IMG/VR virus record: IMGVR_UViG_3300033273_000252
Coordinates: 1-64,000 of that record
Reading direction: 5' to 3' (one strand)
Length of the DNA stretch: 64,000 nt
Source of the DNA: a virus
Shown here: positions 1-64,000 of the stretch, piece after piece
Position numbering within the stretch: the stretch's first letter is position 1
Layout of the letters: every line of letters starts with the position of its first letter
Position numbers and translations under genes: made by a program
Notes under the pieces: generated by a model
Seen by the model: the letters and a program-made list of their open reading frames with translations, nothing else
Told to the model about the DNA's origin: nothing
Databases searched by the model: none

Positions 1-112
1 TCAACATCACATCATAAGATTCGCTCTTAGATAAAAAGTATCCACTTTGAGAATGAAACGCATTACGAATCAAATTGTAGATTTTATAGTCGTGTTCATT
101 CATTTTGCTCAT
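1..112 (-). CDS. hypothetical protein, N-terminal part only
   Basis: An ATG at 112 opens a frame of 37 codons that runs off the left edge of the window without a stop. The visible part is hydrophilic (begins MSKMNEHDYKIYN) and has no motif I recognise. Its ATG overlaps the stop of the preceding small gene as ATGA, which is typical of translationally coupled genes on this strand. Function unknown. Confidence 0.55.
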   Translation of the reverse strand, partial: MSKMNEHDYKIYNLIRNAFHSQSGYFLSKSESYDVML

Positions 113-280
113 TCTTTACTCCAAATTCTATCTAACATAAAATACCATAAGGCATTAATTAGAGGTTCTACAATAGCATCTTTAAAATTTACCCCAACCA
201 GTTTTACCACTAAGATACAACTCAGTTGATAGTTTAAGACCTAACCAACAATCCTTAAAAAACTTTTTTATCTTTTTCAT
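109..280 (-). CDS. small protein split by a +1 frame change
   Basis: An ATG at 280 overlaps the stop of the upstream gene (ATGA) and encodes 32 residues (MKKIKKFFKDCWLGL and onward) before a TAA at 182-184. From the codon at the stop, the +1 frame stays open for another ~25 residues (FKDAIVEPLINALWYF, then MLDRIWSKE) and ends with a TGA at 109-111 that overlaps the next ATG. Both ends are coupled to neighbours, so the two halves look like one ~57-residue protein. The junction reads TTT TAA A, where slipping by +1 on TTTT replaces the stop with AAA. It could be a programmed shift, a one-base insertion in this genome or an assembly error. Function unknown. Confidence 0.5.
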
Positions 281-510
281 TCTACTGCGTATAAGTCTAC
301 GTTATTCTCATTCATAATACGATTGAATTCTTCTCTTACCTCTTCAAGTGCATCATATTTCTCTTGACTCATTTCATCGGGAGCATATTTAATTTGTGCT
401 CGTAAGTATTGTTCCATCTCCCAACAAACGTGTTTCCAATCACCACCTTGAAGGGCAAGGTCGAAATCAACTTGGTCTTCAGGTAGATTAAAAGTTAAAG
501 TTGCTTTCAT
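277..510 (-). CDS. conserved phage hypothetical protein (acidic, 77 aa)
   Basis: A 77-residue acidic protein starting MKATLTFNLPEDQ. I recall similar short proteins (N-terminal beta strand, then LPEDQ, then a Cys-Trp-containing helix) from many tailed phages, but no function is established. The start follows an AAAGAGAA leader, and the same leader precedes the gene upstream at 660. The stop overlaps the following ATG. No membrane segment or metal site is visible. Confidence 0.75.
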   Translation of the reverse strand: MKATLTFNLPEDQVDFDLALQGGDWKHVCWEMEQYLRAQIKYAPDEMSQEKYDALEEVREEFNRIMNENNVDLYAVE

Positions 511-522
511 TTCTCTTTAGTT

Positions 523-660
523 TTAAAATTCAATACTAATCCCACCAATTAACCAACATAACATAACTTCTAAATTACCATTTAATCTCCTGCTATAAGT
601 TATTTTCAGGGTTGGTAATATGTAAAATTGACCTACTTGTTGAAATGTGCTTATCTTCAT
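523..660 (-). CDS. hypothetical protein (45 aa)
   Basis: A 45-codon frame with ATG at 660 and TAA at 523-525. The first half is polar (MKISTFQQVG); the second half is hydrophobic, with the stretch VMLCWLIGGISIEF at the C-terminus, possibly one short membrane-associated segment. It fills the gap between two other genes on the same strand, and its leader AAAGAGAA-ATG is copied before the next gene. Function unknown. Confidence 0.5.
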   Translation of the reverse strand: MKISTFQQVGQFYILPTLKITYSRRLNGNLEVMLCWLIGGISIEF

Positions 661-733
661 TTCTCTTTTGTTTTAAAGGTTTAGTATTATTTTGTGTAAC
701 TACCCATTTTGTGGTATATAGCACGAATTATTA

Positions 734-1138
734 CTATTTGCCATTGTCTACAACTATTTCGTATCCATCTTCGTTAGGGATGAATCCAGTTACTCTACCT
801 TCCATTTCAAAGAAAGACATATCCAATCCCTTACTGATATACGGGCCACCACTTGGGTCTACCATTGTGATGGTATCCCAATCAGAGTATACCAACTCAC
901 GATATGCTTCAGCAATCTCTGACCATTTACGAGTTTCCACATCGTAGTGGTGAACTTCCTTAATGAACTCTTTCATAGATAGTGTACCACCATCTTTCTT
1001 ATATTCATTGTATGCATCATCATACACATTAGCCACTCCAAACCGAGCGTGTTCAAAGTTACCACTCCATTGGATGTTACCTTTCTCATTGTATTCAAAT
1101 GTGAATACATCATTGTATCGGTTAATAAACTCTTTCAT
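734..1138 (-). CDS. hypothetical protein (134 aa)
   Basis: A 134-residue acidic protein with no motif I recognise. MKEFI occurs twice, at the N-terminus and near residue 54. The frame is open upstream to a TTG at 1198, but a clear promoter (TTG-20 bp-TATATTG) lies at 1146-1175, so translation most likely starts at the ATG at 1138, about 7 bases below the -7 box. That leaves almost no 5' leader. Confidence 0.65.
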   Translation of the reverse strand: MKEFINRYNDVFTFEYNEKGNIQWSGNFEHARFGVANVYDDAYNEYKKDGGTLSMKEFIKEVHHYDVETRKWSEIAEAYRELVYSDWDTITMVDPSGGPYISKGLDMSFFEMEGRVTGFIPNEDGYEIVVDNGK

Positions 1139-1145
1139 AGTGTTA

Positions 1146-1175
1146 CAATATACAAAATTATTTTGACATTTCCAA
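1146..1175 (-). promoter_or_regulatory. Bacteroidota-type promoter
   Basis: TTG (1175-1173), 20 bp, then TATATTG (1152-1146) reading on the minus strand. It lies inside the 3' end of the preceding small gene and just above the ATG at 1138. Confidence 0.65.
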
Positions 1176-1337
1176 ATTTGAATATTGTTTAAATCCAATA
1201 ACTTTCACAGGCCCTGCCACCTTGAGTCTCCTCTTGTCAATAGCCAGTTTAGTTAGGTCTAACAATTCAACATCGGTTTCGTTGTCCAACCACTCGATGA
1301 ACAACTTTGTCAGTAGTTTTCTTTTTAACTTATTCAT
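1158..1337 (-). CDS. hypothetical protein (59 aa)
   Basis: ATG at 1337 overlaps the upstream stop as ATGA; TAA at 1158-1160. The protein is basic and helical at the N-terminus (MNKLKRKLLTKLFIEWL) with a short C-terminal part. Its last ~20 bases overlap the promoter of the next gene. No recognised domain. Confidence 0.6.
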   Translation of the reverse strand: MNKLKRKLLTKLFIEWLDNETDVELLDLTKLAIDKRRLKVAGPVKVIGFKQYSNLEMSK

Positions 1338-1825
1338 ATAACTTGTTTTGCGTATTTCTTGATTTCAGAACTTGAAAGTGAAGCTGCCAACCTTGGGTCT
1401 TTTTGTGCTTTCTTGTTGTGGAACGCCTTCTTGAGTTTAGGTACAAGACACGTTAACACATCATCACACGACATCTTCCAACACTCGACAATACCTGTAC
1501 TATCAAATCTAGCGATGTAGTGATTCTTATACTTACCTATCTTTTCGTTGTTGAGGTAATCCAATTGTTCTTCCCAAGTGTTGTGAACTGATATACCCTT
1601 ATACGCTCCACTAATTCTTTTACCAATCGTGGATTTGTATTCACACTCACCATCTTCATCAATACCATCAGCTCCACTTAGTGTGTCAGAAACTTTGTGA
1701 CCAAGTTCAATGGCCATCAAAATCTCTCTACTCCTTGCGTATGAGAATGGGTCACCCCATCCACCTTCTGAACAGGCCTCCATCATAAGACCCCATCCTT
1801 GTTTAAATTTCTCTGCTGTTGTCAT
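1334..1825 (-). CDS. putative PD-(D/E)XK-type endonuclease
   Basis: A 163-residue protein. Around residues 51-66 it has GADGIDEDGECEYKST, which fits the catalytic strand-turn-strand of many PD-(D/E)XK nucleases: Asp53, then Glu62-Tyr-Lys64, with the EYKST ending common among restriction-type enzymes. The rest is unrecognised. If correct it would cut DNA, either host DNA or a competing phage, or act in phage DNA processing. It sits in a run of small accessory genes, coupled by ATGA to the next gene and 3 bp below a zincin-like gene. The assignment rests on one motif. Confidence 0.5.
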   Translation of the reverse strand: MTTAEKFKQGWGLMMEACSEGGWGDPFSYARSREILMAIELGHKVSDTLSGADGIDEDGECEYKSTIGKRISGAYKGISVHNTWEEQLDYLNNEKIGKYKNHYIARFDSTGIVECWKMSCDDVLTCLVPKLKKAFHNKKAQKDPRLAASLSSSEIKKYAKQVI

Positions 1826-1828
1826 ATA

Positions 1829-2215
1829 TTAAATAAACAATTTATAATCCGATTCAGCCTTTATAGCTGCAACCTCATATGGGTGGTCGTTGTAATTGTA
1901 ACCCATATTGTAATATCTCGTGAACCAACTCGGACTTTGTAAGTAGTGTTGGTATTCGTGAATCAAGGTTTCTATAATTATCTTTCTACTTTTCATCTGA
2001 GGCCAGTAGATAGTGATTTCGTTCATCATCCAACAATACTCACCGTCACAAGAATCCTCCTCACCTTGAGCACCTTCCTCATCAGAATACTTTTCGTAAA
2101 TGTTCTTGTGTAACTCAATATAAGGAGTACACTCTTGAAACTTTGAGAATCCGTAGTGTTCTTCTATCTTCGGAAGAACCTCGTTAACTATCTCTTGAAC
2201 TTTTGATTTTGTCAT
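1829..2215 (-). CDS. putative zinc metallopeptidase (HExxH)
   Basis: A 128-residue protein (ATG at 2215; a TTG at 2224 is also possible). Residues 82-90 carry ETLIHEYQH, an HExxH zinc site, and Glu114 in YEVAAIKAE could be the third ligand, as in gluzincins. It is small, like the single-domain zincins of T4-like phages. There is no signal peptide, so it would act in the cytoplasm or virion; the substrate is unknown. The promoter at 2235-2290 has phased TTAACA repeats. Confidence 0.65.
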   Translation of the reverse strand: MTKSKVQEIVNEVLPKIEEHYGFSKFQECTPYIELHKNIYEKYSDEEGAQGEEDSCDGEYCWMMNEITIYWPQMKSRKIIIETLIHEYQHYLQSPSWFTRYYNMGYNYNDHPYEVAAIKAESDYKLFI

Positions 2216-2234
2216 ATCACTCAAGTTTACACTA

Positions 2235-2290
2235 CTAAAGTACGAATAATTTTTGATACTTCCAAATTTCTAATGTTAAGAAATTGTTAA
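2235..2290 (-). promoter_or_regulatory. promoter with phased TTAACA direct repeats
   Basis: Reading on the minus strand: two TTAACA copies exactly 11 bp apart (2290-2285 and 2279-2274), then TTG (2265-2263), 20 bp, TACTTTAG (2242-2235). It drives the zincin-like gene. Confidence 0.7.
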
Positions 2291-2293
2291 ATT

Positions 2294-2602
2294 TTACTTT
2301 AAGTATGAGGGGCCGTAGAAACTCCATTGGTCAGTACCTTTAAAGATATTACCTCTACTATGTTTAGCGGGGGCGTTCCAACCGGCAGCCATTAACAAAT
2401 CTCCCATAGAAATAGGACAGCCTTTAAGAACTCCATCTTTCATAGAGACAAATCCCCATACTGAAGTTCTATCGATAATCTTAACATACTTCTGCCCCTT
2501 CTTAAAAGTTAGGGGTTGATACTCGGTGTGTGTGAAATTACTATCCCAATACACTTTTCTTTTTTGGTTGACTTCATCCAACCACTTTTCAAACTTTGTC
2601 AT
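2294..2602 (-). CDS. conserved phage hypothetical protein (102 aa)
   Basis: A 102-residue protein with the pattern QKYVKI, then VWGFV, GDLLMAAGW and HSRGNIF. I recall this arrangement from a small family widespread in tailed phages and of unknown function. It follows a 51-residue gene with a 1-bp gap and shares its promoter at 2787-2842. No membrane segment or cysteine cluster. Confidence 0.75.
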   Translation of the reverse strand: MTKFEKWLDEVNQKRKVYWDSNFTHTEYQPLTFKKGQKYVKIIDRTSVWGFVSMKDGVLKGCPISMGDLLMAAGWNAPAKHSRGNIFKGTDQWSFYGPSYLK

Positions 2603-2603
2603 A

Positions 2604-2759
2604 TTAATATACTATAAAATCAATTAATTCTTCTCCGATACCCACTCCATTCTTAGTGACCTCATAATTAGGGTCAGCGCCTGACTGAAGAACATAGTCA
2701 GTAAGTTCATCAATAGAATTGAAACTTTCGTTGAAGTGGGGATTATTTAGTGAATACAT
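2604..2759 (-). CDS. hypothetical protein (51 aa)
   Basis: ATG at 2759, TAA at 2604-2606. Acidic 51-residue protein starting MYSLNNPHFNESFNS. It is the first gene after the promoter at 2787-2842 and ends 1 bp before the next ATG, which together make a real two-gene operon likely. No recognised domain. Confidence 0.6.
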   Translation of the reverse strand: MYSLNNPHFNESFNSIDELTDYVLQSGADPNYEVTKNGVGIGEELIDFIVY

Positions 2760-2786
2760 ATCTTTGTTTTTCTCATCATTACATAG

Positions 2787-2842
2787 TAAATGTAGTGATA
2801 ATATTTTTAATAAACAAATTTTTAATGTTAAATTTATGTTAA
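2787..2842 (-). promoter_or_regulatory. promoter with phased TTAACA direct repeats
   Basis: Two TTAACA copies 11 bp apart (2842-2837, 2831-2826), TTG (2817-2815), 20 bp, TACATTTA (2794-2787) on the minus strand, upstream of the two small genes ending at 2604 and 2294. Confidence 0.65.
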
Positions 2843-2890
2843 ATTTATCAACAAGTTATTAACATACATTTTCACTATTCGGCGTCTAAC

Positions 2891-3013
2891 TCATTGATTA
2901 TCAGACTTTTGTTTGATATACGACCTTATAGAAAGTACAATATGGAGCATACCATACATTAGTAGAGTATAACCAAACATCATTCTTAGTCCAGATACTA
3001 TCTTATTAATCAT
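2891..3013 (-). CDS. small single-pass membrane protein (40 aa)
   Basis: ATG at 3013, TGA at 2891-2893; 40 codons. Residues ~10-29 form one hydrophobic helix (MMFGYTLLMYGMLHIVLSI), followed by a basic/polar tail (RSYIKQKSDNQ), so an inner-membrane single-span protein is likely. The start lies 2 bp after the stop of the upstream gene. Function unknown. Confidence 0.5.
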   Translation of the reverse strand: MINKIVSGLRMMFGYTLLMYGMLHIVLSIRSYIKQKSDNQ

Positions 3014-3015
3014 AA

Positions 3016-3291
3016 CTAAAAGGGTAGGTTATCTATGGTAACTGAATACACCGAATACCAAGTATCATACAATGCTCTGAACACCTTTCTGTATAACGAA
3101 GGTAATTCATCATCCATCATAAAAGACTTAGGTGTTACTAATGCATTAGGATTACACATTAGAGTCACTTGTGTCAAGGTACTATTAGAAGTTAGTTCAA
3201 CAGGCACTCCCTTGTAGTGTCCAAGGTAAGTATTAGCCTTAGATGTAGATTGTGTCATCCTAATTAAGGCTTTCCATTCTTGTGTGGTCAT
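3016..3291 (-). CDS. hypothetical protein (91 aa)
   Basis: A 91-residue soluble protein beginning MTTQEWKALIRMTQS, with a Thr/Ser-rich middle and an aromatic C-terminal part (YDTWYSVYS). No known motif. It is followed directly by a 40-residue membrane protein. I found no clear promoter in the 94 bp upstream. Confidence 0.6.
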   Translation of the reverse strand: MTTQEWKALIRMTQSTSKANTYLGHYKGVPVELTSNSTLTQVTLMCNPNALVTPKSFMMDDELPSLYRKVFRALYDTWYSVYSVTIDNLPF

Positions 3292-3385
3292 AAAAAAAGT
3301 GATATAAAAACAAATTAGCTAAATACTATTATATAGACATATACTCATTGTACATATAACGAAAACTGTTTTCTTCTGCATATAG

Positions 3386-3616
3386 TTATTTTATTTTATG
3401 TGATTCATCAAACCCTCTAAACCATAGTGGCCATAGAACACCTAATATTAAAATCACTCCTACTAATTTAAAACCTGTAACTCCTGTTACACTAAATTCT
3501 TTCCGTACGTCACCATTCAAGGAAGTTAATCCATTGAGCACAATAAAAAATACGACACCTAACAAATATATATGCCAAATTGTCATCATAATTACAGTGA
3601 ATATCATTTCAATCAT
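3386..3616 (-). CDS. two-span membrane protein (76 aa)
   Basis: A 76-residue protein with two hydrophobic helices, residues ~3-28 and ~49-65, joined by a short polar loop (LNGDVRKEF). It ends with a polar tail. Size and topology would allow a holin or an anti-superinfection protein, but nothing specific supports either. It has its own promoter at 3665-3694. Confidence 0.65.
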   Translation of the reverse strand: MIEMIFTVIMMTIWHIYLLGVVFFIVLNGLTSLNGDVRKEFSVTGVTGFKLVGVILILGVLWPLWFRGFDESHKIK

Positions 3617-3664
3617 TCTTTTGAATTTTCAATTATTAAATAAGTCAAAGACTTAATACTATTA

Positions 3665-3694
3665 CAATATACAAAATCCCTTACACATATCCAA
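3665..3694 (-). promoter_or_regulatory. Bacteroidota-type promoter
   Basis: TTG (3694-3692), 20 bp, TATATTG (3671-3665) on the minus strand, ~50 bp above the ATG of the two-span membrane protein. Confidence 0.65.
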
Positions 3695-3699
3695 ACGTA

Positions 3700-3917
3700 G
3701 CTAAATAAATTTCAGCGCCATCGTGATTTCACGAGCGTGGAGGGGAGTTTCCCTAAGAGAGAAAAACCGGGCTCCGCATATAAACCGACCACAGCCCACC
3801 GTAACTTATTGATTTACAGTGGATTACACTAAAATGCCACCACCCCCCTGCGCGAGTATCTTTCATCGCCTATAACGACTTATGGGGGCTTCGGGCGGTT
3901 TTATAGCTTCCCCTACC
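3700..3917. other. GC-rich, hairpin-rich non-coding islet
   Basis: No convincing gene in ~220 bp. Base composition is visibly more GC-rich than the surroundings, with runs of C/G. Hairpins: TCGTG-ATTT-CACGA at 3721-3734, and a 9-bp stem with one wobble and a 9-nt loop at 3796-3822 (CCACCGTAA / TTACAGTGG). It lies between the end of a small gene and the next promoter. It may be a structured RNA, a transcription end or a remnant of inserted DNA; I could not match it to a known RNA. Confidence 0.4.
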
Positions 3918-4115
3918 CTAATAGGCGGGATGCCCGAAGGCATTGGGGGTGTAGGGGGTTTGGGATTCCTTCACAACTTGTCTGGCGGTGAAGTATTGGA
4001 GTTTTTTAATGGCAAACTCTGCCTGTTCCAACTCACCAGCATTGATGAACTTGTTCACCTTGTACTGCCAATACTGAATCTTGGGGAGATACCCCTGTGG
4101 ATACTTACTACTCAT
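3918..4115 (-). CDS. hypothetical protein (65 aa)
   Basis: ATG at 4115. The first ~45 residues look protein-like and helical (FINAGELEQAEFAIKKLQYF); the C-terminal ~15 residues come from the GC-rich islet and are proline-rich. Near the end the mRNA can form ATGCC-TTCG-GGCAT (3943-3930), a stable C(UUCG)G tetraloop hairpin. A longer frame on the opposite strand (3882-4133) is glycine-rich and less plausible. Function unknown. Confidence 0.5.
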   Translation of the reverse strand: MSSKYPQGYLPKIQYWQYKVNKFINAGELEQAEFAIKKLQYFTARQVVKESQTPYTPNAFGHPAY

Positions 4116-4144
4116 ATATACTATATAATTTAGCTATTTAATTT

Positions 4145-4720
4145 TTATTTCACTTCAATTCCTAATCCTTCCAAGATAACCTTGGCTCTTTCTGGGTTCT
4201 TCTTAGTACTACTATCAGTATAGTACTTAACCACTTCAGAGAACTCACGACCCTCACTAATCACCTCATAGAGGATAGCTTCCACCGTACCGAACTTAGC
4301 TCGGTTGTTTACATTCACATACTTAACACCGGCTTGAATCTCGTTTCCGTTGTCAGACACCGCTCCGGATGACTCATAGCTCTCGTAGATGTCGAACATT
4401 CCGTTGAACTTACCATACTCCCATTGGTGGGCGAATCGGTTAATATTGTCGTAAATGGACAGGGCGATGGGGTTACCCAATTTGTCGTGGACATAAACAT
4501 CAAGAGAGTTACCACCACTAAAGGAGGATGAACTCACCTTACATACTACATTAGGATAATTCTTCTTAACAAATTGTTTCACCAAAGACCCAGCCTCTGC
4601 GTGACTGATGTAGATATACTTACCTTGTTTACCACTCCAACTGGCATAGTTACGAACACACTTGTCAGACAACTCGTAGATTTCACCACCGAGGGCGATT
4701 TGGATTTTTTTGTTCTTCAT
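4145..4720 (-). CDS. LPD29-like domain protein, paralogue of the gene at 15004-15555
   Basis: A ~191-residue protein resembling the 'large polyvalent protein associated domain 29' pattern: a long N-terminal segment, VKQFVKKNYPN, then SFSGGNSLDVYV and FNGMFDIYE. Such domains are found in polyvalent and anti-restriction-type proteins of mobile elements; their biochemical role is unclear. It aligns along its whole length with the gene at 15004, including NNRxxFGTVE near the C-terminus. The frame is open up to 4771, but the -7 box at 4749-4756 rules that out. The ATG at 4720 (MKNKK) matches the paralogue's start and its 26-27 nt distance to the promoter; ATGs at 4729 and 4738 are alternatives. 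Confidence 0.65.
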   Translation of the reverse strand: MKNKKIQIALGGEIYELSDKCVRNYASWSGKQGKYIYISHAEAGSLVKQFVKKNYPNVVCKVSSSSFSGGNSLDVYVHDKLGNPIALSIYDNINRFAHQWEYGKFNGMFDIYESYESSGAVSDNGNEIQAGVKYVNVNNRAKFGTVEAILYEVISEGREFSEVVKYYTDSSTKKNPERAKVILEGLGIEVK

Positions 4721-4748
4721 AACTTTCATATTTCTCATTCTTACAGTA

Positions 4749-4821
4749 CTAATGTACGACATTATTTCCATATATACAAGCCTTTAATGTTAAATAATTG
4801 TTAAATAATTGTTAAATCTAC
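4749..4821 (-). promoter_or_regulatory. promoter with three phased TTAACA repeats
   Basis: Three TTAACA copies at an exact 11-bp period within 4788-4815, then TTG (4779-4777), 20 bp, TACATTAG (4756-4749) and the conserved start region TACTGTAAG. It drives the LPD29-like gene. Confidence 0.75.
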
Positions 4822-4833
4822 AAGAAATATCAC

Positions 4834-4870
4834 CTCCGTGAAACCCAACGGTGGCGGGGCTCGCACGGAG
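4834..4870 (-). ncRNA. GC-rich stem-loop in the leader between two tandem promoters
   Basis: Perfect 7-bp stem CTCCGTG (4834-4840) with CACGGAG (4864-4870), with further CCC/GGG pairing possible inside the 23-nt loop. The surroundings are AT-only. A transcript from the promoter at 4920-4991 would begin near 4914 and run through this structure into the second promoter, so it could be a short RNA or a structured 5' leader. No match to a named RNA family. Confidence 0.35.
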
Positions 4871-4919
4871 ATTGTGCTCCATAGGCTCTTTTTTTTATAT
4901 AAACAGCACTCCCACGATA

Positions 4920-4991
4920 CTAATATACGACAATATATGCAACCAGCCAAAAAAAGTATGTTAAATTTTTGTTAAATTTTTGTTAAATTTT
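4920..4991 (-). promoter_or_regulatory. promoter with three phased TTAACA repeats (upstream copy)
   Basis: Three exact 11-bp repeats (TGTTAAATTTT on the plus strand, 4959-4991), then TTG (4950-4948), 20 bp, TATATTAG (4927-4920) on the minus strand. The nearest open frame downstream is the LPD29-like gene, beyond a hairpin and a second promoter. Confidence 0.65.
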
Positions 4992-5287
4992 AGCTCTCAG
5001 GCCTGTTACAAATGTGACATCGTGTCAGGTTTTGTGTTACAATTGTAACCAAAAAAAGTTATCCACAAAGGGCTGTTAATAACTTCTCTGTCAGAAATTT
5101 TGCTTTTCCGCGCAAAAAACGTATGAGCCCTCCCCAATTTCTAGCTATACCTCATCACCCCCCTAATCCTTTTGTGTGTTTGTGTTAATTGTGGTAAAAT
5201 TAAACCTTTGTGAGATTCGGTGGGTTTGTTGACCCTTACGGCTAGATTCCAATAATGGTAAACAAGGTGTTGTAGTGTATTAATAGT
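4992..5287. other. intergenic region with DnaA-box-like site and palindromes
   Basis: About 300 bp without a convincing gene. It holds an inverted repeat TGACA-TCG-TGTCA (5015-5027), a perfect 14-bp palindrome GTTACAATTGTAAC (5036-5049) and TTATCCACA (5059-5067), which matches the bacterial DnaA box consensus. The three 11-bp AT-rich repeats at 4959-4991 adjoin it. This combination is compatible with a replication origin or an operator cluster. T4-like phages do not normally use DnaA, so it remains a suggestion. The rest (5100-5287) shows C- and G-tracts but no clear signal. Confidence 0.35.
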
Positions 5288-5515
5288 GTGGTGTTTTACT
5301 GTAAAGTGGTAAAAGGTGGGAGAAAGGGGGAAAATAACACTCTTTTTTTGAGGATTTGTGGGGATTCGGAGGGATACGGAGGGCTGAAGGAAGATTTAAA
5401 GCATAAAAAAGCCCTCTTGGTGAGGGCTGGAAAGTTTGGTGGTACGGAGGGGTCGTTCTACCCTTATTCAGCTAAAATAATTCTTTCTAATTACGAGGTA
5501 ATTAGTGTCTCGTAA
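5288..5515 (+). CDS. possible OB-fold-like protein; the only candidate plus-strand gene
   Basis: GTG at 5288 gives 75 residues. The strand-strand-helix-strand-strand order (NTLFLRICGD, LKEDLKHK, ALLVRAGKF, SAKIILSNYEVI) resembles the second half of a single-stranded-DNA-binding OB fold. The frame continues upstream to an ATG at 5255 (MVNKVL), interrupted only by TAG at 5273. It ends 3 bp before the convergent minus-strand gene. Against it: it contains a minus-strand terminator (5405-5427), no plus-strand promoter is evident and it has repeated GGA-rich sequence. It may be non-coding or a decayed gene. Confidence 0.25.
   Translation: MVFYCKVVKGGRKGENNTLFLRICGDSEGYGGLKEDLKHKKALLVRAGKFGGTEGSFYPYSAKIILSNYEVISVS
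5405..5427 (-). terminator. intrinsic terminator
   Basis: On the minus strand: GCCCTC, a 5-nt loop, GAGGGC, followed by TTTTTT (5410-5405). A perfect 6-bp GC-rich stem with a U-tract, ~90 bp below the stop of the Smr-domain gene. It would end the long minus-strand transcript before the 4.7-5.3 kb intergenic region. Confidence 0.8.
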
Positions 5516-5518
5516 ATA

Positions 5519-5734
5519 CTACTCTTGTAGTATTATACGACCGTAGTTATGGTCTTCTCTGAACCATTTATAGTCGTGTTCTTTAAGAAAGTTCTCTACT
5601 ATCTCTATCATATGGGGTGAATTGCCTGTAATGATTGACCATCCTTCAGTAGAATGGTATCCTAATAGGTTCTCTTCTAATAAGGGAATTACTTCTTTGT
5701 GTGTTACTCCGTGTAAATCTACTCTCTTACTCAT
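5519..5734 (-). CDS. small Smr-domain protein
   Basis: A 71-residue protein that is nearly all Smr domain: VDLHGVTHKEV at residues 5-15 (the DLHG signature) and IITGNSPHMIEIV at ~34-46, in the position of the usual HGxG/TGKG turn. Smr domains of MutS2-like and stand-alone proteins bind or nick nucleic acids. The phage version has TGNS instead of TGKG, so nuclease activity is uncertain. Last gene before a strong terminator; its ATG overlaps the preceding stop (ATGA). Confidence 0.7.
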   Translation of the reverse strand: MSKRVDLHGVTHKEVIPLLEENLLGYHSTEGWSIITGNSPHMIEIVENFLKEHDYKWFREDHNYGRIILQE

Positions 5735-5964
5735 ACTATATATCCCTTATACATTCTATTGATATATTCATAATCCCACAAATTTCTTTCTATCCTATAT
5801 TGATGAAAGTATCTTAGAGACATCAACGAACCTTTCCATTTGGTTGGTCGTTCAATGTAAAATTGAATAGACTTTGTATGGTGGTCTACGTTAACCCATA
5901 TCTCTATATCTTTTGGGATTCTTTCCTTCATATAATCTTTGATTAAGAGAGACGCTAGTCTCAT
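5731..5964 (-). CDS. hypothetical protein (77 aa)
   Basis: A 77-residue basic protein (MRLASLLIKDYMKERI and onward) with no recognised domain. Its first 16 bases are a perfect copy of a sequence at 6174-6189, inside which GAGAC and GTCTC form an inverted repeat. Coupled to genes on both sides by ATGA overlaps. Confidence 0.6.
   Translation of the reverse strand: MRLASLLIKDYMKERIPKDIEIWVNVDHHTKSIQFYIERPTKWKGSLMSLRYFHQYRIERNLWDYEYINRMYKGYIV
5949..5964. repeat. 16-bp direct repeat, copy 1 (contains GAGAC-GCTA-GTCTC)
   Basis: GAGACGCTAGTCTCAT, identical to 6174-6189. Each copy is itself an inverted repeat and, on the minus strand, begins with ATG. Here it is the start of the 77-residue gene. 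Confidence 0.8.
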
Positions 5965-6149
5965 ATCTTATATTTCTTCTTGTATTTATCCACAAAACCT
6001 TCACCCATTCCTACATCCAATATCTCATATTTATGAGGTATGGGGGGCTTTCGTGTGGTGGTGGAAATTATTCTATCAACCGTCTTATCATCAAAGGTCT
6101 CCATATATACCTTTCCACCCTTTCTTTTCCTATATGTAACTACAATCAT
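5961..6149 (-). CDS. hypothetical protein (62 aa)
   Basis: A 62-residue basic protein starting MIVVTYRKRKGGKVYME, with a proline-containing middle (TRKPPIPHKYE) and a lysine-rich tail. No recognised domain. The stop overlaps the next ATG. About 25-40 bp above its start lies the second copy of the 16-bp repeat. Confidence 0.6.
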   Translation of the reverse strand: MIVVTYRKRKGGKVYMETFDDKTVDRIISTTTRKPPIPHKYEILDVGMGEGFVDKYKKKYKI

Positions 6150-6173
6150 ACTTTAAATCTTTGATTTATATTA

Positions 6174-6189
6174 GAGACGCTAGTCTCAT
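6174..6189. repeat. 16-bp direct repeat, copy 2
   Basis: Second copy of GAGACGCTAGTCTCAT. On the minus strand it reads ATGAGACTAGCGTCTC and similarity to copy 1 continues, with a few changes, for ~20 more bases (ATCAAAGATT), but the frame stops after seven codons. It looks like a duplicated gene start. Confidence 0.75.
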
Positions 6190-6365
6190 TATATATTAGT
6201 GTCTCCAAACCAGTCATCATACTCATCTTTTAATCCATCCATTAAGGTGGAGTCCCAGTCCTGTAATTCATTTAGGATAGAAGGATTTGGAAGTTTATCT
6301 TCCAAATTTTTCTTGGACACACGATATCGTTCGTGTCCTCCACGATGTGGGTCGGTCTTACTCAT
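6189..6365 (-). CDS. hypothetical protein (58 aa)
   Basis: ATG at 6365, 8 bp inside the upstream gene; TAA at 6189-6191. 58 residues, strongly acidic C-terminal half (DEYDDWFGDTNI) and a basic N-terminus (RGGHERYRVSKKN). Its stop abuts the second copy of the 16-bp repeat. No recognised domain. Confidence 0.6.
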   Translation of the reverse strand: MSKTDPHRGGHERYRVSKKNLEDKLPNPSILNELQDWDSTLMDGLKDEYDDWFGDTNI

Positions 6366-6558
6366 CTCTACCTTGATTTAAATCATTAAGGATTTCTTCT
6401 TCGGTAATCTTAATTGAAATGTAAGGTCGTTGTGCGTTGTCTACGATTCTTGACCATTCATCTTCTTGGACTTCTTCGATGTGGGTGTTTGTGGGCTGTG
6501 TCTTGTTTCCGAATGACTTCTTCTTGAACTCGTTGATTAGTTCATAGATGTTTTTCAT
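6358..6558 (-). CDS. hypothetical protein (66 aa)
   Basis: A 66-residue acidic protein (MKNIYELINEFKKKSF and onward) with no recognised domain. It starts 1 bp after the Nudix gene and overlaps the next gene by 8 bp, so it belongs to the same operon. Confidence 0.6.
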   Translation of the reverse strand: MKNIYELINEFKKKSFGNKTQPTNTHIEEVQEDEWSRIVDNAQRPYISIKITEEEILNDLNQGRDE

Positions 6559-6559
6559 A

Positions 6560-6958
6560 TTACTCCTTTGTTTTATTTAAAAATATATAATAGCTCCCTT
6601 TAACTATATGTATTACTTCTCTACTAATTGGAGTTAATTTATAGTCTTTTATTTCACTAAAAGTTACAAATTTAACAGACTGATGGTCATTCATCTTTGC
6701 TTTCCCACTCTCGTACTTCAATAAGAATGGATACACCATTATATCTTTTATCTCTCGTTCGGGTATTAAGTAGTATGGTATCACCCCAATTTCTAACTCT
6801 TCCATCCACTCTCTTTTGACAGCCTCATCGGGCGTCTCATTGGGTTCTATTTTACCACCTGGCAATTCCCACAAATCTGGATATGATATATTGTCTGACT
6901 TTCTCTGACCTATAAGGAATCTATCCTCATCTATTAACATACCCGTTACTATTGTCAT
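6560..6958 (-). CDS. Nudix hydrolase (MutT-like)
   Basis: A 132-residue single-domain Nudix protein. The Nudix box GX5EX7REUXEEXGU is seen as GGKIEPNETPDEAVKREW followed by MEELEIGV (residues ~34-59). WELPGG just before it is typical of MutT/8-oxo-dGTP and CTP pyrophosphohydrolases. Family members hydrolyse nucleoside diphosphates linked to X; here cleaning the nucleotide pool or a modified dNTP is plausible. Cytoplasmic. Its ATG overlaps the upstream stop (ATGA). Confidence 0.85.
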   Translation of the reverse strand: MTIVTGMLIDEDRFLIGQRKSDNISYPDLWELPGGKIEPNETPDEAVKREWMEELEIGVIPYYLIPEREIKDIMVYPFLLKYESGKAKMNDHQSVKFVTFSEIKDYKLTPISREVIHIVKGSYYIFLNKTKE

Positions 6959-7134
6959 ACTACTATAATTCCTGCTGCTTCGTAATCGAATGGTATTCCA
7001 TATTTTTCACTTTGTGTAATCATTATCTCCGTAATCATCCACATTTTTTCTGGTTGTGTATTCCATAAAAGGGAAGTCACAAAGAACTTCCCTAATATAC
7101 AATCATCATTTGGAATACCTGCGTAGTGTATCAC
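6955..7134 (-). CDS. hypothetical protein (59 aa)
   Basis: The frame is bounded by an in-frame TAG at 7144 and has GTG at 7134 as its first usable start; TGA at 6955-6957 overlaps the Nudix ATG. The product (GIPNDDCILGKFFVTSLLW, then EKMWMITEIM) reads like a compact folded protein but has no motif I know. The stop/start coupling to the Nudix gene is the main support. Confidence 0.45.
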   Translation of the reverse strand: MIHYAGIPNDDCILGKFFVTSLLWNTQPEKMWMITEIMITQSEKYGIPFDYEAAGIIVV

Positions 7135-7143
7135 AAATATCCC

Positions 7144-7521
7144 CTATCGTTTCAATTCTACTTCTACTTCATATTCACTTACGCGTAAGTGAACGAATTT
7201 AATAATAGAAAGAGCTCTTTCATTGAATTTTGAATCGACAAGGACAAATGTAGCTTCTCTTACGATTTTACCATCATCATATGCTACTTCAATGGCTGAT
7301 AGTTCTGCACATAACTCCCCATTATAATACACATCCGTTCCATCATATGTTAGCCCACTTGTATCAACATTCTTTAATGGATTAACTGCACAACTTGTTA
7401 GAAATAGAAAGAAAAGTATTAGAATCGCTCCAACGAAGCCAAGACCTACAATCCTATACGAATCTTTCATTTGTTTGGGGGTTCTTCCTTGATTGCTTCT
7501 GTATTGTCTTTTATTATTCAT
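7144..7521 (-). CDS. putative membrane-anchored or lipoprotein (125 aa)
   Basis: A polar basic N-terminus of ~23 residues, then a hydrophobic helix (residues ~25-42) that ends in FLTSC, a lipobox-like motif with Cys44. The following ~80 residues are soluble, beta-rich (TYDGTDVYYNGELC) and would be outside the inner membrane. It is encoded just below an exported nuclease gene. The long N-terminal tail is unusual for a lipoprotein signal, so a simple signal anchor is equally possible. Function unknown. Confidence 0.6.
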   Translation of the reverse strand: MNNKRQYRSNQGRTPKQMKDSYRIVGLGFVGAILILFFLFLTSCAVNPLKNVDTSGLTYDGTDVYYNGELCAELSAIEVAYDDGKIVREATFVLVDSKFNERALSIIKFVHLRVSEYEVEVELKR

Positions 7522-7530
7522 ATTATTAAT

Positions 7531-8127
7531 TTATTGTTCGATTATAAAACTAAACCAATCTTCACCAGCTACGTTAATATTTGGAAAATAGAACTTCCAA
7601 TGATTACCTTTGAAATGTATGGTCTTATAGAATCCTCTTGGGATTGCTGCACCACCTGGTACTCGTTCGGGATTTTCCGTGAAATCTACCTCAACGATTA
7701 CTACCACCTCAAAGAACTTAGCAAGGTCTCTCTCAAATCTCTCCAACTCTTTCCACGGCCCTCTATTGAGTCCTTCGTGTTGTAAAGCACAATTTAGATA
7801 GGTAAATGTTTTTTTGATTGTTTCTTTATCACAATTGAACGCATTAGCGGGTGCAAGGTGACCTCTATCCCATTCGTTGTCTTTGTAATCTTCGTTATCT
7901 GAAGTATGAACATTATCATATCCATACCACGAGATTCCACTTCGGCCTTGTTCGCCAGTTGGACATTCTACTCTATATTTTAGTTTGATTGGTTGTTCAT
8001 AATCCTCAGAGTAGGTAACTGTAAAGATATCAGTTACGATTGTTACCCTGTCCTGCGCGAATACTGATGTAAATCCACAAGCCAAGAAGAATCCCACAAA
8101 CAATAGCAACACCCATTTACTCTTCAT
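7531..8127 (-). CDS. exported DNA/RNA non-specific endonuclease (NUC1 family)
   Basis: With ATG at 8127 (MKSKWVLLLF; in-frame ATGs also at 8130, 8133 and 8139) the protein has a Sec signal peptide, with likely cleavage after SVFA at ~24. The mature part carries the NUC1 (Serratia-type) active site: DRGHLAPANAF at residues 87-97 (catalytic His90), Asn112 in YLNCA, NRGPW at 121-125 and Glu128. Family members cut DNA and RNA with Mg2+. Secretion implies action in the periplasm or outside the cell. It overlaps the upstream gene by 11 bp. Confidence 0.8.
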   Translation of the reverse strand: MKSKWVLLLFVGFFLACGFTSVFAQDRVTIVTDIFTVTYSEDYEQPIKLKYRVECPTGEQGRSGISWYGYDNVHTSDNEDYKDNEWDRGHLAPANAFNCDKETIKKTFTYLNCALQHEGLNRGPWKELERFERDLAKFFEVVVIVEVDFTENPERVPGGAAIPRGFYKTIHFKGNHWKFYFPNINVAGEDWFSFIIEQ

Positions 8128-8680
8128 CATCATCTCCATTTTCTAAATAAACATCCGTTCGTGCTTCTGCCATAAGTTCATCCTTAGCATCGGCTACATT
8201 ATCCCAAAGAGAGTCCCACTTTTCATCGTAGTTCTCATCTTCTGAATTTGGTATTTTATCACTCCAATCCTCAGAGTAATCAACCATCTCACCTCTCCAC
8301 ATACATCCACCTCCAATGAAGTTTAATCCCTCATCTTCAAATGTGAATGAAATCTCTACATCTTCATCGACCTCGGAAAGAACATTCCATAGTTGTTCAA
8401 TCGCTTCCTTTGGCCAAGACCAAGCTGAAGTGGTGTTGATTTCACAATATTCATCTTCGATTTGGGAATCATCAATATAACACCATTTAGCTCCCATATC
8501 TTCGGTATATTCTCCTCGGTCATATTCTACCGATTCATCAAGGTTGTATAATTTTTTATACCACCACATAGTTTGTTGTTGGTCTTCCCAACTGGCACCT
8601 CTGAACATATCTATCATTTTTTGATAGACTTCATTGTTGTCAGATGTTACCTCAATCCAAGTCGAAACGTGATTTGCCAT
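8117..8680 (-). CDS. Api92/YubB ferredoxin-like-fold hypothetical protein
   Basis: A 187-residue, very acidic protein with an asparagine/tryptophan-rich start (MANHVSTWIEVTSDN). I recall this N-terminal pattern from the phage/plasmid Api92-YubB family (ferredoxin-like fold, no Fe-S cluster, function unknown). The frame is open to a GTG at 8704; the ATG at 8680 gives the family-like start. Leader of ~70 nt from the promoter at 8755-8785. The C-terminal ~40 residues are mostly Asp/Glu. Confidence 0.55.
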   Translation of the reverse strand: MANHVSTWIEVTSDNNEVYQKMIDMFRGASWEDQQQTMWWYKKLYNLDESVEYDRGEYTEDMGAKWCYIDDSQIEDEYCEINTTSAWSWPKEAIEQLWNVLSEVDEDVEISFTFEDEGLNFIGGGCMWRGEMVDYSEDWSDKIPNSEDENYDEKWDSLWDNVADAKDELMAEARTDVYLENGDDDEE

Positions 8681-8754
8681 TTTATTTTGTATTTGTTGAG
8701 CCACTTATTGGTGTAATATCATCCCAATAAATGAAAATTTGTTTATTATTCATT

Positions 8755-8785
8755 CTAATATACGAAATTATTTTTAATTATCCAA
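8755..8785 (-). promoter_or_regulatory. Bacteroidota-type promoter
   Basis: TTG (8785-8783), 20 bp with the common ATTTCG end, TATATTAG (8762-8755). It overlaps the 3' end of the J-domain gene. Confidence 0.7.
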
Positions 8786-9429
8786 AAGTTTTGGGTCTTC
8801 TTTTTCTTCTGGCTTTAAATCATCAGGTAAGTCTTCATTAGAAACCTTTTGTTTGGTTTCTTCTTCTACACGTTTTACACAAAACAATCTATCCTTTTTA
8901 TTACCAGTTCCCCATAACCATCCAATTGTTCCTTTGATTCTACTTATTTCTTCTTCTATCTGATTTAAATTCTTTTGTAATATCACCTCATCGTTATTGT
9001 CTAACTCGTAATCAATATCATATTCCCCAGCGTAAGATAACATAGAGGCCAAGTTTTGTGATTGATATGCATTATTCAATTTCTGAAATGATTCATCCGT
9101 ACCACCTCGGTCAGGATGAAGTTTCGCGGCTAATTTCTTATATAGGTTTTTTACTTTTTTTGGAGCGTTTCTTAACAACTCACGTTGTTCTTCCAACTCC
9201 TTTTGGCGAGCTTTTCTATCCTCTTCTGCTTTTTTGTAGTGTTCGGTTGGGTCTTCGAATCTGACCTCACCCGTATCTTCATTTACCCAAGCTTCCTTCG
9301 GAGATTGATAGTACTTGGAAAAATACTTATCAAAATCCGAAGTGTAAGTAATCATATCTTCTTTTACAATATCTAATTCAAGTTGGAGATATTCATACTT
9401 CAGTTGAAGCATTTTGAGTTTTTTGTTCA

Positions 9430-9430
<1 letters not shown>
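8774..9430 (-). CDS. J-domain protein with N-terminal coiled coil
   Basis: A 218-residue protein. Residues 1-90 are highly charged and likely coiled coil. Residues ~95-135 are a J-domain core: LYKKLAAKLHPDRGGTDE with the HPD tripeptide required to stimulate Hsp70/DnaK ATPase, then FQKLNNAYQ. It lacks the Gly/Phe and zinc-finger parts of DnaJ, so it is a class C type co-chaperone. It follows groEL directly; the GTG at 9430 shares a base with the groEL stop (TAGTG), and ATG 9412 is the alternative start. It may recruit host DnaK to a phage step. Confidence 0.75.
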
Positions 9431-11028
<1,598 letters not shown>

Positions 11029-11625
11029 TTATTTACCTTTTTGTTTTTCTCTTGCTTTTTTAATTTGTTCTGCTCTCCATTGTGGTTGTTTACCACGAAG
11101 GTTTCCTCTGAGATTGTGGAAACAATTATAACATAAAAATCTTATGTTGTCTTTTTTGTGATTTGTCCAGTCATCATCCATATGGTCAAGAATCAATGGT
11201 ATTGTACCATCAGTCAATCTTTTCTCATTGTAACCACATTGGTGACATTCGTGGGGGAAATCTAAATCTTTTTTATGTGAATTATTAATTAATCGTTTTT
11301 TCAATAGGAATACAGGATATTCAGGATATTTACCATCCAAAATGTCATCCAAAGCGTATTTACCTTGACTAACATTGTATGGTTTTTTAACACCCTTACC
11401 TCTCTGATTCTTGTGTAAGTCCCAAAGAGTTTTTCCTGTTTCTTCATCAATGTATAATTTGGAATACTTTTGATACGTGGTCAAAGATACATTTAGGAAT
11501 CTAGCACCACCTGAGTTTGACTTTGAGTTCTTCATAGCGTATCTAATCTGAGCCTCAGTCAAATTCAAGGGAGTTCTACCTTTCCCAAGAACGTATCCGT
11601 TTGATAATTTTTGACCCTTTTTCAT
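11029..11625 (-). CDS. HNH endonuclease
   Basis: A 198-residue protein. The C-terminal half is an HNH domain: CHQCGY, then LILDHMDDDWTNHKKDNI (the core His/Asn), LCYNCFHNLRG as the second CxxC. The N-terminal half is basic and has helix-turn-helix-like RFLNVSLTTYQKYSKLY. This is the typical layout of free-standing phage homing endonucleases, which cut near their own insertion site in related phages. It lies 3 bp upstream of groEL, a likely insertion point. Confidence 0.85.
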   Translation of the reverse strand: MKKGQKLSNGYVLGKGRTPLNLTEAQIRYAMKNSKSNSGGARFLNVSLTTYQKYSKLYIDEETGKTLWDLHKNQRGKGVKKPYNVSQGKYALDDILDGKYPEYPVFLLKKRLINNSHKKDLDFPHECHQCGYNEKRLTDGTIPLILDHMDDDWTNHKKDNIRFLCYNCFHNLRGNLRGKQPQWRAEQIKKAREKQKGK

Positions 11626-11655
11626 TTTCGTAACTCCATTTATAATAAATATGGA

Positions 11656-11880
11656 CTAAGCGTATTTTAAGACTATACTTTCTAAAAATTGGAAATCTTT
11701 AAATGATAGTGTTATGTTATCCACTCTTACCTTTTGTTCCAAATCATACAACTTTCGTTTGTCTTTATAAGATAGTACTCCTTTTATATGTTTTGGATTT
11801 GAATATAGTATTGATTTTACACCACTAATCATCATAGAGTGGCGATATAGTTCATTATGGATGAGTTCACCTATTTCCAT
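11656..11880 (-). CDS. hypothetical protein (74 aa)
   Basis: ATG at 11880 (MEIGELIHNELYRHS), overlapping the end of the membrane protein gene; a TTG at 11895 is less likely. Helical, mostly polar, no motif I recognise. Confidence 0.55.
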   Translation of the reverse strand: MEIGELIHNELYRHSMMISGVKSILYSNPKHIKGVLSYKDKRKLYDLEQKVRVDNITLSFKDFQFLESIVLKYA

Positions 11881-12215
11881 AATACTTGAATACAAATCAA
11901 TAAGGTTGCTAGAATCAAAGATATTACAGTTTTAGGAGTCATACCTTGATTAAACAAGACCGACACCCCAATAGCGTAAATAATCATTCCGATTCCAAAT
12001 CCAATAAATCTGGCTGGCCAAAACACACCACCTAATCCATCGATGGTATATCTTGTAGCCCAAATGTAACAAAATGAAATAGGCACACCAAATATGGCAA
12101 GTATTAGTGAATTTTCTTTAGCCCAATCCCATTTGAATTGAGAGTTCAATTGTAAAAATACAGCGATGTGTCCTATAAAGAACCAAAAAATTCCTATGAG
12201 TAATCTAATATTCAT
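11871..12215 (-). CDS. multi-span membrane protein (~114 aa)
   Basis: With ATG at 12215 (or 12218) it has about four hydrophobic segments: FIGHIAVFLQL region, LILAIFGVPISFCYIW, FIGFGIGMIIYAIGVSV and ISLILATLLICIQVL. The frame is open further upstream but that part overlaps a better 58-residue gene. No family recognised; an inner-membrane protein. Confidence 0.6.
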   Translation of the reverse strand: MNIRLLIGIFWFFIGHIAVFLQLNSQFKWDWAKENSLILAIFGVPISFCYIWATRYTIDGLGGVFWPARFIGFGIGMIIYAIGVSVLFNQGMTPKTVISLILATLLICIQVLWK

Positions 12216-12381
12216 CATCAATAATTTCACCATCATCATATGCTTCGGTTGATGGTAGTCCCGAATAGTGACAATATTGTTCATACCAATATACATCATC
12301 CACAAAATCTTCGTGGTCTTCGTTAAGAGGGTTGTTCCCCTTCATCTTTTCGGATTCAATCCAGCGTTTAGTTAGACCCAT
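12205..12381 (-). CDS. hypothetical acidic protein (58 aa)
   Basis: ATG at 12381 lies inside the last codons of groES, TAG at 12205-12207 overlaps the next ATG. The product (MGLTKRWIESEKMKGN, then an acidic Tyr/Asp-rich tail) has no recognised domain. Both overlaps fit the operon style here. Confidence 0.6.
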   Translation of the reverse strand: MGLTKRWIESEKMKGNNPLNEDHEDFVDDVYWYEQYCHYSGLPSTEAYDDGEIIDDEY

Positions 12382-12658
12382 TGATTAACATTAAAATTTC
12401 TTGTTCACGATACATATTGTACTTCTCACCATCCAACTTCATTTGGATGCCGGTGTTTGGTACAATTACTTTGTCACCTTCTTTAAGGTTCATTGGAATG
12501 AGTTTACCATTGGCTGTATAGATACCACTACCTACAGCTACTACTTCACCCTTCATCTGCTCTTTAGCATCTGATGGTTTGTATAGCCCACCTTTAGTTT
12601 TCTCTTCTTCTTTGATTACTTTAACCAGTACATAATCGTTCAAAGGTTGATATTTCAT
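12368..12658 (-). CDS. groES: co-chaperonin GroES
   Basis: 96 residues, the usual GroES length. Seen: PLNDYVLVKVIKEEE at the N-terminus, the mobile loop region KTKGGLYKPSD (residues ~20-30), GEVVAVGSG near 37 and GDKVIVPNTG near 61. It caps the GroEL chamber. It has its own promoter 24 bp upstream and lies 1.3 kb before groEL, with several small genes and an HNH gene between. The mobile loop differs from the E. coli GGIVLT pattern (GGLYKP), so pairing may be specific to the phage GroEL. Confidence 0.95.
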   Translation of the reverse strand: MKYQPLNDYVLVKVIKEEEKTKGGLYKPSDAKEQMKGEVVAVGSGIYTANGKLIPMNLKEGDKVIVPNTGIQMKLDGEKYNMYREQEILMLINGSN

Positions 12659-12681
12659 AACTTGTTTCCTTTTATTTTAAA

Positions 12682-12711
12682 CTAATATACGAAAAATATT
12701 TCGTATTACAA
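12682..12711 (-). promoter_or_regulatory. groES promoter
   Basis: TTG (12711-12709), 19 bp, TATATTAG (12689-12682). The spacer contains a perfect inverted repeat, ATACGAAA/TTTCGTAT, which could be an operator. Confidence 0.7.
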
Positions 12712-12948
12712 AATTCTTTTTAATATTTCTATGAAATCCCAAATATCTGATGAGGTATTGAATTTTACTTCAGTTTCCATTATCAAAACAAAGATACCAT
12801 CTGAATCCCATTCATCGGATGCGTTTGATATGAGTGTTAACCCACCCAAGTCTAAATTGTAGTAGCACCAATCTTGTGGTGACCCACTACTTTCTGCGGT
12901 TTCATCGACCCTTTCGAATCCAAGGTCGATTAAATCTTGTTCGTTCAT
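12706..12948 (-). CDS. hypothetical protein (80 aa)
   Basis: An 80-residue acidic protein (MNEQDLIDLGFERVDE and onward) with a pattern of strands and a final helix (WDFIEILKRIL). Similar small LGF-containing proteins are common in phages but without a known role. Its 3' end overlaps the groES promoter. Confidence 0.6.
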   Translation of the reverse strand: MNEQDLIDLGFERVDETAESSGSPQDWCYYNLDLGGLTLISNASDEWDSDGIFVLIMETEVKFNTSSDIWDFIEILKRIL

Positions 12949-12961
12949 TATGTGTCCTCCT

Positions 12962-13162
12962 TTACCTAACTATACTAAAAGATACAATTCCATCACAATT
13001 TGTACAAATTTTTGTGTCAATTCTTCCTCTAACACAAGAATCGTGCTCCCACAACTCTACTACGTTCTGAGAAGTACACTCACATTTGGAATCCGTACAT
13101 TTCTTCCAACCATACTTTTTTAGGTTAGGATGTTTAGTCCACTCTTCCCTTAAATAAATCAT
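12962..13162 (-). CDS. small cysteine-rich protein (66 aa)
   Basis: A 66-residue protein with CTDSKCEC, a lone Cys-Val-Arg and CTNC, which together could form one or two zinc sites. Basic N-terminus. It is coupled to the HAD-type gene by an ATGA overlap. It may be a nucleic-acid-binding zinc protein, but no family was recognised. Confidence 0.6.
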   Translation of the reverse strand: MIYLREEWTKHPNLKKYGWKKCTDSKCECTSQNVVELWEHDSCVRGRIDTKICTNCDGIVSFSIVR

Positions 13163-13512
13163 AGACTTACATTTTCAAAACCACCATTCTTTGGAACAGC
13201 GATTGCTTTAGCTCTGACTTCGTTAGGGTTTCTTTCACTATTGTTATTGATTAGGATTCTCTCGGCTCTCCCAACCCCCATCACAAGTTGGTGGAATGGA
13301 ATACCTAACAAATCCATCTCTTGAATAGTGTCATCCCTTAGTTCTTCAGGTCTAGCAGTCGTTAAGACTATGTGGTGACCTTCTTTGAACCATTGAGTCA
13401 TCTTCTCTACAACGCCTGGCAAAGCCACACTTAGAAAAGGGTCTAACTCTTCAAATTTGACTTGATGTACTAATGTTCCATCAATGTCGGTGAAAATAGT
13501 TTTTGGTTTCAT
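13159..13512 (-). CDS. HAD-superfamily phosphatase
   Basis: 117 residues. Motif I FTDIDGTLV (residues 7-15, nucleophile Asp9 and acid Asp11) and motif II VLTTARP near 49 are clear; motifs III and IV are less obvious because the protein is short. Resembles small HAD enzymes of phages and capsule loci acting on phosphorylated sugars or polynucleotide ends. The promoter upstream has phased TTAACA repeats. Confidence 0.7.
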   Translation of the reverse strand: MKPKTIFTDIDGTLVHQVKFEELDPFLSVALPGVVEKMTQWFKEGHHIVLTTARPEELRDDTIQEMDLLGIPFHQLVMGVGRAERILINNNSERNPNEVRAKAIAVPKNGGFENVSL

Positions 13513-13542
13513 ATTTTTAAATTATTATCTCTCATTACAGTA

Positions 13543-13597
13543 CTAATATACAAAAATATTTGTATATATCCAAATATTAATGTTAAGAAATTGTTAA
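13543..13597 (-). promoter_or_regulatory. promoter with phased TTAACA direct repeats
   Basis: TTAACA copies at 13597-13592 and 13586-13581 (11-bp period), TTG (13573-13571), 20 bp, TATATTAG (13550-13543), then TACTGTAA. It drives the HAD-type gene. Confidence 0.7.
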
Positions 13598-13600
13598 GTT

Positions 13601-14248
13601 TTACCAATTTTCTTTGGCTTTTTGTTGGTCTGATTCTACCCAACTGAACAATCTTGTATCTTCAATGTCGTGAAGAACTATTGTTTTATCAGTAACTCTA
13701 TTATCATAGAAATATTCATAACCAAACAAAGCCACATCAGAATCACAATATTTAATGATTTCATCTGAAAACATTTTACACCCATTTGCCCAATAAATGT
13801 CGGTGTAAGTATCCAAACATACATTTACAATTCTTGAATTAGGAGCCGACCCATACACGGTACAATCAACTAATGTGTTGTTGTCTTGTGAGGGTTTCAT
13901 ACCTGAGAAGAATGTATGATTTGGATTTAGTTTGTCAAGAATTTTATCAAATGACTGAATTGGGTTACAATCCACATCAACGTAGATACCACCATAGTCT
14001 CTCAACAATAACAATCTAATTCTATCACAAATAAAAGCCCATTTATATAATTGAGGGTCTTTTGTATATTCTTTAAGAAACGGGTCATCCTTGTAAAGTT
14101 CCGTAAATACTTCGTTACCCCACAATTTATGCTCGTAATCAGGATTTACCAAAGACATTCTCTTGACAAATTCTTGACAATGTTTTGGCATTTCGTTGTC
14201 CCCAATCCACAACTGATGGATTATCTTGGGTATTTTTATTTCACTCAT
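13601..14248 (-). CDS. GT32-like glycosyltransferase
   Basis: 215 residues. PKIIHQLWIGDNEMP at the N-terminus and RLLLLRDYGGIYVDVDC (residues ~77-93), with the DxD-type metal/nucleotide-sugar site, are typical of the Och1/TcdA-TcdB 'DXD' glycosyltransferase family (GT32). It would transfer a hexose from a UDP/GDP sugar. It stands apart from the main sugar locus at 27-43 kb. No membrane segment. Acceptor unknown. Confidence 0.8.
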   Translation of the reverse strand: MSEIKIPKIIHQLWIGDNEMPKHCQEFVKRMSLVNPDYEHKLWGNEVFTELYKDDPFLKEYTKDPQLYKWAFICDRIRLLLLRDYGGIYVDVDCNPIQSFDKILDKLNPNHTFFSGMKPSQDNNTLVDCTVYGSAPNSRIVNVCLDTYTDIYWANGCKMFSDEIIKYCDSDVALFGYEYFYDNRVTDKTIVLHDIEDTRLFSWVESDQQKAKENW

Positions 14249-14282
14249 ATCAACTTGTTTCGTATAAATATTTTTTTTAAAG

Positions 14283-14495
14283 TTAGTAAGACAAGTGACT
14301 TAACTTTGTACCAAGTCTTTTCATATGTTTACAAGGAGTATATCTACTAAACTCTCTAGCTTTACACTCACAATCTACAATTTTATAATCAGTTACCTTC
14401 ACATTATAGTAAGATAGTTTACCTGTCTTTTTATTCCTACTACCCATTTCACGATAGTACCAAGTAGTTCCTGGTGGATTTATGTACCAACTCAT
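14283..14495 (-). CDS. SWIM-type zinc-finger protein (70 aa)
   Basis: A 70-residue protein with CECKAREF, then CKHMKRLG: CxCx(n)CxH, the SWIM zinc-binding pattern, in the C-terminal half. SWIM domains bind DNA or proteins; stand-alone small versions occur in phages. The N-terminal half has a strand-rich WYYREMGSRNKKTGKLSYY. Function unknown. Confidence 0.65.
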   Translation of the reverse strand: MSWYINPPGTTWYYREMGSRNKKTGKLSYYNVKVTDYKIVDCECKAREFSRYTPCKHMKRLGTKLSHLSY

Positions 14496-14818
14496 TGTAT
14501 TACAGATTTGAGTTCTACAATCTTTTCGATTTCCCCATCCAAACCTTCTATCGTTTTAGGTTCAATCCATTGAATCTCGTGGTCGATGTATTCGAAACGA
14601 CTTGCAACACTATTCTCTTTTTCAATGAGAACTTTTATAGCATCCACCAACTCCCAAGGTTCGATATACATAACAGTATCCTCTTCAATCGGCATCAAGA
14701 ACTGATGACCACCTTTGGGTTTCCAATGTGGTTGTTTATCCCCAAAGGTGTTGAACCCATCGGGTCCAACATTATAGTTTTCGAAATACTGACAATTTAC
14801 TAATACATTAACCTTCAT
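14492..14818 (-). CDS. conserved phage hypothetical protein (108 aa)
   Basis: ATG at 14818 (MKVNVLVNCQYFENYN). Contains PHWKPKGGHQF, a pattern I recall from small hypothetical proteins of T4-like phages. Acidic, no membrane segment, no catalytic motif. Coupled to the SWIM gene by ATGA. Confidence 0.65.
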   Translation of the reverse strand: MKVNVLVNCQYFENYNVGPDGFNTFGDKQPHWKPKGGHQFLMPIEEDTVMYIEPWELVDAIKVLIEKENSVASRFEYIDHEIQWIEPKTIEGLDGEIEKIVELKSVIQ

Positions 14819-15002
14819 TTTTGACAAGTTTAAATTCAATACTCATAAATCCCCCAACCCCAATTAGAAAGGACATAAAACAAAAGAACATCTCATTCAA
14901 TGGGTCAGCGAATTTAATTACTTCTTGAACGTGGCCGGTCATTGTACCGATACTGATTACAATTCCGAGAATACCAACTAAAATAGATTTGAAATTATTC
15001 AT
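14808..15002 (-). CDS. two-span membrane protein (64 aa)
   Basis: 64 residues with hydrophobic helices at ~7-22 (ILVGILGIVISIGTM) and ~38-54 (MFFCFMSFLIGVGGFM), and short polar ends. Holin-like in size, but no lysis gene is adjacent. Overlaps the next gene by 11 bp. Confidence 0.6.
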   Translation of the reverse strand: MNNFKSILVGILGIVISIGTMTGHVQEVIKFADPLNEMFFCFMSFLIGVGGFMSIEFKLVKNEG

Positions 15003-15003
15003 A

Positions 15004-15555
15004 TTACTTGTTTAGGATTAGACTAGCTTTTTGAATCACTTTTTGATTAGAAAGATATTTCGTAGTGTCCTCAAGAGTTCTACCAATGTTCTTTACTTCA
15101 TTAACAATCCACTCAACAGTTCCGAACTGAGGTCTATTGTTTACCATAACGTATTTACAATTACCTTCAAGGTCATTACCATTGTCAGTTTTGTAATTTG
15201 CATCTTCGTGTTCGTACATATCAATCATACCATTGAAACTTCCGTACTTCCACAACTGAACAAAGTTTTTGATTGTGTTGTAATCTTCGGTAGGAATCTC
15301 ACTACCATCTTGGTTAGTGACATAGACATCAAGTGAGTTACCCCCACTAAACCAACTAGCTTTGACCTTACAAAGGTAGTTTTTGTTGAGGTTCTTTACG
15401 AATTGTTTAGTCATTTGACCAGCCTCAGTTGGGCCGATGGAAAGGTATTTTTTACCTTTGTTATCACCCCAAGTATATTCTCTTAGAGCGGTCTTTCTTA
15501 CTTTGTAAGTCACACCTTGGAAACTTACTTCAATGTTTGGATTTTGTTTTTTCAT
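15004..15555 (-). CDS. LPD29-like domain protein, paralogue of the gene at 4145-4720
   Basis: 183 residues from the ATG at 15555 (MKKQNPN). It aligns end to end with the 4145-4720 protein: AGQMTKQFVKNLN, SWFSGGNSLDVYV, FNGMIDMYE and NNRPQFGTVE. The SGG-S-DV plus F-GM-D pattern is that of the LPD29 domain known from polyvalent proteins of mobile elements. Both copies are under the TTAACA-type promoter with almost the same leader length. Role unknown; perhaps early defence against host systems. Confidence 0.65.
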   Translation of the reverse strand: MKKQNPNIEVSFQGVTYKVRKTALREYTWGDNKGKKYLSIGPTEAGQMTKQFVKNLNKNYLCKVKASWFSGGNSLDVYVTNQDGSEIPTEDYNTIKNFVQLWKYGSFNGMIDMYEHEDANYKTDNGNDLEGNCKYVMVNNRPQFGTVEWIVNEVKNIGRTLEDTTKYLSNQKVIQKASLILNK

Positions 15556-15586
15556 ATCTTTATTATTAACTCTCAATCTTACAGTA

Positions 15587-15642
15587 CTAAAGTACGGATA
15601 ATATTTGAATTATCCAAACTTTTAATGTTAAATTTGTGTTAA
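15587..15642 (-). promoter_or_regulatory. promoter with phased TTAACA direct repeats
   Basis: TTAACA copies at 15642-15637 and 15631-15626, TTG (15617-15615), 20 bp, TACTTTAG (15594-15587), TACTGTAAG. The upstream repeat overlaps the stop of the preceding gene. Confidence 0.75.
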
Positions 15643-15890
15643 ACTTTTCCCATATTCATTGTATGGATACCTAACTCACGATTAAGGGCCCGAGTCTCGG
15701 CGTTGTCTAACATATGAGTTGGAACGATGTAAGACTCGTATCGTGAATTGGTTCTGACAATATCAAGTTTACCTATCGTGTAAAGGTACTTATGGTCGTA
15801 GTAATGTTGAACCTCCTTCTCACGATATATCTTATTTTCTTCAGCGATATCTTGGAGGGCCATTTGTTGAACTGACATCTTGTTTTTCAT
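15639..15890 (-). CDS. hypothetical protein (83 aa)
   Basis: An 83-residue protein beginning MKNKMSVQQMALQDIAEEN, rich in Tyr, His and Arg, with no recognised domain. ATG is 19 nt below the -7 box of the promoter at 15910-15965. Its promoter and small size place it with the early-type genes. Confidence 0.65.
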   Translation of the reverse strand: MKNKMSVQQMALQDIAEENKIYREKEVQHYYDHKYLYTIGKLDIVRTNSRYESYIVPTHMLDNAETRALNRELGIHTMNMGKV

Positions 15891-15909
15891 CTCTCTTAAT
15901 CTTACAGTA

Positions 15910-15965
15910 CTAATGTAAGGAATAAGTTTGAGATATCCAAATTTTAAATGTTAAATTTATGTTAA
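15910..15965 (-). promoter_or_regulatory. promoter with phased TTAACA direct repeats
   Basis: TTAACA at 15965-15960 and 15954-15949, TTG (15940-15938), 20 bp, TACATTAG (15917-15910), TACTGTAAG. Overlaps the end of the sulfotransferase-like gene. Confidence 0.75.
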
Positions 15966-16588
15966 AGTTTTCGTAGTGGAAACAAGGGCTGTTTGGGTTT
16001 AGAATCCCATAAATGGTCATAATTATCCCACTTACCATACCCTAACTTATCATAGTCAACTTTAAATCGTTTGTAAACCGCTTCTCTTAATTGCTCTTCA
16101 TCCCAATTATATCCTTTAGGAATATATGTTCTTCCAACTGATGGGACATCTAATACATAATCATCTGGCATAAATGGTAATAACCGAATGTCATCTTGTA
16201 TCGTTTCAGCGTGAATAATATAATCTATTCGTGGATTTGTATTTATTGATATCCCATATGAAGTCCAAGCTTGAAACCAATCATTGTTCATTTCAAGTAT
16301 GGCTGTTAATGGGTCAACATTAACTCGTTTTAATTGATTTCTATCATTTTGAGCATACTTCCAATATGATAACCATCGATAATATGGGTGTCTTACTAAA
16401 GTAATGTGTAAGTAATCATCTTCGGCTTCTTCAGGCCAATTGTTAACGTGAGTAAAATCCGATGGGTGGTCTTCACTTGGCCAATGTGGGTTGAGGTCGC
16501 AGTGTTTTTTGAAAATGTCTCTGACAGTTCTACTACCCGCTTTAGGAGGGGCTGTCCATACAAATCTATTTTTGTGACTTATATTCAC
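15962..16588 (-). CDS. sulfotransferase-like protein
   Basis: 208 residues. The 5'-phosphosulfate loop PPKAGSRTVR at residues 14-23 and the 3'-phosphate-binding segment LVRHPYYRWLSYW at ~64-76 match PAPS-dependent sulfotransferases of the carbohydrate type. It would move a sulfate from PAPS to a sugar or other acceptor. Starts with GTG sharing a base with the upstream stop (TAGTG), so it is co-translated with the 2OG oxygenase. No membrane segment, unlike Golgi enzymes. Sulfotransferases are uncommon in phages. Confidence 0.75.
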   Translation of the reverse strand: MNISHKNRFVWTAPPKAGSRTVRDIFKKHCDLNPHWPSEDHPSDFTHVNNWPEEAEDDYLHITLVRHPYYRWLSYWKYAQNDRNQLKRVNVDPLTAILEMNNDWFQAWTSYGISINTNPRIDYIIHAETIQDDIRLLPFMPDDYVLDVPSVGRTYIPKGYNWDEEQLREAVYKRFKVDYDKLGYGKWDNYDHLWDSKPKQPLFPLRKL

Positions 16589-17172
16589 TACTTTTCAGTA
16601 TCAAAAAAGAATGTTTGAAATAATCTACCATCAAGTAGACCTTGACCAAAATAGTCCATAGACATATGAAAGTGGTCACCTCTATATAATACAAGTCTAT
16701 TGTATTTGTTTGCTAATCTATCTACCAACTCCCATTTAGTCATATCTTGAGAGTCATTATAGATTTCAGATAGTAACTCATTATTGTATGACCCATCTTC
16801 ATTTTTTGGAGCCATAGTAAGTCCTGTTGGTTTGTGTCTAAATAAACCAGTCCCACTACTTAAAGGTGCATCGGGTGTCAAATAACAAACTCCCGCCCAC
16901 TTTGTAGTTTGGTCTGCGTGAATCCAACTTCTATCTCGTGAAGTTGTGTATTGGTAAGCGCCGGTGTATTGTTCATCTGACCAATAAGTTACACTACCAT
17001 AAAATGGTTTTACTACATTTTCGATTGTACCTTTTATTGAATCATTTAAAAACGAAGTAGTTCGTGGGCCTGGATAATTTCCACGAACTGAAAAGTCTTG
17101 TTCTAACGCTTGTTCTCTGACTGAATCTACATCTGAGTAGAAATCATCAATAATATACGCTGATATTTGCAT
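16588..17172 (-). CDS. 2OG-Fe(II) oxygenase-like protein (DUF6445 type)
   Basis: 194 residues. Likely iron ligands are HAD at residues 85-87 and His169 in HFHMSMDYFG; Arg183 in DGRLFQTFFF would bind 2-oxoglutarate. Spacing and the C-terminal LFQTFFF match small DUF6445-type oxygenases often seen in T4-like marine phages. Substrate unknown; hydroxylation of a protein side chain or small molecule is possible. Coupled to the sulfotransferase gene, so the two may act in sequence. Confidence 0.7.
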   Translation of the reverse strand: MQISAYIIDDFYSDVDSVREQALEQDFSVRGNYPGPRTTSFLNDSIKGTIENVVKPFYGSVTYWSDEQYTGAYQYTTSRDRSWIHADQTTKWAGVCYLTPDAPLSSGTGLFRHKPTGLTMAPKNEDGSYNNELLSEIYNDSQDMTKWELVDRLANKYNRLVLYRGDHFHMSMDYFGQGLLDGRLFQTFFFDTEK

Positions 17173-17175
17173 AAC

Positions 17176-17319
17176 TTAGATTGTTCTATATCTTCTTTTG
17201 TTATTTAGTTTAAGTCTATACGACTTACCCATATAACTTTTTGATTGTACTCTATCGTTAAAATCGTTTCTAATGGTATTTAATTGTGTATTACCATTTT
17301 CTTGATTATTATTATTCAT
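17176..17319 (-). CDS. hypothetical basic protein (47 aa)
   Basis: ATG at 17319, TAA at 17176-17178. Asn-rich N-terminus followed by a strongly basic part (KSYRLKLNNKRRYRTI). It fills an otherwise empty gap between two coding genes. Possibly nucleic-acid-binding; no family recognised. Confidence 0.5.
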   Translation of the reverse strand: MNNNNQENGNTQLNTIRNDFNDRVQSKSYMGKSYRLKLNNKRRYRTI

Positions 17320-17320
17320 A

Positions 17321-18250
17321 TTACATATTTTTAGTGATAACATCAGGTGCGTTATCTTTCACCCATTGGAACAACTTGTCCTTCCAAACCTTCTCAGGTA
17401 GAATTCCACTACCAGCCTTTTTAACTGGTAATGATAAGAATCCTTTTGCTATACCTTTTACACTTTTACCTTCAGCGTCTTTATAGAATACTGTATGTTG
17501 TGGGTTATTAAGAATAACATCAACTCTACCATTCATACCCTTTGGTAATGCTCTTGTTACTAAAGACCAAACCGTGTTAGCAGCACCTTCGTGAGTTTTC
17601 AATAGAATATCTTCAGGCACCATTCTTTCACGACCTTTGTTATTTTCCATAGCAGTTACATAATTCGTAAGAATCCAAGTAAGGTGAATATTCTTTGAAT
17701 CATATCCTGCTTTTTTCAACTGAGGAAGTACATCAGTAACATCTGATAAATCCTTAGCCGTGATATCAAACATAATATTAGGTAATGTATCAGGATTATC
17801 TTTTCCTTTTAACAAATACATTAAAGAGTTATCCTTGATACCCATAGCTTTTACTAAGTTATGTAAAACACCAACGTGGTCAGGATTCTTTAGATTTAAA
17901 TTACGAAGAGTTTGTTTAATACCAGTTGGAGTTTCCGAATTGAATACCTTTTGTACAAGTGCCATATCTTTTGGTTTAATGTTTTTACCATATTTTCTAA
18001 TAATAGTACCAACATCAATTTTACCCAAACGATTCAATCTCTGAAGTTGTTTCTTCATTTTATCAACATCACGAACTTTGAATCCGGCGGAATCCAAGAA
18101 GTGTGACCCTGCGAATCCTTTACCAGAACCAGCACCACCAGCCAAGAATACCACTTGACCATAAGGTTTTCTATTACCATAAGTAATCAACTTTTCATCA
18201 AGTTGTTCTTCATTGATTACTTCCATTATTAATTTTTTAATAAAATTCAT
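17321..18250 (-). CDS. P-loop kinase of the zeta-toxin type
   Basis: 309 residues. Walker A GGAGSGKG at residues 38-45, preceded by the strand QVVFLA; later ITAKDLSDV and a long helical C-terminal part resemble zeta-toxin/AAA_33 kinases of T4-like phages. The N-terminus MNFIKKLIMEVINEEQ is a short amphipathic leader separated from the domain, reminiscent of the capsid-targeting peptides of T4 internal proteins that end in an [LI]xE protease site. Substrate unknown; zeta toxins phosphorylate UDP-GlcNAc. Confidence 0.65.
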   Translation of the reverse strand: MNFIKKLIMEVINEEQLDEKLITYGNRKPYGQVVFLAGGAGSGKGFAGSHFLDSAGFKVRDVDKMKKQLQRLNRLGKIDVGTIIRKYGKNIKPKDMALVQKVFNSETPTGIKQTLRNLNLKNPDHVGVLHNLVKAMGIKDNSLMYLLKGKDNPDTLPNIMFDITAKDLSDVTDVLPQLKKAGYDSKNIHLTWILTNYVTAMENNKGRERMVPEDILLKTHEGAANTVWSLVTRALPKGMNGRVDVILNNPQHTVFYKDAEGKSVKGIAKGFLSLPVKKAGSGILPEKVWKDKLFQWVKDNAPDVITKNM

Positions 18251-18251
18251 A

Positions 18252-18425
18252 TTACTCCTTCGACCTGTATGGGAACATACGATTTAGCTTTTCTCTGCGC
18301 TTATTACAACCACAGTCTTCTTTACCAGCAACCTCAGCAATTTTTTCTGCTAGTTTATCTAATTTAGTAGCTGATGTGATTTTAGCGACTGTGTCACCTA
18401 ATCCTTTTGATTTGTTGTTACTCAT
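18252..18425 (-). CDS. small conserved phage protein (57 aa, CGC motif)
   Basis: ATG at 18425, 8 bp inside the ClpS-like gene; TAA at 18252-18254. The product (GLGDTVAKITSATKLDKLAEKIA, then DCGCNKRREKLNRMFPY) matches a short protein I recall from many Bacteroidota and marine phage genomes, always of unknown role. The conserved DCGCxKR may bind metal or nucleic acid. Confidence 0.7.
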   Translation of the reverse strand: MSNNKSKGLGDTVAKITSATKLDKLAEKIAEVAGKEDCGCNKRREKLNRMFPYRSKE

Positions 18426-18645
18426 ATTCAGTTCTAAGCTCTACATTAAATCCATATTCTCTAAAAACTTCATATAATTCCTCAGCAGTAGGGCCTTCGT
18501 ATATCCTACACTCACCTGATGTGTGAACTATATTAGCGATAGACATCCCTTGAGTGGTAGGATATGATAGATACTTTCTACACATAGATACTACCTCATC
18601 AAAAGAGTGTACGTTATCATTTAATAAATATAGTGATACTTTCAT
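18418..18645 (-). CDS. ClpS-like protease adaptor
   Basis: 75 residues, almost exactly the ClpS core. YLLNDNVHSFDEVV at residues 6-19 corresponds to the NDD..T/SFD..V segment, IVHTSGECRIYEG at ~39-51 to the conserved VHxxGxC..xxG, and the C-terminal EELYEVFREYGFNVEL to the last helix and strand. It is close to the Bacteroidota form of ClpS. ClpS brings N-end-rule substrates to ClpAP and inhibits other substrates. The phage copy lacks the N-terminal extension that acts on ClpA, so it could block rather than deliver. Confidence 0.7.
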   Translation of the reverse strand: MKVSLYLLNDNVHSFDEVVSMCRKYLSYPTTQGMSIANIVHTSGECRIYEGPTAEELYEVFREYGFNVELRTEYE

Positions 18646-18833
18646 TAAAGGTCAAAATATATAACTTGTTTAATATTGTACTCTGATTTAAAGGTTTGTA
18701 TACGCTCGGCTAACTCCGATTCTTTACAAACCTCTGCTTTTACATTTATACCATCTTCGGTTTGGACATATATTAGTCGGTCACCTTTTAAACTCTTTAC
18801 TTCTTCATCGAGTCTTTTTATTATCAGATTCAT
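18645..18833 (-). CDS. hypothetical protein (62 aa)
   Basis: A 62-residue protein (MNLIIKRLDEEVKSLKG and onward) with a strand-helix-strand feel and no recognised motif. TAATG coupling to the ClpS-like gene. Confidence 0.6.
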   Translation of the reverse strand: MNLIIKRLDEEVKSLKGDRLIYVQTEDGINVKAEVCKESELAERIQTFKSEYNIKQVIYFDL

Positions 18834-19020
18834 TGTTATTCTCCAATGTACTCATAAGTTCAACAATATGTTGACACTTTTTGTAGTCTTCTATCTTTTC
18901 ATAGTAGTCTAACATTTTTTTCAAAACACGTTTTTTAGTAGATAAATCGACCATCTCAGGATTATACAATAAAATATCGTATACTTCATCGATAGCCTTA
19001 TCTATGTACTCTTCACTCAT
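18805..19020 (-). CDS. hypothetical helical protein (71 aa)
   Basis: 71 residues, mostly helical and charged (VLKKMLDYYEKIEDYKKCQHIVEL), with a polar Asn-rich tail that overlaps the next gene by 29 bp. No recognised domain. Confidence 0.55.
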   Translation of the reverse strand: MSEEYIDKAIDEVYDILLYNPEMVDLSTKKRVLKKMLDYYEKIEDYKKCQHIVELMSTLENNNESDNKKTR

Positions 19021-19057
19021 AAATATATTTTGGAAAATTAATAAAACTAATTTTTGA

Positions 19058-19432
19058 TTATTTTAATGCTTCTGATAGAATCCAACCTAACAAACCAATG
19101 ATACCGCTGAAAAGAACCCATAATGCTCTACTTACACCAGATTTCCAATCTTGTAACTTTTCTATCTCAGTTTCTAACTCAAGAATTCGTTCGTTACTAC
19201 CTTCAGAAGCTTCTCTATGTTCTGTGTTTTTATTTACACGAACAATTACACCATTTTCTGGATTAAGTAATGTATACTTAATATCGGACATATCTTCTTT
19301 TAAATCGTGATACACATTCTTGATTTCAGTAATATCACTTTGCATTCGTTTCAACTCACCATTTGGAAGTTTAGTTTTCATTACTGATAACTCTTCAAGA
19401 ATATTTTCTAATATGTCTTTTTGTGTAGCCAT
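19058..19432 (-). CDS. coiled-coil protein with C-terminal membrane anchor (124 aa)
   Basis: From ATG at 19432 (MATQKDILENILEEL): a long coiled coil (residues ~1-95) followed by one membrane helix (ALWVLFSGIIGLLGWILS) at the C-terminus. This topology is shared with XhlA-type haemolysin/lysis accessory proteins of phages and with tail-anchored spanin-like proteins. The frame is open up to 19459, but that part overlaps the upstream gene. Confidence 0.6.
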   Translation of the reverse strand: MATQKDILENILEELSVMKTKLPNGELKRMQSDITEIKNVYHDLKEDMSDIKYTLLNPENGVIVRVNKNTEHREASEGSNERILELETEIEKLQDWKSGVSRALWVLFSGIIGLLGWILSEALK

Positions 19433-19449
19433 TTTAAATCCTCTTAGTA

Positions 19450-19716
19450 CTATGTCCAAATAGCGGATGCGATTGATTGTACTAACGAGTTTTCACCAGA
19501 GACATCAGTAGCATCACCATTATCTTCAACAAATCTATAAATAAATCTATGAATTTTATTTTCTACTGGTAAATCATTATCAGAAACATCATCAATTGTA
19601 ACCTTTTCGTGAATGAGAATATAAGGATGAGCTATATTCATACCAGCGTCACCATCAGGGTCTTCTGCTAAATATACATCAGCGTGTAAAAAGTCGATTG
19701 TTTTTGTTATTGCCAT
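19450..19716 (-). CDS. hypothetical protein (88 aa)
   Basis: An 88-residue acidic beta-rich protein (DVYLAEDPDGDAGMNIAH, then HRFIYRFVEDNGDATDV). No recognised domain; could be a small virion protein given its position among envelope/virion-type genes, but this is a guess. Confidence 0.6.
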   Translation of the reverse strand: MAITKTIDFLHADVYLAEDPDGDAGMNIAHPYILIHEKVTIDDVSDNDLPVENKIHRFIYRFVEDNGDATDVSGENSLVQSIASAIWT

Positions 19717-19744
19717 AATTTATAAATTTATATACTAATAAGTA

Positions 19745-20314
19745 TTACAAACATTCCAAGAACGTATCGGAAATATAATTTTCTAATAGTTCTTTCTTTT
19801 CATTAGAATTTAAGTGTTCAACGGTTAGAACCGATTTGATTCTAACATTAGGATATTTCTTTTGTAGACTAGCAACTGCTCTTACATTTTTGATTGAGTC
19901 ATCCATAAATGCAATATCAGTATATCCCTTTGAAATATGTTTTTCAATCCAACGAGCTTTATCCATTGGGTCGTTAGAACCAAGAGTTACAGGATAAACA
20001 TTCAACCCATACTCATCTTTGAAGAATTTTCTGATAGGGAATCCTAACTTCCTTGCAGTTAGAATAGTCACCTTCTTTTGTGGATTCTTCAACATTCGTT
20101 GGAGTAGTTTGAAGTTCTTCTTGATGACTTGTGGATTATTTAACATACGATTAAAGTCTCTGAAATCGTACTCATCACCTGGCTTTTCATTATACTTTGC
20201 GTATTCTTCTGGTGAAAGGGCGGTCTCAGTCCCATCTTTGTGTTTTACATAGATGTACGATGCAGTCGTTGCCAACGTGTCATCAAAATCAAATACTCTT
20301 AATACTCTAGCCAT
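19745..20314 (-). CDS. HAD-superfamily phosphatase
   Basis: 189 residues with all four HAD motifs: I FDFDDTLATT (residues 8-17), II TILTARK near 84, III a Lys in KARWIEKH near 118, IV IAFMDDSIKN near 135. Resembles the 3'-phosphatase half of polynucleotide kinases and phage HAD proteins annotated as such, but there is no kinase domain. Cytoplasmic. Substrate may be a nucleic-acid end or a sugar phosphate. Confidence 0.75.
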   Translation of the reverse strand: MARVLRVFDFDDTLATTASYIYVKHKDGTETALSPEEYAKYNEKPGDEYDFRDFNRMLNNPQVIKKNFKLLQRMLKNPQKKVTILTARKLGFPIRKFFKDEYGLNVYPVTLGSNDPMDKARWIEKHISKGYTDIAFMDDSIKNVRAVASLQKKYPNVRIKSVLTVEHLNSNEKKELLENYISDTFLECL

Positions 20315-20315
20315 A

Positions 20316-20597
20316 TTATTCGTTTACAAATATAATCTCATCACCAACGTGCATATGAGCCTTCTTTAATGTTGGTGCTAATAAAGGATGTTCTGCCATC
20401 GAACTATGCGCAGCGTGAACACAGTATGGGCAATTTTCCTCATATACCTTATCAAGAGTTTCAATCACATCTTCAGTTTTAAGTTTGATTTCAACGATAT
20501 CTTTTTGAATCTCTAATGTTGTGTTTAAAACCCAAGCACATACACCTAATATAAGTGTACCTGCAAGTCCTGTTATTATTTTACTATCTAATTTCAT
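20316..20597 (-). CDS. single-span membrane protein (93 aa)
   Basis: N-terminal signal anchor (IITGLAGTLILGVCAWVL) and a coiled-coil-like stretch (IQKDIVEIKLKTEDVIETL), then a Cys/His-rich part CPYCVHAAH that could bind a metal or form a disulfide. Predicted orientation: most of the protein in the periplasm. Related in general layout to the proteins at 22230 and 23780. Function unknown. Confidence 0.6.
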   Translation of the reverse strand: MKLDSKIITGLAGTLILGVCAWVLNTTLEIQKDIVEIKLKTEDVIETLDKVYEENCPYCVHAAHSSMAEHPLLAPTLKKAHMHVGDEIIFVNE

Positions 20598-20612
20598 AAA
20601 ATATCTTCTTTC

Positions 20613-21368
20613 TTAATTTAATGTTGGAAGTCCACCAATCTTTGGGATTCGTTTCTTCCATTTGTTGTAAATCAATTCTCTATTCTTCTTACTGATAATA
20701 CCATCATCAACAAGCGAATCTAAATAATCATCAACCACTTTCTGATATGGTTGTTTGATTGTCTTTGCTTTAGAGTACAATCCGTGGATGTTTGCATCTA
20801 CCTCTTTTGGTAGTAAGAAGTATTTGTAATACAATTTCTCATCACCACGAATTTTTTGTCTCATTTTGAGGTCACCTCTCATCCATTTTGAATACTTAGA
20901 GCCGTGTGACTTTCTTCCGTGAGTCAGATGTTCAATCTCGTGTCTTACCAAATCTCTGAATACCGGTTGAATCTTTGAGAAGATTTTCTCACCATCTTCA
21001 GGATTTACAGCCAATACCACATTGATTGATGGGTAATCTTCATCAGTCTCAGCAGAACCATCTATGTAAAACTTACCACGAGATACACCTCTTTTACTCA
21101 ATGCAAACTTTAACGATACCTCAAAATCCATATTAGAAACGGGGTCGTTGAACTCACCAACATAGATATCCCTACTCTCCATCTCAAACATATCACCAAT
21201 AGACATACCCATTGGTTCTTTACGAATGTTGTATCCTTTGTAGGGTTTTGGGTCTTCAGGCGTTCCACTTGACTTCATTGCGTCTTTAACAACCTTGAAC
21301 AATTTCTTGTTCACCATTCCGACCACTTTATCGTACATTCCTTCTAATATGAGACTCTTTAATTTCAT
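20613..21368 (-). CDS. putative zincin-like virion protein
   Basis: 251 residues. RHEIEHLTHG near residue 143 contains HExxH, and a later Glu (LPKEVDANIHG) may be the third zinc ligand. The N-terminus MKLKSLILEGM is a short leader of the type that targets T4 internal proteins to the capsid and is cut after [LI]xE. The -7 box of its promoter ends 2 bp above the ATG, so the mRNA is nearly leaderless or translation starts at ATG 21338. Substrate unknown. Confidence 0.6.
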   Translation of the reverse strand: MKLKSLILEGMYDKVVGMVNKKLFKVVKDAMKSSGTPEDPKPYKGYNIRKEPMGMSIGDMFEMESRDIYVGEFNDPVSNMDFEVSLKFALSKRGVSRGKFYIDGSAETDEDYPSINVVLAVNPEDGEKIFSKIQPVFRDLVRHEIEHLTHGRKSHGSKYSKWMRGDLKMRQKIRGDEKLYYKYFLLPKEVDANIHGLYSKAKTIKQPYQKVVDDYLDSLVDDGIISKKNRELIYNKWKKRIPKIGGLPTLN

Positions 21369-21370
21369 TA

Positions 21371-21400
21371 CAATATACGAATAATTTTTTAAATATCCAA
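21371..21400 (-). promoter_or_regulatory. Bacteroidota-type promoter abutting the start codon
   Basis: TTG (21400-21398), 20 bp ending ATTATTCG, TATATTG (21377-21371); ATG follows at 21368. It overlaps the 3' end of the upstream gene. Confidence 0.7.
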
Positions 21401-22210
21401 CTTTTGGTCGGGTGTTTTGAAATCTTTTTTACGCATCACAGTCTTTGCGATTGCTCTATTTGCTTGCTTCATAAATGGAATGTTGATGTTTGTTCTATCA
21501 TCAACTGCCACTACTGAATTGTATTTGTTTAGAAAGTCAACAAACTCTTTCTTATGTTTAGATAATCGTTTGAAGAATCCAATCAACTCCGCTGAAGTAA
21601 TCTCCTTCCCATTCCGAGGGTCGTTCAATCTATCAAAGAAGTGTTTGTCGGTTAGGACTACATCTACTGGATTGAGTTTCTTATCAGCAAATTGGTCAAT
21701 CTTCTGAAGGTCTCCCATTGGGATTTCATTTAGAGTGTTTTCATCAAGAAGTCTATATTTTAAAAGTGGTTTACCATTGATTGTGATGTCACCTTTTTCG
21801 TTTTTACCGATTGACTTCACTACAATTCTTTTATTCTTGAATTTACCACCAAGAATTGTATCACCTACTTTGATTGGGATTTTGATGTCTTCACCAATTG
21901 GTTTCATCCCAGCAGACTTTCTCAATTTGTTGAGTTGGTCGAGTGTCTTCTTTTGAGCAGGTGAGCCAGGCATTTGTCTCATTGCCTTGTTGATAAGTTT
22001 CATCATCTCAAGGTCAGTACCTTCTTGAATCTTGGCGTTCATATGTTTCTTATACAAATACATAAGGAATGGAGTGAGCTCCTTTACCATCTTCGCCTTT
22101 TCTTTCTGAAAATTGTGCGATACCGTCACCTTATCCCCTGCTTTAGGTGGATGGTGGATGGTCTGAACAGCTGACCTTTTTATTTGTTTTGTAGTGATTC
22201 CAAGCGGCAT
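21389..22210 (-). CDS. hypothetical protein (273 aa), possible virion/internal protein
   Basis: 273 residues, lysine-rich and helical in the N-terminal third (KEKAKMVKELTPFLMYLYKK), then a small beta-like segment (VGDTILGGKFKNKRIVVKSIG), then another helical part. No catalytic motif recognised. Its place directly before the zincin-like gene suggests a related role, perhaps as a packaged protein. Confidence 0.6.
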   Translation of the reverse strand: MPLGITTKQIKRSAVQTIHHPPKAGDKVTVSHNFQKEKAKMVKELTPFLMYLYKKHMNAKIQEGTDLEMMKLINKAMRQMPGSPAQKKTLDQLNKLRKSAGMKPIGEDIKIPIKVGDTILGGKFKNKRIVVKSIGKNEKGDITINGKPLLKYRLLDENTLNEIPMGDLQKIDQFADKKLNPVDVVLTDKHFFDRLNDPRNGKEITSAELIGFFKRLSKHKKEFVDFLNKYNSVVAVDDRTNINIPFMKQANRAIAKTVMRKKDFKTPDQKLDI

Positions 22211-22229
22211 TACAATCGTTCCATTAATT

Positions 22230-22559
22230 TTATTTGTGTTTTGCGTTTTCTATTTCTAACTCTTTTACTACTTTTCTTAGTTCATCTACTTCTTTTTGTA
22301 AGTATTCGATTCTAAGGTCTTGTTTTGCGTCATCAGGTAATGCACCCATTTCACCTCTTGGCCACTTTACTCTAAATTCGTGATTTAATTCAACATCATC
22401 TTGCATTCTAATTACATCTAATTGTAATTGAGAAATCTCTGCGGTTAAACTAAACCAAACACCTGCGACAGATACAATACCTAATACCATTCCTATCAAT
22501 GCTTTAATGTCTAATTGTACTTTAGACTTTTCACCTATTATGTTTTCTTGCGCTTCCAT
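22230..22559 (-). CDS. membrane-anchored coiled-coil protein, paralogue of 23780-24064
   Basis: 109 residues: short polar N-terminus, LDIKALIGMVLGIVSVAGVW as the membrane helix (~17-36), and a C-terminal coiled coil (IEYLQKEVDELRKVVKEL). Shares GExxK..LD.K..G, then WF.L.A.I, with the gene at 23780, so the two are paralogues. I recall similar proteins in marine T4-like phages without known role. Possibly a holin/spanin-like or virion membrane protein. Confidence 0.65.
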   Translation of the reverse strand: MEAQENIIGEKSKVQLDIKALIGMVLGIVSVAGVWFSLTAEISQLQLDVIRMQDDVELNHEFRVKWPRGEMGALPDDAKQDLRIEYLQKEVDELRKVVKELEIENAKHK

Positions 22560-22588
22560 TGGTTATTTATCTCCTATTAATATAAATG

Positions 22589-23233
22589 TCATAACCGTTG
22601 CATCTTTTTTAGATACTTGAACATTTCGTTACCAAGTTTCTCACCAAATCGTGAATCTGATGGGTAGTGAGCCCTTGCTATATTTCTTGAATAAGATATA
22701 TCCTTACCAATACTCATAAAATTGTATTGATGGTCAGGATACATATCACCCAATACTTTAGCAATCAGTATACCCTGAGTAGAGTGACCACTTGGATAAG
22801 ATGGAGTTTTCATCGACTCCAACTCATTACCTCTTAGTGGTATGTTTACCAAAGGGTGTTTCGCCAATTGTGTTGGTCTTGGTCTATTATATAAGTATTT
22901 AAGTGTAGTGATAATAATTGAAGAATCATCTAACAAAGTTTCAACTAATTGTTTAGGAAAGTCCAATCCAGCCGTATCACAATATTCTTTGAATACTTTA
23001 GAAACATTATCCATCTCTTCAACAAACTTTTTATCAGATGGTAATTGTGATAATTGTTGTAATTCTATCTTTACTTTAGATGAATCATTACAATGTGGTG
23101 GTTGTCCTGCGAACTGTTTCCATTCAAAATCCTTCAACATAGATGGAGTTTGTTTCATTCTCTTGAGATGTTTAGATTTTATCTCTTCAGAGTATCCCAT
23201 TGTTTTTAGTTGAACGATGTCTGATAATTTCAT
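22589..23233 (-). CDS. PAP2-family acid phosphatase
   Basis: 214 residues. The three PAP2 motifs are present: KYLYNRPRP (near residue 113), PSYPSGHS (near 144) and SRNIARAHYPSD (near 182) with the catalytic His. Without a signal peptide or membrane helices it belongs to the soluble vanadium-haloperoxidase/class A acid phosphatase group. It would release phosphate from lipid- or small-molecule phosphates; a role in lipid-linked sugar or nucleotide turnover is possible. ATGA-coupled to the basic 44-residue protein upstream. Confidence 0.8.
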   Translation of the reverse strand: MKLSDIVQLKTMGYSEEIKSKHLKRMKQTPSMLKDFEWKQFAGQPPHCNDSSKVKIELQQLSQLPSDKKFVEEMDNVSKVFKEYCDTAGLDFPKQLVETLLDDSSIIITTLKYLYNRPRPTQLAKHPLVNIPLRGNELESMKTPSYPSGHSTQGILIAKVLGDMYPDHQYNFMSIGKDISYSRNIARAHYPSDSRFGEKLGNEMFKYLKKMQRL

Positions 23234-23364
23234 CTTCCTTGTCCGTTGTAAGGTTTTTTGTAATTCTTAGCATTCTTACTCTTACTATTCTTAGTTTTTG
23301 CGTGAACACCTGGTTTTTTTCTTTTGTGACTCTTTAGTTTTGTGGATGATATAATTTTTGCCAT
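23230..23364 (-). CDS. small basic conserved phage protein (44 aa)
   Basis: ATG at 23364, TGA overlapping the PAP2 ATG. Strongly basic: KPGVHAKTKNSK, then NYKKPYNGQGR at the end. I recall the same pattern in many marine T4-like phages. Probably binds nucleic acid or is packaged with DNA; function unknown. Confidence 0.65.
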   Translation of the reverse strand: MAKIISSTKLKSHKRKKPGVHAKTKNSKSKNAKNYKKPYNGQGR

Positions 23365-23367
23365 AAT

Positions 23368-23775
23368 TTAAAATTTAGAAGATTCTTTGATTTCATCTAT
23401 TGTTTCTTGGAGTTCTTCTAAATCAACAGGACACTCCAAATCCAATCCTGCCTTAAAGGTCTCCTGTAAAATACCATCTTTAAAAATTAAGATAGTGGGA
23501 GCCATTCTGATTCTATATTTCTTTTTAGCTTCAGGCGATACAGCAACATCACATCTATAATAGTTACTAATTCCTTTTACTTTATTCCAATCTTGAAATG
23601 CGTTTATATCATTGAACTTTGCCCAAAATTCAACAACTACTATTGATACTTCATCATCTCCAAATGCTGACTTCTCGTGTATCTTTTCTTCGTATGTTTT
23701 GTCACTTATCCATTCTTGACCGTGTAAATTAAATACACTCATTAATAAGAAACTGATTAATAACAATTTTTTCAT
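23368..23775 (-). CDS. exported thioredoxin-fold protein without CxxC
   Basis: 135 residues from ATG 23775 (MKKLLLISFLLMSVFNLHG is a Sec signal peptide, likely cut before QEW). The mature part has the thioredoxin layout: VSIVVVEFWAKFND (residues ~43-56) where WCGPC would be, and RMAPTILIFKDG (cis-Pro93). The active-site cysteines are replaced by Ala and Asn, so it is probably not a redox enzyme but a binding module in the periplasm. A frame extends upstream into the neighbouring gene but would lose the signal peptide. Confidence 0.65.
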   Translation of the reverse strand: MKKLLLISFLLMSVFNLHGQEWISDKTYEEKIHEKSAFGDDEVSIVVVEFWAKFNDINAFQDWNKVKGISNYYRCDVAVSPEAKKKYRIRMAPTILIFKDGILQETFKAGLDLECPVDLEELQETIDEIKESSKF

Positions 23776-23779
23776 TTCA

Positions 23780-24064
23780 TTACCTCGTTTGTTGTATCTG
23801 ATACAATCTCTCATCTATTTTATCAAGCTTTTCTTTGATTTCATCAACATCATCTTGAGTATCCATAATTGTTTGGCGGATGAGCTCATCTTTCATATCA
23901 AATTCCATTCTATCAATAACAGGTGCGGGTAACTCTTTAGCTTCTTGTATATCGGCTTGAAGGGCAAACCACATACCAACCACTGTCGCTACAGCGAAAA
24001 GAATGATACCTATCGTTTTAAGGTCAAGTGTGATTTTAGTATCTTCACCAATTTGCTTTGCCAT
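23780..24064 (-). CDS. membrane-anchored coiled-coil protein, paralogue of 22230-22559
   Basis: 94 residues: one membrane helix (TIGIILFAVATVVGMWFAL, ~17-35), then ADIQEAKELPAPVIDRMEFD and a C-terminal coiled coil (DDVDEIKEKLDKIDERLYQI). Same arrangement as the gene at 22230, with three genes between them. Common in marine T4-like phages as an uncharacterised membrane or structural protein. Confidence 0.65.
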   Translation of the reverse strand: MAKQIGEDTKITLDLKTIGIILFAVATVVGMWFALQADIQEAKELPAPVIDRMEFDMKDELIRQTIMDTQDDVDEIKEKLDKIDERLYQIQQTR

Positions 24065-24075
24065 TTTTATCCTTA

Positions 24076-25317
24076 TTACCTAAATGTATAGTTAATACCA
24101 AATGTTGTTATGAAGAACTTAGAATCCCACATTCTTGTGTATTCACCTTCAGCGAATAATCCAACGGATTTACTCAACTTCCAACCTAAGTTAGCGCCAA
24201 CTTGGAAATCCCACCATTGTTCACCAGTTGCGGCATCAGCCAAACCATACTGGTCCCAATCGTTTCTGAATAAGTAAGATAATGGAACTCTACCATATTC
24301 ATCGGTGTCACCCATCACATATTTGTGCATTGGTAAAAATGCCGTTCCGTATGCGTGAACCCAAAACTTTGAATCATAGTGATAGTAATCAAACCCAACT
24401 ACTGGCGATATCACTCCGAATAAACTTGTGTTTCCTAATACTTCTTGATTGTATAATGAAATTAGTCTCTTGTAAGCTCCATCTCTAAATTCTAAATCTG
24501 AAGATGCGATTCTATTTCCATCCGGGTCCCACCAAAAATATCCGTATATTTGTTCTTCTTCACCCGTGATTGGGTTGTTGATGGTAGTAGTGTAAAATGC
24601 GTCTTGATATCCGTATTCATACGCTAATTCATACCAATAGTTTACTTGGTCGCCATTTGCGTCTAAAGCACTTACCCAAATTTCATATGGGTTTACACCA
24701 TATACTCTTTCGTGAGTTCTAAATGCACCGCCTGCTGATAGTGAGAATTTTTTACCTATTGGTATTCTTCCCCTAACATCAACTGCATCATAATTAAAAT
24801 CAATAGCACCTTGATATCTTCTTTCTAATTTAACAATGTGGTGTTTACCTGTATGTCTAAGGAAGTATCTTTCGTTTTCCCATACCTCACCTCTTCTTCT
24901 TTCCTTTTCCCAATGAAATATATATTCCCATCCCATTACAGCAGAAGTGGGTGCGATTAGTGCGTTTTGTCTTTCTAAGTTTTGGTCACCAGTCCAGAAA
25001 TTACCTGGCTTTCTTTCGTAATCAAATCTACCAAGTTTACGAATACCAAATCCGATTCTATAATCGGCTGGGAAGTATTCAGTTACATCAACAACTTCAG
25101 GTACATCATAAATACCTTGCCCATCAGGTGTTCTAATTAAATATTTCTTATCCGATGATTCGTATGGCGCTCTATAATCACCTGCTCCGTATACCGTAGC
25201 ATACTTAAAGAAACTATCGTAAAATTGTTTTAAAATGCCATCATCCTTCTTTTTACTTTGAGCACTAGCAGGAAGGATAAATAATATACTGATTAAAATT
25301 GTTATGAACCTTTTCAT
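24076..25317 (-). CDS. putative outer-membrane beta-barrel protein
   Basis: 413 residues. Sec signal peptide MKRFITILISILFILPASAQ, then a protein rich in alternating aromatic/polar strands (for example SLSAGGAFRT, WWDFQVGANLGWK) and ending FFITTFGINYTFR, the kind of aromatic C-terminal strand used for BAM-dependent insertion. No plug or TonB box is obvious. It would sit in the host outer membrane: candidate roles are receptor masking, superinfection exclusion, or nutrient uptake. Codon use and promoter context look like the neighbours. I do not recognise a specific family. Confidence 0.65.
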   Translation of the reverse strand: MKRFITILISILFILPASAQSKKKDDGILKQFYDSFFKYATVYGAGDYRAPYESSDKKYLIRTPDGQGIYDVPEVVDVTEYFPADYRIGFGIRKLGRFDYERKPGNFWTGDQNLERQNALIAPTSAVMGWEYIFHWEKERRRGEVWENERYFLRHTGKHHIVKLERRYQGAIDFNYDAVDVRGRIPIGKKFSLSAGGAFRTHERVYGVNPYEIWVSALDANGDQVNYWYELAYEYGYQDAFYTTTINNPITGEEEQIYGYFWWDPDGNRIASSDLEFRDGAYKRLISLYNQEVLGNTSLFGVISPVVGFDYYHYDSKFWVHAYGTAFLPMHKYVMGDTDEYGRVPLSYLFRNDWDQYGLADAATGEQWWDFQVGANLGWKLSKSVGLFAEGEYTRMWDSKFFITTFGINYTFR

Positions 25318-25342
25318 AACTCCCCTTTTCTAAATGTTTATC

Positions 25343-25591
25343 TTATTTTTTTGCGAACTTTTCTAATCCCGCGATACCAAAACAGCCAAGGGTGATGAAT
25401 ACAAAAGAGTTATAGATGAACTCATTGATTACTAAATCTTTTCCAAAGTAACCAGTTGCTAAATCTACCGTTGCGAACACTACCATCACAGCAAACGACA
25501 TAAATCCGATTACGTTTTTTTCGTTTACATTGTTGTCATCTTTAAAAATGTCTTTAAAAGCCATCCAACTCCTCCTAATATAGTTTATCAT
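25343..25591 (-). CDS. two-span membrane protein, possible holin
   Basis: 82 residues from ATG 25591. Two hydrophobic helices (VIGFMSFAVMVVFATVDLA and FIYNSFVFITLGCFGIAGL) with a short loop and a basic end (EKFAKK). Size, topology and position next to a putative peptidoglycan-active gene fit a class II holin. No direct sequence match recalled. Confidence 0.55.
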   Translation of the reverse strand: MINYIRRSWMAFKDIFKDDNNVNEKNVIGFMSFAVMVVFATVDLATGYFGKDLVINEFIYNSFVFITLGCFGIAGLEKFAKK

Positions 25592-25675
25592 ACCCACAAC
25601 TCTTTTTATAATAATTATACTGATTTTTTGTAAAGATGCTCAGCGAATCCTATTTTTACTGTTAAATCGACTATA

Positions 25676-26287
25676 CTATACAATATCATTTGAATTAATT
25701 AATGTATATGTAAATGAGTTACCCCACACATCTCGTGCTTTTCTACAAATCTCCATAAATAATTTGAAGTCATCATTTGCGGCTATCACTTGACATCCAG
25801 CAGACCACTTATCTACCTGTACTGATTTACCACCTTCTCTAGCAGTTGCTCTATGGATATTGATGCCATAGATACCTTCGGTTACATTCTCTTCGATAAA
25901 GTCATAGGTGTCATCTCTATCACCATCACGATATACCTTTAGTGGTTTTTTCTGCCCCAATGCTTCGTACTTACCTTGGTGAAGTCTAATTTTATGTGAA
26001 CCTCTGTATTGACCCTCTTTAAGAATTGCTACTCCGTTTTTATTTAGAAGTTGTTTCTCAGTCCAATGTGAACCAGGGTCGGTTGTTGCCTCAAAGCAGT
26101 GGAAGTTCCACTCACCATTCTCATCTTTGTAAGAGATAGTAATGTGGTCATCAAACTTGTTTGTGACCTTACCATTTGTGTCAGCATTTCTAACACCAAC
26201 GATGTTTACATCATAATTGTCTGAAGTGAACCACTTATAACCTTTTCCTATTACAGCGGCTTCGATTTGTTCTCTTGTGTAACGCAT
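25676..26287 (-). CDS. YkuD/L,D-transpeptidase-like protein, possible peptidoglycan enzyme
   Basis: 203 residues. GINIHRAT at ~141-148 (His145) and VDKWSAGCQVI at ~158-168 (Cys165) recall the HG...SxGC active site of the YkuD fold, where Cys is the nucleophile. The N-terminal part has beta strands with GVRNADTNGK and TISYKDENGEW. It has no signal peptide and is followed by a two-helix membrane protein, which together resemble an endolysin-holin pair. It could also be a virion peptidoglycan hydrolase. Confidence 0.5.
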   Translation of the reverse strand: MRYTREQIEAAVIGKGYKWFTSDNYDVNIVGVRNADTNGKVTNKFDDHITISYKDENGEWNFHCFEATTDPGSHWTEKQLLNKNGVAILKEGQYRGSHKIRLHQGKYEALGQKKPLKVYRDGDRDDTYDFIEENVTEGIYGINIHRATAREGGKSVQVDKWSAGCQVIAANDDFKLFMEICRKARDVWGNSFTYTLINSNDIV

Positions 26288-26599
26288 TTATTTCCTTTTC
26301 TTTTTACCTGCACAATGTGCTTTTTGACTAAATCCTTTTGGATTATTACAATCTATTGATTTCTTATACTTGTCTGACCACTTCTCATCAACTGAGTTAA
26401 TAAGTCTTTCTAATGCTTGTTCTAACTTATTAGGTAAGTTTTTATGTTTAGTTGAAGCGTACTTTTTCAAGTCAGCTTTAGACATACGTTTAGCCGTATC
26501 TCTAATATCCTTAGAAACATTAGATGGTTTTACATCACCCTTTTTTAGAGCGTATGCTAATCCCATATATTTTTGTTGTTGTTTAGATTTAGCTGGCAT
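26288..26599 (-). CDS. DUF3008-type small basic protein
   Basis: 103 residues from ATG 26599 (MPAKSKQQQKYMGLAYALKK). This N-terminus and DLKKYASTKHKNLP are the hallmarks of the DUF3008 family found in T4-like marine phages. The C-terminal CNNPKGFSQKAHCAGKKKRK is basic with two cysteines. Probably a packaged or DNA-associated protein; function unknown. A frame extends upstream but lacks family similarity. Confidence 0.75.
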   Translation of the reverse strand: MPAKSKQQQKYMGLAYALKKGDVKPSNVSKDIRDTAKRMSKADLKKYASTKHKNLPNKLEQALERLINSVDEKWSDKYKKSIDCNNPKGFSQKAHCAGKKKRK

Positions 26600-26612
26600 A
26601 TAAACTCCTATA

Positions 26613-26804
26613 CTAATAAATATGTAGGAATTCAAAAGGAACTGACCATTCCATATCAAAAGGGTCGCTAACTACGGCTTCTCCCCTTTGTTCTCTGAGT
26701 GATATAAGAGTCACCTTTTCGCCCTCTACAAGACTTCCCTTGAATGTTGAGTAAGTCTTCTTCATTATGACTTTTTTTCCTATTAGATTTTCCAAATTTT
26801 TCAT
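26613..26804 (-). CDS. hypothetical protein (63 aa, beta-rich)
   Basis: 63 residues; KKVIMKKTYSTFKG, EGEKVTLISLREQRG and DMEWSVPFEFLHIY suggest a small SH3-like beta barrel. An overlapping frame (26668-26859) is less protein-like after its first ~25 residues. No function known. Confidence 0.55.
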   Translation of the reverse strand: MKNLENLIGKKVIMKKTYSTFKGSLVEGEKVTLISLREQRGEAVVSDPFDMEWSVPFEFLHIY

Positions 26805-26851
26805 AAGTTTCGTAATTATCCTCTTCCCAATCGAAAGAGTTTAGATTGAGT

Positions 26852-27097
26852 TTACCCATTTCGGATTACCTTTAAATTTTTGAGTTTGTCCAAGAATTCT
26901 TCCACGGAATAAGATTTTGATTTTTCATCTTTGATTATCACCTCTTCTAAGGTGTCGGGATACTTTTCTACCAATCTGACTAAGATTTCGAACCCTTGGT
27001 CTGCCCAAAAGTTTTTAAACGAAACCTCGCCTAAGATGTTTGTTGAGTAGTTTACATCTTCTTCTGAATCTTCTGGTAGTAATATAAAGTATCTCAT
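26852..27097 (-). CDS. conserved phage hypothetical protein (81 aa)
   Basis: MRYFILLPEDSEEDVNYST and ILGEVSFKNFW match a small protein I recall from T4-like marine phages (opening MxYFxLxPEDSE). Acidic, single domain, unknown role. Last 4 bp of the upstream glycosyltransferase gene overlap its ATG. Confidence 0.65.
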   Translation of the reverse strand: MRYFILLPEDSEEDVNYSTNILGEVSFKNFWADQGFEILVRLVEKYPDTLEEVIIKDEKSKSYSVEEFLDKLKNLKVIRNG

Positions 27098-28251
27098 AGA
27101 TTAATTAAGTCGTTTTCGTAATGTTTTACACGATTGACCTTTATATTAAATATGTCAAATTCGTACTCACCACTATCAAATTCATTAAAATCAAAAATTT
27201 CCGATAAGTTTTGGATGAACTGAAATGAGTTCTGATTCAGAGCTCTAGCATCAAAACTGACCTCTATATCTGAATCAATATCTACATTAATTCGTTTAGT
27301 CAAATCAATTGTTGTATTTGGTTGTTCGAAATCAATGTATTGTTTGATTGCATCTGAATCAAGGTCGGTTACAATCCTATCACACCAAGGTTCTAATACA
27401 TTTAGAATCTCAATGGTACAATTTTCTATATTAAACTGAACATCATACTTGTGTGGTATGATTGGTTTCATTAATTTATCGTGTTTGATGAAGTGACCCC
27501 ATTTTCTAACAAAGTTTCTTCCATTTTTAGTAGTAGTGTGAATCCACTCATCGGAGTTTTTACCAGCAGCTCCACCAGAATGTTTGTTGAATCTACTACC
27601 CCTTGAAGTAAAGTGATACACCAAAGCATCCCAACTCTGAACCAACGTATATCCATTTAGAAAGAACCTATTGAACAGGTCAGAATCTTCTTTTGATTGA
27701 GGAGCAAATAATTCATCGTGGCCCCCAATTGATAGAAAGTCTTCTTTGTACATACACCAAGGAGCAAAGATACCCTCAGTTGTTTTATCTTCTTTTAGAG
27801 ATTCACTCTGAGTGTACCAATCTTCAAATTTAAATTCTTCAACCTCAACACCAAAGTTTTTCATAATTTTTTCAGGCCCATCGGGATGAAGTGGTGGTTC
27901 TACTCTTGTCGCTGATACCACGGTGAGTGGTTTCAAGTGTTTAAGTATGTTCTTATCAAAGTCCTTACATACTACCATATCAGCGTGAAACGCCATTATG
28001 ATTTTAGTACGGGCCATTTCAATACCTTTGTCAAACATCCCTACAATACCAATACGTTCTGGACCAGGATTATGATAAACAATTAAGTCTTTATCATTCT
28101 GAGCCCCAATCCATTCAGCAGTACCATCCGTACTAGCATCATTCAAAACCAATACTTCGTGTTTAGTATCTAAATCACGAATTGATTTATATGCTAATTG
28201 TAGAAACTCTAAGTTGTTTCTTGAAGGTATAACAAATGTAATTTTTTCCAT
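27094..28251 (-). CDS. GT2-family glycosyltransferase with C-terminal extension
   Basis: 385 residues. N-terminal GT-A domain: ITFVIPSRNNLEFLQ, VLNDASTDGTAEW (nucleotide-sugar binding) and FHADMVV (DxD-like) near residue 89, then GGHDELFAPQSKEDSDLF with the catalytic acidic pair. Residues ~270-385 form an unrelated acidic extension. First of the long sugar locus at its low-coordinate end. No membrane helix; cytoplasmic. Confidence 0.85.
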   Translation of the reverse strand: MEKITFVIPSRNNLEFLQLAYKSIRDLDTKHEVLVLNDASTDGTAEWIGAQNDKDLIVYHNPGPERIGIVGMFDKGIEMARTKIIMAFHADMVVCKDFDKNILKHLKPLTVVSATRVEPPLHPDGPEKIMKNFGVEVEEFKFEDWYTQSESLKEDKTTEGIFAPWCMYKEDFLSIGGHDELFAPQSKEDSDLFNRFFLNGYTLVQSWDALVYHFTSRGSRFNKHSGGAAGKNSDEWIHTTTKNGRNFVRKWGHFIKHDKLMKPIIPHKYDVQFNIENCTIEILNVLEPWCDRIVTDLDSDAIKQYIDFEQPNTTIDLTKRINVDIDSDIEVSFDARALNQNSFQFIQNLSEIFDFNEFDSGEYEFDIFNIKVNRVKHYENDLINL

Positions 28252-28252
28252 T

Positions 28253-29089
28253 TTATAGATTCTTTATATAATCCTTAATATCAATCTCAGGATTCCATCC
28301 TAAGATTTCTCTAGCACTTGTATCAGTATTCAACGTATGTCTAGCTTCACCCGGCTTTGGGTCTTTGTATACAGCATCAATTCCAAAGAATTCAGCTATC
28401 TGATTTACTGAATAGTTTTCACCTCTACCTAATTCAAAAATATGACCATATGCTTTTTGTTCCATAATTCTAACCAAAGCATCTACGATATCTTCAACGT
28501 GGGTAAAGTCTCTCCTTTGTTCTCCATCACCATAGATTTCACATTGGATTTCGTTTTTGATATTGTTAATCCATCTACCAATCAAAGTAGTATGACCGCC
28601 CTCAGTAAGTTCATACGGGCCATATACATTGTAAAATCTTGTGATACTAGCTTGTAGGTTAAAATGTTTCTGATAAAGTTCTACCACATCCTCACCGATG
28701 TCTTTAGTAAAGGTGTATGGGTTTTTATACTTTCCACTATGTTTAGATGATGTACCAGCGTAAACCAAAGGTACGTTGTTTCTTGAACACCAATCAACCA
28801 AATTCAAAGTAGCATTAGCATTGGTTGTAAAATAATTTTTAGGGTCTTCAAATGATGGTTGGATTCTAGCAATAGCTGCTAAGTGAAACACTATATCAAC
28901 TTGAGGAAACTCTGATAGATTCCTCAGGTCGTGATTCATATACTTACAACCAAATTGATGATTTTTCTCTAAACCTGTATGATAGTTATCTATTGATATT
29001 ACTTGGTGTCCTTCCGACAAAAGTCTTTTGATGAGGTTTGTTCCTACAAATCCTGCACCACCTGTTACTAATATTTTCATTTTATCCAT
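28253..29089 (-). CDS. NAD-dependent sugar epimerase (extended SDR, GalE-like)
   Basis: 278 residues. Rossmann motif VTGGAGFVGTNL (residues 8-19), then LAAIARIQPS, the catalytic YTFTK (YxxxK, near residue 125) and RFYNVYGPY, all as in UDP-glucose 4-epimerases. It would interconvert UDP-hexoses. Slightly short for GalE (~330). The start overlaps the preceding gene by 8 bp; ATG 29080 is an alternative. Confidence 0.85.
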   Translation of the reverse strand: MDKMKILVTGGAGFVGTNLIKRLLSEGHQVISIDNYHTGLEKNHQFGCKYMNHDLRNLSEFPQVDIVFHLAAIARIQPSFEDPKNYFTTNANATLNLVDWCSRNNVPLVYAGTSSKHSGKYKNPYTFTKDIGEDVVELYQKHFNLQASITRFYNVYGPYELTEGGHTTLIGRWINNIKNEIQCEIYGDGEQRRDFTHVEDIVDALVRIMEQKAYGHIFELGRGENYSVNQIAEFFGIDAVYKDPKPGEARHTLNTDTSAREILGWNPEIDIKDYIKNL

Positions 29090-29822
29090 ATAATTTGTTA
29101 AATGTTTTCTCCATCCAAAAACCTGGAGTTGGTTTTATACCCGCGTTAAAGTGACAAACATATCCATATTTTGTGAATAGTAAATCTTCCCCTATAAGTT
29201 CAGACCTATTCAAATCTTGCATATTCCACTCGTACCCAAGTACTTTATATTCATCACCCAAGTCTCTATTAACAAAAAAGTTGAACACAGGTTGGTCGTG
29301 ACCCACACCATAGTTATTTTGCATCCAAACTATTTTTTGTTGATTCTTGTTGTAAAATTCTTGTATATTCTTAAAGAAGTCTTTATGTGATTTGTTAAAC
29401 AATAAGAAACCAGAGTTGAAATATTTGTAGTATGGAAGTTGGTATCCGTTGAACAACTCAAGAGAGTATGCCTCTATACTTCTCAACATCCAATCCGAAT
29501 CTCCAAAGTTTGGAACTGCACAAAACTTATGCTCACTCAATTCAAATATGTTTGGAGCATTTGGCGTTACAATCGTATCTGAATCTACATATAGTACTTG
29601 GTCATAGTCTATTTCATTTGCATCTAATACATCAAGTATATACATTTTAGTCCAATGTGGTTTCATATAAGATATATCAGCCACAGGTTGATTTAGGATG
29701 AATAATTCACAATCGTATTTATCAGCATATTCTTTCCAACTTTTGATTGAAAACTCATATCCCTGATTCCTACTTCGTTCGTTGTGAACGATGTTAATCA
29801 TAAAGATAACATTTTTACTCAT
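29082..29822 (-). CDS. GT8/GT34-like glycosyltransferase
   Basis: 246 residues. VLYVDSDTIVTPN (DxD, residues ~76-88), FNSGFLLFNKSH (NSG) and HDQPVFNFF, with a final HFNAGI, are the conserved steps of retaining GT-A enzymes such as GT8 and GT34. Uses a UDP-sugar with Mn2+. The neighbour at 29815 has the same order of motifs but a changed DxD. Confidence 0.8.
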   Translation of the reverse strand: MSKNVIFMINIVHNERSRNQGYEFSIKSWKEYADKYDCELFILNQPVADISYMKPHWTKMYILDVLDANEIDYDQVLYVDSDTIVTPNAPNIFELSEHKFCAVPNFGDSDWMLRSIEAYSLELFNGYQLPYYKYFNSGFLLFNKSHKDFFKNIQEFYNKNQQKIVWMQNNYGVGHDQPVFNFFVNRDLGDEYKVLGYEWNMQDLNRSELIGEDLLFTKYGYVCHFNAGIKPTPGFWMEKTFNKLYG

Positions 29823-30594
29823 ACCTATCCTTTATAATGTCCCACGTTTGTTTCATAAGAGAATTACGCTGTCTCCTATCAAATCCTGAAAACTTCCAAA
29901 TCTTACCATATTTTATAAAGTACGGAGTTTTGTCATTTCCAAATTGCCAGTTGTGGTTAAACCACCCAAACCTTGTCATATGATTTATGTTAAATGATGG
30001 GTTTAATTCAAATCTAAAATCAATTCCTAACTCTTGTAACATATAATTATAAACCGGCTGGTCAGTTCCTTTTTTTACATCTTTCTCAAATATACAAATT
30101 TTTTCGTAATTATCAAAGTAAAATTCTTTTAATTTGTTTAGAAACTCTAAGTGGGATTTTGTAAATATTTGAAATCCACAATCTATATACTCTCTGATAT
30201 TGAATGTTGTGTTTGGAAACATAGTTTGATAACCAGCGATACCTTCAGATATCCATCTTAAATTTTCTAAACTTTTAAATACACTAAGGTTATCCGATGT
30301 TTGGTCGAAGAAATTAGGCGTATCCCATTTTATCATATAACTAGCATCTACCACAGCAACTTTATTCCAATCTAAATGTGATAGTTTAGAATCTAAATCA
30401 AACCAACGAGTCCAAGTCACTTTGTGCTTTGATGTATCATAATTTGTGGAGTCATATTCATAAAACTCTACATTGTTTTTATTACACCAATCTTTCCAAG
30501 TTCTTTTTGAGTACTCGAAGTAATCAAAGTTTCCGTGTTTTTCTAATACAGTAGGATTATCACTTTTTACACCTACCCAAAATACTACATTCAT
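29815..30594 (-). CDS. glycosyltransferase-like protein, degenerate relative of 29082-29822
   Basis: 259 residues with the same general plan as its neighbour: WTRWFDL, VAVVDASYMI where VxYxDSDT would be, IDCGFQIFTKSH (NSG replaced by DCG) and GTDQPVYNYM. The altered DxD (DAS) may mean a metal-independent enzyme or a non-catalytic relative. ATGA-type overlap with both neighbours. Confidence 0.65.
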   Translation of the reverse strand: MNVVFWVGVKSDNPTVLEKHGNFDYFEYSKRTWKDWCNKNNVEFYEYDSTNYDTSKHKVTWTRWFDLDSKLSHLDWNKVAVVDASYMIKWDTPNFFDQTSDNLSVFKSLENLRWISEGIAGYQTMFPNTTFNIREYIDCGFQIFTKSHLEFLNKLKEFYFDNYEKICIFEKDVKKGTDQPVYNYMLQELGIDFRFELNPSFNINHMTRFGWFNHNWQFGNDKTPYFIKYGKIWKFSGFDRRQRNSLMKQTWDIIKDRYE

Positions 30595-31274
30595 TGTGAT
30601 TTTTTGTATTTATTTCCTTCTAATCCAAAATTCAAAAAAGGATTCAAAGAATATATGTTACATTTATATTTGTCTTGAAGGTATTTTCTGACCATAATAG
30701 TTTGACCTTCTATTGTTTTCATCCAATTTTTAATTCCCGACCAATTACCAGCCGATTTCCAATCTTTTTCTACATAGTTGTCATAGTACAATTTATCGTT
30801 TATAGTACCACAATCGTGGCCACATAATATGATATTTTTTGCACCCATATATGCTGCTAAATGCATCAAACTTGTAACTGTAGATTTACTTGCTATAAAA
30901 TGTCCATCTTTTAATTCAGCAATCTCCTTAGACAAATCTCTATTCTTTCTTGGATTATGTTTGAACATATATGAGTTTTTAAGGTTTACCTTATTTTTTC
31001 CATAAGATTGACCACCTCTGTAATATTCCGAATATATTACCGGCAATCCTAACTCTTCTAACTCTTTTAAACTTTCCGTAAACCTTGGTTTTTCATTACA
31101 ATCTTTCATACAAACATATGTTGCAGGAAAGTGTCTATATGTTTGGTTCTGAGCTATAACAATTTTGTTATCAAAGAATGATGGGTCTATAAAGCCCATC
31201 GTAGGCCCAGCCAAGATTATCCATATATCTTCCCCAATGTGTTTATCCTTTAAGAGTGAGATTTGTTTAGACAT
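30591..31274 (-). CDS. DUF115/MptE-like or sialyltransferase-like protein
   Basis: 227 residues. IWIILAGPTMGFIDPSFF at the N-terminus and STVTSLMHLAAYMGAKNIIL, then CGHDCG, resemble the DUF115/MptE-like fold also used by Maf flagellin glycosyltransferases and some sialyltransferases (GxGPS and ...GxKxIxLxGxD). In this locus, transfer of a CMP-activated sugar is plausible since a NeuA-like gene lies upstream. Cytoplasmic. Confidence 0.6.
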   Translation of the reverse strand: MSKQISLLKDKHIGEDIWIILAGPTMGFIDPSFFDNKIVIAQNQTYRHFPATYVCMKDCNEKPRFTESLKELEELGLPVIYSEYYRGGQSYGKNKVNLKNSYMFKHNPRKNRDLSKEIAELKDGHFIASKSTVTSLMHLAAYMGAKNIILCGHDCGTINDKLYYDNYVEKDWKSAGNWSGIKNWMKTIEGQTIMVRKYLQDKYKCNIYSLNPFLNFGLEGNKYKKSQ

Positions 31275-32376
31275 AATTGTTTATAACTTTTACAATATGG
31301 TCTCTTTCATCTTCAGTTAACCACCACCCCACAGGAATGTTTAAAAGTCTACTTTCAAATGATTCTAATCCATCCAACCCATCTCTTCTAAAATCAGACA
31401 TACAAGAATATTGGTCGTTTCTAACGTGTACTACATCTGAAGCGATTCCGTTTTCTTCTAAGTAATCTTTGAATTTTTGTTTATCTTCCACGAGAAGTGA
31501 ATAAATCCAATGAGATGGTTCTGATTTATCATCTCTTCTTAACTTTTCTATCAATGGGTTATTGATGTGATTGTCATAATACTTAGCATTTTCAATATGT
31601 TTGTCAATCAACCCATCAATATACTTCATCTGCTCCAATCCGATACAAGCATTGATATTGTTCATATGTAATTTGTATCCGGCTTCAGGAATGTCCTGTT
31701 CCCATCTTGAAGCTGGTGGAACGCCTGGAGGAGATTTGAAATGTCTATCCAATCCAAACCATCTTAACTTTCTAACTCTAGCGATATCATCATCACTTTT
31801 ACAAACTAAAGCTCCACCATCACCACACGTTAAGTGTTTTACTGCTTGAAATGAGAAACAAATATAGTCTCCGTGATTACCTATTTGCTTACCATTGTAA
31901 GTGGCTCTCAAAGCGTGTGCTGCATCTTCGATGATTTTGATTCCATACTTGTCACCAATAGCACAAATAGCATCAAGGTCACAAGGTTGACCAGCCCAAT
32001 GTACAATTACGATAGCCTTTGTCTTATCAGTAATCAAAGATTCGATTGATTCAGCACTAATGTTACCAGTAGTTGGGTCAATATCAGCTAACTTTAAAAC
32101 AGCGCCCATATTAATAAATGGTACGTTTGTAGCCATACAAGTCATAGCAGTTGTAATAACCTCATCACCAGGTTTGATATCACACATATGACCAGCCATC
32201 CAAATAGCTGAAGTGCAACTATTCATAAGACTTACATTTGGGTTTCCGATATATTCACCGAATTGTTTTTCAAATTCATCAGAATATTCACCTTCGGTAA
32301 CAAACCCACTATCCCATACTTTTTGCAAGGTCTCACCAATATTAGGTGGTGTATGTACCTTCATCAATCTAATCAT
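31267..32376 (-). CDS. DegT/DnrJ/EryC1/StrS aminotransferase
   Basis: 369 residues, typical length. VSLMNSCTSAIWMAG, TAMTCMATN, EDAAHALRATYNGK and the PLP lysine in SFQAVKHLTCGDGGAL (near residue 184) are those of sugar aminotransferases. It converts an NDP-4- (or 3-) keto-sugar to the amino-sugar using glutamate. The neighbouring SDR could supply the keto-sugar and the GNAT could acylate the amine. Confidence 0.9.
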   Translation of the reverse strand: MIRLMKVHTPPNIGETLQKVWDSGFVTEGEYSDEFEKQFGEYIGNPNVSLMNSCTSAIWMAGHMCDIKPGDEVITTAMTCMATNVPFINMGAVLKLADIDPTTGNISAESIESLITDKTKAIVIVHWAGQPCDLDAICAIGDKYGIKIIEDAAHALRATYNGKQIGNHGDYICFSFQAVKHLTCGDGGALVCKSDDDIARVRKLRWFGLDRHFKSPPGVPPASRWEQDIPEAGYKLHMNNINACIGLEQMKYIDGLIDKHIENAKYYDNHINNPLIEKLRRDDKSEPSHWIYSLLVEDKQKFKDYLEENGIASDVVHVRNDQYSCMSDFRRDGLDGLESFESRLLNIPVGWWLTEDERDHIVKVINNYV

Positions 32377-32379
32377 AAC

Positions 32380-33297
32380 TTACTTTTTTTCGTTCTTTAA
32401 AAAATAATCTAACATTAATTGTAACCCATCATTCAATGATGTTTTTGGTTGGATTCCTGTATCCATAACCACTTTATCGATATTTGGACACCTTCTCAAT
32501 GGTTCATCTTTCGGATAAAATTCAGGATACTCCATAACAGTTACTTTATCAGCGTAATCAAATGTATCACAAAATACATTAGCTAACTCATTCATAGAAA
32601 GTTCGGGTGTTGGGTTACCTACATTATAAACCTCACCATCCTTACCATTGAGTAATACTCCGATACACATATCAATACCATCACCTACATAACAAAAAGT
32701 TCTTGTCTGATTACCATTACCATACACAGTGATATTTTCATTGTTTAGATAATTTCTCATCCAATTTGATAGAACTCTATTGTCATTGATACCCATATAC
32801 TCACCATAGAAATTAAATGGTCTAACAACCTTTACAGGTAAGTTGTGTAGTTGGTGATAGTAGTAGCATAAAGTTTCTAAAACTTGCTTTCCGATATCAT
32901 AACAACTTCTACTACTTCTTGTAGGGATTGTTCCAAGAAATTCTTCTTTAGTAGGAATCTTGTCAGCAGGTGGAGTTCCATAAACTTCACTTGAACTGAA
33001 CATCAATATACTTTCTACGTTGTGTTTTAAACAATAGTCTAACACGTTTTTAGTACCTATATATGAAACATCCATCGTTTCGATTGGCTTCTTCATATAT
33101 TTTTCAGGACTAGCGATTCCAGCACAATTGATAACATAATCATATCTTGGTAAATCAAGTGGATTACATATGTCATCACCATTCTGAATATCATATGTCA
33201 AGTATTCGTTTCCGTTTTCTTCGAGGATGTCTTTAAACCAGTTTCCAAGAAACCCATCAGAACCGATTAATAATACAGACTTGTTTTTATCTATCAT
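32380..33297 (-). CDS. NDP-sugar dehydratase/decarboxylase (extended SDR, UXS-like)
   Basis: 305 residues. VLLIGSDGFLGNW (NAD site), NCAGIASPEKY, FSSSEVYGTP (catalytic Ser/Thr region), SCYDIGKQVLE (YxxxK), RPFNFYGEYM and the C-terminal EPLRRCPNIDK all fit UDP-glucuronate decarboxylase or dTDP-glucose 4,6-dehydratase-type enzymes. With the UGD-like gene at 38059 and the aminotransferase next to it, a UDP-4-keto-pentose or hexose route is plausible. Confidence 0.85.
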   Translation of the reverse strand: MIDKNKSVLLIGSDGFLGNWFKDILEENGNEYLTYDIQNGDDICNPLDLPRYDYVINCAGIASPEKYMKKPIETMDVSYIGTKNVLDYCLKHNVESILMFSSSEVYGTPPADKIPTKEEFLGTIPTRSSRSCYDIGKQVLETLCYYYHQLHNLPVKVVRPFNFYGEYMGINDNRVLSNWMRNYLNNENITVYGNGNQTRTFCYVGDGIDMCIGVLLNGKDGEVYNVGNPTPELSMNELANVFCDTFDYADKVTVMEYPEFYPKDEPLRRCPNIDKVVMDTGIQPKTSLNDGLQLMLDYFLKNEKK

Positions 33298-33301
33298 AAC
33301 T

Positions 33302-33748
33302 TTATTTTCCTTTATGTAATTGCATAAGTATTGAGGACTGCTCCTTATTATAAAATATGGTTTTGACTTCTTTAAAACCTAATTTTTTGTATAAATTTCT
33401 AGCTCGTGTATTTGTATCTAAAACTTCGAGGTTGAATGTTGATACTGAATGATGCTTGGTTAGATACTCGAAAAACTCTTCATAAGCTTTTGTAGCAAGA
33501 CCCTTACCTCTATAATCCTTGTGGATATCCATACCAACGTAACAACTAACACTATCACCACCAAACGACCATTCCGATGTTCTAAAGTATCCTATGGTTT
33601 CACCATTCAACTCGTACATATAGAATGGATTCTTCTTTTTATCAAACCACTCATAAGCTTCTTGAAGTGTGTATTTGGTAGGGTCGTGTAAAAACTCACA
33701 ACACTCGTTCCTTACAAAATTGTAAAAAGGAACATCACTTTTTATCAT
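33302..33748 (-). CDS. GNAT N-acetyltransferase
   Basis: 148 residues from ATG 33748, which overlaps the upstream stop (ATGA); ATG 33760 is possible. Acetyl-CoA site DYRGKGLATKAYEEFF (RGxGxA) near residue 84 and LDTNTRARNLYKKLGF near 119 are standard GNAT motifs of the RimI/amino-sugar acetyltransferase type. Position between an aminotransferase/SDR pair and other sugar genes suggests N-acylation of an amino-sugar nucleotide. Confidence 0.85.
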   Translation of the reverse strand: MIKSDVPFYNFVRNECCEFLHDPTKYTLQEAYEWFDKKKNPFYMYELNGETIGYFRTSEWSFGGDSVSCYVGMDIHKDYRGKGLATKAYEEFFEYLTKHHSVSTFNLEVLDTNTRARNLYKKLGFKEVKTIFYNKEQSSILMQLHKGK

Positions 33749-34566
33749 TTTTCTAACCATCGCTGTTTACCTATATTTACTAAATCTTCATAAGTATTAC
33801 ATCCAACAATATTATTACACCCCAATTCGGTTAACCAACTATCAGTATGCCATATACCTCTATTCTCAGATTTACAATTTTTACAATTAAAGATTATAAC
33901 ATCATTACCAAAATATGCTGACAATACTGCGTTTCCACCAGCGGTTGCTATTGTTTCATTTGCTAATGAATGAATCCACATCTGAGCCTTGTTGAATCCA
34001 ATATTATACTCTTTCATAACATCGTATATTGTGGTCACATTTTCGTATTTAGAAAGTAGTTCATAATCTTCAAACTTTCCATACGACCCGACAATATCAA
34101 AATATGATTCATTTGATTCATTACCATCACCTTCATATCTGATGTAGTAAATCTTATACTTTTCACCAAAAGTATCTACTATATTTTTTATACAATCTAC
34201 ATCCAAATAGTTAAATGGAATCTTCTCACCCCACTCAGGATTATATTTGTTGTTGATTACAAGAACAGGTTTATCTTTTTTTAGTTGAGATTCTTTTGAA
34301 AAATGTTCTTGAAAAGGTGGCGGTGTCCATACATCACCCCATAGATTACGAGGATTAAACTTGTTCTCGTAAATCATATTTGTTTGTAAGCCCCATCTAA
34401 CCCCACCACTTACATAATTTACTTTGTCTGAAAAGTAAAATACTTCAGTTGTACCTTGAATGGATTCGATTTCATAATCAGTATTATTAGAATGTAATCC
34501 ATATGCTATTGGGGCTGATTCACATAATATCCAACTATATTCTGATAAAGCTCTAACCTTTTTCAT
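33745..34566 (-). CDS. glycosyltransferase-like protein of unknown family
   Basis: 273 residues. No signature motif at the N-terminus; the second half has the feel of a GT-B C-terminal domain (NETIATAGGNAVLSAYFG resembling the donor-binding loop with a conserved GG). Two CxxC-like cysteines in FNCKNCKS. Lies in the sugar locus and overlaps both neighbours. The glycosyltransferase assignment is inference. Confidence 0.45.
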   Translation of the reverse strand: MKKVRALSEYSWILCESAPIAYGLHSNNTDYEIESIQGTTEVFYFSDKVNYVSGGVRWGLQTNMIYENKFNPRNLWGDVWTPPPFQEHFSKESQLKKDKPVLVINNKYNPEWGEKIPFNYLDVDCIKNIVDTFGEKYKIYYIRYEGDGNESNESYFDIVGSYGKFEDYELLSKYENVTTIYDVMKEYNIGFNKAQMWIHSLANETIATAGGNAVLSAYFGNDVIIFNCKNCKSENRGIWHTDSWLTELGCNNIVGCNTYEDLVNIGKQRWLEK

Positions 34567-35206
34567 ACAACAATTCTGCTAATTTAAACTCTATCAAATT
34601 ATCTATATCAATACCTTCTTGTGCTGATATAGGGTATAGTTGAGTATTTGGAGTTTTTATATTCTTGTACTTTTTTATTTCTTCTTTGTTAATGATTACT
34701 ACACCAAAGTTTATCTTCCAATAATCTTTTGATAATGTTTGACTTTTTGGATGATTTGGGTAATCATAATTTAGAGCCGTGTCGTTCTTCCATAGATAGT
34801 CTTTTACTACCTCAGTACTTAGTAGAGAAACTCCATTGTATTTGGATATTGCATCTTGATATGTTTCTAATTGTATCAATGGACTTGTACATTGACATAA
34901 CATAACATTTTCAGTTTCAACTTGATTGGTTAAAACTTCTTCCCAATACTCAGTAATTGGTGCGTTTGAAGTAGCCAAATATGGTGTTCTTTCTACAACT
35001 CTTACACCATAATCTTTTGCGATTTTCATAGATGTATCACAATCAGTATTTACGATAATATCTGATATATCACCTTTACTTAGAAGTTCTTTTAATACAT
35101 CTAATTTATATTCTAATAGAGACTTCTTATAAAACTTTCTTACGTTTTTACCTAAAACTCTTTCAGAACCTTTTCTTGTTGGAACTACTGCTGTTATCTT
35201 ATTCAT
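34553..35206 (-). CDS. CMP-sugar cytidylyltransferase (NeuA/KdsB-like)
   Basis: 217 residues from ATG 35206 (MNKITAVVPTRKGSERV). The nucleotide-binding loop VPTRKGSERVLGKNVR and LCQCTSPLI near residue 92 are typical of acylneuraminate cytidylyltransferases. It activates a nonulosonic or similar acid as CMP-sugar. The SIS and HAD genes precede it directly. A frame extends upstream into the HAD gene but the family start is at 35206. Confidence 0.85.
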   Translation of the reverse strand: MNKITAVVPTRKGSERVLGKNVRKFYKKSLLEYKLDVLKELLSKGDISDIIVNTDCDTSMKIAKDYGVRVVERTPYLATSNAPITEYWEEVLTNQVETENVMLCQCTSPLIQLETYQDAISKYNGVSLLSTEVVKDYLWKNDTALNYDYPNHPKSQTLSKDYWKINFGVVIINKEEIKKYKNIKTPNTQLYPISAQEGIDIDNLIEFKLAELLYEKG

Positions 35207-35576
35207 TATCCTTAAAATACTTTTCCCAAGATGTAAAATGATATGCTCTATCATCTATATATTGTACTGCTCTTGGTTTTTCAGATGTTACTTTTGATAC
35301 GAACTTAGCCATATCATATTTGTTTAACCAATCCCAAATCAACTCAGCGCCAGTTTTTCCATTAACCAATCCTCTATCAGGTTTGGCTTTGGCTGTAAAT
35401 ATTACAATATTGTATTTTTTTGATAACGACTCTAATGCTTCATAAGCACCTTCGATTGGTGGGTCATACACCGTACCATCGTGATATCCTTTTGAGTTTC
35501 TGTGAATTACTCCATCAAAATCAATACCGATATTTGTGAGTTCATCTGAATGAAAATGTTTTCTTGGTTCTGTCAT
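35199..35576 (-). CDS. HAD-like sugar-phosphate phosphatase
   Basis: 125 residues. Motif I IGIDFDGVIHRN (residues 16-27), motif II IVIFTAKAK near 58 and motif IV VQYIDDRAYHF near 104. Small HAD proteins of this type sit beside cytidylyl- and guanylyltransferases in LPS/capsule loci and in phages. Likely removes a phosphate from the sugar phosphate made by the SIS-type isomerase. Confidence 0.75.
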   Translation of the reverse strand: MTEPRKHFHSDELTNIGIDFDGVIHRNSKGYHDGTVYDPPIEGAYEALESLSKKYNIVIFTAKAKPDRGLVNGKTGAELIWDWLNKYDMAKFVSKVTSEKPRAVQYIDDRAYHFTSWEKYFKDNE

Positions 35577-35578
35577 TT

Positions 35579-36151
35579 TTAATTAAAATTAATAGGTGGA
35601 CATAAGTTACCAGCACCGTGAGTCAATTCATAGGTGAGTAACAATGTTAAAACTTCAGCGGTATGATAGTATTCAGCCCCAAGAACAACTTGACTCAATT
35701 CTTCGATTTCTCTTGGGATTGGGAATGATGTAATCACACCAATTTCCATACCTTTTTCTTTTGCATAATCAAGAGCATTCATTATGTCAACTGAACGACC
35801 ACTTGATGAAATACCTAATACCAATGTCTTAGATAATTGTTCATTTGTGTGCTCAACTGTTCTTTGTTTCAACCACTCAACCATCCAATCATCAAACGAA
35901 GTGTCATTAATAAGTGATGTAGCCACAACACCACTACCAGGCGCTTGTGCATTTTTAGTACCTTTTGACAATCTTGAGATATCAACAGCAGCGTGGTCAG
36001 CTACAGCCAAATTACCTCCGTGTCCTAAAACGAATATATTAACTGACTTGTTGAATTTATCTTGTAAAGACTTCCAAGCTTCCGAAGAAGTTACCTCTAC
36101 AAACTTTTGTCCGATATTTTCAATATTAAGTGATGACATATAACATCCCAT
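35579..36151 (-). CDS. SIS-domain sugar-phosphate isomerase (GmhA-like)
   Basis: 190 residues. NIFVLGHGGNLAVADHAAVD (near residue 37), ISSSGRSVDIMNAL (near 115, the phosphosugar-binding Ser loop) and LSQVVLGAEYYHTAEVLTLLL are as in phosphoheptose isomerases. It would isomerise a ketose/aldose phosphate such as sedoheptulose-7-phosphate. It has its own promoter at 36166-36196 and is followed by HAD and cytidylyltransferase genes. Confidence 0.8.
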   Translation of the reverse strand: MGCYMSSLNIENIGQKFVEVTSSEAWKSLQDKFNKSVNIFVLGHGGNLAVADHAAVDISRLSKGTKNAQAPGSGVVATSLINDTSFDDWMVEWLKQRTVEHTNEQLSKTLVLGISSSGRSVDIMNALDYAKEKGMEIGVITSFPIPREIEELSQVVLGAEYYHTAEVLTLLLTYELTHGAGNLCPPINFN

Positions 36152-36165
36152 TAGTGTATATTATA

Positions 36166-36196
36166 CTAATATACGAAATTTTTTATTAAGTTCCAA
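36166..36196 (-). promoter_or_regulatory. Bacteroidota-type promoter within the sugar locus
   Basis: TTG (36196-36194), 20 bp, TATATTAG (36173-36166); ATG of the SIS gene 15 bp below. The only strong promoter seen between 45.0 and 21.4 kb. Confidence 0.7.
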
Positions 36197-37116
36197 CTGT
36201 TTTTATAAGTAGTTTCACTAAAATGTTTGTTATAGTTTTCAACAGAAAGTTTCGACATTTCTTCGTAAAAGGCAGAATCTTCTTTTAATCTCTTAGCTAA
36301 CTCTTTTGCTTTTTTCAAATCATTATGCTCTACTGATAACTCAGGAAAACATAATCGTTGAGTATTACTATGTATGTTACCAATACAAGGTATACCAAGA
36401 TAACCACAATTCAAGGAAAATGTTCCACCGATTGTATTTGGATTTAAATGTACAGCGTACTTAAAGTTATTCAACTCTTTCATCCAATCGTACCATTCTA
36501 AATATGGTAAGTGGTTGATATCTTCAACATTTAGTTCAGCCTTATCCATTCGACCCATTTGAGGAGCTGATATCTTCTCTCCTATTTCTGATGCTACCAT
36601 ATATGAATCGATACCACCATACCACCTTCCCAAATTACCACCAATAATCACACCACTACGTTCTACTTTTGGTATATCCTTCAATGAATCTTCAATCATC
36701 AGAGTTGGATTGATGTATGTTGGTTTTTCTAATAACCCTTCATAGTATTTTTTATCAATATCATTATGTGCAAATACAACATCAACCGACATCATTTGAT
36801 TCAAAAACCACATAGATTCATACAAAGGTAAACTTTGATAGTACCAACTGGGGCCTTCTTGCATAAAGGCTACTTTCTTACAAATACGTTTCATATCTGA
36901 AACAATATCCATATTCATAAAGTTCTTAACATTCTTTGGAATGATTAGAACACCCAAATCATAAGTTACACCATTTTCAGTTGGTATAGATTTTATTGGG
37001 ATGTGGTCTGCATCTAAGGCTACGAACCAAGCAAACTCAGTTCTCATATTCTTGTGGGTTCTCGGTGTTTTACCCATAAACCCCATCTCACTAAAAAATG
37101 CTATTTTACCTTCCAT
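36166..37116 (-). CDS. glycosyltransferase-like protein (GT-B type)
   Basis: 316 residues from ATG 37116 (MEGKIAFFSEMGF). The C-terminal part carries VHLNPNTIGGTFSLNCGYLG and IPCIGN, then QRLCFPELSV, similar to the donor-site region of GT4/CgeB-like GT-B enzymes (a conserved Glu is replaced). Cytoplasmic. The 3' end overlaps the promoter of the SIS gene. Confidence 0.6.
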   Translation of the reverse strand: MEGKIAFFSEMGFMGKTPRTHKNMRTEFAWFVALDADHIPIKSIPTENGVTYDLGVLIIPKNVKNFMNMDIVSDMKRICKKVAFMQEGPSWYYQSLPLYESMWFLNQMMSVDVVFAHNDIDKKYYEGLLEKPTYINPTLMIEDSLKDIPKVERSGVIIGGNLGRWYGGIDSYMVASEIGEKISAPQMGRMDKAELNVEDINHLPYLEWYDWMKELNNFKYAVHLNPNTIGGTFSLNCGYLGIPCIGNIHSNTQRLCFPELSVEHNDLKKAKELAKRLKEDSAFYEEMSKLSVENYNKHFSETTYKNSWNLIKNFVY

Positions 37117-38066
37117 ACATCTTCCCAAGTTTTAGATTTGTAATTAGGGTTGAATAAATTGTAAACATTTTGTTCACATAGTTTATTCGCTGGTTTATAC
37201 CAATTGTGTACACCTCTTTGAGCACCAGTATCAGTCTTATCAATATTTTCTTCACCCAAGACATATGTTCTTTTGTTTGGGTGTTTTCTATTGTGTACAA
37301 GTAATATATTCTTAAAATGATATTGTGGAATATTACCAAGTACTTTTTGTGTCATCAACATAAACGCTGTATCTTCGTGGACAAAGAATACTGAACGTGG
37401 AATGTTTACTCCTGCTTTGATTACTTCCGATGATATTACCAACCCACAACCATTAAATTTGTGTGGAGATACTAAAGTTAAATCAAGGTCAGTAACCTTT
37501 GAGTTTATCTCATTCATCTCATCAGCATTCATCTTATATCTAAGACTCCACCAATTTTCAGTATCACCTTCTATAAAAGGTTTATCAGTAAAATCAACGT
37601 GTTCTAATGGTTTCCAACTATTGTCCCACATTTTACAAATTCCAAACGTGGCTAAATATTTTGGAGTTCCTTCTGAATAAGACTGATGAAGTAGATTCAA
37701 AGACCCAAACATTTCTTTAGGTACTAACATATCAGATTCACCCCATACAAGAACATCTACTAAATCACAAAAATCTTCGTTAAAGTTTCTACGATAATCG
37801 GCTATGGTAACCAATTTATTTGACATCGTGTAATTCGACCTAAATCCAGCTTCATTCAAAATCTTTTGGATTTCAGTTACAGCCGTTGTTTTGTCAGACA
37901 CCGATGTAGGTTTCTCCAACTCTTCATTTGTAGTAATCAAAAAGTCAACAAGAACTTCACCATCGTATTTTTCGATAGCTTCTTTTAAGGTACTAACGTA
38001 TTCTGAGATTATCCCAACCTCATACCATTGAACCAAACACCCTATTGCAAATTTTGTATTACCCAT
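37101..38066 (-). CDS. putative GT-A glycosyltransferase
   Basis: 321 residues. DVLVWGESDMLVPKEMF near residue 107 resembles a DxD-type sugar-nucleotide site, and SVFFVHEDTAFMLMTQ near 219 the catalytic ED of GT2-like enzymes. The N-terminus lacks the usual VSVVIPxYN. Overlaps both neighbours. Substrate unknown. Confidence 0.55.
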   Translation of the reverse strand: MGNTKFAIGCLVQWYEVGIISEYVSTLKEAIEKYDGEVLVDFLITTNEELEKPTSVSDKTTAVTEIQKILNEAGFRSNYTMSNKLVTIADYRRNFNEDFCDLVDVLVWGESDMLVPKEMFGSLNLLHQSYSEGTPKYLATFGICKMWDNSWKPLEHVDFTDKPFIEGDTENWWSLRYKMNADEMNEINSKVTDLDLTLVSPHKFNGCGLVISSEVIKAGVNIPRSVFFVHEDTAFMLMTQKVLGNIPQYHFKNILLVHNRKHPNKRTYVLGEENIDKTDTGAQRGVHNWYKPANKLCEQNVYNLFNPNYKSKTWEDVWKVK

Positions 38067-38901
38067 CTGATACGGCTCTTCCTTCCATTTGTTCCCAATC
38101 TCTATTGTCTCTAACTACATTATTTTTAGAATCAGTAGCCATCAACATAGTAGGAGTTATCCCTAAATCCTTTGCTACATTAATCATAGCTTTTACATCT
38201 TTAGGAAAACAATGACCACCATACCCAAAATAACCATCAGGTCCTGGCACAGCCCAATGTGACTTACCCAATCTATCATCGTATGTTGCGTATTCTACGA
38301 CCTTATCAAAGTCCAAATCTAACTTATTACAAATTTGGTACATCTCATTAGCAAAGGATACCTTTGTAGCTAAGAAAGAATTTGTAACATATTTTACCAT
38401 CTCTGCGTGTGTAGAACCTGTTTTGATGATGGGTGTAGTAGGAAACACCAAACGATAAATTTGTTTGAGTAAAGTCGTTCCTTTTCTTGGCCCACCTAAA
38501 ATAATCTTTGATTGATTCTCAAAATCTTGTACTGCGTTTGCTTCCGTTAAAAACTCTGGATTAAAGATAATGGTAATGTTACCAAATCTATCATTAAAGT
38601 TTTCCGTGGTTGTTGGTGGAATTGTTGACTTGATAACAACAATAACATCTTTACCAACTTCATTAATTTCATTCAAAACCGAAGCGACAATAGAAGTATC
38701 ACAAGTACCATCCGACCTTTTCATTGGAGTAGGTAAACATACAAATACAACTTCGGAAGCTTGGACTACCTCTTCTAAGGTATCCGTATTTCGTTTAGTT
38801 TCATCAAGGTCATAAGTTAGAACGCTAAAGTAGTTCTTGAACTTTTGGTATATAGCATTACCAACAAACCCTTGGCCAATAATTCCAATATTATGTTTCA
38901 T
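38059..38901 (-). CDS. UDP-glucose/UDP-ManNAc dehydrogenase-like protein lacking the C-terminal domain
   Basis: 280 residues against ~430 for the family. NIGIIGQGFVGNAI (NAD), VFVCLPTPM, STIPPTTTENF, FNPEFLTEANAV and the catalytic cysteine in GYGGHCFPKD (near residue 243) are intact; the UDP-binding C-terminal domain is missing. The four-electron oxidation of UDP-Glc to UDP-GlcA or of UDP-ManNAc remains possible if a partner or a dimer supplies the site. Shortened forms occur in other phages. Confidence 0.75.
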   Translation of the reverse strand: MKHNIGIIGQGFVGNAIYQKFKNYFSVLTYDLDETKRNTDTLEEVVQASEVVFVCLPTPMKRSDGTCDTSIVASVLNEINEVGKDVIVVIKSTIPPTTTENFNDRFGNITIIFNPEFLTEANAVQDFENQSKIILGGPRKGTTLLKQIYRLVFPTTPIIKTGSTHAEMVKYVTNSFLATKVSFANEMYQICNKLDLDFDKVVEYATYDDRLGKSHWAVPGPDGYFGYGGHCFPKDVKAMINVAKDLGITPTMLMATDSKNNVVRDNRDWEQMEGRAVSDG

Positions 38902-38952
38902 AATAAAAATGTAAATTTTTCTTTCGACACACGATTCGTTCCCAAAATGGAA

Positions 38953-39579
38953 TTACACGAGGGTGTCGTAATATTCGTTTTGTCGTTCTTGTCTATCGAT
39001 TGTCTTTGGGTGATATAGAGCCAACTCTTCTGCCCAAGGTAGATTTGAAATAGTTTCGTAACCAACGAGTTTCTCGTGTACCTTATTTTCCCAACGAATG
39101 GATTCTGAATTTTTATAAATTCTCCATTGAGGGTCTGGAAAGTTTACCCAACCGTGTTCATTAACCTGCCACCCCCATTTCTGAATGTGTTCTTGAGTTA
39201 ACCCTTCGACTGTATTTACTCGTGGGACAAGAATTACATCTACATTATTTGCTTCCAAGATTTCGTGAATGTTATCCATCAAGGTTTTATTTGGGTATTC
39301 ATCTGCGTCAATCTGAAAGATATAATCACCACTACAATGTTTGGTAAGTTCATTCTTCAAATCTGCGAAGTGTCCATCAAACTCATATGGGTGCCACACG
39401 AACAATGATTTTTCAACATTCATTTTTCGTAAATAAGTTTCGATATCCTTAGAACCATTTTTTGAATCCCACAAAACCACAATCTCATCTTGTGGTTGTT
39501 TGAGTGTCAATAACTTTTGAAGTAATGTTTGGATTTCAAGAAACTCATCCTTGACTGTAACTGCGTAACTAATTTTCAT
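38953..39579 (-). CDS. GT2-family glycosyltransferase
   Basis: 208 residues. ISYAVTVKDEFLEIQ at the N-terminus, FQIDADEYPN (DxD) near residue 93 and WENKVHEKLVGY near 167 are the LpsA/WaaE-type pattern of GT2 enzymes acting on lipopolysaccharide-like acceptors. Small single domain without membrane segments. Confidence 0.8.
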   Translation of the reverse strand: MKISYAVTVKDEFLEIQTLLQKLLTLKQPQDEIVVLWDSKNGSKDIETYLRKMNVEKSLFVWHPYEFDGHFADLKNELTKHCSGDYIFQIDADEYPNKTLMDNIHEILEANNVDVILVPRVNTVEGLTQEHIQKWGWQVNEHGWVNFPDPQWRIYKNSESIRWENKVHEKLVGYETISNLPWAEELALYHPKTIDRQERQNEYYDTLV

Positions 39580-39582
39580 ATT

Positions 39583-40095
39583 TTATATTTCTTTTAGAAA
39601 GTCTGGCATATCATCATCCTTTTCTACTTGTTCCCTCTGCCTTCTTTCTGCTTCCGATGGAACTCTATCGAATATACCATAATCATAATTGTATACCGTA
39701 ACCGTAGAAATGTTTTTTTCGACTAATGTTCTATATGCTGTTTTTAGATTCTTATTTCTATCTTTACCTTTGATTTCTCTGATGTAAAATTGTTTAGAAT
39801 TCAAATCCAATTGTAACTTTGTTAAATCTAACTTTCGTACTTTAGGAGTCCTACTTATAACCTCATCTAACCCCTTAGCCAAATTAACCATATCGGTTAA
39901 TGTTATATGTTTTAAGTCTAAACAATGAAAGTAAGTTTTAAAATTAGGTTGTAATACAAACACATAATAGTCACGAGATTTACCATCCACTTTTTTATAA
40001 CGGATTTTAGCTACCATTCCCCTCTCTAACTTTGCTTTGGGGATTCTGAAAGCATCTGATAATTTATTCCTATGTTGTGCCGTATAATCAGCCAT
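39583..40095 (-). CDS. conserved phage hypothetical protein (170 aa)
   Basis: 170 residues, lysine-rich. RGMVAKIRYKKVDGKSRDYYVFVLQPN suggests a beta-rich N-terminal domain; NLKTAYRTL and the acidic end DDDMPDFLKEI recall small T4-like phage proteins of unknown role. It does not look like a sugar enzyme, though it stands inside that locus. Confidence 0.55.
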   Translation of the reverse strand: MADYTAQHRNKLSDAFRIPKAKLERGMVAKIRYKKVDGKSRDYYVFVLQPNFKTYFHCLDLKHITLTDMVNLAKGLDEVISRTPKVRKLDLTKLQLDLNSKQFYIREIKGKDRNKNLKTAYRTLVEKNISTVTVYNYDYGIFDRVPSEAERRQREQVEKDDDMPDFLKEI

Positions 40096-40096
40096 A

Positions 40097-41365
40097 TTAC
40101 ACTTTCTTTAGTTTAGGTAATTTCAAACCAACTTGAGTCGGGCCTTGACCAGCACTATGAGTGTCAAGTATCTTTGACAATTTACTTGTCATATGTTCCT
40201 TCGTAAAGTTAGTTTTTACATAATGTCTATTCTTACGAGATTGCTCGTGAGCTTTCTTGTAGTTAGTATAAATAGCCTTCATTGTACCAGAAGCTTGTCC
40301 ATAATTAATTTTAAACCACTTTGAACCCTTTCTAATCCAATCATTAGTAGCGGATGGATGTACATCTTGTAGTTTACCACCAACTAAAAAGTTGAAGTTT
40401 GGATTCAAGAAGTCTAAGTGACCTGACCAAGCAGATACAGCAATTGGCTTTCCACTTACACAAGCTTCTAACAAGGGTCTACCAAACCCTTCACCGTGAG
40501 TAAATGAAACGTGTGCTTTTACCTTCGGATGATTGTATAATGAATTCATTTCCTCATCTGATAAATCACCATCAAGGATGTATACGTTAGGTAGATTTTT
40601 AGAACCAAGTGAATTACTAATCACCTCTATACGTTTTTTGATTTCGTGTACACTTGTGATAGATGGCCCACCAATAGATGTTTTCAAAATGAGAGCTGGT
40701 TTTACTTTCTTATTTTTAAATGTGTTTAAGAATGTGTGAATCAGCCCACCAATATTCTTTCTATCTTCACCAGGTATACCTTGTAACCAATGACCTACAA
40801 ACAAGAAAGCAAACGATTCATCTACTTGTGACATCATATCTTTTACAGACTGATGTACTTCAAGCTTATGGTCATATATTTTTGAGTCAAATCCTTCAAA
40901 CAAAACTTCAACGGGTTTGGTAAGACCAATCTCACCGATTTTTTGTTTTGTCTTATCATCTACTTTATCATATTTAACTGATAATGTTTTTGCCGAATGA
41001 TTCGAAGATACGATGTTTAAATCCATACGATTACACCCCTCGATAAACTGAGGACTAGCACTATCCGTTTCAATAACAGCCGAGACTCCAATGTTGAAGT
41101 TACCAACTGGTTGGAATTCATTTGGAATTGTAATTTGAATCCAAACATCCGGCTTTTGTTCTAACTTTAACAAGAACCTTGATGTTAAATCACTATCTTC
41201 TTGTGAGAGTGCGTTTTGTGGAGTCTCACCCCACTTTTGAGGTAAGATTTTGATATCCCACTCCTCTCCCTTAACTTCTATAAGTGACCTAACAAAATCT
41301 CTTGAACGTGCCCCATAACCACTTCTCGTAGCGATAGGACAACTAACTACACATAACTTTTTCAT
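40097..41365 (-). CDS. GT4-family glycosyltransferase (GT-B)
   Basis: 422 residues. N-terminal SGYGARSRDFVRSL and, in the C-terminal half, VSFTHGEGFGRPLLEACVSG (the EX7E donor site of GT4) followed by KPIAVSAWSGH. Retaining transferase using an NDP-sugar. The C-terminus ends VGLKLPKLKKV, a tail almost repeated at the N-terminus of the next GT4 gene (LKLPKLKKVDPNK). Confidence 0.85.
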   Translation of the reverse strand: MKKLCVVSCPIATRSGYGARSRDFVRSLIEVKGEEWDIKILPQKWGETPQNALSQEDSDLTSRFLLKLEQKPDVWIQITIPNEFQPVGNFNIGVSAVIETDSASPQFIEGCNRMDLNIVSSNHSAKTLSVKYDKVDDKTKQKIGEIGLTKPVEVLFEGFDSKIYDHKLEVHQSVKDMMSQVDESFAFLFVGHWLQGIPGEDRKNIGGLIHTFLNTFKNKKVKPALILKTSIGGPSITSVHEIKKRIEVISNSLGSKNLPNVYILDGDLSDEEMNSLYNHPKVKAHVSFTHGEGFGRPLLEACVSGKPIAVSAWSGHLDFLNPNFNFLVGGKLQDVHPSATNDWIRKGSKWFKINYGQASGTMKAIYTNYKKAHEQSRKNRHYVKTNFTKEHMTSKLSKILDTHSAGQGPTQVGLKLPKLKKV

Positions 41366-42780
41366 ACCTTGTAAATATTAAATCTTTCTCTTGGTTTCCA
41401 ATTTTCAAAACATCCATCAATAGCATCAATGAATCTTTCACCCATACTTTCTGATGCCATTCCACTATCACCTGAAATCCACTCGTGACCTTTTTGACCA
41501 ATTTTTTCTAAGTGTTCTCTACCAGCTCTAAAAGCAAATCCTAACTTTTCAGCTACATCCATAAAATCACATCTATCATCAAAGATATATGGAGTTACTG
41601 GCGAACCTTGAAGTGAACGATTTGATGGCCATACTACATAAGCCCAATCACCATATGTGAGTAACTCATTGTTTTCCCACTTTCTCCTATCGTGTAAAGA
41701 GCCGTGTTCTACATAATCCTTTTCAGTCAATGGAATACCCATATATTCAAAACCACATTGGTCTTGAAGACCACCAGTTACATTTACGATAATTGGTGTA
41801 CCAGCTCTAAGTGCCTCACACGATGCAAGACCGAACCCTTCGTTTGATGCGATGTTAAGAATGATATCACCTGAGTTGTAATATAGATTCAAATCCTCGG
41901 TTGAGAATTTAGTATTAGTAAACTTGTATTCACCATAGTGACCATTGTGTTTGATTACTTCAGGTATATCAGTACCATTGTTATCACTTGGTACAGTGTG
42001 TAAGAACAAACATACTTTCTTATCTTGATGTTGTTTAGCAAACTCGTTAAATGCAAGTACTACATCACCTGGCACTTTTCTACGAATGTTTCTATTATTC
42101 CATAGAACCACAAAATCAAACTCAGTCAATCCAAACTTTTCTTTGAACTTCACCAACTTTTCATCATCTGATGGAACTGGTTTGAAAAGTTTAGATACTC
42201 CGTGTGGAATATACTTGTATGCCCAATCTTCCTTTGCCATACCATACTTCTCAAGGGTTCTCTTGTTAATACCATATGTTTGTTTTGAGATTGACATCAA
42301 CAAATCACAACTTGCGTAGAACGGAGCGTTCCACATTGGGTCTGGTAATGAATCCCAAATGTTATAATACATAATAGGACATATTTGCCTAACCTCGTTT
42401 TCCATATCATACAACCATTTCCAAAAACGCGGGTCGGTAAAGTGTAGGATAGCATCTGGCTTTTCAAGGTTTATCAACTCCCTAAGAACACCAGGATTTC
42501 CGTAACCTGTATGTGCGTATATCTTTACATCGGCATCTTCAACACCAGTTTCCTTTCTCACATCTTCTGAAATATCAAATTTCTTTCCGTGGTCTGGATG
42601 TTTTAGTGCCGCACCTAACTGAACCCAATCGTATTTGTGAACAGTTGATAGTACAATCTCTTTTGATTGTGTAGCGATACCACTATGTACTCTAAGGTCA
42701 TCCGAAAGAAGTAGAATCTTTTTCTTCTTCGGTTTATTTGGGTCTACCTTTTTTAGTTTAGGTAGTTTTAATTCTTGCAT
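41362..42780 (-). CDS. GT4-family glycosyltransferase (GT-B)
   Basis: 472 residues. KKILLLSDDLRVHSGIATQ at the N-terminus (nucleotide-sugar acceptor side), then ASNEGFGLASCEALRAG near residue 310 with the EX7E motif of GT4. The N-terminal LKLPKLKKVDPNKPKKKK matches the C-terminal tail of the following GT4 protein. Probably the first gene of its own transcript. Confidence 0.85.
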   Translation of the reverse strand: MQELKLPKLKKVDPNKPKKKKILLLSDDLRVHSGIATQSKEIVLSTVHKYDWVQLGAALKHPDHGKKFDISEDVRKETGVEDADVKIYAHTGYGNPGVLRELINLEKPDAILHFTDPRFWKWLYDMENEVRQICPIMYYNIWDSLPDPMWNAPFYASCDLLMSISKQTYGINKRTLEKYGMAKEDWAYKYIPHGVSKLFKPVPSDDEKLVKFKEKFGLTEFDFVVLWNNRNIRRKVPGDVVLAFNEFAKQHQDKKVCLFLHTVPSDNNGTDIPEVIKHNGHYGEYKFTNTKFSTEDLNLYYNSGDIILNIASNEGFGLASCEALRAGTPIIVNVTGGLQDQCGFEYMGIPLTEKDYVEHGSLHDRRKWENNELLTYGDWAYVVWPSNRSLQGSPVTPYIFDDRCDFMDVAEKLGFAFRAGREHLEKIGQKGHEWISGDSGMASESMGERFIDAIDGCFENWKPRERFNIYKV

Positions 42781-42828
42781 ATCGTAACTCTCTTGTTTTG
42801 TTTGATATAAATATACGAAAAATATTTA

Positions 42829-43173
42829 TTAAATCCTATTATAATCATCTTCAATTCGGACAATATCATCCTCACCAAAATATGTTCCTGTTTGAACTTC
42901 TATGAACTCAACAACTTCATCAGTTTCATTCCAAGCTCTATGTTTTGCTCCCAAAGGAATCTTTATACTTTCACCATAATCTCTGAATACTTTATCATCA
43001 TCCAAAACTATTGTAAGTGTTCCTTTTGTAACAATCCAAACTTCTTGTCGTTTATTGTGATATTGGTATGATAACTTTTGTCCAGGATTTACTGTAATCT
43101 TTTTGACCTTACATTCAGTCCAATCATAAAGTACTTCATACTTTCCCCACGGTCTATTCTCTATAACTCTCAT
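42829..43173 (-). CDS. cupin, mannose-6-phosphate isomerase type II-like
   Basis: 114 residues. RPWGKYEVLY at the N-terminus, then PGQKLSYQYHNKRQEVWIVTKG and PLGAKHRAWN give the metal-binding His/Glu set of the type II phosphomannose isomerase C-terminal cupin. Stand-alone versions of this domain occur in phage and LPS gene clusters. It would feed mannose-6-P/fructose-6-P to sugar nucleotides. Confidence 0.8.
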   Translation of the reverse strand: MRVIENRPWGKYEVLYDWTECKVKKITVNPGQKLSYQYHNKRQEVWIVTKGTLTIVLDDDKVFRDYGESIKIPLGAKHRAWNETDEVVEFIEVQTGTYFGEDDIVRIEDDYNRI

Positions 43174-43565
43174 TGTATAAATTTAGCGGTTTTACCACCT
43201 CTAACTAATACCCTACTGAAGTGGTTATATTCGTTTCTTTTTATTTCTCCAAAATAATAAATCTTATCTGAGCCTCTTACAATACAATCATATTGATGTA
43301 GAGGTTGTGTTGGATGATATGGTTTTTCGTAGTAGTCTTTATCCATCCCACTATACAACGACATTGGAGTATGAGCTGGATTGTACTCTATGTACTTAAC
43401 ACCCATTTCCAATGCGAATTTACGAACCCATTTTTCTATACCATCCGTATTACCACGAGTGATGAGAATTAACTCATCACCAAATTTTTGTTTTAGATTC
43501 CAAACAAGGTCTTTTATTTCAACCCTATTCTCATACTTCGGACTGCCTATCAGTGCTATTCTCAT
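43170..43565 (-). CDS. YspA/DUF2493-like SLOG-fold protein
   Basis: 131 residues from ATG 43565 (MRIALIGSPKYENR). IALIGS, then ILITRGNTDGIEKWVRKFA and GVKYIEYNPAH match the cpYpsA/SLOG nucleotide-binding fold (GSR and G-x-A-xG-x-D positions). SLOG proteins bind nucleotides or ADP-ribose-like ligands; DUF2493 proteins are widespread in phages with unknown role. The frame continues up to 43664 but overlaps the lytic transglycosylase. Confidence 0.6.
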   Translation of the reverse strand: MRIALIGSPKYENRVEIKDLVWNLKQKFGDELILITRGNTDGIEKWVRKFALEMGVKYIEYNPAHTPMSLYSGMDKDYYEKPYHPTQPLHQYDCIVRGSDKIYYFGEIKRNEYNHFSRVLVRGGKTAKFIQ

Positions 43566-44061
43566 TGTAGTTGAGTCTTTTTTGAACCTTTCTCCAATAC
43601 TTTTCGGTTTGTTTCTTTTGTAGTCCCTTCGGCCCACCATTCCAACACCTAGCGATTTTCTCATATGTACTTGTTTCGTGATAATGATTTACGATTATTT
43701 TAAACATCTCAATAGACTTCTCTCTATCCCATCTATCATCCAATGTATATACTAAGTCAGACCCACTCATAGATAAAACTATATTTACTTCTTTCAACAT
43801 TATAGGTCTGATTTGTAATACACCAACAGCATCCTCTCTCTTACAATAAGCATTTTCCTTACCTCTACTTTCAACCCAAATAAGAGCTTCTATCAATGGG
43901 GTTAGGTCTCTTGTGGGTTTTGTAATTTTTAGTTCAACTTTGGGAGTTGGGATTTCAAGTACTACTTCTTTCGTAGGAATCTCAATAATGGTTTGAGGTT
44001 CAACGGGATTAGATACCGATGATGTTAAAATAATTGCTGAAATTAAATATAAAACTCTCAT
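43531..44061 (-). CDS. exported lytic transglycosylase (SLT-like)
   Basis: 176 residues. N-terminal signal peptide or signal anchor (MRVLYLISAIILTSS), a proline/Val-rich linker, then an SLT domain: LIEALIWVESRGKENAY with catalytic Glu64, GVLQIRP at 80-86 and ARCWNGGP near 138, as in goose-lysozyme/SLT enzymes. It would cleave the glycan strand of peptidoglycan from the periplasm. Candidate signal-arrest-release endolysin. Confidence 0.75.
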   Translation of the reverse strand: MRVLYLISAIILTSSVSNPVEPQTIIEIPTKEVVLEIPTPKVELKITKPTRDLTPLIEALIWVESRGKENAYCKREDAVGVLQIRPIMLKEVNIVLSMSGSDLVYTLDDRWDREKSIEMFKIIVNHYHETSTYEKIARCWNGGPKGLQKKQTEKYWRKVQKRLNYNENSTDRQSEV

Positions 44062-44064
44062 ACA

Positions 44065-45006
44065 TTAAGGTTTGATTCTTTCTTTTCTCGGACACAAATC
44101 ACTTTTATTAAAAGGACAATACTTACAATTCTTGTTGTTCTTTCCGGCCAAAGCTGGAAACTCACCTTCGGTATTGTAAGAACCATCATCATTGAAAGAC
44201 TTGGAAATAAACTCATCAAAACTTGTTGTGATGTTTCTCATAGTTCTACTTCCGTGAGCTGGTACAAATTGTTGTACTCTCTTTTGAGCGAACATAGCCT
44301 CTTCCCATAGTTTTCTTTTGACAATGAAATACCTAACTTGAATCTTATCGATTGGGTATCCATATTGTTCTGAGAAAAACTTCTTGTATAAGACTAATTG
44401 TGCGGTTTTTGTTTTATCTTTCTTTTGATACTCGTTCCAACCTTTTGTAGATGTTTTAATATCCCAAATCTCGATGATACCATCTTCAATGACTTCAAAC
44501 ACTAAATCAAGGAAACCCTTCATCATAATGTTTTTGTTGGATGTGGGATAATAAATAGGTAACTCTACCCCAACCAATCTCATTTTCTTGGTGGAAAAGT
44601 ATTCAGTCCGATTCTTTTTAATAAAGTCTATGATTTGTATACCATCATCATAGAACTCATTCATTTCATCTTTGGTTGTAAACTTGACACCATAAACAGC
44701 CATCATCTTTTTGTACTCTTTGGCCATCTCATCTAATAAGATTTCATTTAAGTTCATCTCATTAGCAGCCGATGGGCCATCCTTATACAAAACTTGTAAC
44801 CAACCTTGAAGTGTTTCGTGCATCGCTGTACCAAACACAAGATGAATTGAAGGGTCAAAGTCTTTGTGACCATCCATATAAGTCAACTTCCATTGTTTAG
44901 GACAATTAGCCCACATTGTGTATTGTGAGTAAGATACCTTTGAATCACCTTCTTTTTCTTGGTGAACTGGAAAGTTGAATATGTTAGATACCATTGACTT
45001 TTTCAT
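44065..45006 (-). CDS. RecB/Cas4-like PD-(D/E)XK nuclease with cysteine cluster
   Basis: 313 residues. SYSQYTMWANCPKQW near the N-terminus (with Cys35), GTAMHETLQGW (His63), GFLDLVFEV (Asp167), EIWDIKTS (Asp182, Lys184) and a C-terminal NCKYCPFNKSDLC. This is the layout of Cas4/AddB-like exonucleases, with four Cys ligating an Fe-S cluster. It probably processes DNA ends in phage recombination. Controlled by its own TTAACA-type promoter, 5 bp above the ATG. Confidence 0.8.
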   Translation of the reverse strand: MKKSMVSNIFNFPVHQEKEGDSKVSYSQYTMWANCPKQWKLTYMDGHKDFDPSIHLVFGTAMHETLQGWLQVLYKDGPSAANEMNLNEILLDEMAKEYKKMMAVYGVKFTTKDEMNEFYDDGIQIIDFIKKNRTEYFSTKKMRLVGVELPIYYPTSNKNIMMKGFLDLVFEVIEDGIIEIWDIKTSTKGWNEYQKKDKTKTAQLVLYKKFFSEQYGYPIDKIQVRYFIVKRKLWEEAMFAQKRVQQFVPAHGSRTMRNITTSFDEFISKSFNDDGSYNTEGEFPALAGKNNKNCKYCPFNKSDLCPRKERIKP

Positions 45007-45011
45007 CTATA

Positions 45012-45067
45012 TAAATGTAATAAAAAGATTTGAAATCACCAAACCTTTAATGTTAAGAAATTGTTAA
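45012..45067 (-). promoter_or_regulatory. promoter with phased TTAACA direct repeats
   Basis: TTAACA at 45067-45062 and 45056-45051, TTG (45042-45040), 20 bp, TACATTTA (45019-45012), and ATG at 45006. This nuclease gene is the only one outside 0-16 kb with this promoter class. Confidence 0.7.
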
Positions 45068-45071
45068 ACTT

Positions 45072-45479
45072 TTACTTAGCCCACTTCTTTCTTTGGACTA
45101 TCTGAGATATGATTCCGTATACACTTAAATCTTCGTAAGTGTCTTGGATATTTTCACCAACCTCATCTGGCTCACCCAATACAACTAATTGCTTTAGTCT
45201 TTGGATTTTATCGTTCTTTCTAAACCATAGTCCGACTAATGATAGTTTAATATCATCATCAGATTCTAAGTTAGTTCCGACTGAGATGTTACCTGGTCCG
45301 TAGTTTCTTTGTTTTTTACAAAAGGTTTCGTACATCTCATCTAAAATATTTTTAAACTCTTTTGTAGTCTCAGGGTACAATCTTTCACAATACTCTATTG
45401 CGTTTTCTTCTTGCTTATCCTTTTCAACCCTCTCAGAATAATTCACCTTGTTTTTTCTTTCTTTTATTACTTCAACCAT
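45072..45479 (-). CDS. DUF1599-like (nucleotide-modification-associated domain 1) protein
   Basis: 135 residues. FCKKQRNYGPGN near residue 53, WFRKNDKIQRLKQL near 85 and QDTYEDLSVYGII near 112 match the conserved helices of DUF1599. That family is found next to base-modifying genes in phages (Nmad1). Its action is unproven; a nucleotide-pool or modified-base function has been proposed. Overlaps the clamp-loader gene upstream. Confidence 0.65.
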   Translation of the reverse strand: MVEVIKERKNKVNYSERVEKDKQEENAIEYCERLYPETTKEFKNILDEMYETFCKKQRNYGPGNISVGTNLESDDDIKLSLVGLWFRKNDKIQRLKQLVVLGEPDEVGENIQDTYEDLSVYGIISQIVQRKKWAK

Positions 45480-45907
45480 TTTTTGATTTCTTTTTTATCA
45501 ACACCAAATTTTTGAATGATTTCCATCACCTCATCTTTGGATAATATTTCAAGGTAATCCTTGACTTCTCTCTGAGATACTTCAAAATATTTTGATAGGT
45601 AACTCAGTACTTTCTCATTGTATTTATCACTACCCTTTGCTTTGATGTATTTATCAAAACTTCGTTTCTTAGGTAGAACATCTAAATACAATTTGTAAAC
45701 ATCCCTTGGATTGAGCTGACCAATGGTATACTTTTGTAACTCATTGACCAACTCTAATAGTCCCATATTCATAGATAAAAATCTATTGACCATAAATGGT
45801 TCAAAGGTTTTTCTATCCATAACCGAAAGAGACTCCCAAGAGGTTTTCTTCTCCTTTATGCCAGAAAGATGCTGAAATAGTGTTTTAGCCTTCTTCGTTT
45901 CCGACAT
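45467..45907 (-). CDS. clamp-loader small subunit (gp62-like)
   Basis: 146 residues, all helical, no ATPase motif. FMVNRFLSMNMGLLELVNEL and DVLPKKRSFDKYIK are recognisable in T4 gp62 and its relatives in marine phages; the end KDYLEILSKDEVMEIIQKF fits the C-terminal helices. With gp44 (two genes upstream) it loads gp45 at primer ends. The linkage gp45 - gp44 - gp62 supports the call. Confidence 0.75.
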   Translation of the reverse strand: MSETKKAKTLFQHLSGIKEKKTSWESLSVMDRKTFEPFMVNRFLSMNMGLLELVNELQKYTIGQLNPRDVYKLYLDVLPKKRSFDKYIKAKGSDKYNEKVLSYLSKYFEVSQREVKDYLEILSKDEVMEIIQKFGVDKKEIKKWLK

Positions 45908-46163
45908 CTTCGATTAATTCTTTTGGAGTAAATTTAGGGTGTACAGTTCCACAATTGTTACAAATCACAACTGGAATAGGTAACATAGATGGTTGTCCGT
46001 TCGGTGATTGTACAGCCGATACCTCTTTGTACATTGTTAACTCATCGAAGAAAATACCATCACATTGTGGACAAGTTACATTTTTTAACTTACGAACATC
46101 CAAGTTCATAGTTGGGGACTTTGCGGGTTGTCCCATTTCTACAATTTTACCTTTTTTAGCCAT
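45885..46163 (-). CDS. zinc-ribbon protein (92 aa)
   Basis: 92 residues with CPQC (near residue 34) and CNNC (near 70) and strands between: a rubredoxin-type zinc ribbon. It sits between the clamp-loader subunits, as small zinc proteins do in several T4-like genomes, and overlaps gp62 by 23 bp. It might bind DNA or RNA polymerase. Confidence 0.65.
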   Translation of the reverse strand: MAKKGKIVEMGQPAKSPTMNLDVRKLKNVTCPQCDGIFFDELTMYKEVSAVQSPNGQPSMLPIPVVICNNCGTVHPKFTPKELIEDVGNEEG

Positions 46164-47083
46164 TACTTATTAATTCCCATTAAAATGTTTAACATCATCG
46201 CCATTACGTTGATTTCTTTATCAACTACCATAGAATCTTTGTACTGACCATCTGCGATGTTTAAGATAGTCTGACCCACTTTACCACTTGCGTAATTATC
46301 TACCTCATCGTAAAGAGCCCTATATAAAGGAGTAAAGTCCTTTACCTTAGAGTCAGCGATGATTTGTCTGATTTCAGTAAATTGTTGTTTTACATCACCA
46401 GTTTCTTTGAGAATGTTTATAACATTTTCAGTATAGTTCGCTTGAACAGTGGATGTAGCATCAATCTTTAATGTACCATTTACCACTTGTCGTTGTGCAG
46501 CATTTAATACTCTACGAATATCAGGATAACCACTATTGACAAGAACGGCAAGGTCTTCTTTATTGAACTCAACACCCTCTTCATTTAAGATATCAAACAA
46601 TCGCTTTGCCACTTCTTTTTTAGATGGTGGTGTAATAGCGAATGTCTGACATCTACTTTGGATTGGGTCAATCACTTTTTCGACATAGTTACAAGTCAAA
46701 ATGAAACGAGTAGATTTACTGAAAGTTTCCATTAGATTACGGAGTGCAGCTTGAGCATTTGGTGTCAAGTAGTCTGCCTCATCCAAGATTACAACTTTCC
46801 ACTTACGGAATCCCATAGATGATGCGAATCCACGAATCTTATCACGAACTGCATCTACGGAGTTTTCATCCGAAGCGTTGATGTACATAACATCACAATC
46901 AATCTGATTGGTAATGATTTTAGCGAGGGTAGTCTTACCTGTACCTGCTACTCCGTAGAGTAACAAGTGAGGTACATCCTCATTCTCAATGTAAATCTTT
47001 ACTTTCTCAAGGATATGTTCGTTTCCAACATAACCTTCTAATGTGTCTGGTCGATACTTCTCGACCCATAATGAATTACTCAT
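46163..47083 (-). CDS. clamp-loader large subunit (gp44-like AAA+ ATPase)
   Basis: 306 residues from ATG 47083 (MSNSLWVEKYRPDTL). Walker A GVAGTGKT at 44-51, Walker B ILDEADYL near 99-106, SRCQTF (RFC box, arginine finger) near 148. The WVEKYRP opening is typical of RFC/gp44. It loads the gp45 ring using ATP. Overlaps the DUF4338-like gene by ATGA; an upstream extension of the frame is not conserved. Confidence 0.92.
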   Translation of the reverse strand: MSNSLWVEKYRPDTLEGYVGNEHILEKVKIYIENEDVPHLLLYGVAGTGKTTLAKIITNQIDCDVMYINASDENSVDAVRDKIRGFASSMGFRKWKVVILDEADYLTPNAQAALRNLMETFSKSTRFILTCNYVEKVIDPIQSRCQTFAITPPSKKEVAKRLFDILNEEGVEFNKEDLAVLVNSGYPDIRRVLNAAQRQVVNGTLKIDATSTVQANYTENVINILKETGDVKQQFTEIRQIIADSKVKDFTPLYRALYDEVDNYASGKVGQTILNIADGQYKDSMVVDKEINVMAMMLNILMGINK

Positions 47084-48270
47084 CGGCCTACTTCTTTTAA
47101 ATATTTTTTCTTTGCGTCTTCCCAAGACATTCCAATGATATCTAAGTAAAACAATGGTTCTGGCTTAATACGACCTTCATCATAGAGTTTTGTATATCTA
47201 CGAATAGCTTTAGGTTTCCACCAATTCATTGTGTATTCATCACCATCAACAAACTTTTTCTTCATATTTAACTGATTATCATCAATTTCATTACGAAGAA
47301 ACTCATTCCCATTATCATACATCTGAGCGAAGTATACACCTCTTTTGAATCCGTGTTGATACTGAGATTGTTTGATTCCCAACTCTTTGAAAATCATAGT
47401 TAGAATACGTTGTTTTACACCTGATACAGGCCCTTCGATACCTTCTTTCTGAGTAGTATTCTTTGTATACTCTTCAGATTTATGTTCTTTCAACCATTGG
47501 TGCCACACATCGTAATATGTGTCATCTGGTTTAATTGATACCTTTCCTGCTGACTCACCCAATGTCTTAAAGTGTGGGATACCATTATATTGAGAGTGGA
47601 TACCATACAAAGATGTGGTGCCTACTGCGATAAGGGTCTGACCATATTTTTCTTTCCAATAATCTCTAACTATTGGGCTGGTCGTTAAACAGGCGACTAA
47701 CTTACCACCTAAGAAATTGTATCCTAAAGGTTGTGTACATACAATGGTGGTAGCGATAGTAGTGTGATTTAATTTACCATCTTTGAATTTGTTGTCTTTT
47801 GACCAACCAATGTAGGTATCTCGAACTCCCAATGAGGTAACATCAGAACCCAACGAAACTAATCCTAATAACTTACCACTAACTCGGTCTTTGATGTATA
47901 ACTTTACGTTACGACCTGGATTAGCTACGAAAGACATCGTGTGAATCAGTTTACGGATTTCAGTCCAACGAGTGGATTCCTTTGAATCCTTAACAATCTC
48001 AACATATGGTTCAAGGGTCTCAATCTCTTGGATTGTTTGTTCTTTGTTCATAATGTCAGTTGGAGCCCACAATTGGTCAATATATTGAGCCATTGCGGCT
48101 TTCCTCTTCATAGAGTTGGATAAGTCTGAATTCCACTCATCCCACTTCTTGTAAAGAGTTTGTTCCTCTACAGTCATAGATTGAAGATAGTCCATATTCT
48201 CAATGAACTTCTTCTTCTCGTTATCGTAGTTGAACTCTGGCTTCGCTGGTTCTGTGTCCCAAAATTGCAT
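47080..48270 (-). CDS. DUF4338/DruA-like protein
   Basis: 396 residues. The core at ~150-245 reads like the DUF4338 family: DTYIGWSKDN, IVCTQPLGYNFLGGKLVACL, YWKEKYGQTLIAVGTTSLYG and HSQYNGIPHFKTLGES. DUF4338 includes DruA of Druantia defence and transposon-linked proteins; biochemical activity unknown. It lies between the sliding clamp and the clamp loader, coupled to gp44, which hints at a replication-related role. Confidence 0.6.
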   Translation of the reverse strand: MQFWDTEPAKPEFNYDNEKKKFIENMDYLQSMTVEEQTLYKKWDEWNSDLSNSMKRKAAMAQYIDQLWAPTDIMNKEQTIQEIETLEPYVEIVKDSKESTRWTEIRKLIHTMSFVANPGRNVKLYIKDRVSGKLLGLVSLGSDVTSLGVRDTYIGWSKDNKFKDGKLNHTTIATTIVCTQPLGYNFLGGKLVACLTTSPIVRDYWKEKYGQTLIAVGTTSLYGIHSQYNGIPHFKTLGESAGKVSIKPDDTYYDVWHQWLKEHKSEEYTKNTTQKEGIEGPVSGVKQRILTMIFKELGIKQSQYQHGFKRGVYFAQMYDNGNEFLRNEIDDNQLNMKKKFVDGDEYTMNWWKPKAIRRYTKLYDEGRIKPEPLFYLDIIGMSWEDAKKKYLKEVGR

Positions 48271-48271
48271 A

Positions 48272-48967
48272 TTACTTAATTTCTACTAAATAATAATTTG
48301 ATTTAAATCCATCGTGCTCAAACGAAACGTGAGCAAGTCCTTGAGGAGAAATCTTCAATGAAGATGATTTAGCACCTCTATTAGCATTTAGAATTTCTTT
48401 CAAATACTTAGCTGAGAAAGAAATAGGTTCAACATCACCCTCACAAGTACAATCAACATTGATAGAGATTCTATTTGAGTTGATTTTAGAATAACCCAAG
48501 ATTACCTCACCTTTGTTTTCTTTACAAGTGAATGTAAATGTATCTGAATCAGACATAGCACCCTTTGCTTTTGTAAACGTAGATACAAAGTCATCATCCA
48601 TTGTGATTGTAGATGTAAAAGGAGGAAGTTGTTTCAACTCAGGTACAACTGGAATCACCGATAAATCAGCCAACATATAGTTTACTGATGTTTTAGTGTC
48701 CGAGAAAACCAAAGCTGCGTCACCTTCGTTTACATCAACTTGACTACCCAATACACCGAGTAGACCTTTTAGTTGAGATGTGGTGTAAACACCATACTCA
48801 CCATTTGGAAATTCCTTCTCCTCAGATGATACACTACCCAAAAGAGTTTTGTCATCCGAAATAAAAGATACTTCCATTCCTTCATCGGTTGAGTTGATTT
48901 TTACACTCTCAACCTCACCACCCAAGTTATATCGGGCGATAAATCCTTCAAACGAACTTTTTTTCAT
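48272..48967 (-). CDS. sliding clamp (gp45-like)
   Basis: 231 residues, same length as T4 gp45 (228). Beta-rich with SSFEGFIARYNLGG near the start, VYTTSQLKGLLGVLG near 59 (the clamp's recurring helix), YMLADLSVIP and FSAKYLKEILNANRG near 184. It forms the trimeric ring that tethers the polymerase. Own promoter at 48991-49021, followed by genes for the loader. Confidence 0.85.
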   Translation of the reverse strand: MKKSSFEGFIARYNLGGEVESVKINSTDEGMEVSFISDDKTLLGSVSSEEKEFPNGEYGVYTTSQLKGLLGVLGSQVDVNEGDAALVFSDTKTSVNYMLADLSVIPVVPELKQLPPFTSTITMDDDFVSTFTKAKGAMSDSDTFTFTCKENKGEVILGYSKINSNRISINVDCTCEGDVEPISFSAKYLKEILNANRGAKSSSLKISPQGLAHVSFEHDGFKSNYYLVEIK

Positions 48968-48990
48968 ACTTTTTATTGTTTAATGTTAGA

Positions 48991-49021
48991 CTAATATACG
49001 AAATTTATTTTTAATATCCAA
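48991..49021 (-). promoter_or_regulatory. promoter of the sliding-clamp operon
   Basis: TTG (49021-49019), 20 bp ending ATTTCG, TATATTAG (48998-48991), 23 bp above the ATG. Confidence 0.7.
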
Positions 49022-49022
49022 A

Positions 49023-51542
49023 TTAAAATGAGAAAAATTGTGATGCAGCTGCAAGGTTCGGATTTGGTTTCTCCCAATCCATAGCTTTGTAGAAGTCATC
49101 AAGTTTATTATTCAACTCTTTTTCCCAAATCAAATCATAATCAATGTATTGTTGGATAAACTCATTTATTTGTGGTGGGTCTGAGTGACCCGTAAACGCT
49201 GTGGTCTGAAGACCAAGCGGGTTCTTCTTCAAATATACCCATTTAATCTTGTCACCATCTTTCATTGGTTCATACTTGTAAGGTGCGTTAAACTTCTTCA
49301 ACAATTGGTTGTAAGTAATAGCCGCCTTAACGTGAGCAGGCGTTCCCTTCTTGAATTCACCCAATGCTTGATTCTTAAATAGATACTTTGACATATCCTT
49401 TACCGCTGAGTTCTTTGCGATGTCTACAAAGTTTTGACTGGTCATTCCATCTTTATAATCCAAAATCTTTTGGTCAATCTCATCTTTGTTAGTAGACTTT
49501 AGAATGTCCATCAAAACCGTTGACATCACTTCCTTGAAGTATGTTGGGAATGAACTTCGTTTTACATCAAGTCCCTTCACATCCAACTTATCACAAGGTA
49601 CAGTATTGTCATTAATAATCCATTGTGCGTATCTCTTCTTTGATACCCAAAAACCACCCTTTGCGATAGTCTCTTGTTTGATATCAAATCGGTGAGTATC
49701 CACATTGAACATCTTATATGCCATTACATCATATACTTTGTTGATATGTGTTTCTACTTCTTTTGCAACTGATAGAATCGCTGGAATCATTTCTTCATCC
49801 GAATCTTCGTTGATGTTTGGATTACGAGACTTTACCAATGGTGCAGCTTGATAGAATACTGAATCAGTATCAGTATATACATTGTAATCTGCTTCCTTAC
49901 CAATGTTCTTTGTATAGTATTGGTTAGCAATCATCTCAGTAGTCTTAATCACCGACTGACCTGTAATGGTAGTTGCTTCCGCATTATCCACATCGTAGAA
50001 TCTGAATGATGGTAGACCCAATACACCATAAAGGGAGTTCAACATAATCTTTTGAACCAATTGTCTCTGAGAGTAGAACTTGTAGAGTTCATCATTACCT
50101 TCTTTACCATACTTCTTCATAAGGTCTTTGTACTCCACACGTTTGTCAAACCAAACATTAAGAATCTCAGGAATCACACCAACTTTGTCTCTACGATAAA
50201 GTACACCATTTGCTGCGATTGAGTAATCATTCTTCTGAACAAACTCTAAGAATCGGTCTTTAGGTAGTGGTGGGAACTCATTACCATCATCATCTACAAT
50301 TGAGTATGATTCAATCTTACCCTTCATATGGTCTTCAGATGAATAGTTCTTCAATTTACCAATCTTGGTCTCTGGCGAGATATTGATTGTCATAATGATA
50401 GATGGATATAGTGATGTCAAATCCAAATCGTATACCCACTTGTAAAGACCAGGTTTTGGTTCTTTTACATAAGCACCCGTAAACTTACCTTCACCATCAG
50501 ACCCATCAGCATTACGATTCATTCTCTTTGGTTTATTAGGAGCTACCCTACCACTCCTTCTCAAGAATGTCAAGATAGCACCCTCTAACCACTTTGATGA
50601 GAATAAAAAGTCTTCATAGAAAACGTGACCAGCGTGACAAATCGCCTGAGCCAATTGAATGAACTGAAGTTTCTTGTCCATATCAACAACCAACTCCACA
50701 TCCACCAAGTTATACTCAATGAACTTTTCCAAGTCATCTCTGAATAGTTGGTCAAGGTTTCCTTCATACTCAATCTTACCACGACCCAATGTCATATTAG
50801 CAATAGTGTCTAATCGGTAGTTTGGGAATTCTTGGTAGGTAAAGTTCTTGAACAACGCAAGATAATCCAAACACGAAATACCAGCGATGATATATCTATT
50901 ACGATACTTGTTCCAACTAACCTTTCCAATAGGAGACAATTCGTTTGCTTTTCGTTCACCAAAAAGAACCTTAATACGATTGTATAGGTAGGTAACATCA
51001 AAGTAGTCAATGTTCCAACCAGTCACAATAGTAGGATTGATTTCTTTCCATTTGTTGATGAAAGCAATCACCATTTCCTCTTCAGTATCAAACGACTCTA
51101 CTTGAGCTCCCTTGATAGTTTTGTTGATTTTCTCACCTTTGTTTACTACATAGACAAAGTAATCGCCAGTTACGGAATCGTGACCAGCGACTGATGTCAT
51201 TGCGTTCTGAGCTTCATTAATATCAGGTAGACCACTATTCATCTCTACCTCAATATCAAATGTCAAAATAGTATGACCTTTAGAGATTTCATCTGAATCA
51301 CCATATTCATCAATCAGAAAACGAGTTACTTCATTTACATCACTTTCGTATAGCTCCAAGTCATCTTCTTGTTTCCAAAAGTTTATCTTTTTAAGACGCT
51401 CTCCGTGAATAGAAGTATGAGCACCATTACCATCTCTAACGTAACCATATCTACGGTACTTAGATGTGAAGTAACCTTTTTCATCATCCCAACAATGGAT
51501 GATAGATTTTTCTTTTTCATAGTATACGTTTTGATATGCCAT
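49023..51542 (-). CDS. family B DNA polymerase (gp43-like)
   Basis: 839 residues. Exo I ILTFDIEVE (Asp96, Glu98), exonuclease Exo II region TGWNIDYFDVTYLYNR, motif A LDLTSLYPSIIMT (near 375), motif B KIMLNSLYGVLG (near 500) and motif C YTDTDSVF (near 555). Both the proofreading and polymerase sites are intact. Somewhat shorter than T4 gp43 (898). It overlaps the upstream glycosyltransferase stop as TAATG. Confidence 0.97.
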   Translation of the reverse strand: MAYQNVYYEKEKSIIHCWDDEKGYFTSKYRRYGYVRDGNGAHTSIHGERLKKINFWKQEDDLELYESDVNEVTRFLIDEYGDSDEISKGHTILTFDIEVEMNSGLPDINEAQNAMTSVAGHDSVTGDYFVYVVNKGEKINKTIKGAQVESFDTEEEMVIAFINKWKEINPTIVTGWNIDYFDVTYLYNRIKVLFGERKANELSPIGKVSWNKYRNRYIIAGISCLDYLALFKNFTYQEFPNYRLDTIANMTLGRGKIEYEGNLDQLFRDDLEKFIEYNLVDVELVVDMDKKLQFIQLAQAICHAGHVFYEDFLFSSKWLEGAILTFLRRSGRVAPNKPKRMNRNADGSDGEGKFTGAYVKEPKPGLYKWVYDLDLTSLYPSIIMTINISPETKIGKLKNYSSEDHMKGKIESYSIVDDDGNEFPPLPKDRFLEFVQKNDYSIAANGVLYRRDKVGVIPEILNVWFDKRVEYKDLMKKYGKEGNDELYKFYSQRQLVQKIMLNSLYGVLGLPSFRFYDVDNAEATTITGQSVIKTTEMIANQYYTKNIGKEADYNVYTDTDSVFYQAAPLVKSRNPNINEDSDEEMIPAILSVAKEVETHINKVYDVMAYKMFNVDTHRFDIKQETIAKGGFWVSKKRYAQWIINDNTVPCDKLDVKGLDVKRSSFPTYFKEVMSTVLMDILKSTNKDEIDQKILDYKDGMTSQNFVDIAKNSAVKDMSKYLFKNQALGEFKKGTPAHVKAAITYNQLLKKFNAPYKYEPMKDGDKIKWVYLKKNPLGLQTTAFTGHSDPPQINEFIQQYIDYDLIWEKELNNKLDDFYKAMDWEKPNPNLAAASQFFSF

Positions 51543-52675
51543 TAACCTTGTAACCTTTTATGTAATTCTTTAATCATTATATCTTCATTCAAAGATAGTT
51601 CCACAGCCCTTACGACTGACATACTGTCTCGTTCTTGTCTGAATGTGTCATCATCCAACAATTTATCAAGATAATCAAATAAGTCTTTTTTATACTTGAA
51701 GAACATTCCGTTTGGGTCAATCTCGTGATAACAATCAGATTCATTCCAAATCATAGGACACCCGTTCATCATACAATCCGTACCACTTACTGACCATCCA
51801 TAGTTAGTTTGTCTCATTTGGATACCTACCAAACAATCTTGCAATCTCTTGTAGTAATCGTGTTTAGGTACTTTTGTATTATCAATCCAAGAATATGGTG
51901 GGTCACCTTTTAGTTGTGGAATCCAAACCTTGAAATCTTCTCGTTGTTTACGATATTCTTTCATCAGTTCAATAAACTTTGGATATCCCTTGTATGCAGC
52001 TGCACGATGGTTAAATACGATTACTCTATCTTTAGAGTCTTTGATACTATCAACAATCTTATCTTTAGGTAATCCCAAGTTCCATACTTTTAGAATCCCA
52101 TCCAACTTCTGAACAAACTCTTCATTGAATAGTTCTCTTGCTTCATTCAATACTCTATTCTTTTGGTCTTGAGTATTAAGATAACATACATCCATTTGAG
52201 ATACACCAAGTAGTTCAATAGGTAACCACAACCACTTAGGTTTACCAGCTCTATTGTCCGGCCCATTACACGATTTCATTTCCCACCAATGACAATAACC
52301 CACAATCTTAGTGTCCATTGTTTTTTTGTATCTACCCACTTGAACCCAATCTGGTAGGTGTGAATAGATTACATCGTAATCAATGTCTTTGAGTAGATTG
52401 ATAAGTTTAGATGATGGGAATGACCTCTGATTCATCATATCACCAGGAATGTCAATTTGGTGTTGTTTGACATTTGGTAGATTCAACTTCTTACTGATTT
52501 TGCCAGTGGGCATTAGGATATTCCAATAGTAATCGCCATAAGAGTCCAATGCTTTGATGTGGTTATGAATCACATCAACAAATGAATCTTTATCAATGTT
52601 GGAAGAATTCGTTATGTTTGGTATAACGAGTACCTTCCTTGCTTTACTATAATCTATTGCTTCCCAAAACTGCAT
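51542..52675 (-). CDS. GT-B glycosyltransferase next to the DNA polymerase
   Basis: 377 residues. N-terminal VLVIPNITNSSN, middle VIVFNHRAAAYKGYPKF and C-terminal VGIQMRQTNYGWSVSGTDCMMNGCPMIW follow a GT-B plan, with the conserved Glu of the donor site replaced by a Ser/Asp context. It is co-translated with the polymerase gene, not with the sugar locus, so DNA (a modified base) is a reasonable acceptor, as for the T4 glucosyltransferases. No direct similarity to T4 agt/bgt seen. Confidence 0.55.
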   Translation of the reverse strand: MQFWEAIDYSKARKVLVIPNITNSSNIDKDSFVDVIHNHIKALDSYGDYYWNILMPTGKISKKLNLPNVKQHQIDIPGDMMNQRSFPSSKLINLLKDIDYDVIYSHLPDWVQVGRYKKTMDTKIVGYCHWWEMKSCNGPDNRAGKPKWLWLPIELLGVSQMDVCYLNTQDQKNRVLNEARELFNEEFVQKLDGILKVWNLGLPKDKIVDSIKDSKDRVIVFNHRAAAYKGYPKFIELMKEYRKQREDFKVWIPQLKGDPPYSWIDNTKVPKHDYYKRLQDCLVGIQMRQTNYGWSVSGTDCMMNGCPMIWNESDCYHEIDPNGMFFKYKKDLFDYLDKLLDDDTFRQERDSMSVVRAVELSLNEDIMIKELHKRLQG

Positions 52676-54450
52676 TATACAAATAAGTTTTTATGAGCAG
52701 TATTAACCTTAGATTCTACATTGTAATAATCGGTGATTAATTCATCTTTTTTATATAATCTAACTCTACCCAAACTTCTATCAATACCAATCCCATACTT
52801 TGGTTTCTCATAGTGATTCTTACTATTCACAAAGTTGAATTTAGTATAAGGGCCTATTTTTCGTTGATTATATTCGTATGTAGAAAACGATGCGTATTTA
52901 GTAGCTGAGTGATTATTAGGTACTCGCTGTCCATTTTGAATGTTTGGTTTAATGTATTTTTTCCAAGCATCACTAATTGTTTTTATTATTAAATCATCAG
53001 ATTCAACGCCCACTAACGCATCTTCAACATTAAATGATGTAATTGAATTTTCATATAATTCAATTGCGGATGAGAATGATGGTTCATCATAAACATCATC
53101 ATCGTAAGCAGAGTATAAAGAAATACCCAATTCTTTAGCTATATCTAAATAATAATCAGTATTTAATTGAAAGTCTTTTGGATTTTCTAATATATCAATT
53201 CCCAATTGAGCTGTTGGTTTATCAAATGAAACAAACATATTTTGAAATAAATCCTCATAAGTTTTATTAAACTCACCCATATCATCAACATACCTACATA
53301 ATCTACCTAATAAACCTTGTAGTAAAGATGTAACTACCTTTGATGATTCAACAATACCCTTTATGAATGGTTTGTTTTGATGATATAGATTAGTCAATTC
53401 TCCATATGTTTGAACAGGGAATAACTCTTTATCAACTAACTTATCCAAGTTAACACCACATCCCAAAGAACTATCAATAAACAATGCAACATCTTTTCCA
53501 TTTAATTTTGAATATTCAAATGTTCTTTTGATTATTTCGGTTAAAGTTCTTTCAGATTTATCAACTGTATCCAATCCTATCAACTCCAAACCTTCGTTAT
53601 ATGCTTCAGAGTTAAGTTCAACTTTGTTTGAAGTTTCACCCATACATATAACAGATGGTATACCCCAATCTGATAACATACGCAATGCAGCTTCCATTAT
53701 TTCTCTTGGCTTTAATCTAATAATATAGACACCAAATCTATCTACTTCAGTAGTATTACTATGTTGAGCCAATCTTTGCATTATATACGATACATTATTT
53801 TTATCATACTGAATAAAGTAGGTCACTCCATCATCAACATTTTTTAACAAATGAGGAACGCCTCTATAATGTTCATTTGGTTCTATTTTATGATAAATGA
53901 TATCACTACCACGAGATGCATCTAACATAGAAATATTAGTTGCACCAACTGCTCCAAATGTACAACCAATATCTCTTAGCTCCTTAGCCAAATTTACATA
54001 TCTACTTTTAGCTTGGGGTGTAGTTCCAAACTGGTCCTCATCAAAGAATACCAAATCTTGAGGCGTTAAATTTTTTATGAATTCATCTTGCTTATGTGGT
54101 TTGAAGAAGTGTAGTAATCGCTGAAATCTATAATCAACGGAACCCATTTGGGTTACTGCTCTATTCAAACCATCAACGTGAGCAGTAGATGTATATGATG
54201 TAGTTATATATGATTTTGATTTTGGGTCTCTATCTAACCACAAAGAAGCAACACCAATCATAATTTGAGTTTTACCACTCTGCATTGGTGCAGATATTGT
54301 AAAGTAAGGAAGTTCAGACTTATACGCAGGGTCAGTTATCTTTTTGAAGATAGATTGAGCTTCATCAATCTCATCGGGTTTTGGTGGATTAATTGGATTG
54401 GTTTTCCAAGTTTCAAATAAGCTTTTTGAATTTTCTTTTTTTAATCTCAT
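52675..54450 (-). CDS. SF2 helicase-like ATPase
   Basis: 591 residues. Walker A ISAPMQSGKTQ near residue 50, motif II LVFFDEDQFG near 132, motif III GAVGATN near 168 and motif VI-like LLQGLLGRLCRY near 376, so the order of an SF2 DEAD/DEAH-type motor is kept. The C-terminal ~170 residues are unrelated and acidic. It could be a branch-migration or restart helicase (UvsW-like role) or belong to a defence/modification system. It has its own promoter with a perfect TATGTTTG box and a markedly more AT-rich codon choice. Confidence 0.7.
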   Translation of the reverse strand: MRLKKENSKSLFETWKTNPINPPKPDEIDEAQSIFKKITDPAYKSELPYFTISAPMQSGKTQIMIGVASLWLDRDPKSKSYITTSYTSTAHVDGLNRAVTQMGSVDYRFQRLLHFFKPHKQDEFIKNLTPQDLVFFDEDQFGTTPQAKSRYVNLAKELRDIGCTFGAVGATNISMLDASRGSDIIYHKIEPNEHYRGVPHLLKNVDDGVTYFIQYDKNNVSYIMQRLAQHSNTTEVDRFGVYIIRLKPREIMEAALRMLSDWGIPSVICMGETSNKVELNSEAYNEGLELIGLDTVDKSERTLTEIIKRTFEYSKLNGKDVALFIDSSLGCGVNLDKLVDKELFPVQTYGELTNLYHQNKPFIKGIVESSKVVTSLLQGLLGRLCRYVDDMGEFNKTYEDLFQNMFVSFDKPTAQLGIDILENPKDFQLNTDYYLDIAKELGISLYSAYDDDVYDEPSFSSAIELYENSITSFNVEDALVGVESDDLIIKTISDAWKKYIKPNIQNGQRVPNNHSATKYASFSTYEYNQRKIGPYTKFNFVNSKNHYEKPKYGIGIDRSLGRVRLYKKDELITDYYNVESKVNTAHKNLFV

Positions 54451-54477
54451 TGATATGTTTTAGATTTTAATGTTTTA

Positions 54478-54508
54478 CAAACATACGAATAATTTTTTAA
54501 TTATCCAA
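54478..54508 (-). promoter_or_regulatory. Bacteroidota-type promoter with perfect -7 box
   Basis: TTG (54508-54506), 20 bp ending ATTATTCG, TATGTTTG (54485-54478), an exact TAnnTTTG. Confidence 0.75.
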
Positions 54509-54514
54509 ATATTT

Positions 54515-55306
54515 TTACCAAAAACTTACTTGATTTTCTGGCTCGTAAGTTTCGTGTCTTTCAATCGGTGGTAAGAACTCTTCTGCGTTCTTAGGATACG
54601 GACTCGTTTTGTGTTTGAGTCGTTTAGTTAGTTGCCGCTTTTCAGATTTGTTCTGACCTAATACTTGAATGTATCGGTGTTTAGGAGCTTCTCTCTTTCT
54701 CCAAAACTCACGATACCCATCTTTACCAATCTCGGTTTTGAGATGTTCTACGTTGTGACTACCCCACTTTGAAAATACAGTTCTTGAGTGAATCCACTTA
54801 TGTGGGTTTTCTAAGGATACTGAATAGTTAGGCATTAGTTGAATATCACGACAATCTTGATATAACCAATTCGTTGCTTGATAGATACCACCTAAATGTA
54901 ATTGTTCAGGGTCAGCGTAACTCAACAACATTTTTATGTTTGGTGCGTTTTCACGAATCCATTTAAATGATTGACCCATAGCGTATGATTCAATATTTGA
55001 CCCATAACCATCGTGGATGAACAATCGTGTCAATTCCAAACATTGGTCTTTTTCTAATCCATCAATTACTGAAGTGATTGCTGACCTTCCTACTGGATAT
55101 CCATAAACTAAACATCCGATTAATTTTTCATCATTTCCAAGAATGTCTATTTCATCTGATTTATAGAAGATACCAAGAGCATATCTACACATAGTCCAAG
55201 CGTGGGAGTAGTGATGGGTTACAATCATCTCCTTAGCAATAGGTTTATTTATTTCACGAATCGTTACTCGTGATGTGTCAACATATGTCTTATTTGCTTC
55301 TTTCAA
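54515..55306 (-). CDS. Mom-like DNA modification protein (copy A)
   Basis: 263 residues. HHYSHAWT (31-38), LIGCLVYGYPVGR (62-74), ELTRLFIHDG (91-100), SNIESY (103-108), LLSYADP (127-133) and GGIYQATNW (139-147) are the conserved blocks of the phage Mu Mom family, a GNAT-like fold that modifies adenine in DNA (N6-carbamoylmethyl in Mu) and so blocks restriction. A basic C-terminal extension (KHRYIQVLG and onward) is shared with copy B. It overlaps copy B by 17 bp. Confidence 0.8.
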   Translation of the reverse strand: MKEANKTYVDTSRVTIREINKPIAKEMIVTHHYSHAWTMCRYALGIFYKSDEIDILGNDEKLIGCLVYGYPVGRSAITSVIDGLEKDQCLELTRLFIHDGYGSNIESYAMGQSFKWIRENAPNIKMLLSYADPEQLHLGGIYQATNWLYQDCRDIQLMPNYSVSLENPHKWIHSRTVFSKWGSHNVEHLKTEIGKDGYREFWRKREAPKHRYIQVLGQNKSEKRQLTKRLKHKTSPYPKNAEEFLPPIERHETYEPENQVSFW

Positions 55307-56045
55307 TCGGTTCTAATTTATAAATCTCTTCCTCAAATAGTTCACTTTTCTTAGGATAAGGTAAAGATGGGTACTTGAGTGTTTTCAATATACGACTTTT
55401 TTTTGACTTATCCAAAATATAAACGTATCTATGTTTCCGTGGTTCTTTTTTAATCCAAAATGGTTTGTTTATCATCTCTTGGATTTTCTTTGGGTTGTTT
55501 GTCCCAAATTTTACGAATGAAGTCCGACTATGATGCCACTCATCATCTTCAGACCACTTGAAAGACCAAGAATCATTTGGTCTTACTTTGTTTCCTTGAT
55601 ATATCCAATTTGTTGACTGATATACAGTCCCCAAGTGACCAACTTTTGGGTCTGAGTAGGATATCAATGCTCTAATGTGTTTTGCGTGTTCTCGTAACCA
55701 CTTGAATGTTTGTCCAACGAACCAGCTTTCTATATTACACCCATACCCATCAAATACGAATAATCGTGTAAGTTCTAATACTTCGGTTCGTTCAAGAAGT
55801 GGTGATATGGACTGACCAGAGTGTCTACCTATGGGGTCACCATATGTAGCTACTCCAATCAACTTGTCCGTGGATTCAAAGAATTGGTGAGAGTCATCTT
55901 GTATATACAATCCAAGTGCGTAAGATACCTTTGTCCAAATCCCACTATAATGGTTGTTTACCACTATATCTTTTGCGACTGATTTGGAAATAGGTCTTAC
56001 TGATAACTTAGAAATGTCAGTATATACCTTCCCTTCAATTTTCAT
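55290..56045 (-). CDS. Mom-like DNA modification protein (copy B)
   Basis: 251 residues, in the same register as copy A for the first 150 residues: NHYSGIWT (31-38), LIGVATYGDPIGR (62-74), ELTRLFVFDG (91-100), CNIESW (103-108), LISYSDP (127-133), GTVYQSTNW (139-147). Asp in SYADP is kept but Ala is Ser. Same KHRYVYIL tail. Two Mom-like genes in tandem suggest different sites or a heteromer. Preceded by an HTH gene with ATGA overlap. Confidence 0.8.
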   Translation of the reverse strand: MKIEGKVYTDISKLSVRPISKSVAKDIVVNNHYSGIWTKVSYALGLYIQDDSHQFFESTDKLIGVATYGDPIGRHSGQSISPLLERTEVLELTRLFVFDGYGCNIESWFVGQTFKWLREHAKHIRALISYSDPKVGHLGTVYQSTNWIYQGNKVRPNDSWSFKWSEDDEWHHSRTSFVKFGTNNPKKIQEMINKPFWIKKEPRKHRYVYILDKSKKSRILKTLKYPSLPYPKKSELFEEEIYKLEPIERSK

Positions 56046-56260
56046 TGATAATCGTTAAATTCACCAAATAATATATGAGTCCAAGTTTCACCTTTCACAA
56101 TCTTACGAATGTTGGCGGGTGATACACCATTGTTTCGGGCCAATACTCTAATGTTTCGGTGTCCCACAGCCCATAGTTTACGAATAGACCTTACTTGTTT
56201 TTCCGTTAATTTATGTTGTGGATGTGATTCGCCTCTTAATGCCATTTTGTATCTTTTCAT
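56042..56260 (-). CDS. small HTH DNA-binding protein (homing-endonuclease-like C-terminus)
   Basis: 72 residues. GESHPQHKLTEKQVRSIRKL, then VRVLARNNGVSPANIRKI-type HTH and GETWTHI at the end. This is the DNA-binding end usually found behind an HNH nuclease, here standing alone. It could regulate or guide the Mom-like proteins, or be a leftover of a homing endonuclease. Confidence 0.7.
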   Translation of the reverse strand: MKRYKMALRGESHPQHKLTEKQVRSIRKLWAVGHRNIRVLARNNGVSPANIRKIVKGETWTHILFGEFNDYQ

Positions 56261-56667
56261 TCAAAGGGTATTTCTAATTGACCACCATCAGTCAAAAATT
56301 GTCCAATATTAGGTTTAGAAAAGTTAGGCCCCTTTAATACCTTACCATCTTCACGATAGATAGGTTTACCATCTTCTCCTAATTTAGACATATTAGAACG
56401 ATGTACCTCATCAAACACTTGTTCAATGATATTGCTCATTCCGTGAGCAACCATAGTACCCAAAAGGATATATAATTGGTCAGCAAGTGCATCGGTAACC
56501 TCAACAAGGTCATCGTTATTACAAGCATCTAAATACTCAACCAATTCCTCTTTACCCAACCGATATCTCAAGTAATAATCATCTGGCTCAAGTAATGTTG
56601 GTTTTGAGTTTCTTGTTTGGTTATAAGCTTTCTGAAAATCCCAAAGTTGTTGTAACTGCTTTTCCAT
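56257..56667 (-). CDS. MazG-like NTP pyrophosphohydrolase
   Basis: 136 residues, all-alpha. LGKEELVEYLDACNNDDLVEV (the EExxE..D motif near residues 38-58) and DALADQLYILLG (ExxD-type second motif) are the metal-binding helices; a C-terminal EVHRSNMSKLGEDG and GKVLKGPNF fit phage MazG-like/HisE-like enzymes. It hydrolyses NTP or dNTP to NMP and pyrophosphate. Promoter 7 bp above the ATG. Confidence 0.8.
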   Translation of the reverse strand: MEKQLQQLWDFQKAYNQTRNSKPTLLEPDDYYLRYRLGKEELVEYLDACNNDDLVEVTDALADQLYILLGTMVAHGMSNIIEQVFDEVHRSNMSKLGEDGKPIYREDGKVLKGPNFSKPNIGQFLTDGGQLEIPFE

Positions 56668-56673
56668 AATATA

Positions 56674-56704
56674 CTAATATACAAAAATTTATTTAATTTT
56701 CCAA
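56674..56704 (-). promoter_or_regulatory. Bacteroidota-type promoter abutting the start codon
   Basis: TTG (56704-56702), 20 bp, TATATTAG (56681-56674), ATG at 56667. The 5' leader can be only a few bases. Confidence 0.7.
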
Positions 56705-57250
56705 AATCATTTCATTGTTTTTTAAACCACTTGGTTCAGTATCCCAAAGGTTTATAGCTATTGCGTATCTTGTACCACGAGTAACTTTAGTAACTCGGTG
56801 TGGATACTCACCCGCTGGAAATATTACGAGTCTATTATATTTTGCTTCTATACGTTCTGGCTCATTATCTTGACCTTTAGAGAATATTTCTAAATACCCA
56901 CCATCGATGTCGTGGTTTCTTGGGTAATATACCGTACCAATTACAGGAGTAACCAAAGTTCTTTCAGTATCCCACAAATATTCATCTTTGTCAAAGTGCA
57001 TCTTTAATTCATCCCTTTCATCTTCTTGGGAATATACACCTGTCCAATATTCAAATCCAACACAATTTATTGGAACGTGTGGTGACCTTTCACCCCAAAT
57101 GTATTCTATAAGTTCTTTTTTCAAAGTGTTTGCTGGAGAGTTCCACCACCCATACCACCAAAAGTAACCTTTGGTTTCAAAAAAAGTCTCATCACGTTCT
57201 AATCTATTTAAAAACTCTTGGTCTTTTATAAAATCATCTATTACTATCAT
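56693..57250 (-). CDS. 2OG-Fe(II) oxygenase (prolyl-4-hydroxylase type)
   Basis: 185 residues. Iron ligands HFD at 85-87 and His151 in FPAGEYPHRV, with Arg161 in RGTRYAIAINLW for 2-oxoglutarate; GGYLEIF near 117 is the usual middle strand. This P4H-like group is common in marine T4-like phages. Substrate unknown: protein side chains in known relatives; DNA bases are possible given the location in the modification block. Coupled to the UGM gene by ATGA. Confidence 0.75.
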   Translation of the reverse strand: MIVIDDFIKDQEFLNRLERDETFFETKGYFWWYGWWNSPANTLKKELIEYIWGERSPHVPINCVGFEYWTGVYSQEDERDELKMHFDKDEYLWDTERTLVTPVIGTVYYPRNHDIDGGYLEIFSKGQDNEPERIEAKYNRLVIFPAGEYPHRVTKVTRGTRYAIAINLWDTEPSGLKNNEMILEN

Positions 57251-58341
57251 AATGTCTTCACTTTCTTTAATGCCGAAGCTATAACTTGATGCATATCGTA
57301 ATATTTGTATTCAGCCAATCTACCACCAAAAATCACATTTGGTGTATCATCAGCCATTTGTTTGTATTTACGATATTTCTCATTATTTACCTCATCATTC
57401 AAAGGATAAAACGGCTCTACCCCTCTTTTGTAATTCTGAGGATATTCATAACTTATATATGTACCTTTTTGATTTTGATTATCAAAATGTTTGTGTTCTA
57501 TTCTTCGAGTTTGTAGTGATGTTGAATCCGTAAAATTCATACCAGCACATCCTTGTAAATTATCTACATCTTCAAAGTAGAAGTTTTCCCATCTAACGGA
57601 CTTATATTCCAAATCACCATATTTGTAATCAAAATACTTGTCGATTGGGCCTGTATAAATTACTTTATCGGTGAGGTCATCCCAATACTCTTTATTTTCC
57701 AAATAATCACAATCGGTATAAACTTTAACATCTTTCAACAACTTTTCAAATATCTGAGTGTATCCTCCGATTGGTATTCCTTGATATTTGTCAAAGTAAT
57801 AGTTGTTATCCCAAGTAAACCTTACAGGTAATCGTTTTATGATTGACTTTGGTAGGTCTTTCGGGTCTTTTTTCCATTGTTTGATTGTATAATGTTTTAT
57901 CAACTTTTCATAGATGTCCGTACCAACAAGTGAAAGAGCTTGCTCTTCAAGATTTGTAGGATTTCCTTTGAATCGTTGTGATTCAATCTTTTGCTTTGCT
58001 TGTTCTGGTGTCTTTACACCCCACATTTGATTGAATGTAAACATAGTAAATGGTAAAGAATACAACTCACCATTATAATTAGCTATTGGATTATATCTAA
58101 AACTATTGAATTCAGCAAAATGATTAATCCAATCCCAAATACGCTTATCATTCGTATGAAATATATGTGGGCCGTACTGATGAACGTGAATTCCACCAAC
58201 ATCTTCAGTATATGTATTTCCTCCAATATGATTACGCTTTTCCAAAACAAGAACTTTCTTACCTTTCTTGTTTAACTCGTAAGCACATATAGAACCGAAA
58301 AATCCAGCCCCAACGATTATGTAATCGTATTTATCACTCAT
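57247..58341 (-). CDS. glf: UDP-galactopyranose mutase
   Basis: 364 residues, typical length. YDYIIVGAGFFGSICAYEL (FAD), LEKRNHIGGNTYTE, HQYGPHIFHTN, and C-terminal YEYPQ and FGGRLAEYKYYDMHQVI are the family signatures. It converts UDP-Galp to UDP-Galf with reduced flavin. Galactofuranose in a phage context would serve virion, host-surface or DNA glycans. Placed between GT2 and oxygenase genes, all overlapping by 4 bp. Confidence 0.92.
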   Translation of the reverse strand: MSDKYDYIIVGAGFFGSICAYELNKKGKKVLVLEKRNHIGGNTYTEDVGGIHVHQYGPHIFHTNDKRIWDWINHFAEFNSFRYNPIANYNGELYSLPFTMFTFNQMWGVKTPEQAKQKIESQRFKGNPTNLEEQALSLVGTDIYEKLIKHYTIKQWKKDPKDLPKSIIKRLPVRFTWDNNYYFDKYQGIPIGGYTQIFEKLLKDVKVYTDCDYLENKEYWDDLTDKVIYTGPIDKYFDYKYGDLEYKSVRWENFYFEDVDNLQGCAGMNFTDSTSLQTRRIEHKHFDNQNQKGTYISYEYPQNYKRGVEPFYPLNDEVNNEKYRKYKQMADDTPNVIFGGRLAEYKYYDMHQVIASALKKVKTL

Positions 58342-59459
58342 ATATTATTCAATGCTATTTGATGTAATTTTTGAGGTTCATCACTTGTATCAAAGTAAGC
58401 CCAATCGTTTATAAGAAATACTTTATTTGGAAACGGATTTGGTCGATTCTCATCCACCATCATACTTGTAGCTTGATACATCTGAAGATATTCATTTCTA
58501 TCATTATGGATTTTAGCTAATTCATAGTATGATTCGTTTCTACTCTTACAAAATTCAGATGCTCTATTGTACCAAATAATGGAATCATCAATTTTACCAA
58601 TCAATTTACAAATATTACCAATACAATGAGCTGCATAGAATGAGAACTCATCATCAAATTCAACAACTTTATCAGATTCGTATTTTGGATGTTTTCTATT
58701 TATAAATTGTCTAAAATAAAATATAGCTCTTCTTGCAAACTCTTCTCTATGTGCGTGTCCGAATGGAAATTCATCTCTAAGTGTATCGTGGTATGATTTA
58801 CCAATATACCATAGGTGATAATCATCCTCAAGAACTTTATTGTTTGGAATTACATCTAATTCTAAATTTAGAGCATCCTTTAGAAACTTCATAGGTTGTA
58901 ACCAAGTTTGACCATCATTCGTTAGATAGTGTCTAAATGATTTCGGTAGATTTACTCTTTGAAAGTTTTCACCAATATCATCTCTATCCAAGTAAATTGT
59001 TTCGTGAGCTTTCTCAGGATAAAATCTCCAAGGTTCTTTAGCATTCCATAACCAAGTTCTAAAATAAGAAACACCTGGCGCTGTACAAGGTATATTAAAA
59101 CTCTGAATTGTTGTATCATCGAATATAGACCAATCAAAGTCTTCATCAACTATTAGTTGTTCATCAGCATCTACTCTCAAAATCCAATCACATCCGTGGT
59201 CAGCCTCAAGAGCGGTTTGTACACAATGGTCTCTATTGATACCGTGACCCTTCCACCAATCTAATTCATATAAAAAGCCAGGTATACCCTTTTCTTCAAA
59301 AAAGTTACGAATGATATCTTGAGTACCATCGGTAGACCCGTTGTCTTGTATAACCCAATAATCAATATATGGATAAACTGAATTCAACATACGTTCGATA
59401 ACGTGTGCTTCATTGTTTACCATAGTATTAAAACAAAACTTTGTTTGTGTGTTTTTCAT
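58338..59459 (-). CDS. GT2 glycosyltransferase with C-terminal TPR-like repeats
   Basis: 373 residues. GT-A domain: FNTMVNNEAHVIERML, IQDNGSTDGTQDII, ILRVDADEQLIVD (DxD). From ~270 on, helices like SFYAAHCIGNICKLIGK and SRNESYYELAKIHND resemble tetratricopeptide repeats. Follows the galactofuranose-type enzyme, so it may transfer the Galf unit. Confidence 0.8.
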   Translation of the reverse strand: MKNTQTKFCFNTMVNNEAHVIERMLNSVYPYIDYWVIQDNGSTDGTQDIIRNFFEEKGIPGFLYELDWWKGHGINRDHCVQTALEADHGCDWILRVDADEQLIVDEDFDWSIFDDTTIQSFNIPCTAPGVSYFRTWLWNAKEPWRFYPEKAHETIYLDRDDIGENFQRVNLPKSFRHYLTNDGQTWLQPMKFLKDALNLELDVIPNNKVLEDDYHLWYIGKSYHDTLRDEFPFGHAHREEFARRAIFYFRQFINRKHPKYESDKVVEFDDEFSFYAAHCIGNICKLIGKIDDSIIWYNRASEFCKSRNESYYELAKIHNDRNEYLQMYQATSMMVDENRPNPFPNKVFLINDWAYFDTSDEPQKLHQIALNNI

Positions 59460-59460
59460 A

Positions 59461-59697
59461 TTACACGTTTAGATATTCTGCTTCCGGCTTTGCTCCAATA
59501 ATTCGTTTAACCTCTTGACCATTCTCTAACAAAACGACCGTTGGAATGTTTCTCACATTGTATTGTTGTGCCATCTGAGATTGTTCATCCACATTGATTT
59601 TTTGGACAGGAATCGTGTTATTAACTCGTTGCATTACAGGCCCTAACATTCTACAAGGCCCACACCAAGGTGCACTAAAATAAAGATATTGTTTCAT
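59461..59697 (-). CDS. thioredoxin
   Basis: 78 residues from ATG 59697 (MKQYLYFSAPWCGPCRML). Active site WCGPC at 11-15 and cis-Pro in NIPTVVLLENG near 48; ends after IIGAKPEAEYLN. It is shorter than standard thioredoxin, lacking the first helix/strand. Located 9 bp below nrdA, so it presumably reduces the phage ribonucleotide reductase. Confidence 0.85.
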   Translation of the reverse strand: MKQYLYFSAPWCGPCRMLGPVMQRVNNTIPVQKINVDEQSQMAQQYNVRNIPTVVLLENGQEVKRIIGAKPEAEYLNV

Positions 59698-59705
59698 AAT
59701 ATTTC

Positions 59706-61490
59706 CTAACCATCGCAAGATACACAATCAGGGTCGGTGGCACGAGTTGCGATGTCTCCACGAAGTACCGACTCCGTTCTCATATAATAGAGAGTTTTAA
59801 TTCCTTGTTTCCACGCTTCCAAATGAACTTGGTTAATCCACTTTGGAGATGCTTGAGATGGGAATGCTAAGTTTAGTGATGCTGACTGGTCGATGTATTG
59901 TTGTCTTACACCAGCTTGTCTCACCAACTCCAATTGATTGATTTCTTTGAATGTTTTAAATACATCCTTTACCCAATCAACCTCTTGTCTATCAATTGAC
60001 TCTTGTAGTATGTCTTCTTTTTTAGTAAGTTTACCATTGACATATCCCCAATTGTCAAGTTCATCCAAACCTTGAACCGAACCTCCATCTTCAAGGATTT
60101 GAGCCCAAGTGTCTTTATTGTTCATACCCATTTTACGAAGAGCTCTTTCCAACTCAGCGTTTTTACGGATAAACGTACCCTTGGCTGTTTGTTCCGTAAA
60201 TACGTTTGCAGCCCAAGGTTCAATACCTGGTGATACATTACCACTCAACTTAGAGTTAGATACTGTTGGAGCAATTGCTCTCAAGTGAGTGTTTCTCATA
60301 CCTGTACCAACACACCATAGTGGTTCACCATATTCATTAGCAAGGTCACGAGATGCTCTTTCTGATTCAATCTTGATTTGAGAGAATATTCTTCGAGTTT
60401 CAAACTGAGCTGGAAGTCCTTCGAAAGACATACCTTTTTGTTGTAGATATGTATGCCACCCAAGAACACCCAATCCAAGAGCTCTACCCTTTTCAGCCGA
60501 ACGAACTGAATTCTCAAATCCTCTCATATTCTTTGCTCTCTGAATAAACTCTTCGAGTACACCATCCAAGAACCAAGTAGCTGTATAAATTAAATCCGTG
60601 TTTTTCCACTCTTCATACTTAGCCAAGTTTACTGATGATAGACAACATACAAATGAATGTGACTCATCGGTATGAAGTACAATCTCAGAACAAATGTTGG
60701 TCATAAAGACTTTGAGTGAGTTTTGTTTATATGCTTCTGGATTTTGTTTGTTTACATTCCCCTTATACATAATATAAGGTTCACCAGTCGCCTTTCTCTT
60801 TTGAAGAAGTTTACCCCACTTTCTTCTAGCTTCAGGGTCACCATCTTCAAGTTTTCTCATAAACTTATCACCAACAATCGCACATTGATGTAGATTCAAA
60901 CATTGTCTATTAACATCACCTTTTGGTTCTCTAATTTCTACCCACTCATCAAAATCTTCGTGGTCGATGTTTAGATTTACCGATGCGGCTCCTCTTCTTA
61001 CTGCACCTTGATTGGTAGCAAGAATAGTTGAATCATAAATTTTAGCGAATGGTACTACACCATCTGATGTACCATTTTGAGTAATCTTAGACCCGGCTGG
61101 TCTAATCATATTAAGACCAATACCTACACCACCTCCGTGTTTTGCTAACAACATTAATTCAAGATTCTTAGACCCAATCTCTTGAACCGAGTCACCTACA
61201 TCGATACCAAAACAAGAAATAGGTAATCCTCTATCAGTACCTGTATTTGAAAGAACTGGTGATGCCAAGTTTAACCAACCTCTCCAAATGTAATCAAAAA
61301 ACTTTGATGCCATTTGTGGTTTGTCCAATCTTCTAGCAACAGCCGTAGCAACTCTCCAATAGGCATCTTTGGGAGTTTCTCCAGCCAAAAGATATCCATT
61401 TGAAATGGTTTTAACGTAAATTTCAGTATTTGCCCAAGTTGGGAAGTCAACTCCCAACTCCCAACCTAATTTTTCTCCGTGATTTTTCAT
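59706..61490 (-). CDS. nrdA: ribonucleotide reductase large subunit (class I NrdA-type)
   Basis: 594 residues, without the N-terminal ATP-cone. LASPVLSNTGTDRGLPISCFG (the active-site Cys in SCFG), KHGGGVGIGLNMIRPAGS, VFMTNICSEIV (second Cys), YYMRTES and the C-terminal redox pair CVSC. It reduces NDPs to dNDPs with NrdB and thioredoxin. Lack of the cone suggests freedom from dATP feedback, as in T4-type phages. Confidence 0.95.
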   Translation of the reverse strand: MKNHGEKLGWELGVDFPTWANTEIYVKTISNGYLLAGETPKDAYWRVATAVARRLDKPQMASKFFDYIWRGWLNLASPVLSNTGTDRGLPISCFGIDVGDSVQEIGSKNLELMLLAKHGGGVGIGLNMIRPAGSKITQNGTSDGVVPFAKIYDSTILATNQGAVRRGAASVNLNIDHEDFDEWVEIREPKGDVNRQCLNLHQCAIVGDKFMRKLEDGDPEARRKWGKLLQKRKATGEPYIMYKGNVNKQNPEAYKQNSLKVFMTNICSEIVLHTDESHSFVCCLSSVNLAKYEEWKNTDLIYTATWFLDGVLEEFIQRAKNMRGFENSVRSAEKGRALGLGVLGWHTYLQQKGMSFEGLPAQFETRRIFSQIKIESERASRDLANEYGEPLWCVGTGMRNTHLRAIAPTVSNSKLSGNVSPGIEPWAANVFTEQTAKGTFIRKNAELERALRKMGMNNKDTWAQILEDGGSVQGLDELDNWGYVNGKLTKKEDILQESIDRQEVDWVKDVFKTFKEINQLELVRQAGVRQQYIDQSASLNLAFPSQASPKWINQVHLEAWKQGIKTLYYMRTESVLRGDIATRATDPDCVSCDG

Positions 61491-61496
61491 AACTAA

Positions 61497-62492
61497 TTAA
61501 AATATATCATCCCAATCTTCACCTTCGTTTGCTTTAGAGTAATCCGTTGGTCTTACTGCAAAGAAGTCGGTGTGGGTAGTTCCGCCAGTTAAGTGATAAA
61601 ACCACTCCAACTCATTTGCTGAGTTTTCATCGTAGTCAAACAACTTACCTTCGTAACCTAATTCATTGTATTTTTCATTTACTCTTCTTCTGATAAAGTT
61701 GATTAGGTCATTTTTCTTTAGATTTTCTAAATCACCCATTTCAAACATTTTATCAATGTATTTCAACTCCAAGTCTAACATAATGTTAGCAGCTTCTTCT
61801 ACAGCCTCTTTTGCTTGGTCTTTAAGTTCAGTATACTCCTCACACATATGTCTGAATAGTTGACATCCCATTTTAGAATGTAGAGACTCATCACGAACTG
61901 ACCATTTCATTTGTTGACCAATTCCCTTTAACATATTTCTCATTTGGAATGAGTATAATACAGCGAATGATGAATACAATGCAACACCTTCAGTAAATGC
62001 TGAGAATATAGCAAGAGACCTTGCTACTTCTTTTCTCGCCTCAGCATTATCTTTCAAATCTTCCCAAGTGTATCTATTTGTAATATTAGCTAAGTTTTCG
62101 AATCTATCAGCCGTAGCTGGTTCGTGTAAGAATGCCTCAAAGTCTTCCAACCCAAGAGATTCATTCAAATAAGAGTAAGCAGTAGCGTGAATAGTTTCTT
62201 GTGAACCAAACATCATAGCCATTTGTTTGATTTCGTGTTTAGGAAACCATTCGGTCACCCAACCAGTCCAATAGTCCGACACCGCACATTCGGTTTGAGC
62301 AAATCCTAACAAGATATTACCTACCAAATTCTTTTCAGCGGGTGACAAATTTTCATTCCAATCTTTAATGTCACCTTGCATTGGTATTTCAGTATGTAAC
62401 CAAAAAGCTTGTGCTTGTTTCAGCCAACCTTCGGTATAGTATTCAGGATATTCAAACGGTTTAAACGGTATTCGGTTTTCAAATAATGCCAT
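61497..62492 (-). CDS. nrdB: ribonucleotide reductase small subunit (class I NrdB-type)
   Basis: 331 residues. WHTEIPMQGDIKDW near 32-45, FAQTECAVSDYW, GSQETIHATAYSYL (metal ligands Glu, His and the radical Tyr at His+4), and DESLHSKMGCQLF carry the di-iron site. The C-terminal EDWDDIF is the NrdA-binding tail. Six bp above nrdA. Confidence 0.95.
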   Translation of the reverse strand: MALFENRIPFKPFEYPEYYTEGWLKQAQAFWLHTEIPMQGDIKDWNENLSPAEKNLVGNILLGFAQTECAVSDYWTGWVTEWFPKHEIKQMAMMFGSQETIHATAYSYLNESLGLEDFEAFLHEPATADRFENLANITNRYTWEDLKDNAEARKEVARSLAIFSAFTEGVALYSSFAVLYSFQMRNMLKGIGQQMKWSVRDESLHSKMGCQLFRHMCEEYTELKDQAKEAVEEAANIMLDLELKYIDKMFEMGDLENLKKNDLINFIRRRVNEKYNELGYEGKLFDYDENSANELEWFYHLTGGTTHTDFFAVRPTDYSKANEGEDWDDIF

Positions 62493-62554
62493 ATTATTAT
62501 TTCTCTATTAGATTATTATTGTAAAAGGTTAAATTGGGTGATAATATATATTAG

Positions 62555-63913
62555 TTAAAATCCAATATCACCTTGCATTTCCTTATATTTTTGGGCTAAT
62601 TCTTTTCTTACTAAACTCTCCCCTTGTTTCATCTGGCTTTTGGTCTTTTTACCATCAATGGAATCATCATTATAAATGTGAATTTGACCCGTTGAGAAGT
62701 TTGCTTTAGATGGGAATGTCATTCCATCTGGCCCAAATCGATTCTTGATAACGTGCCATCTACCAGTTCCAGCTAATTTGTCTTCAATTTTACGAGATAA
62801 TGATACCACAAAGTCAGCGGTCATCATCTTGGAAAAAGACCCAGCAATTTTAGTACCTGTAATAATGTCATCTTCTGCGCCACTTCTATTGATTTGTGAT
62901 GCTGTAAATACGGGTACTTCGTATTCACCTGCCATACCACGAAGGTCTTCAATGATTTCTTCCAACTCTTCGTGTCTTTTTTCTTTAGATGGGCCCCTCA
63001 AAAGGTCAGCGTAATCGACAATAACTACATCTGGTCTTTTACCTTGAAGAATCATCTTATCCATATGAGCTTTCAACGAAGTTACACTAGCGGTTTTGGT
63101 AGGATAATGTTTTACAACTAAGTCACCACTTACATTTTGTACTGACTTTTTAACATCTTCCATATTGTACTTGAGATTGGCGACAGCGACACCACTTAAA
63201 ACGGCATCATACCTTTGACCTACATAACCTTCATTCAATTCTAATGTGTAATGTGCCACAACTTTACCCTTTTTCATAGCATTCACACCTATGTTGACCA
63301 AAGACCAAGATTTACCAATACCAGGAGGAGCTGCAAAAAGAATCAACTCTCCTTTACCAAAACCGCCTTGTGTAATTTCATCAATAACATCCCAACCACT
63401 TGAAACTACGTTTCTAACTTCAGATTCGTACCTTTCATCAATCATAGTCTTGTATTCGTGACCAATATCCGAATCTTGACCAGCTTTCATAGCAGTATCA
63501 ATCTTCTTTTTGATGGTATCGTACTTACCATCCTCCAAAAGGGTCACAGAGTCTAAGATTGCGTTCTTAATAGACTGATTCTTACAAAAGTCAAGAACTT
63601 GTTCTTTTACGAATTGTAAATCTTCACTATCTAAGTGATTCCAAGCGTACTTGAGAGTATCTACAACGGAAGTTTTTAATACCTCTCTCTCAATACTATT
63701 AATTTTTACCTTGAGAACATCCAAAGTTGGCATCTTCTCATATTGGTCAAAATAGTTCATAGTAGTTTTTACCAACCACTCTGAAGCCTCAGCATCAAAG
63801 TACTCCGGCTTTAGAATATCATAGATTTGGCGTGTAAACGACCTATCCGATATAATAGCGGAGATTACTTTGTTCTGAAATGATGTACTAAATTTACTTC
63901 CTAATTTCTCCAT
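62555..63913 (-). CDS. replicative DNA helicase (gp41/DnaB-like)
   Basis: 452 residues. RecA-fold ATPase: Walker A APPGIGKS (195-202), Walker B VVIVDYADL (Asp300), FTASQINRSGAED with Gln as sensor; the N-terminal helical domain includes YEKMPTLDVLKVKI. It unwinds DNA 5'-3' at the fork. Its promoter with a perfect TATATTTG box is 8 bp above the ATG and overlaps the 3' end of the upstream gene. Confidence 0.92.
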   Translation of the reverse strand: MEKLGSKFSTSFQNKVISAIISDRSFTRQIYDILKPEYFDAEASEWLVKTTMNYFDQYEKMPTLDVLKVKINSIEREVLKTSVVDTLKYAWNHLDSEDLQFVKEQVLDFCKNQSIKNAILDSVTLLEDGKYDTIKKKIDTAMKAGQDSDIGHEYKTMIDERYESEVRNVVSSGWDVIDEITQGGFGKGELILFAAPPGIGKSWSLVNIGVNAMKKGKVVAHYTLELNEGYVGQRYDAVLSGVAVANLKYNMEDVKKSVQNVSGDLVVKHYPTKTASVTSLKAHMDKMILQGKRPDVVIVDYADLLRGPSKEKRHEELEEIIEDLRGMAGEYEVPVFTASQINRSGAEDDIITGTKIAGSFSKMMTADFVVSLSRKIEDKLAGTGRWHVIKNRFGPDGMTFPSKANFSTGQIHIYNDDSIDGKKTKSQMKQGESLVRKELAQKYKEMQGDIGF

Positions 63914-63920
63914 ATAGGTT

Positions 63921-63950
63921 CAAATATACGAAATTATTTATTATTATCAA
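63921..63950 (-). promoter_or_regulatory. helicase promoter with perfect -7 box
   Basis: TTG (63950-63948), 19 bp ending ATTTCG, TATATTTG (63928-63921), ATG at 63913. Leader of a few bases at most. Confidence 0.75.
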
Positions 63951-64000
63951 AATGGTTTCTCAAATAATTTTCAAGAGATGTAAATGAGTTCCGTAACCAA
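63934..64000 (-). CDS. C-terminal end of an unidentified protein
   Basis: An open frame enters from the right edge and ends with TAA at 63934-63936; the last residues are WLRNSFTSLENYLRNHFDNNK. Too short to identify. A replication gene would fit the context. Confidence 0.45.
   Translation of the reverse strand, partial: WLRNSFTSLENYLRNHFDNNK

Follow-up and report, generated by a model that had tools for sequence, protein, structure and literature searches.

A marine virus sequence encodes an exported barrel-type protein that is held in a strict three-gene module and sits beside endolysin and holin-like genes. We tentatively read this module, consisting of the barrel, a small membrane protein (CC) and an exported thioredoxin-fold protein (TRX), as acting on the envelope at the stage of lysis, with the barrel replacing the outer-membrane spanin lipoprotein, and we put the probability of this reading at about 40%. 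The DNA analysed, hereafter the window, comprises positions 1 to 64,000 of IMG/VR record IMGVR_UViG_3300033273_000252 and belongs to a virus record of 93 kb.

An exported barrel-type protein

The barrel gene lies on the minus strand, which the initial annotation had left unstated while giving its coordinates exactly (Table 1). The 413-residue product described there, with a Sec signal, a strand-rich mature body and the C-terminal end GINYTFR, was confirmed. Its signal peptide reads MKRFITILISILFILPASAQ and is followed by S, with a hydrophobic core of 2.49 on the Kyte-Doolittle scale. A lipobox cysteine was sought in this peptide, which ends SAQ, and was absent. Relatives keep the type of signal peptide, with a variable signal sequence. 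The ORF is a real gene under purifying selection, because dN/dS is about 0.1 (approximately 0.09–0.11 against four relatives at 78–83% identity) and 168 distinct relatives were gathered.

An AlphaFold2 model built on 118 relatives, superseding a shallower first model from 23, has a mean pLDDT of 81 and a pTM of 0.74 and contains 12 long strands in addition to shorter loop strands. The alternation of lipid-facing and lumen-facing residues over the 12 strands scored 2.49, compared with 1.35 ± 0.29, and exceeded 2,000 of 2,000 within-strand shuffles. Together with the Sec signal peptide, the even number of amphipathic strands and the aromatic end are the marks of an outer-membrane barrel. Among the best 50 PDB matches, nearly all were bacterial outer-membrane barrels and the remainder the mitochondrial TOM barrel, with TM-scores of only 0.16–0.28. 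Assignment of the predicted fold to the outer-membrane barrel class is well supported. Signal peptide, predicted strands, alternation and PDB fold matches all agree with the initial annotation, which had called the protein an exported outer-membrane beta-barrel of a phage; a 12-strand, barrel-type fold was recovered, but its closure and correct shape are predicted rather than proven, given the low TM-scores to solved barrels. The sole full-length fold match was A0A516LKJ4, an unnamed viral protein of 342 aa in BFVD (E = 8e-29, TM-score 0.62/0.74, 22% identity).

The barrel topology was drawn with both termini taken as periplasmic. The segment after strand 2, together with R93-K94, holds the motif RKxxRFxYE, in which R, K, R, Y and E never vary: R93, K94, R97, Y100, E101, G110 and E115 were identical in 118 of 118 sequences, and F98 and A122 were conserved in 97%. 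The outer loops are not hypervariable, their conservation being close to that of the strands, and long segments separate strands 7 and 8 (97 residues) and strands 9 and 10 (42 residues). The predicted fold resembles porins and polypeptide transporters (for example, NanC, FapF and OmpM1), as would suit a pore for nutrient uptake or solute release. However, the two long segments may plug the barrel, the gene lies in a late lysis region and a porin would not need the constant CC and redox-dead TRX partners described below, all of which makes a pore improbable. Nutrient uptake, which the initial annotation had suggested the protein might aid, found no support anywhere in the analysis.

Table 1. 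Features of the barrel gene, its module and its surroundings (window coordinates unless a residue range or another contig is given).
Feature	Position	Strand	Remarks
Predicted outer-membrane beta-barrel gene	24076..25317	minus	413 aa, subfamily A; from signal peptide, predicted strands, relatives and PDB fold matches
Sec signal peptide (barrel residues 1–20)	25258..25317	minus	ends PASAQ, followed by S; Bacteroidota style
Segment between strands 2 and 3 (residues 95–128)	24934..25035	minus	inferred periplasmic; with R93-K94 holds RKxxRFxYE
Predicted barrel-wall strands 1–6	residues 41–49, 85–94, 129–141, 144–156, 160–169, 174–187		AlphaFold2
Predicted barrel-wall strands 7–12	residues 191–202, 300–314, 318–327, 370–380, 385–396, 399–410		AlphaFold2
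CC (module gene 2)	23780..24064	minus	94 aa; one N-terminal transmembrane segment, coiled-coil-like tail, i-spanin-like topology, no cysteine
TRX (module gene 3)	23368..23775	minus	exported thioredoxin-fold protein, about 135 aa; CxxC missing
Holin-like membrane protein	25343..25597	minus	84 aa; function inferred from topology and place
Endolysin	25676..26287	minus	phrog_3000 family; also matches phrog_33083 (endolysin)
Type IX cargo ORFs with TIGR04183 over cut-off	L132:5291-7798, L090:10663-14175, L103:4233-7490, L319:3689-5983, L260:3279-5783		usually adjoining a subfamily B barrel

Spread of the barrel family

Used as a single query, the barrel sequence recovered only itself. Alignment A1, of four close relatives, recovered 11 contigs, and alignment A2, of 23 members, recovered at least 577 IMG/VR contigs encoding the barrel among 600 candidates. 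Two subfamilies were distinguished: subfamily A, the window's kind, of about 390–440 aa, and subfamily B, of about 345–373 aa and near 30% identical to the window protein. By contrast, tblastn of divergent barrels against 50,697 phage isolate records returned nothing beyond two chance matches (E = 8), and no counterpart of CC, of TRX or of a 1974-aa neighbour was found in the isolate records. The initial view that such proteins are rare in phages is therefore true of isolates for this family, but not of marine viral contigs, and other phage outer-membrane barrels exist as annotated entries.

In Pfam, the best match among 23 barrel members was to DUF4751, for one member (E = 0.002), with no Ail/Lom, porin or PorP/SprF family among the matches listed. 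The window barrel had no match in NCBIfam. In PHROGs the best match for the barrel (0.014) was not usable, and a profile search of the PDB returned nothing. A lectin (E = 0.16) and the head decoration family phrog_19421 (E = 0.35) were weak single matches and were rejected as chance. We also rejected as a host copy the sole host-genome contig found, L134 (PBPJ01000057.1), from a ‘Candidatus Woesearchaeota’ MAG. It is probably a misbinned phage contig, because its genes run barrel, CC, TRX, holin-like and endolysin, the complete order of these phages.

On sequence grounds the window phage is T4-like, because its family B DNA polymerase matches those of T4-like isolates (best 47.6%, Microcystis phage Mel-JY01; others about 31–33% among the matches listed) and PF07068, the T4-type capsid protein, was found in a sister record. 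This sister, IMGVR_UViG_3300033182_000538 (167 kb), matches the window at 99.7% over 8.9 kb around the barrel gene. Among 30 barrel-bearing records, six had a T4 capsid protein and four a T4-type polymerase. Many of the 24 without a T4 capsid match are 60–70 kb long, a size cluster suggesting that the barrel also occurs in at least one other phage group, with the proviso that records may be fragments. T4-like markers co-occur with both subfamilies, with A in G080, G082, G085, G047 and G092 and with B in G100.

Elsewhere in the window, a cluster of sugar-modifying genes (glycosyltransferases, an epimerase and an aminotransferase-like gene) extends from 30594 to about 43000; because the near-identical sister contig diverges just beyond 30594, this stretch may be an exchanged surface-glycan cassette. 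Phage genes resembling GroEL (9430–11025) and GroES (12368–12658) were noted by sequence inspection.

A strict three-gene module

The CC and TRX genes lie downstream of the barrel. For the 96 distinct barrels flanked by 3 kb on either side, TRX was present in every case and CC in 93, all on the same strand, with a median barrel–CC gap of 2 bp. Both partners were found at 43 of 46 non-redundant loci fetched by barrel sequence alone and at 27 of 27 non-redundant subfamily A loci (median barrel–CC gap 4.5 bp), whereas CC or TRX occurred at 3 of 80 control DNA-polymerase loci. At the level of whole records, CC was present in 16/16 barrel carriers and 0/6 non-carriers, and in 30/30 of a second set of carriers, counts that are not phylogenetically independent. 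The six non-carriers comprised five long T4-like records and Mel-JY01, whose lack of a barrel was taken from the tblastn search of isolate records.

CC is the most constant member of the module, with 49–83% identity to the window copy, compared with 25–62% for TRX. It has one hydrophobic segment (residues 18–35) and a 59-residue charged C-terminal tail of net charge −8, in which heptads were judged by eye. TRX matched Pfam PF00085 at E = 9e-5, just under the curated cut-off, a weak fold match. The CxxC active site is present in 1 of 160 TRX sequences, and because the other 159 have lost it, TRX appears more likely to be a binding module than a redox enzyme. Cysteines are scarce in its partners too: 162 of 165 CC sequences have none after residue 25, and likewise 143 of 172 barrels.

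A 109-aa paralogue of CC with a similar N-terminal transmembrane stretch is encoded at window positions 22230–22559 (E = 7.6e-8 to the CC profile), and a PAP2-superfamily phosphatase gene (22589–23233; Pfam E = 2.4e-9) lies just past the module.

Position among lysis genes

The order of genes in the window is endolysin, holin-like gene, barrel, CC and TRX. The holin-like protein had no PHROG match and a weak, sub-cut-off match to Pfam PF17555. We scanned 3 kb around each barrel for four endolysin and three holin families and found an endolysin or holin at 25/27 subfamily A loci and 12/19 subfamily B loci, as against 0/56 DNA-polymerase windows, a control from T4-like phages only. In other phages, a very large late protein (about 1800–2000 aa) precedes the module. 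Such a neighbour could point to a virion component, for example of the tail or ejection apparatus, but the clear Sec signal peptide, the barrel pattern and constant neighbours that are envelope and lysis proteins render a virion role most improbable.

Spanning of the envelope by the module would proceed as follows. The barrel would be exported by Sec and inserted as 12 strands into the outer membrane of a Bacteroidota host, CC would be an inner-membrane protein whose coiled-coil tail reaches into the periplasm, and TRX would be an exported, redox-dead adaptor of thioredoxin fold in the periplasm. Because the genes are placed among those for holin and endolysin, the module would most likely act as infection ends. 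After degradation of the cell wall by the endolysin, CC would bind the barrel on its periplasmic side, perhaps via the invariant RKxxRFxYE site and with TRX as adaptor, and the three-protein bridge would disrupt the outer membrane, the barrel taking over the job of the o-spanin lipoprotein.

This lysis-stage reading draws on the barrel evidence, on the strict linkage and co-occurrence of the three genes, on the excess of endolysin and holin genes over the control and on the topology of CC. Scanned in pieces, the 167-kb sister genome has no lipoprotein gene inside its lysis cluster. A survey of spanins, in which 91 of 677 phages had none, allows that ‘an OMP could act as an o-spanin’ (PMC6139136). 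Against the reading, barrel and CC are mostly free of cysteine, a residue present in 507 of 528 known two-component spanins (PMC6139136). The sister genome also has two lipoprotein candidates outside the lysis cluster, which could serve instead, and lipoproteins close to the module in some relatives could be ordinary o-spanins. A further point against a pure lysis role is the coupling of subfamily B barrels to type IX cargo, which it does not explain. More specifically, the module could constitute a third architecture for outer-membrane disruption, in which the barrel serves as o-spanin together with CC and a redox-dead TRX adaptor, widespread in uncultured marine phages probably infecting Bacteroidota; we hold this version to be possible but doubtful.

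The same linkage data would fit a complex that stabilises as well as one that destroys. The barrel, CC and TRX might tie the outer to the inner membrane until release, setting the timing of lysis or supporting the envelope instead of rupturing it. The sequence holds nothing that separates such a role from the lysis module, and we consider it unlikely.

In the window itself, a 125-aa lipoprotein candidate is encoded beside a 202-aa secreted protein that by eye resembles a DNA/RNA non-specific endonuclease (7144–8139); this lipoprotein could be an o-spanin distant from the lysis cluster.

Type IX cargo and likely hosts

In subfamily B, 35 of 39 barrels adjoin an ORF for a large secreted protein that carries a C-terminal sorting domain for type IX secretion; the spacing is most often +3 or −2 bp. 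TIGR04183 scored above cut-off in all five cargo ORFs tested. No type IX cargo gene lies beside the barrel at any of 37 subfamily A loci, TIGR04183 had no match in G000, and type IX cargo was not found in the window phage within the part of the genome covered. Long T4-like relatives without the barrel carry type IX cargo, several of them beside endolysin and holin-like genes. The endolysin's relatives among isolates are mainly from Bacteroides and crAss-like phages. Hosts are very likely Bacteroidota, given the type IX cargo, these endolysin relatives and signal peptides ending in Q.

At the barrel-less T4-like loci L334, L336, L337 and L339 (records G028, G046, G042 and G027), a type IX cargo ORF lies near endolysin and/or holin-like genes, together with other secreted proteins and a 230–246-aa lipoprotein-like protein that matched no family; near the lysis genes of L336 there is in addition a C-type lectin domain protein. 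A CsgG-like identity was considered for the 246-aa lipoprotein and was not supported.

Because the sister subfamily B is coupled to type IX cargo, we retain surface remodelling as the main rival to the lysis-stage reading, if a rather doubtful one. In this view the phage would place the barrel on the cell surface, either as a surface protein in its own right or to anchor phage type IX cargo or help export it. Superinfection would thereby be blocked, receptors masked or infected cells made sticky, and CC and TRX would aid assembly of the barrel. That barrel-less T4-like relatives have other secreted surface genes (type IX cargo, C-type lectin) beside endolysin is consistent with such a role, as is the report, in PMC7468147, of type IX cargo on phages tied to superinfection or competition. 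However, the coupling does not extend to subfamily A or G000, and conservation of the loops is about equal to that of the strands, unlike in a fast-evolving surface decoy. The constant partners, moreover, are inner-membrane and periplasmic proteins, and the barrel gene sits with lysis genes. The initial annotation had suggested a change of the host surface or a contribution to uptake. Of these, surface change may yet apply, but the gene context does not favour the proposed roles most, and a role at lysis is no less likely because a fixed three-gene envelope module lies inside the endolysin/holin region.

Relation to known systems

The module resembles two-component spanins (lambda Rz/Rz1 and T4 PseT.3/PseT.2) in its place in the lysis region and in pairing a predicted outer-membrane partner with a small protein, CC, whose N-terminal hydrophobic segment and coiled-coil-like tail would suit an inner-membrane i-spanin. 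Unlike in these systems, the outer-membrane partner is a predicted 12-strand barrel without a lipobox, TRX is a third partner and there are almost no cysteines. As the lipobox is absent and the usual cysteine mostly so, the module, judged by its sequences, falls outside the two-component spanins.

The prophage protein Lom (Ail/Lom family) and the porin of phage PA-2 are phage-encoded, Sec-exported outer-membrane barrels, lone and host-like. The barrel gene described here likewise encodes a predicted Sec-exported outer-membrane barrel in a phage, but it lacks a Pfam match and has CC and TRX as constant companions.

The CsgG/CsgF curli pore of pelagimyophages and of methylophage Melnitz is also phage-encoded, with unknown function (PMC7029224, PMC9004378), and a lysis role has been proposed for pelagimyophage CsgG (PMC9004378). 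Both are outer-membrane pore genes of marine T4-like phages, the barrel being pore-like by prediction. In contrast to CsgG, a nine-subunit pore, the barrel is predicted to be single-chain, bears no sequence relation to it and likely belongs to phages of different hosts. Cryophages with type IX cargo (PMC7468147) offer a further parallel, as phages of Bacteroidota type that use the host type IX system, and subfamily B barrels adjoin such cargo; however, the barrel–CC–TRX module is not described in the available part of that article.

Phage outer-membrane proteins and phage pores, including pelagimyophage CsgG, are already known. The new elements are the barrel family, how widely it occurs and its place in a strict three-gene module. 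Few details are known of outer-membrane breaching by phages that infect Bacteroidota, a major marine phylum, and the module is a concrete and widespread candidate for this step. If instead surface remodelling were true, phage-encoded outer-membrane proteins would be tied to the type IX secretion system of the host. With the barrel, phages may have a novel means of rupturing or remodelling the outer membrane of the host.
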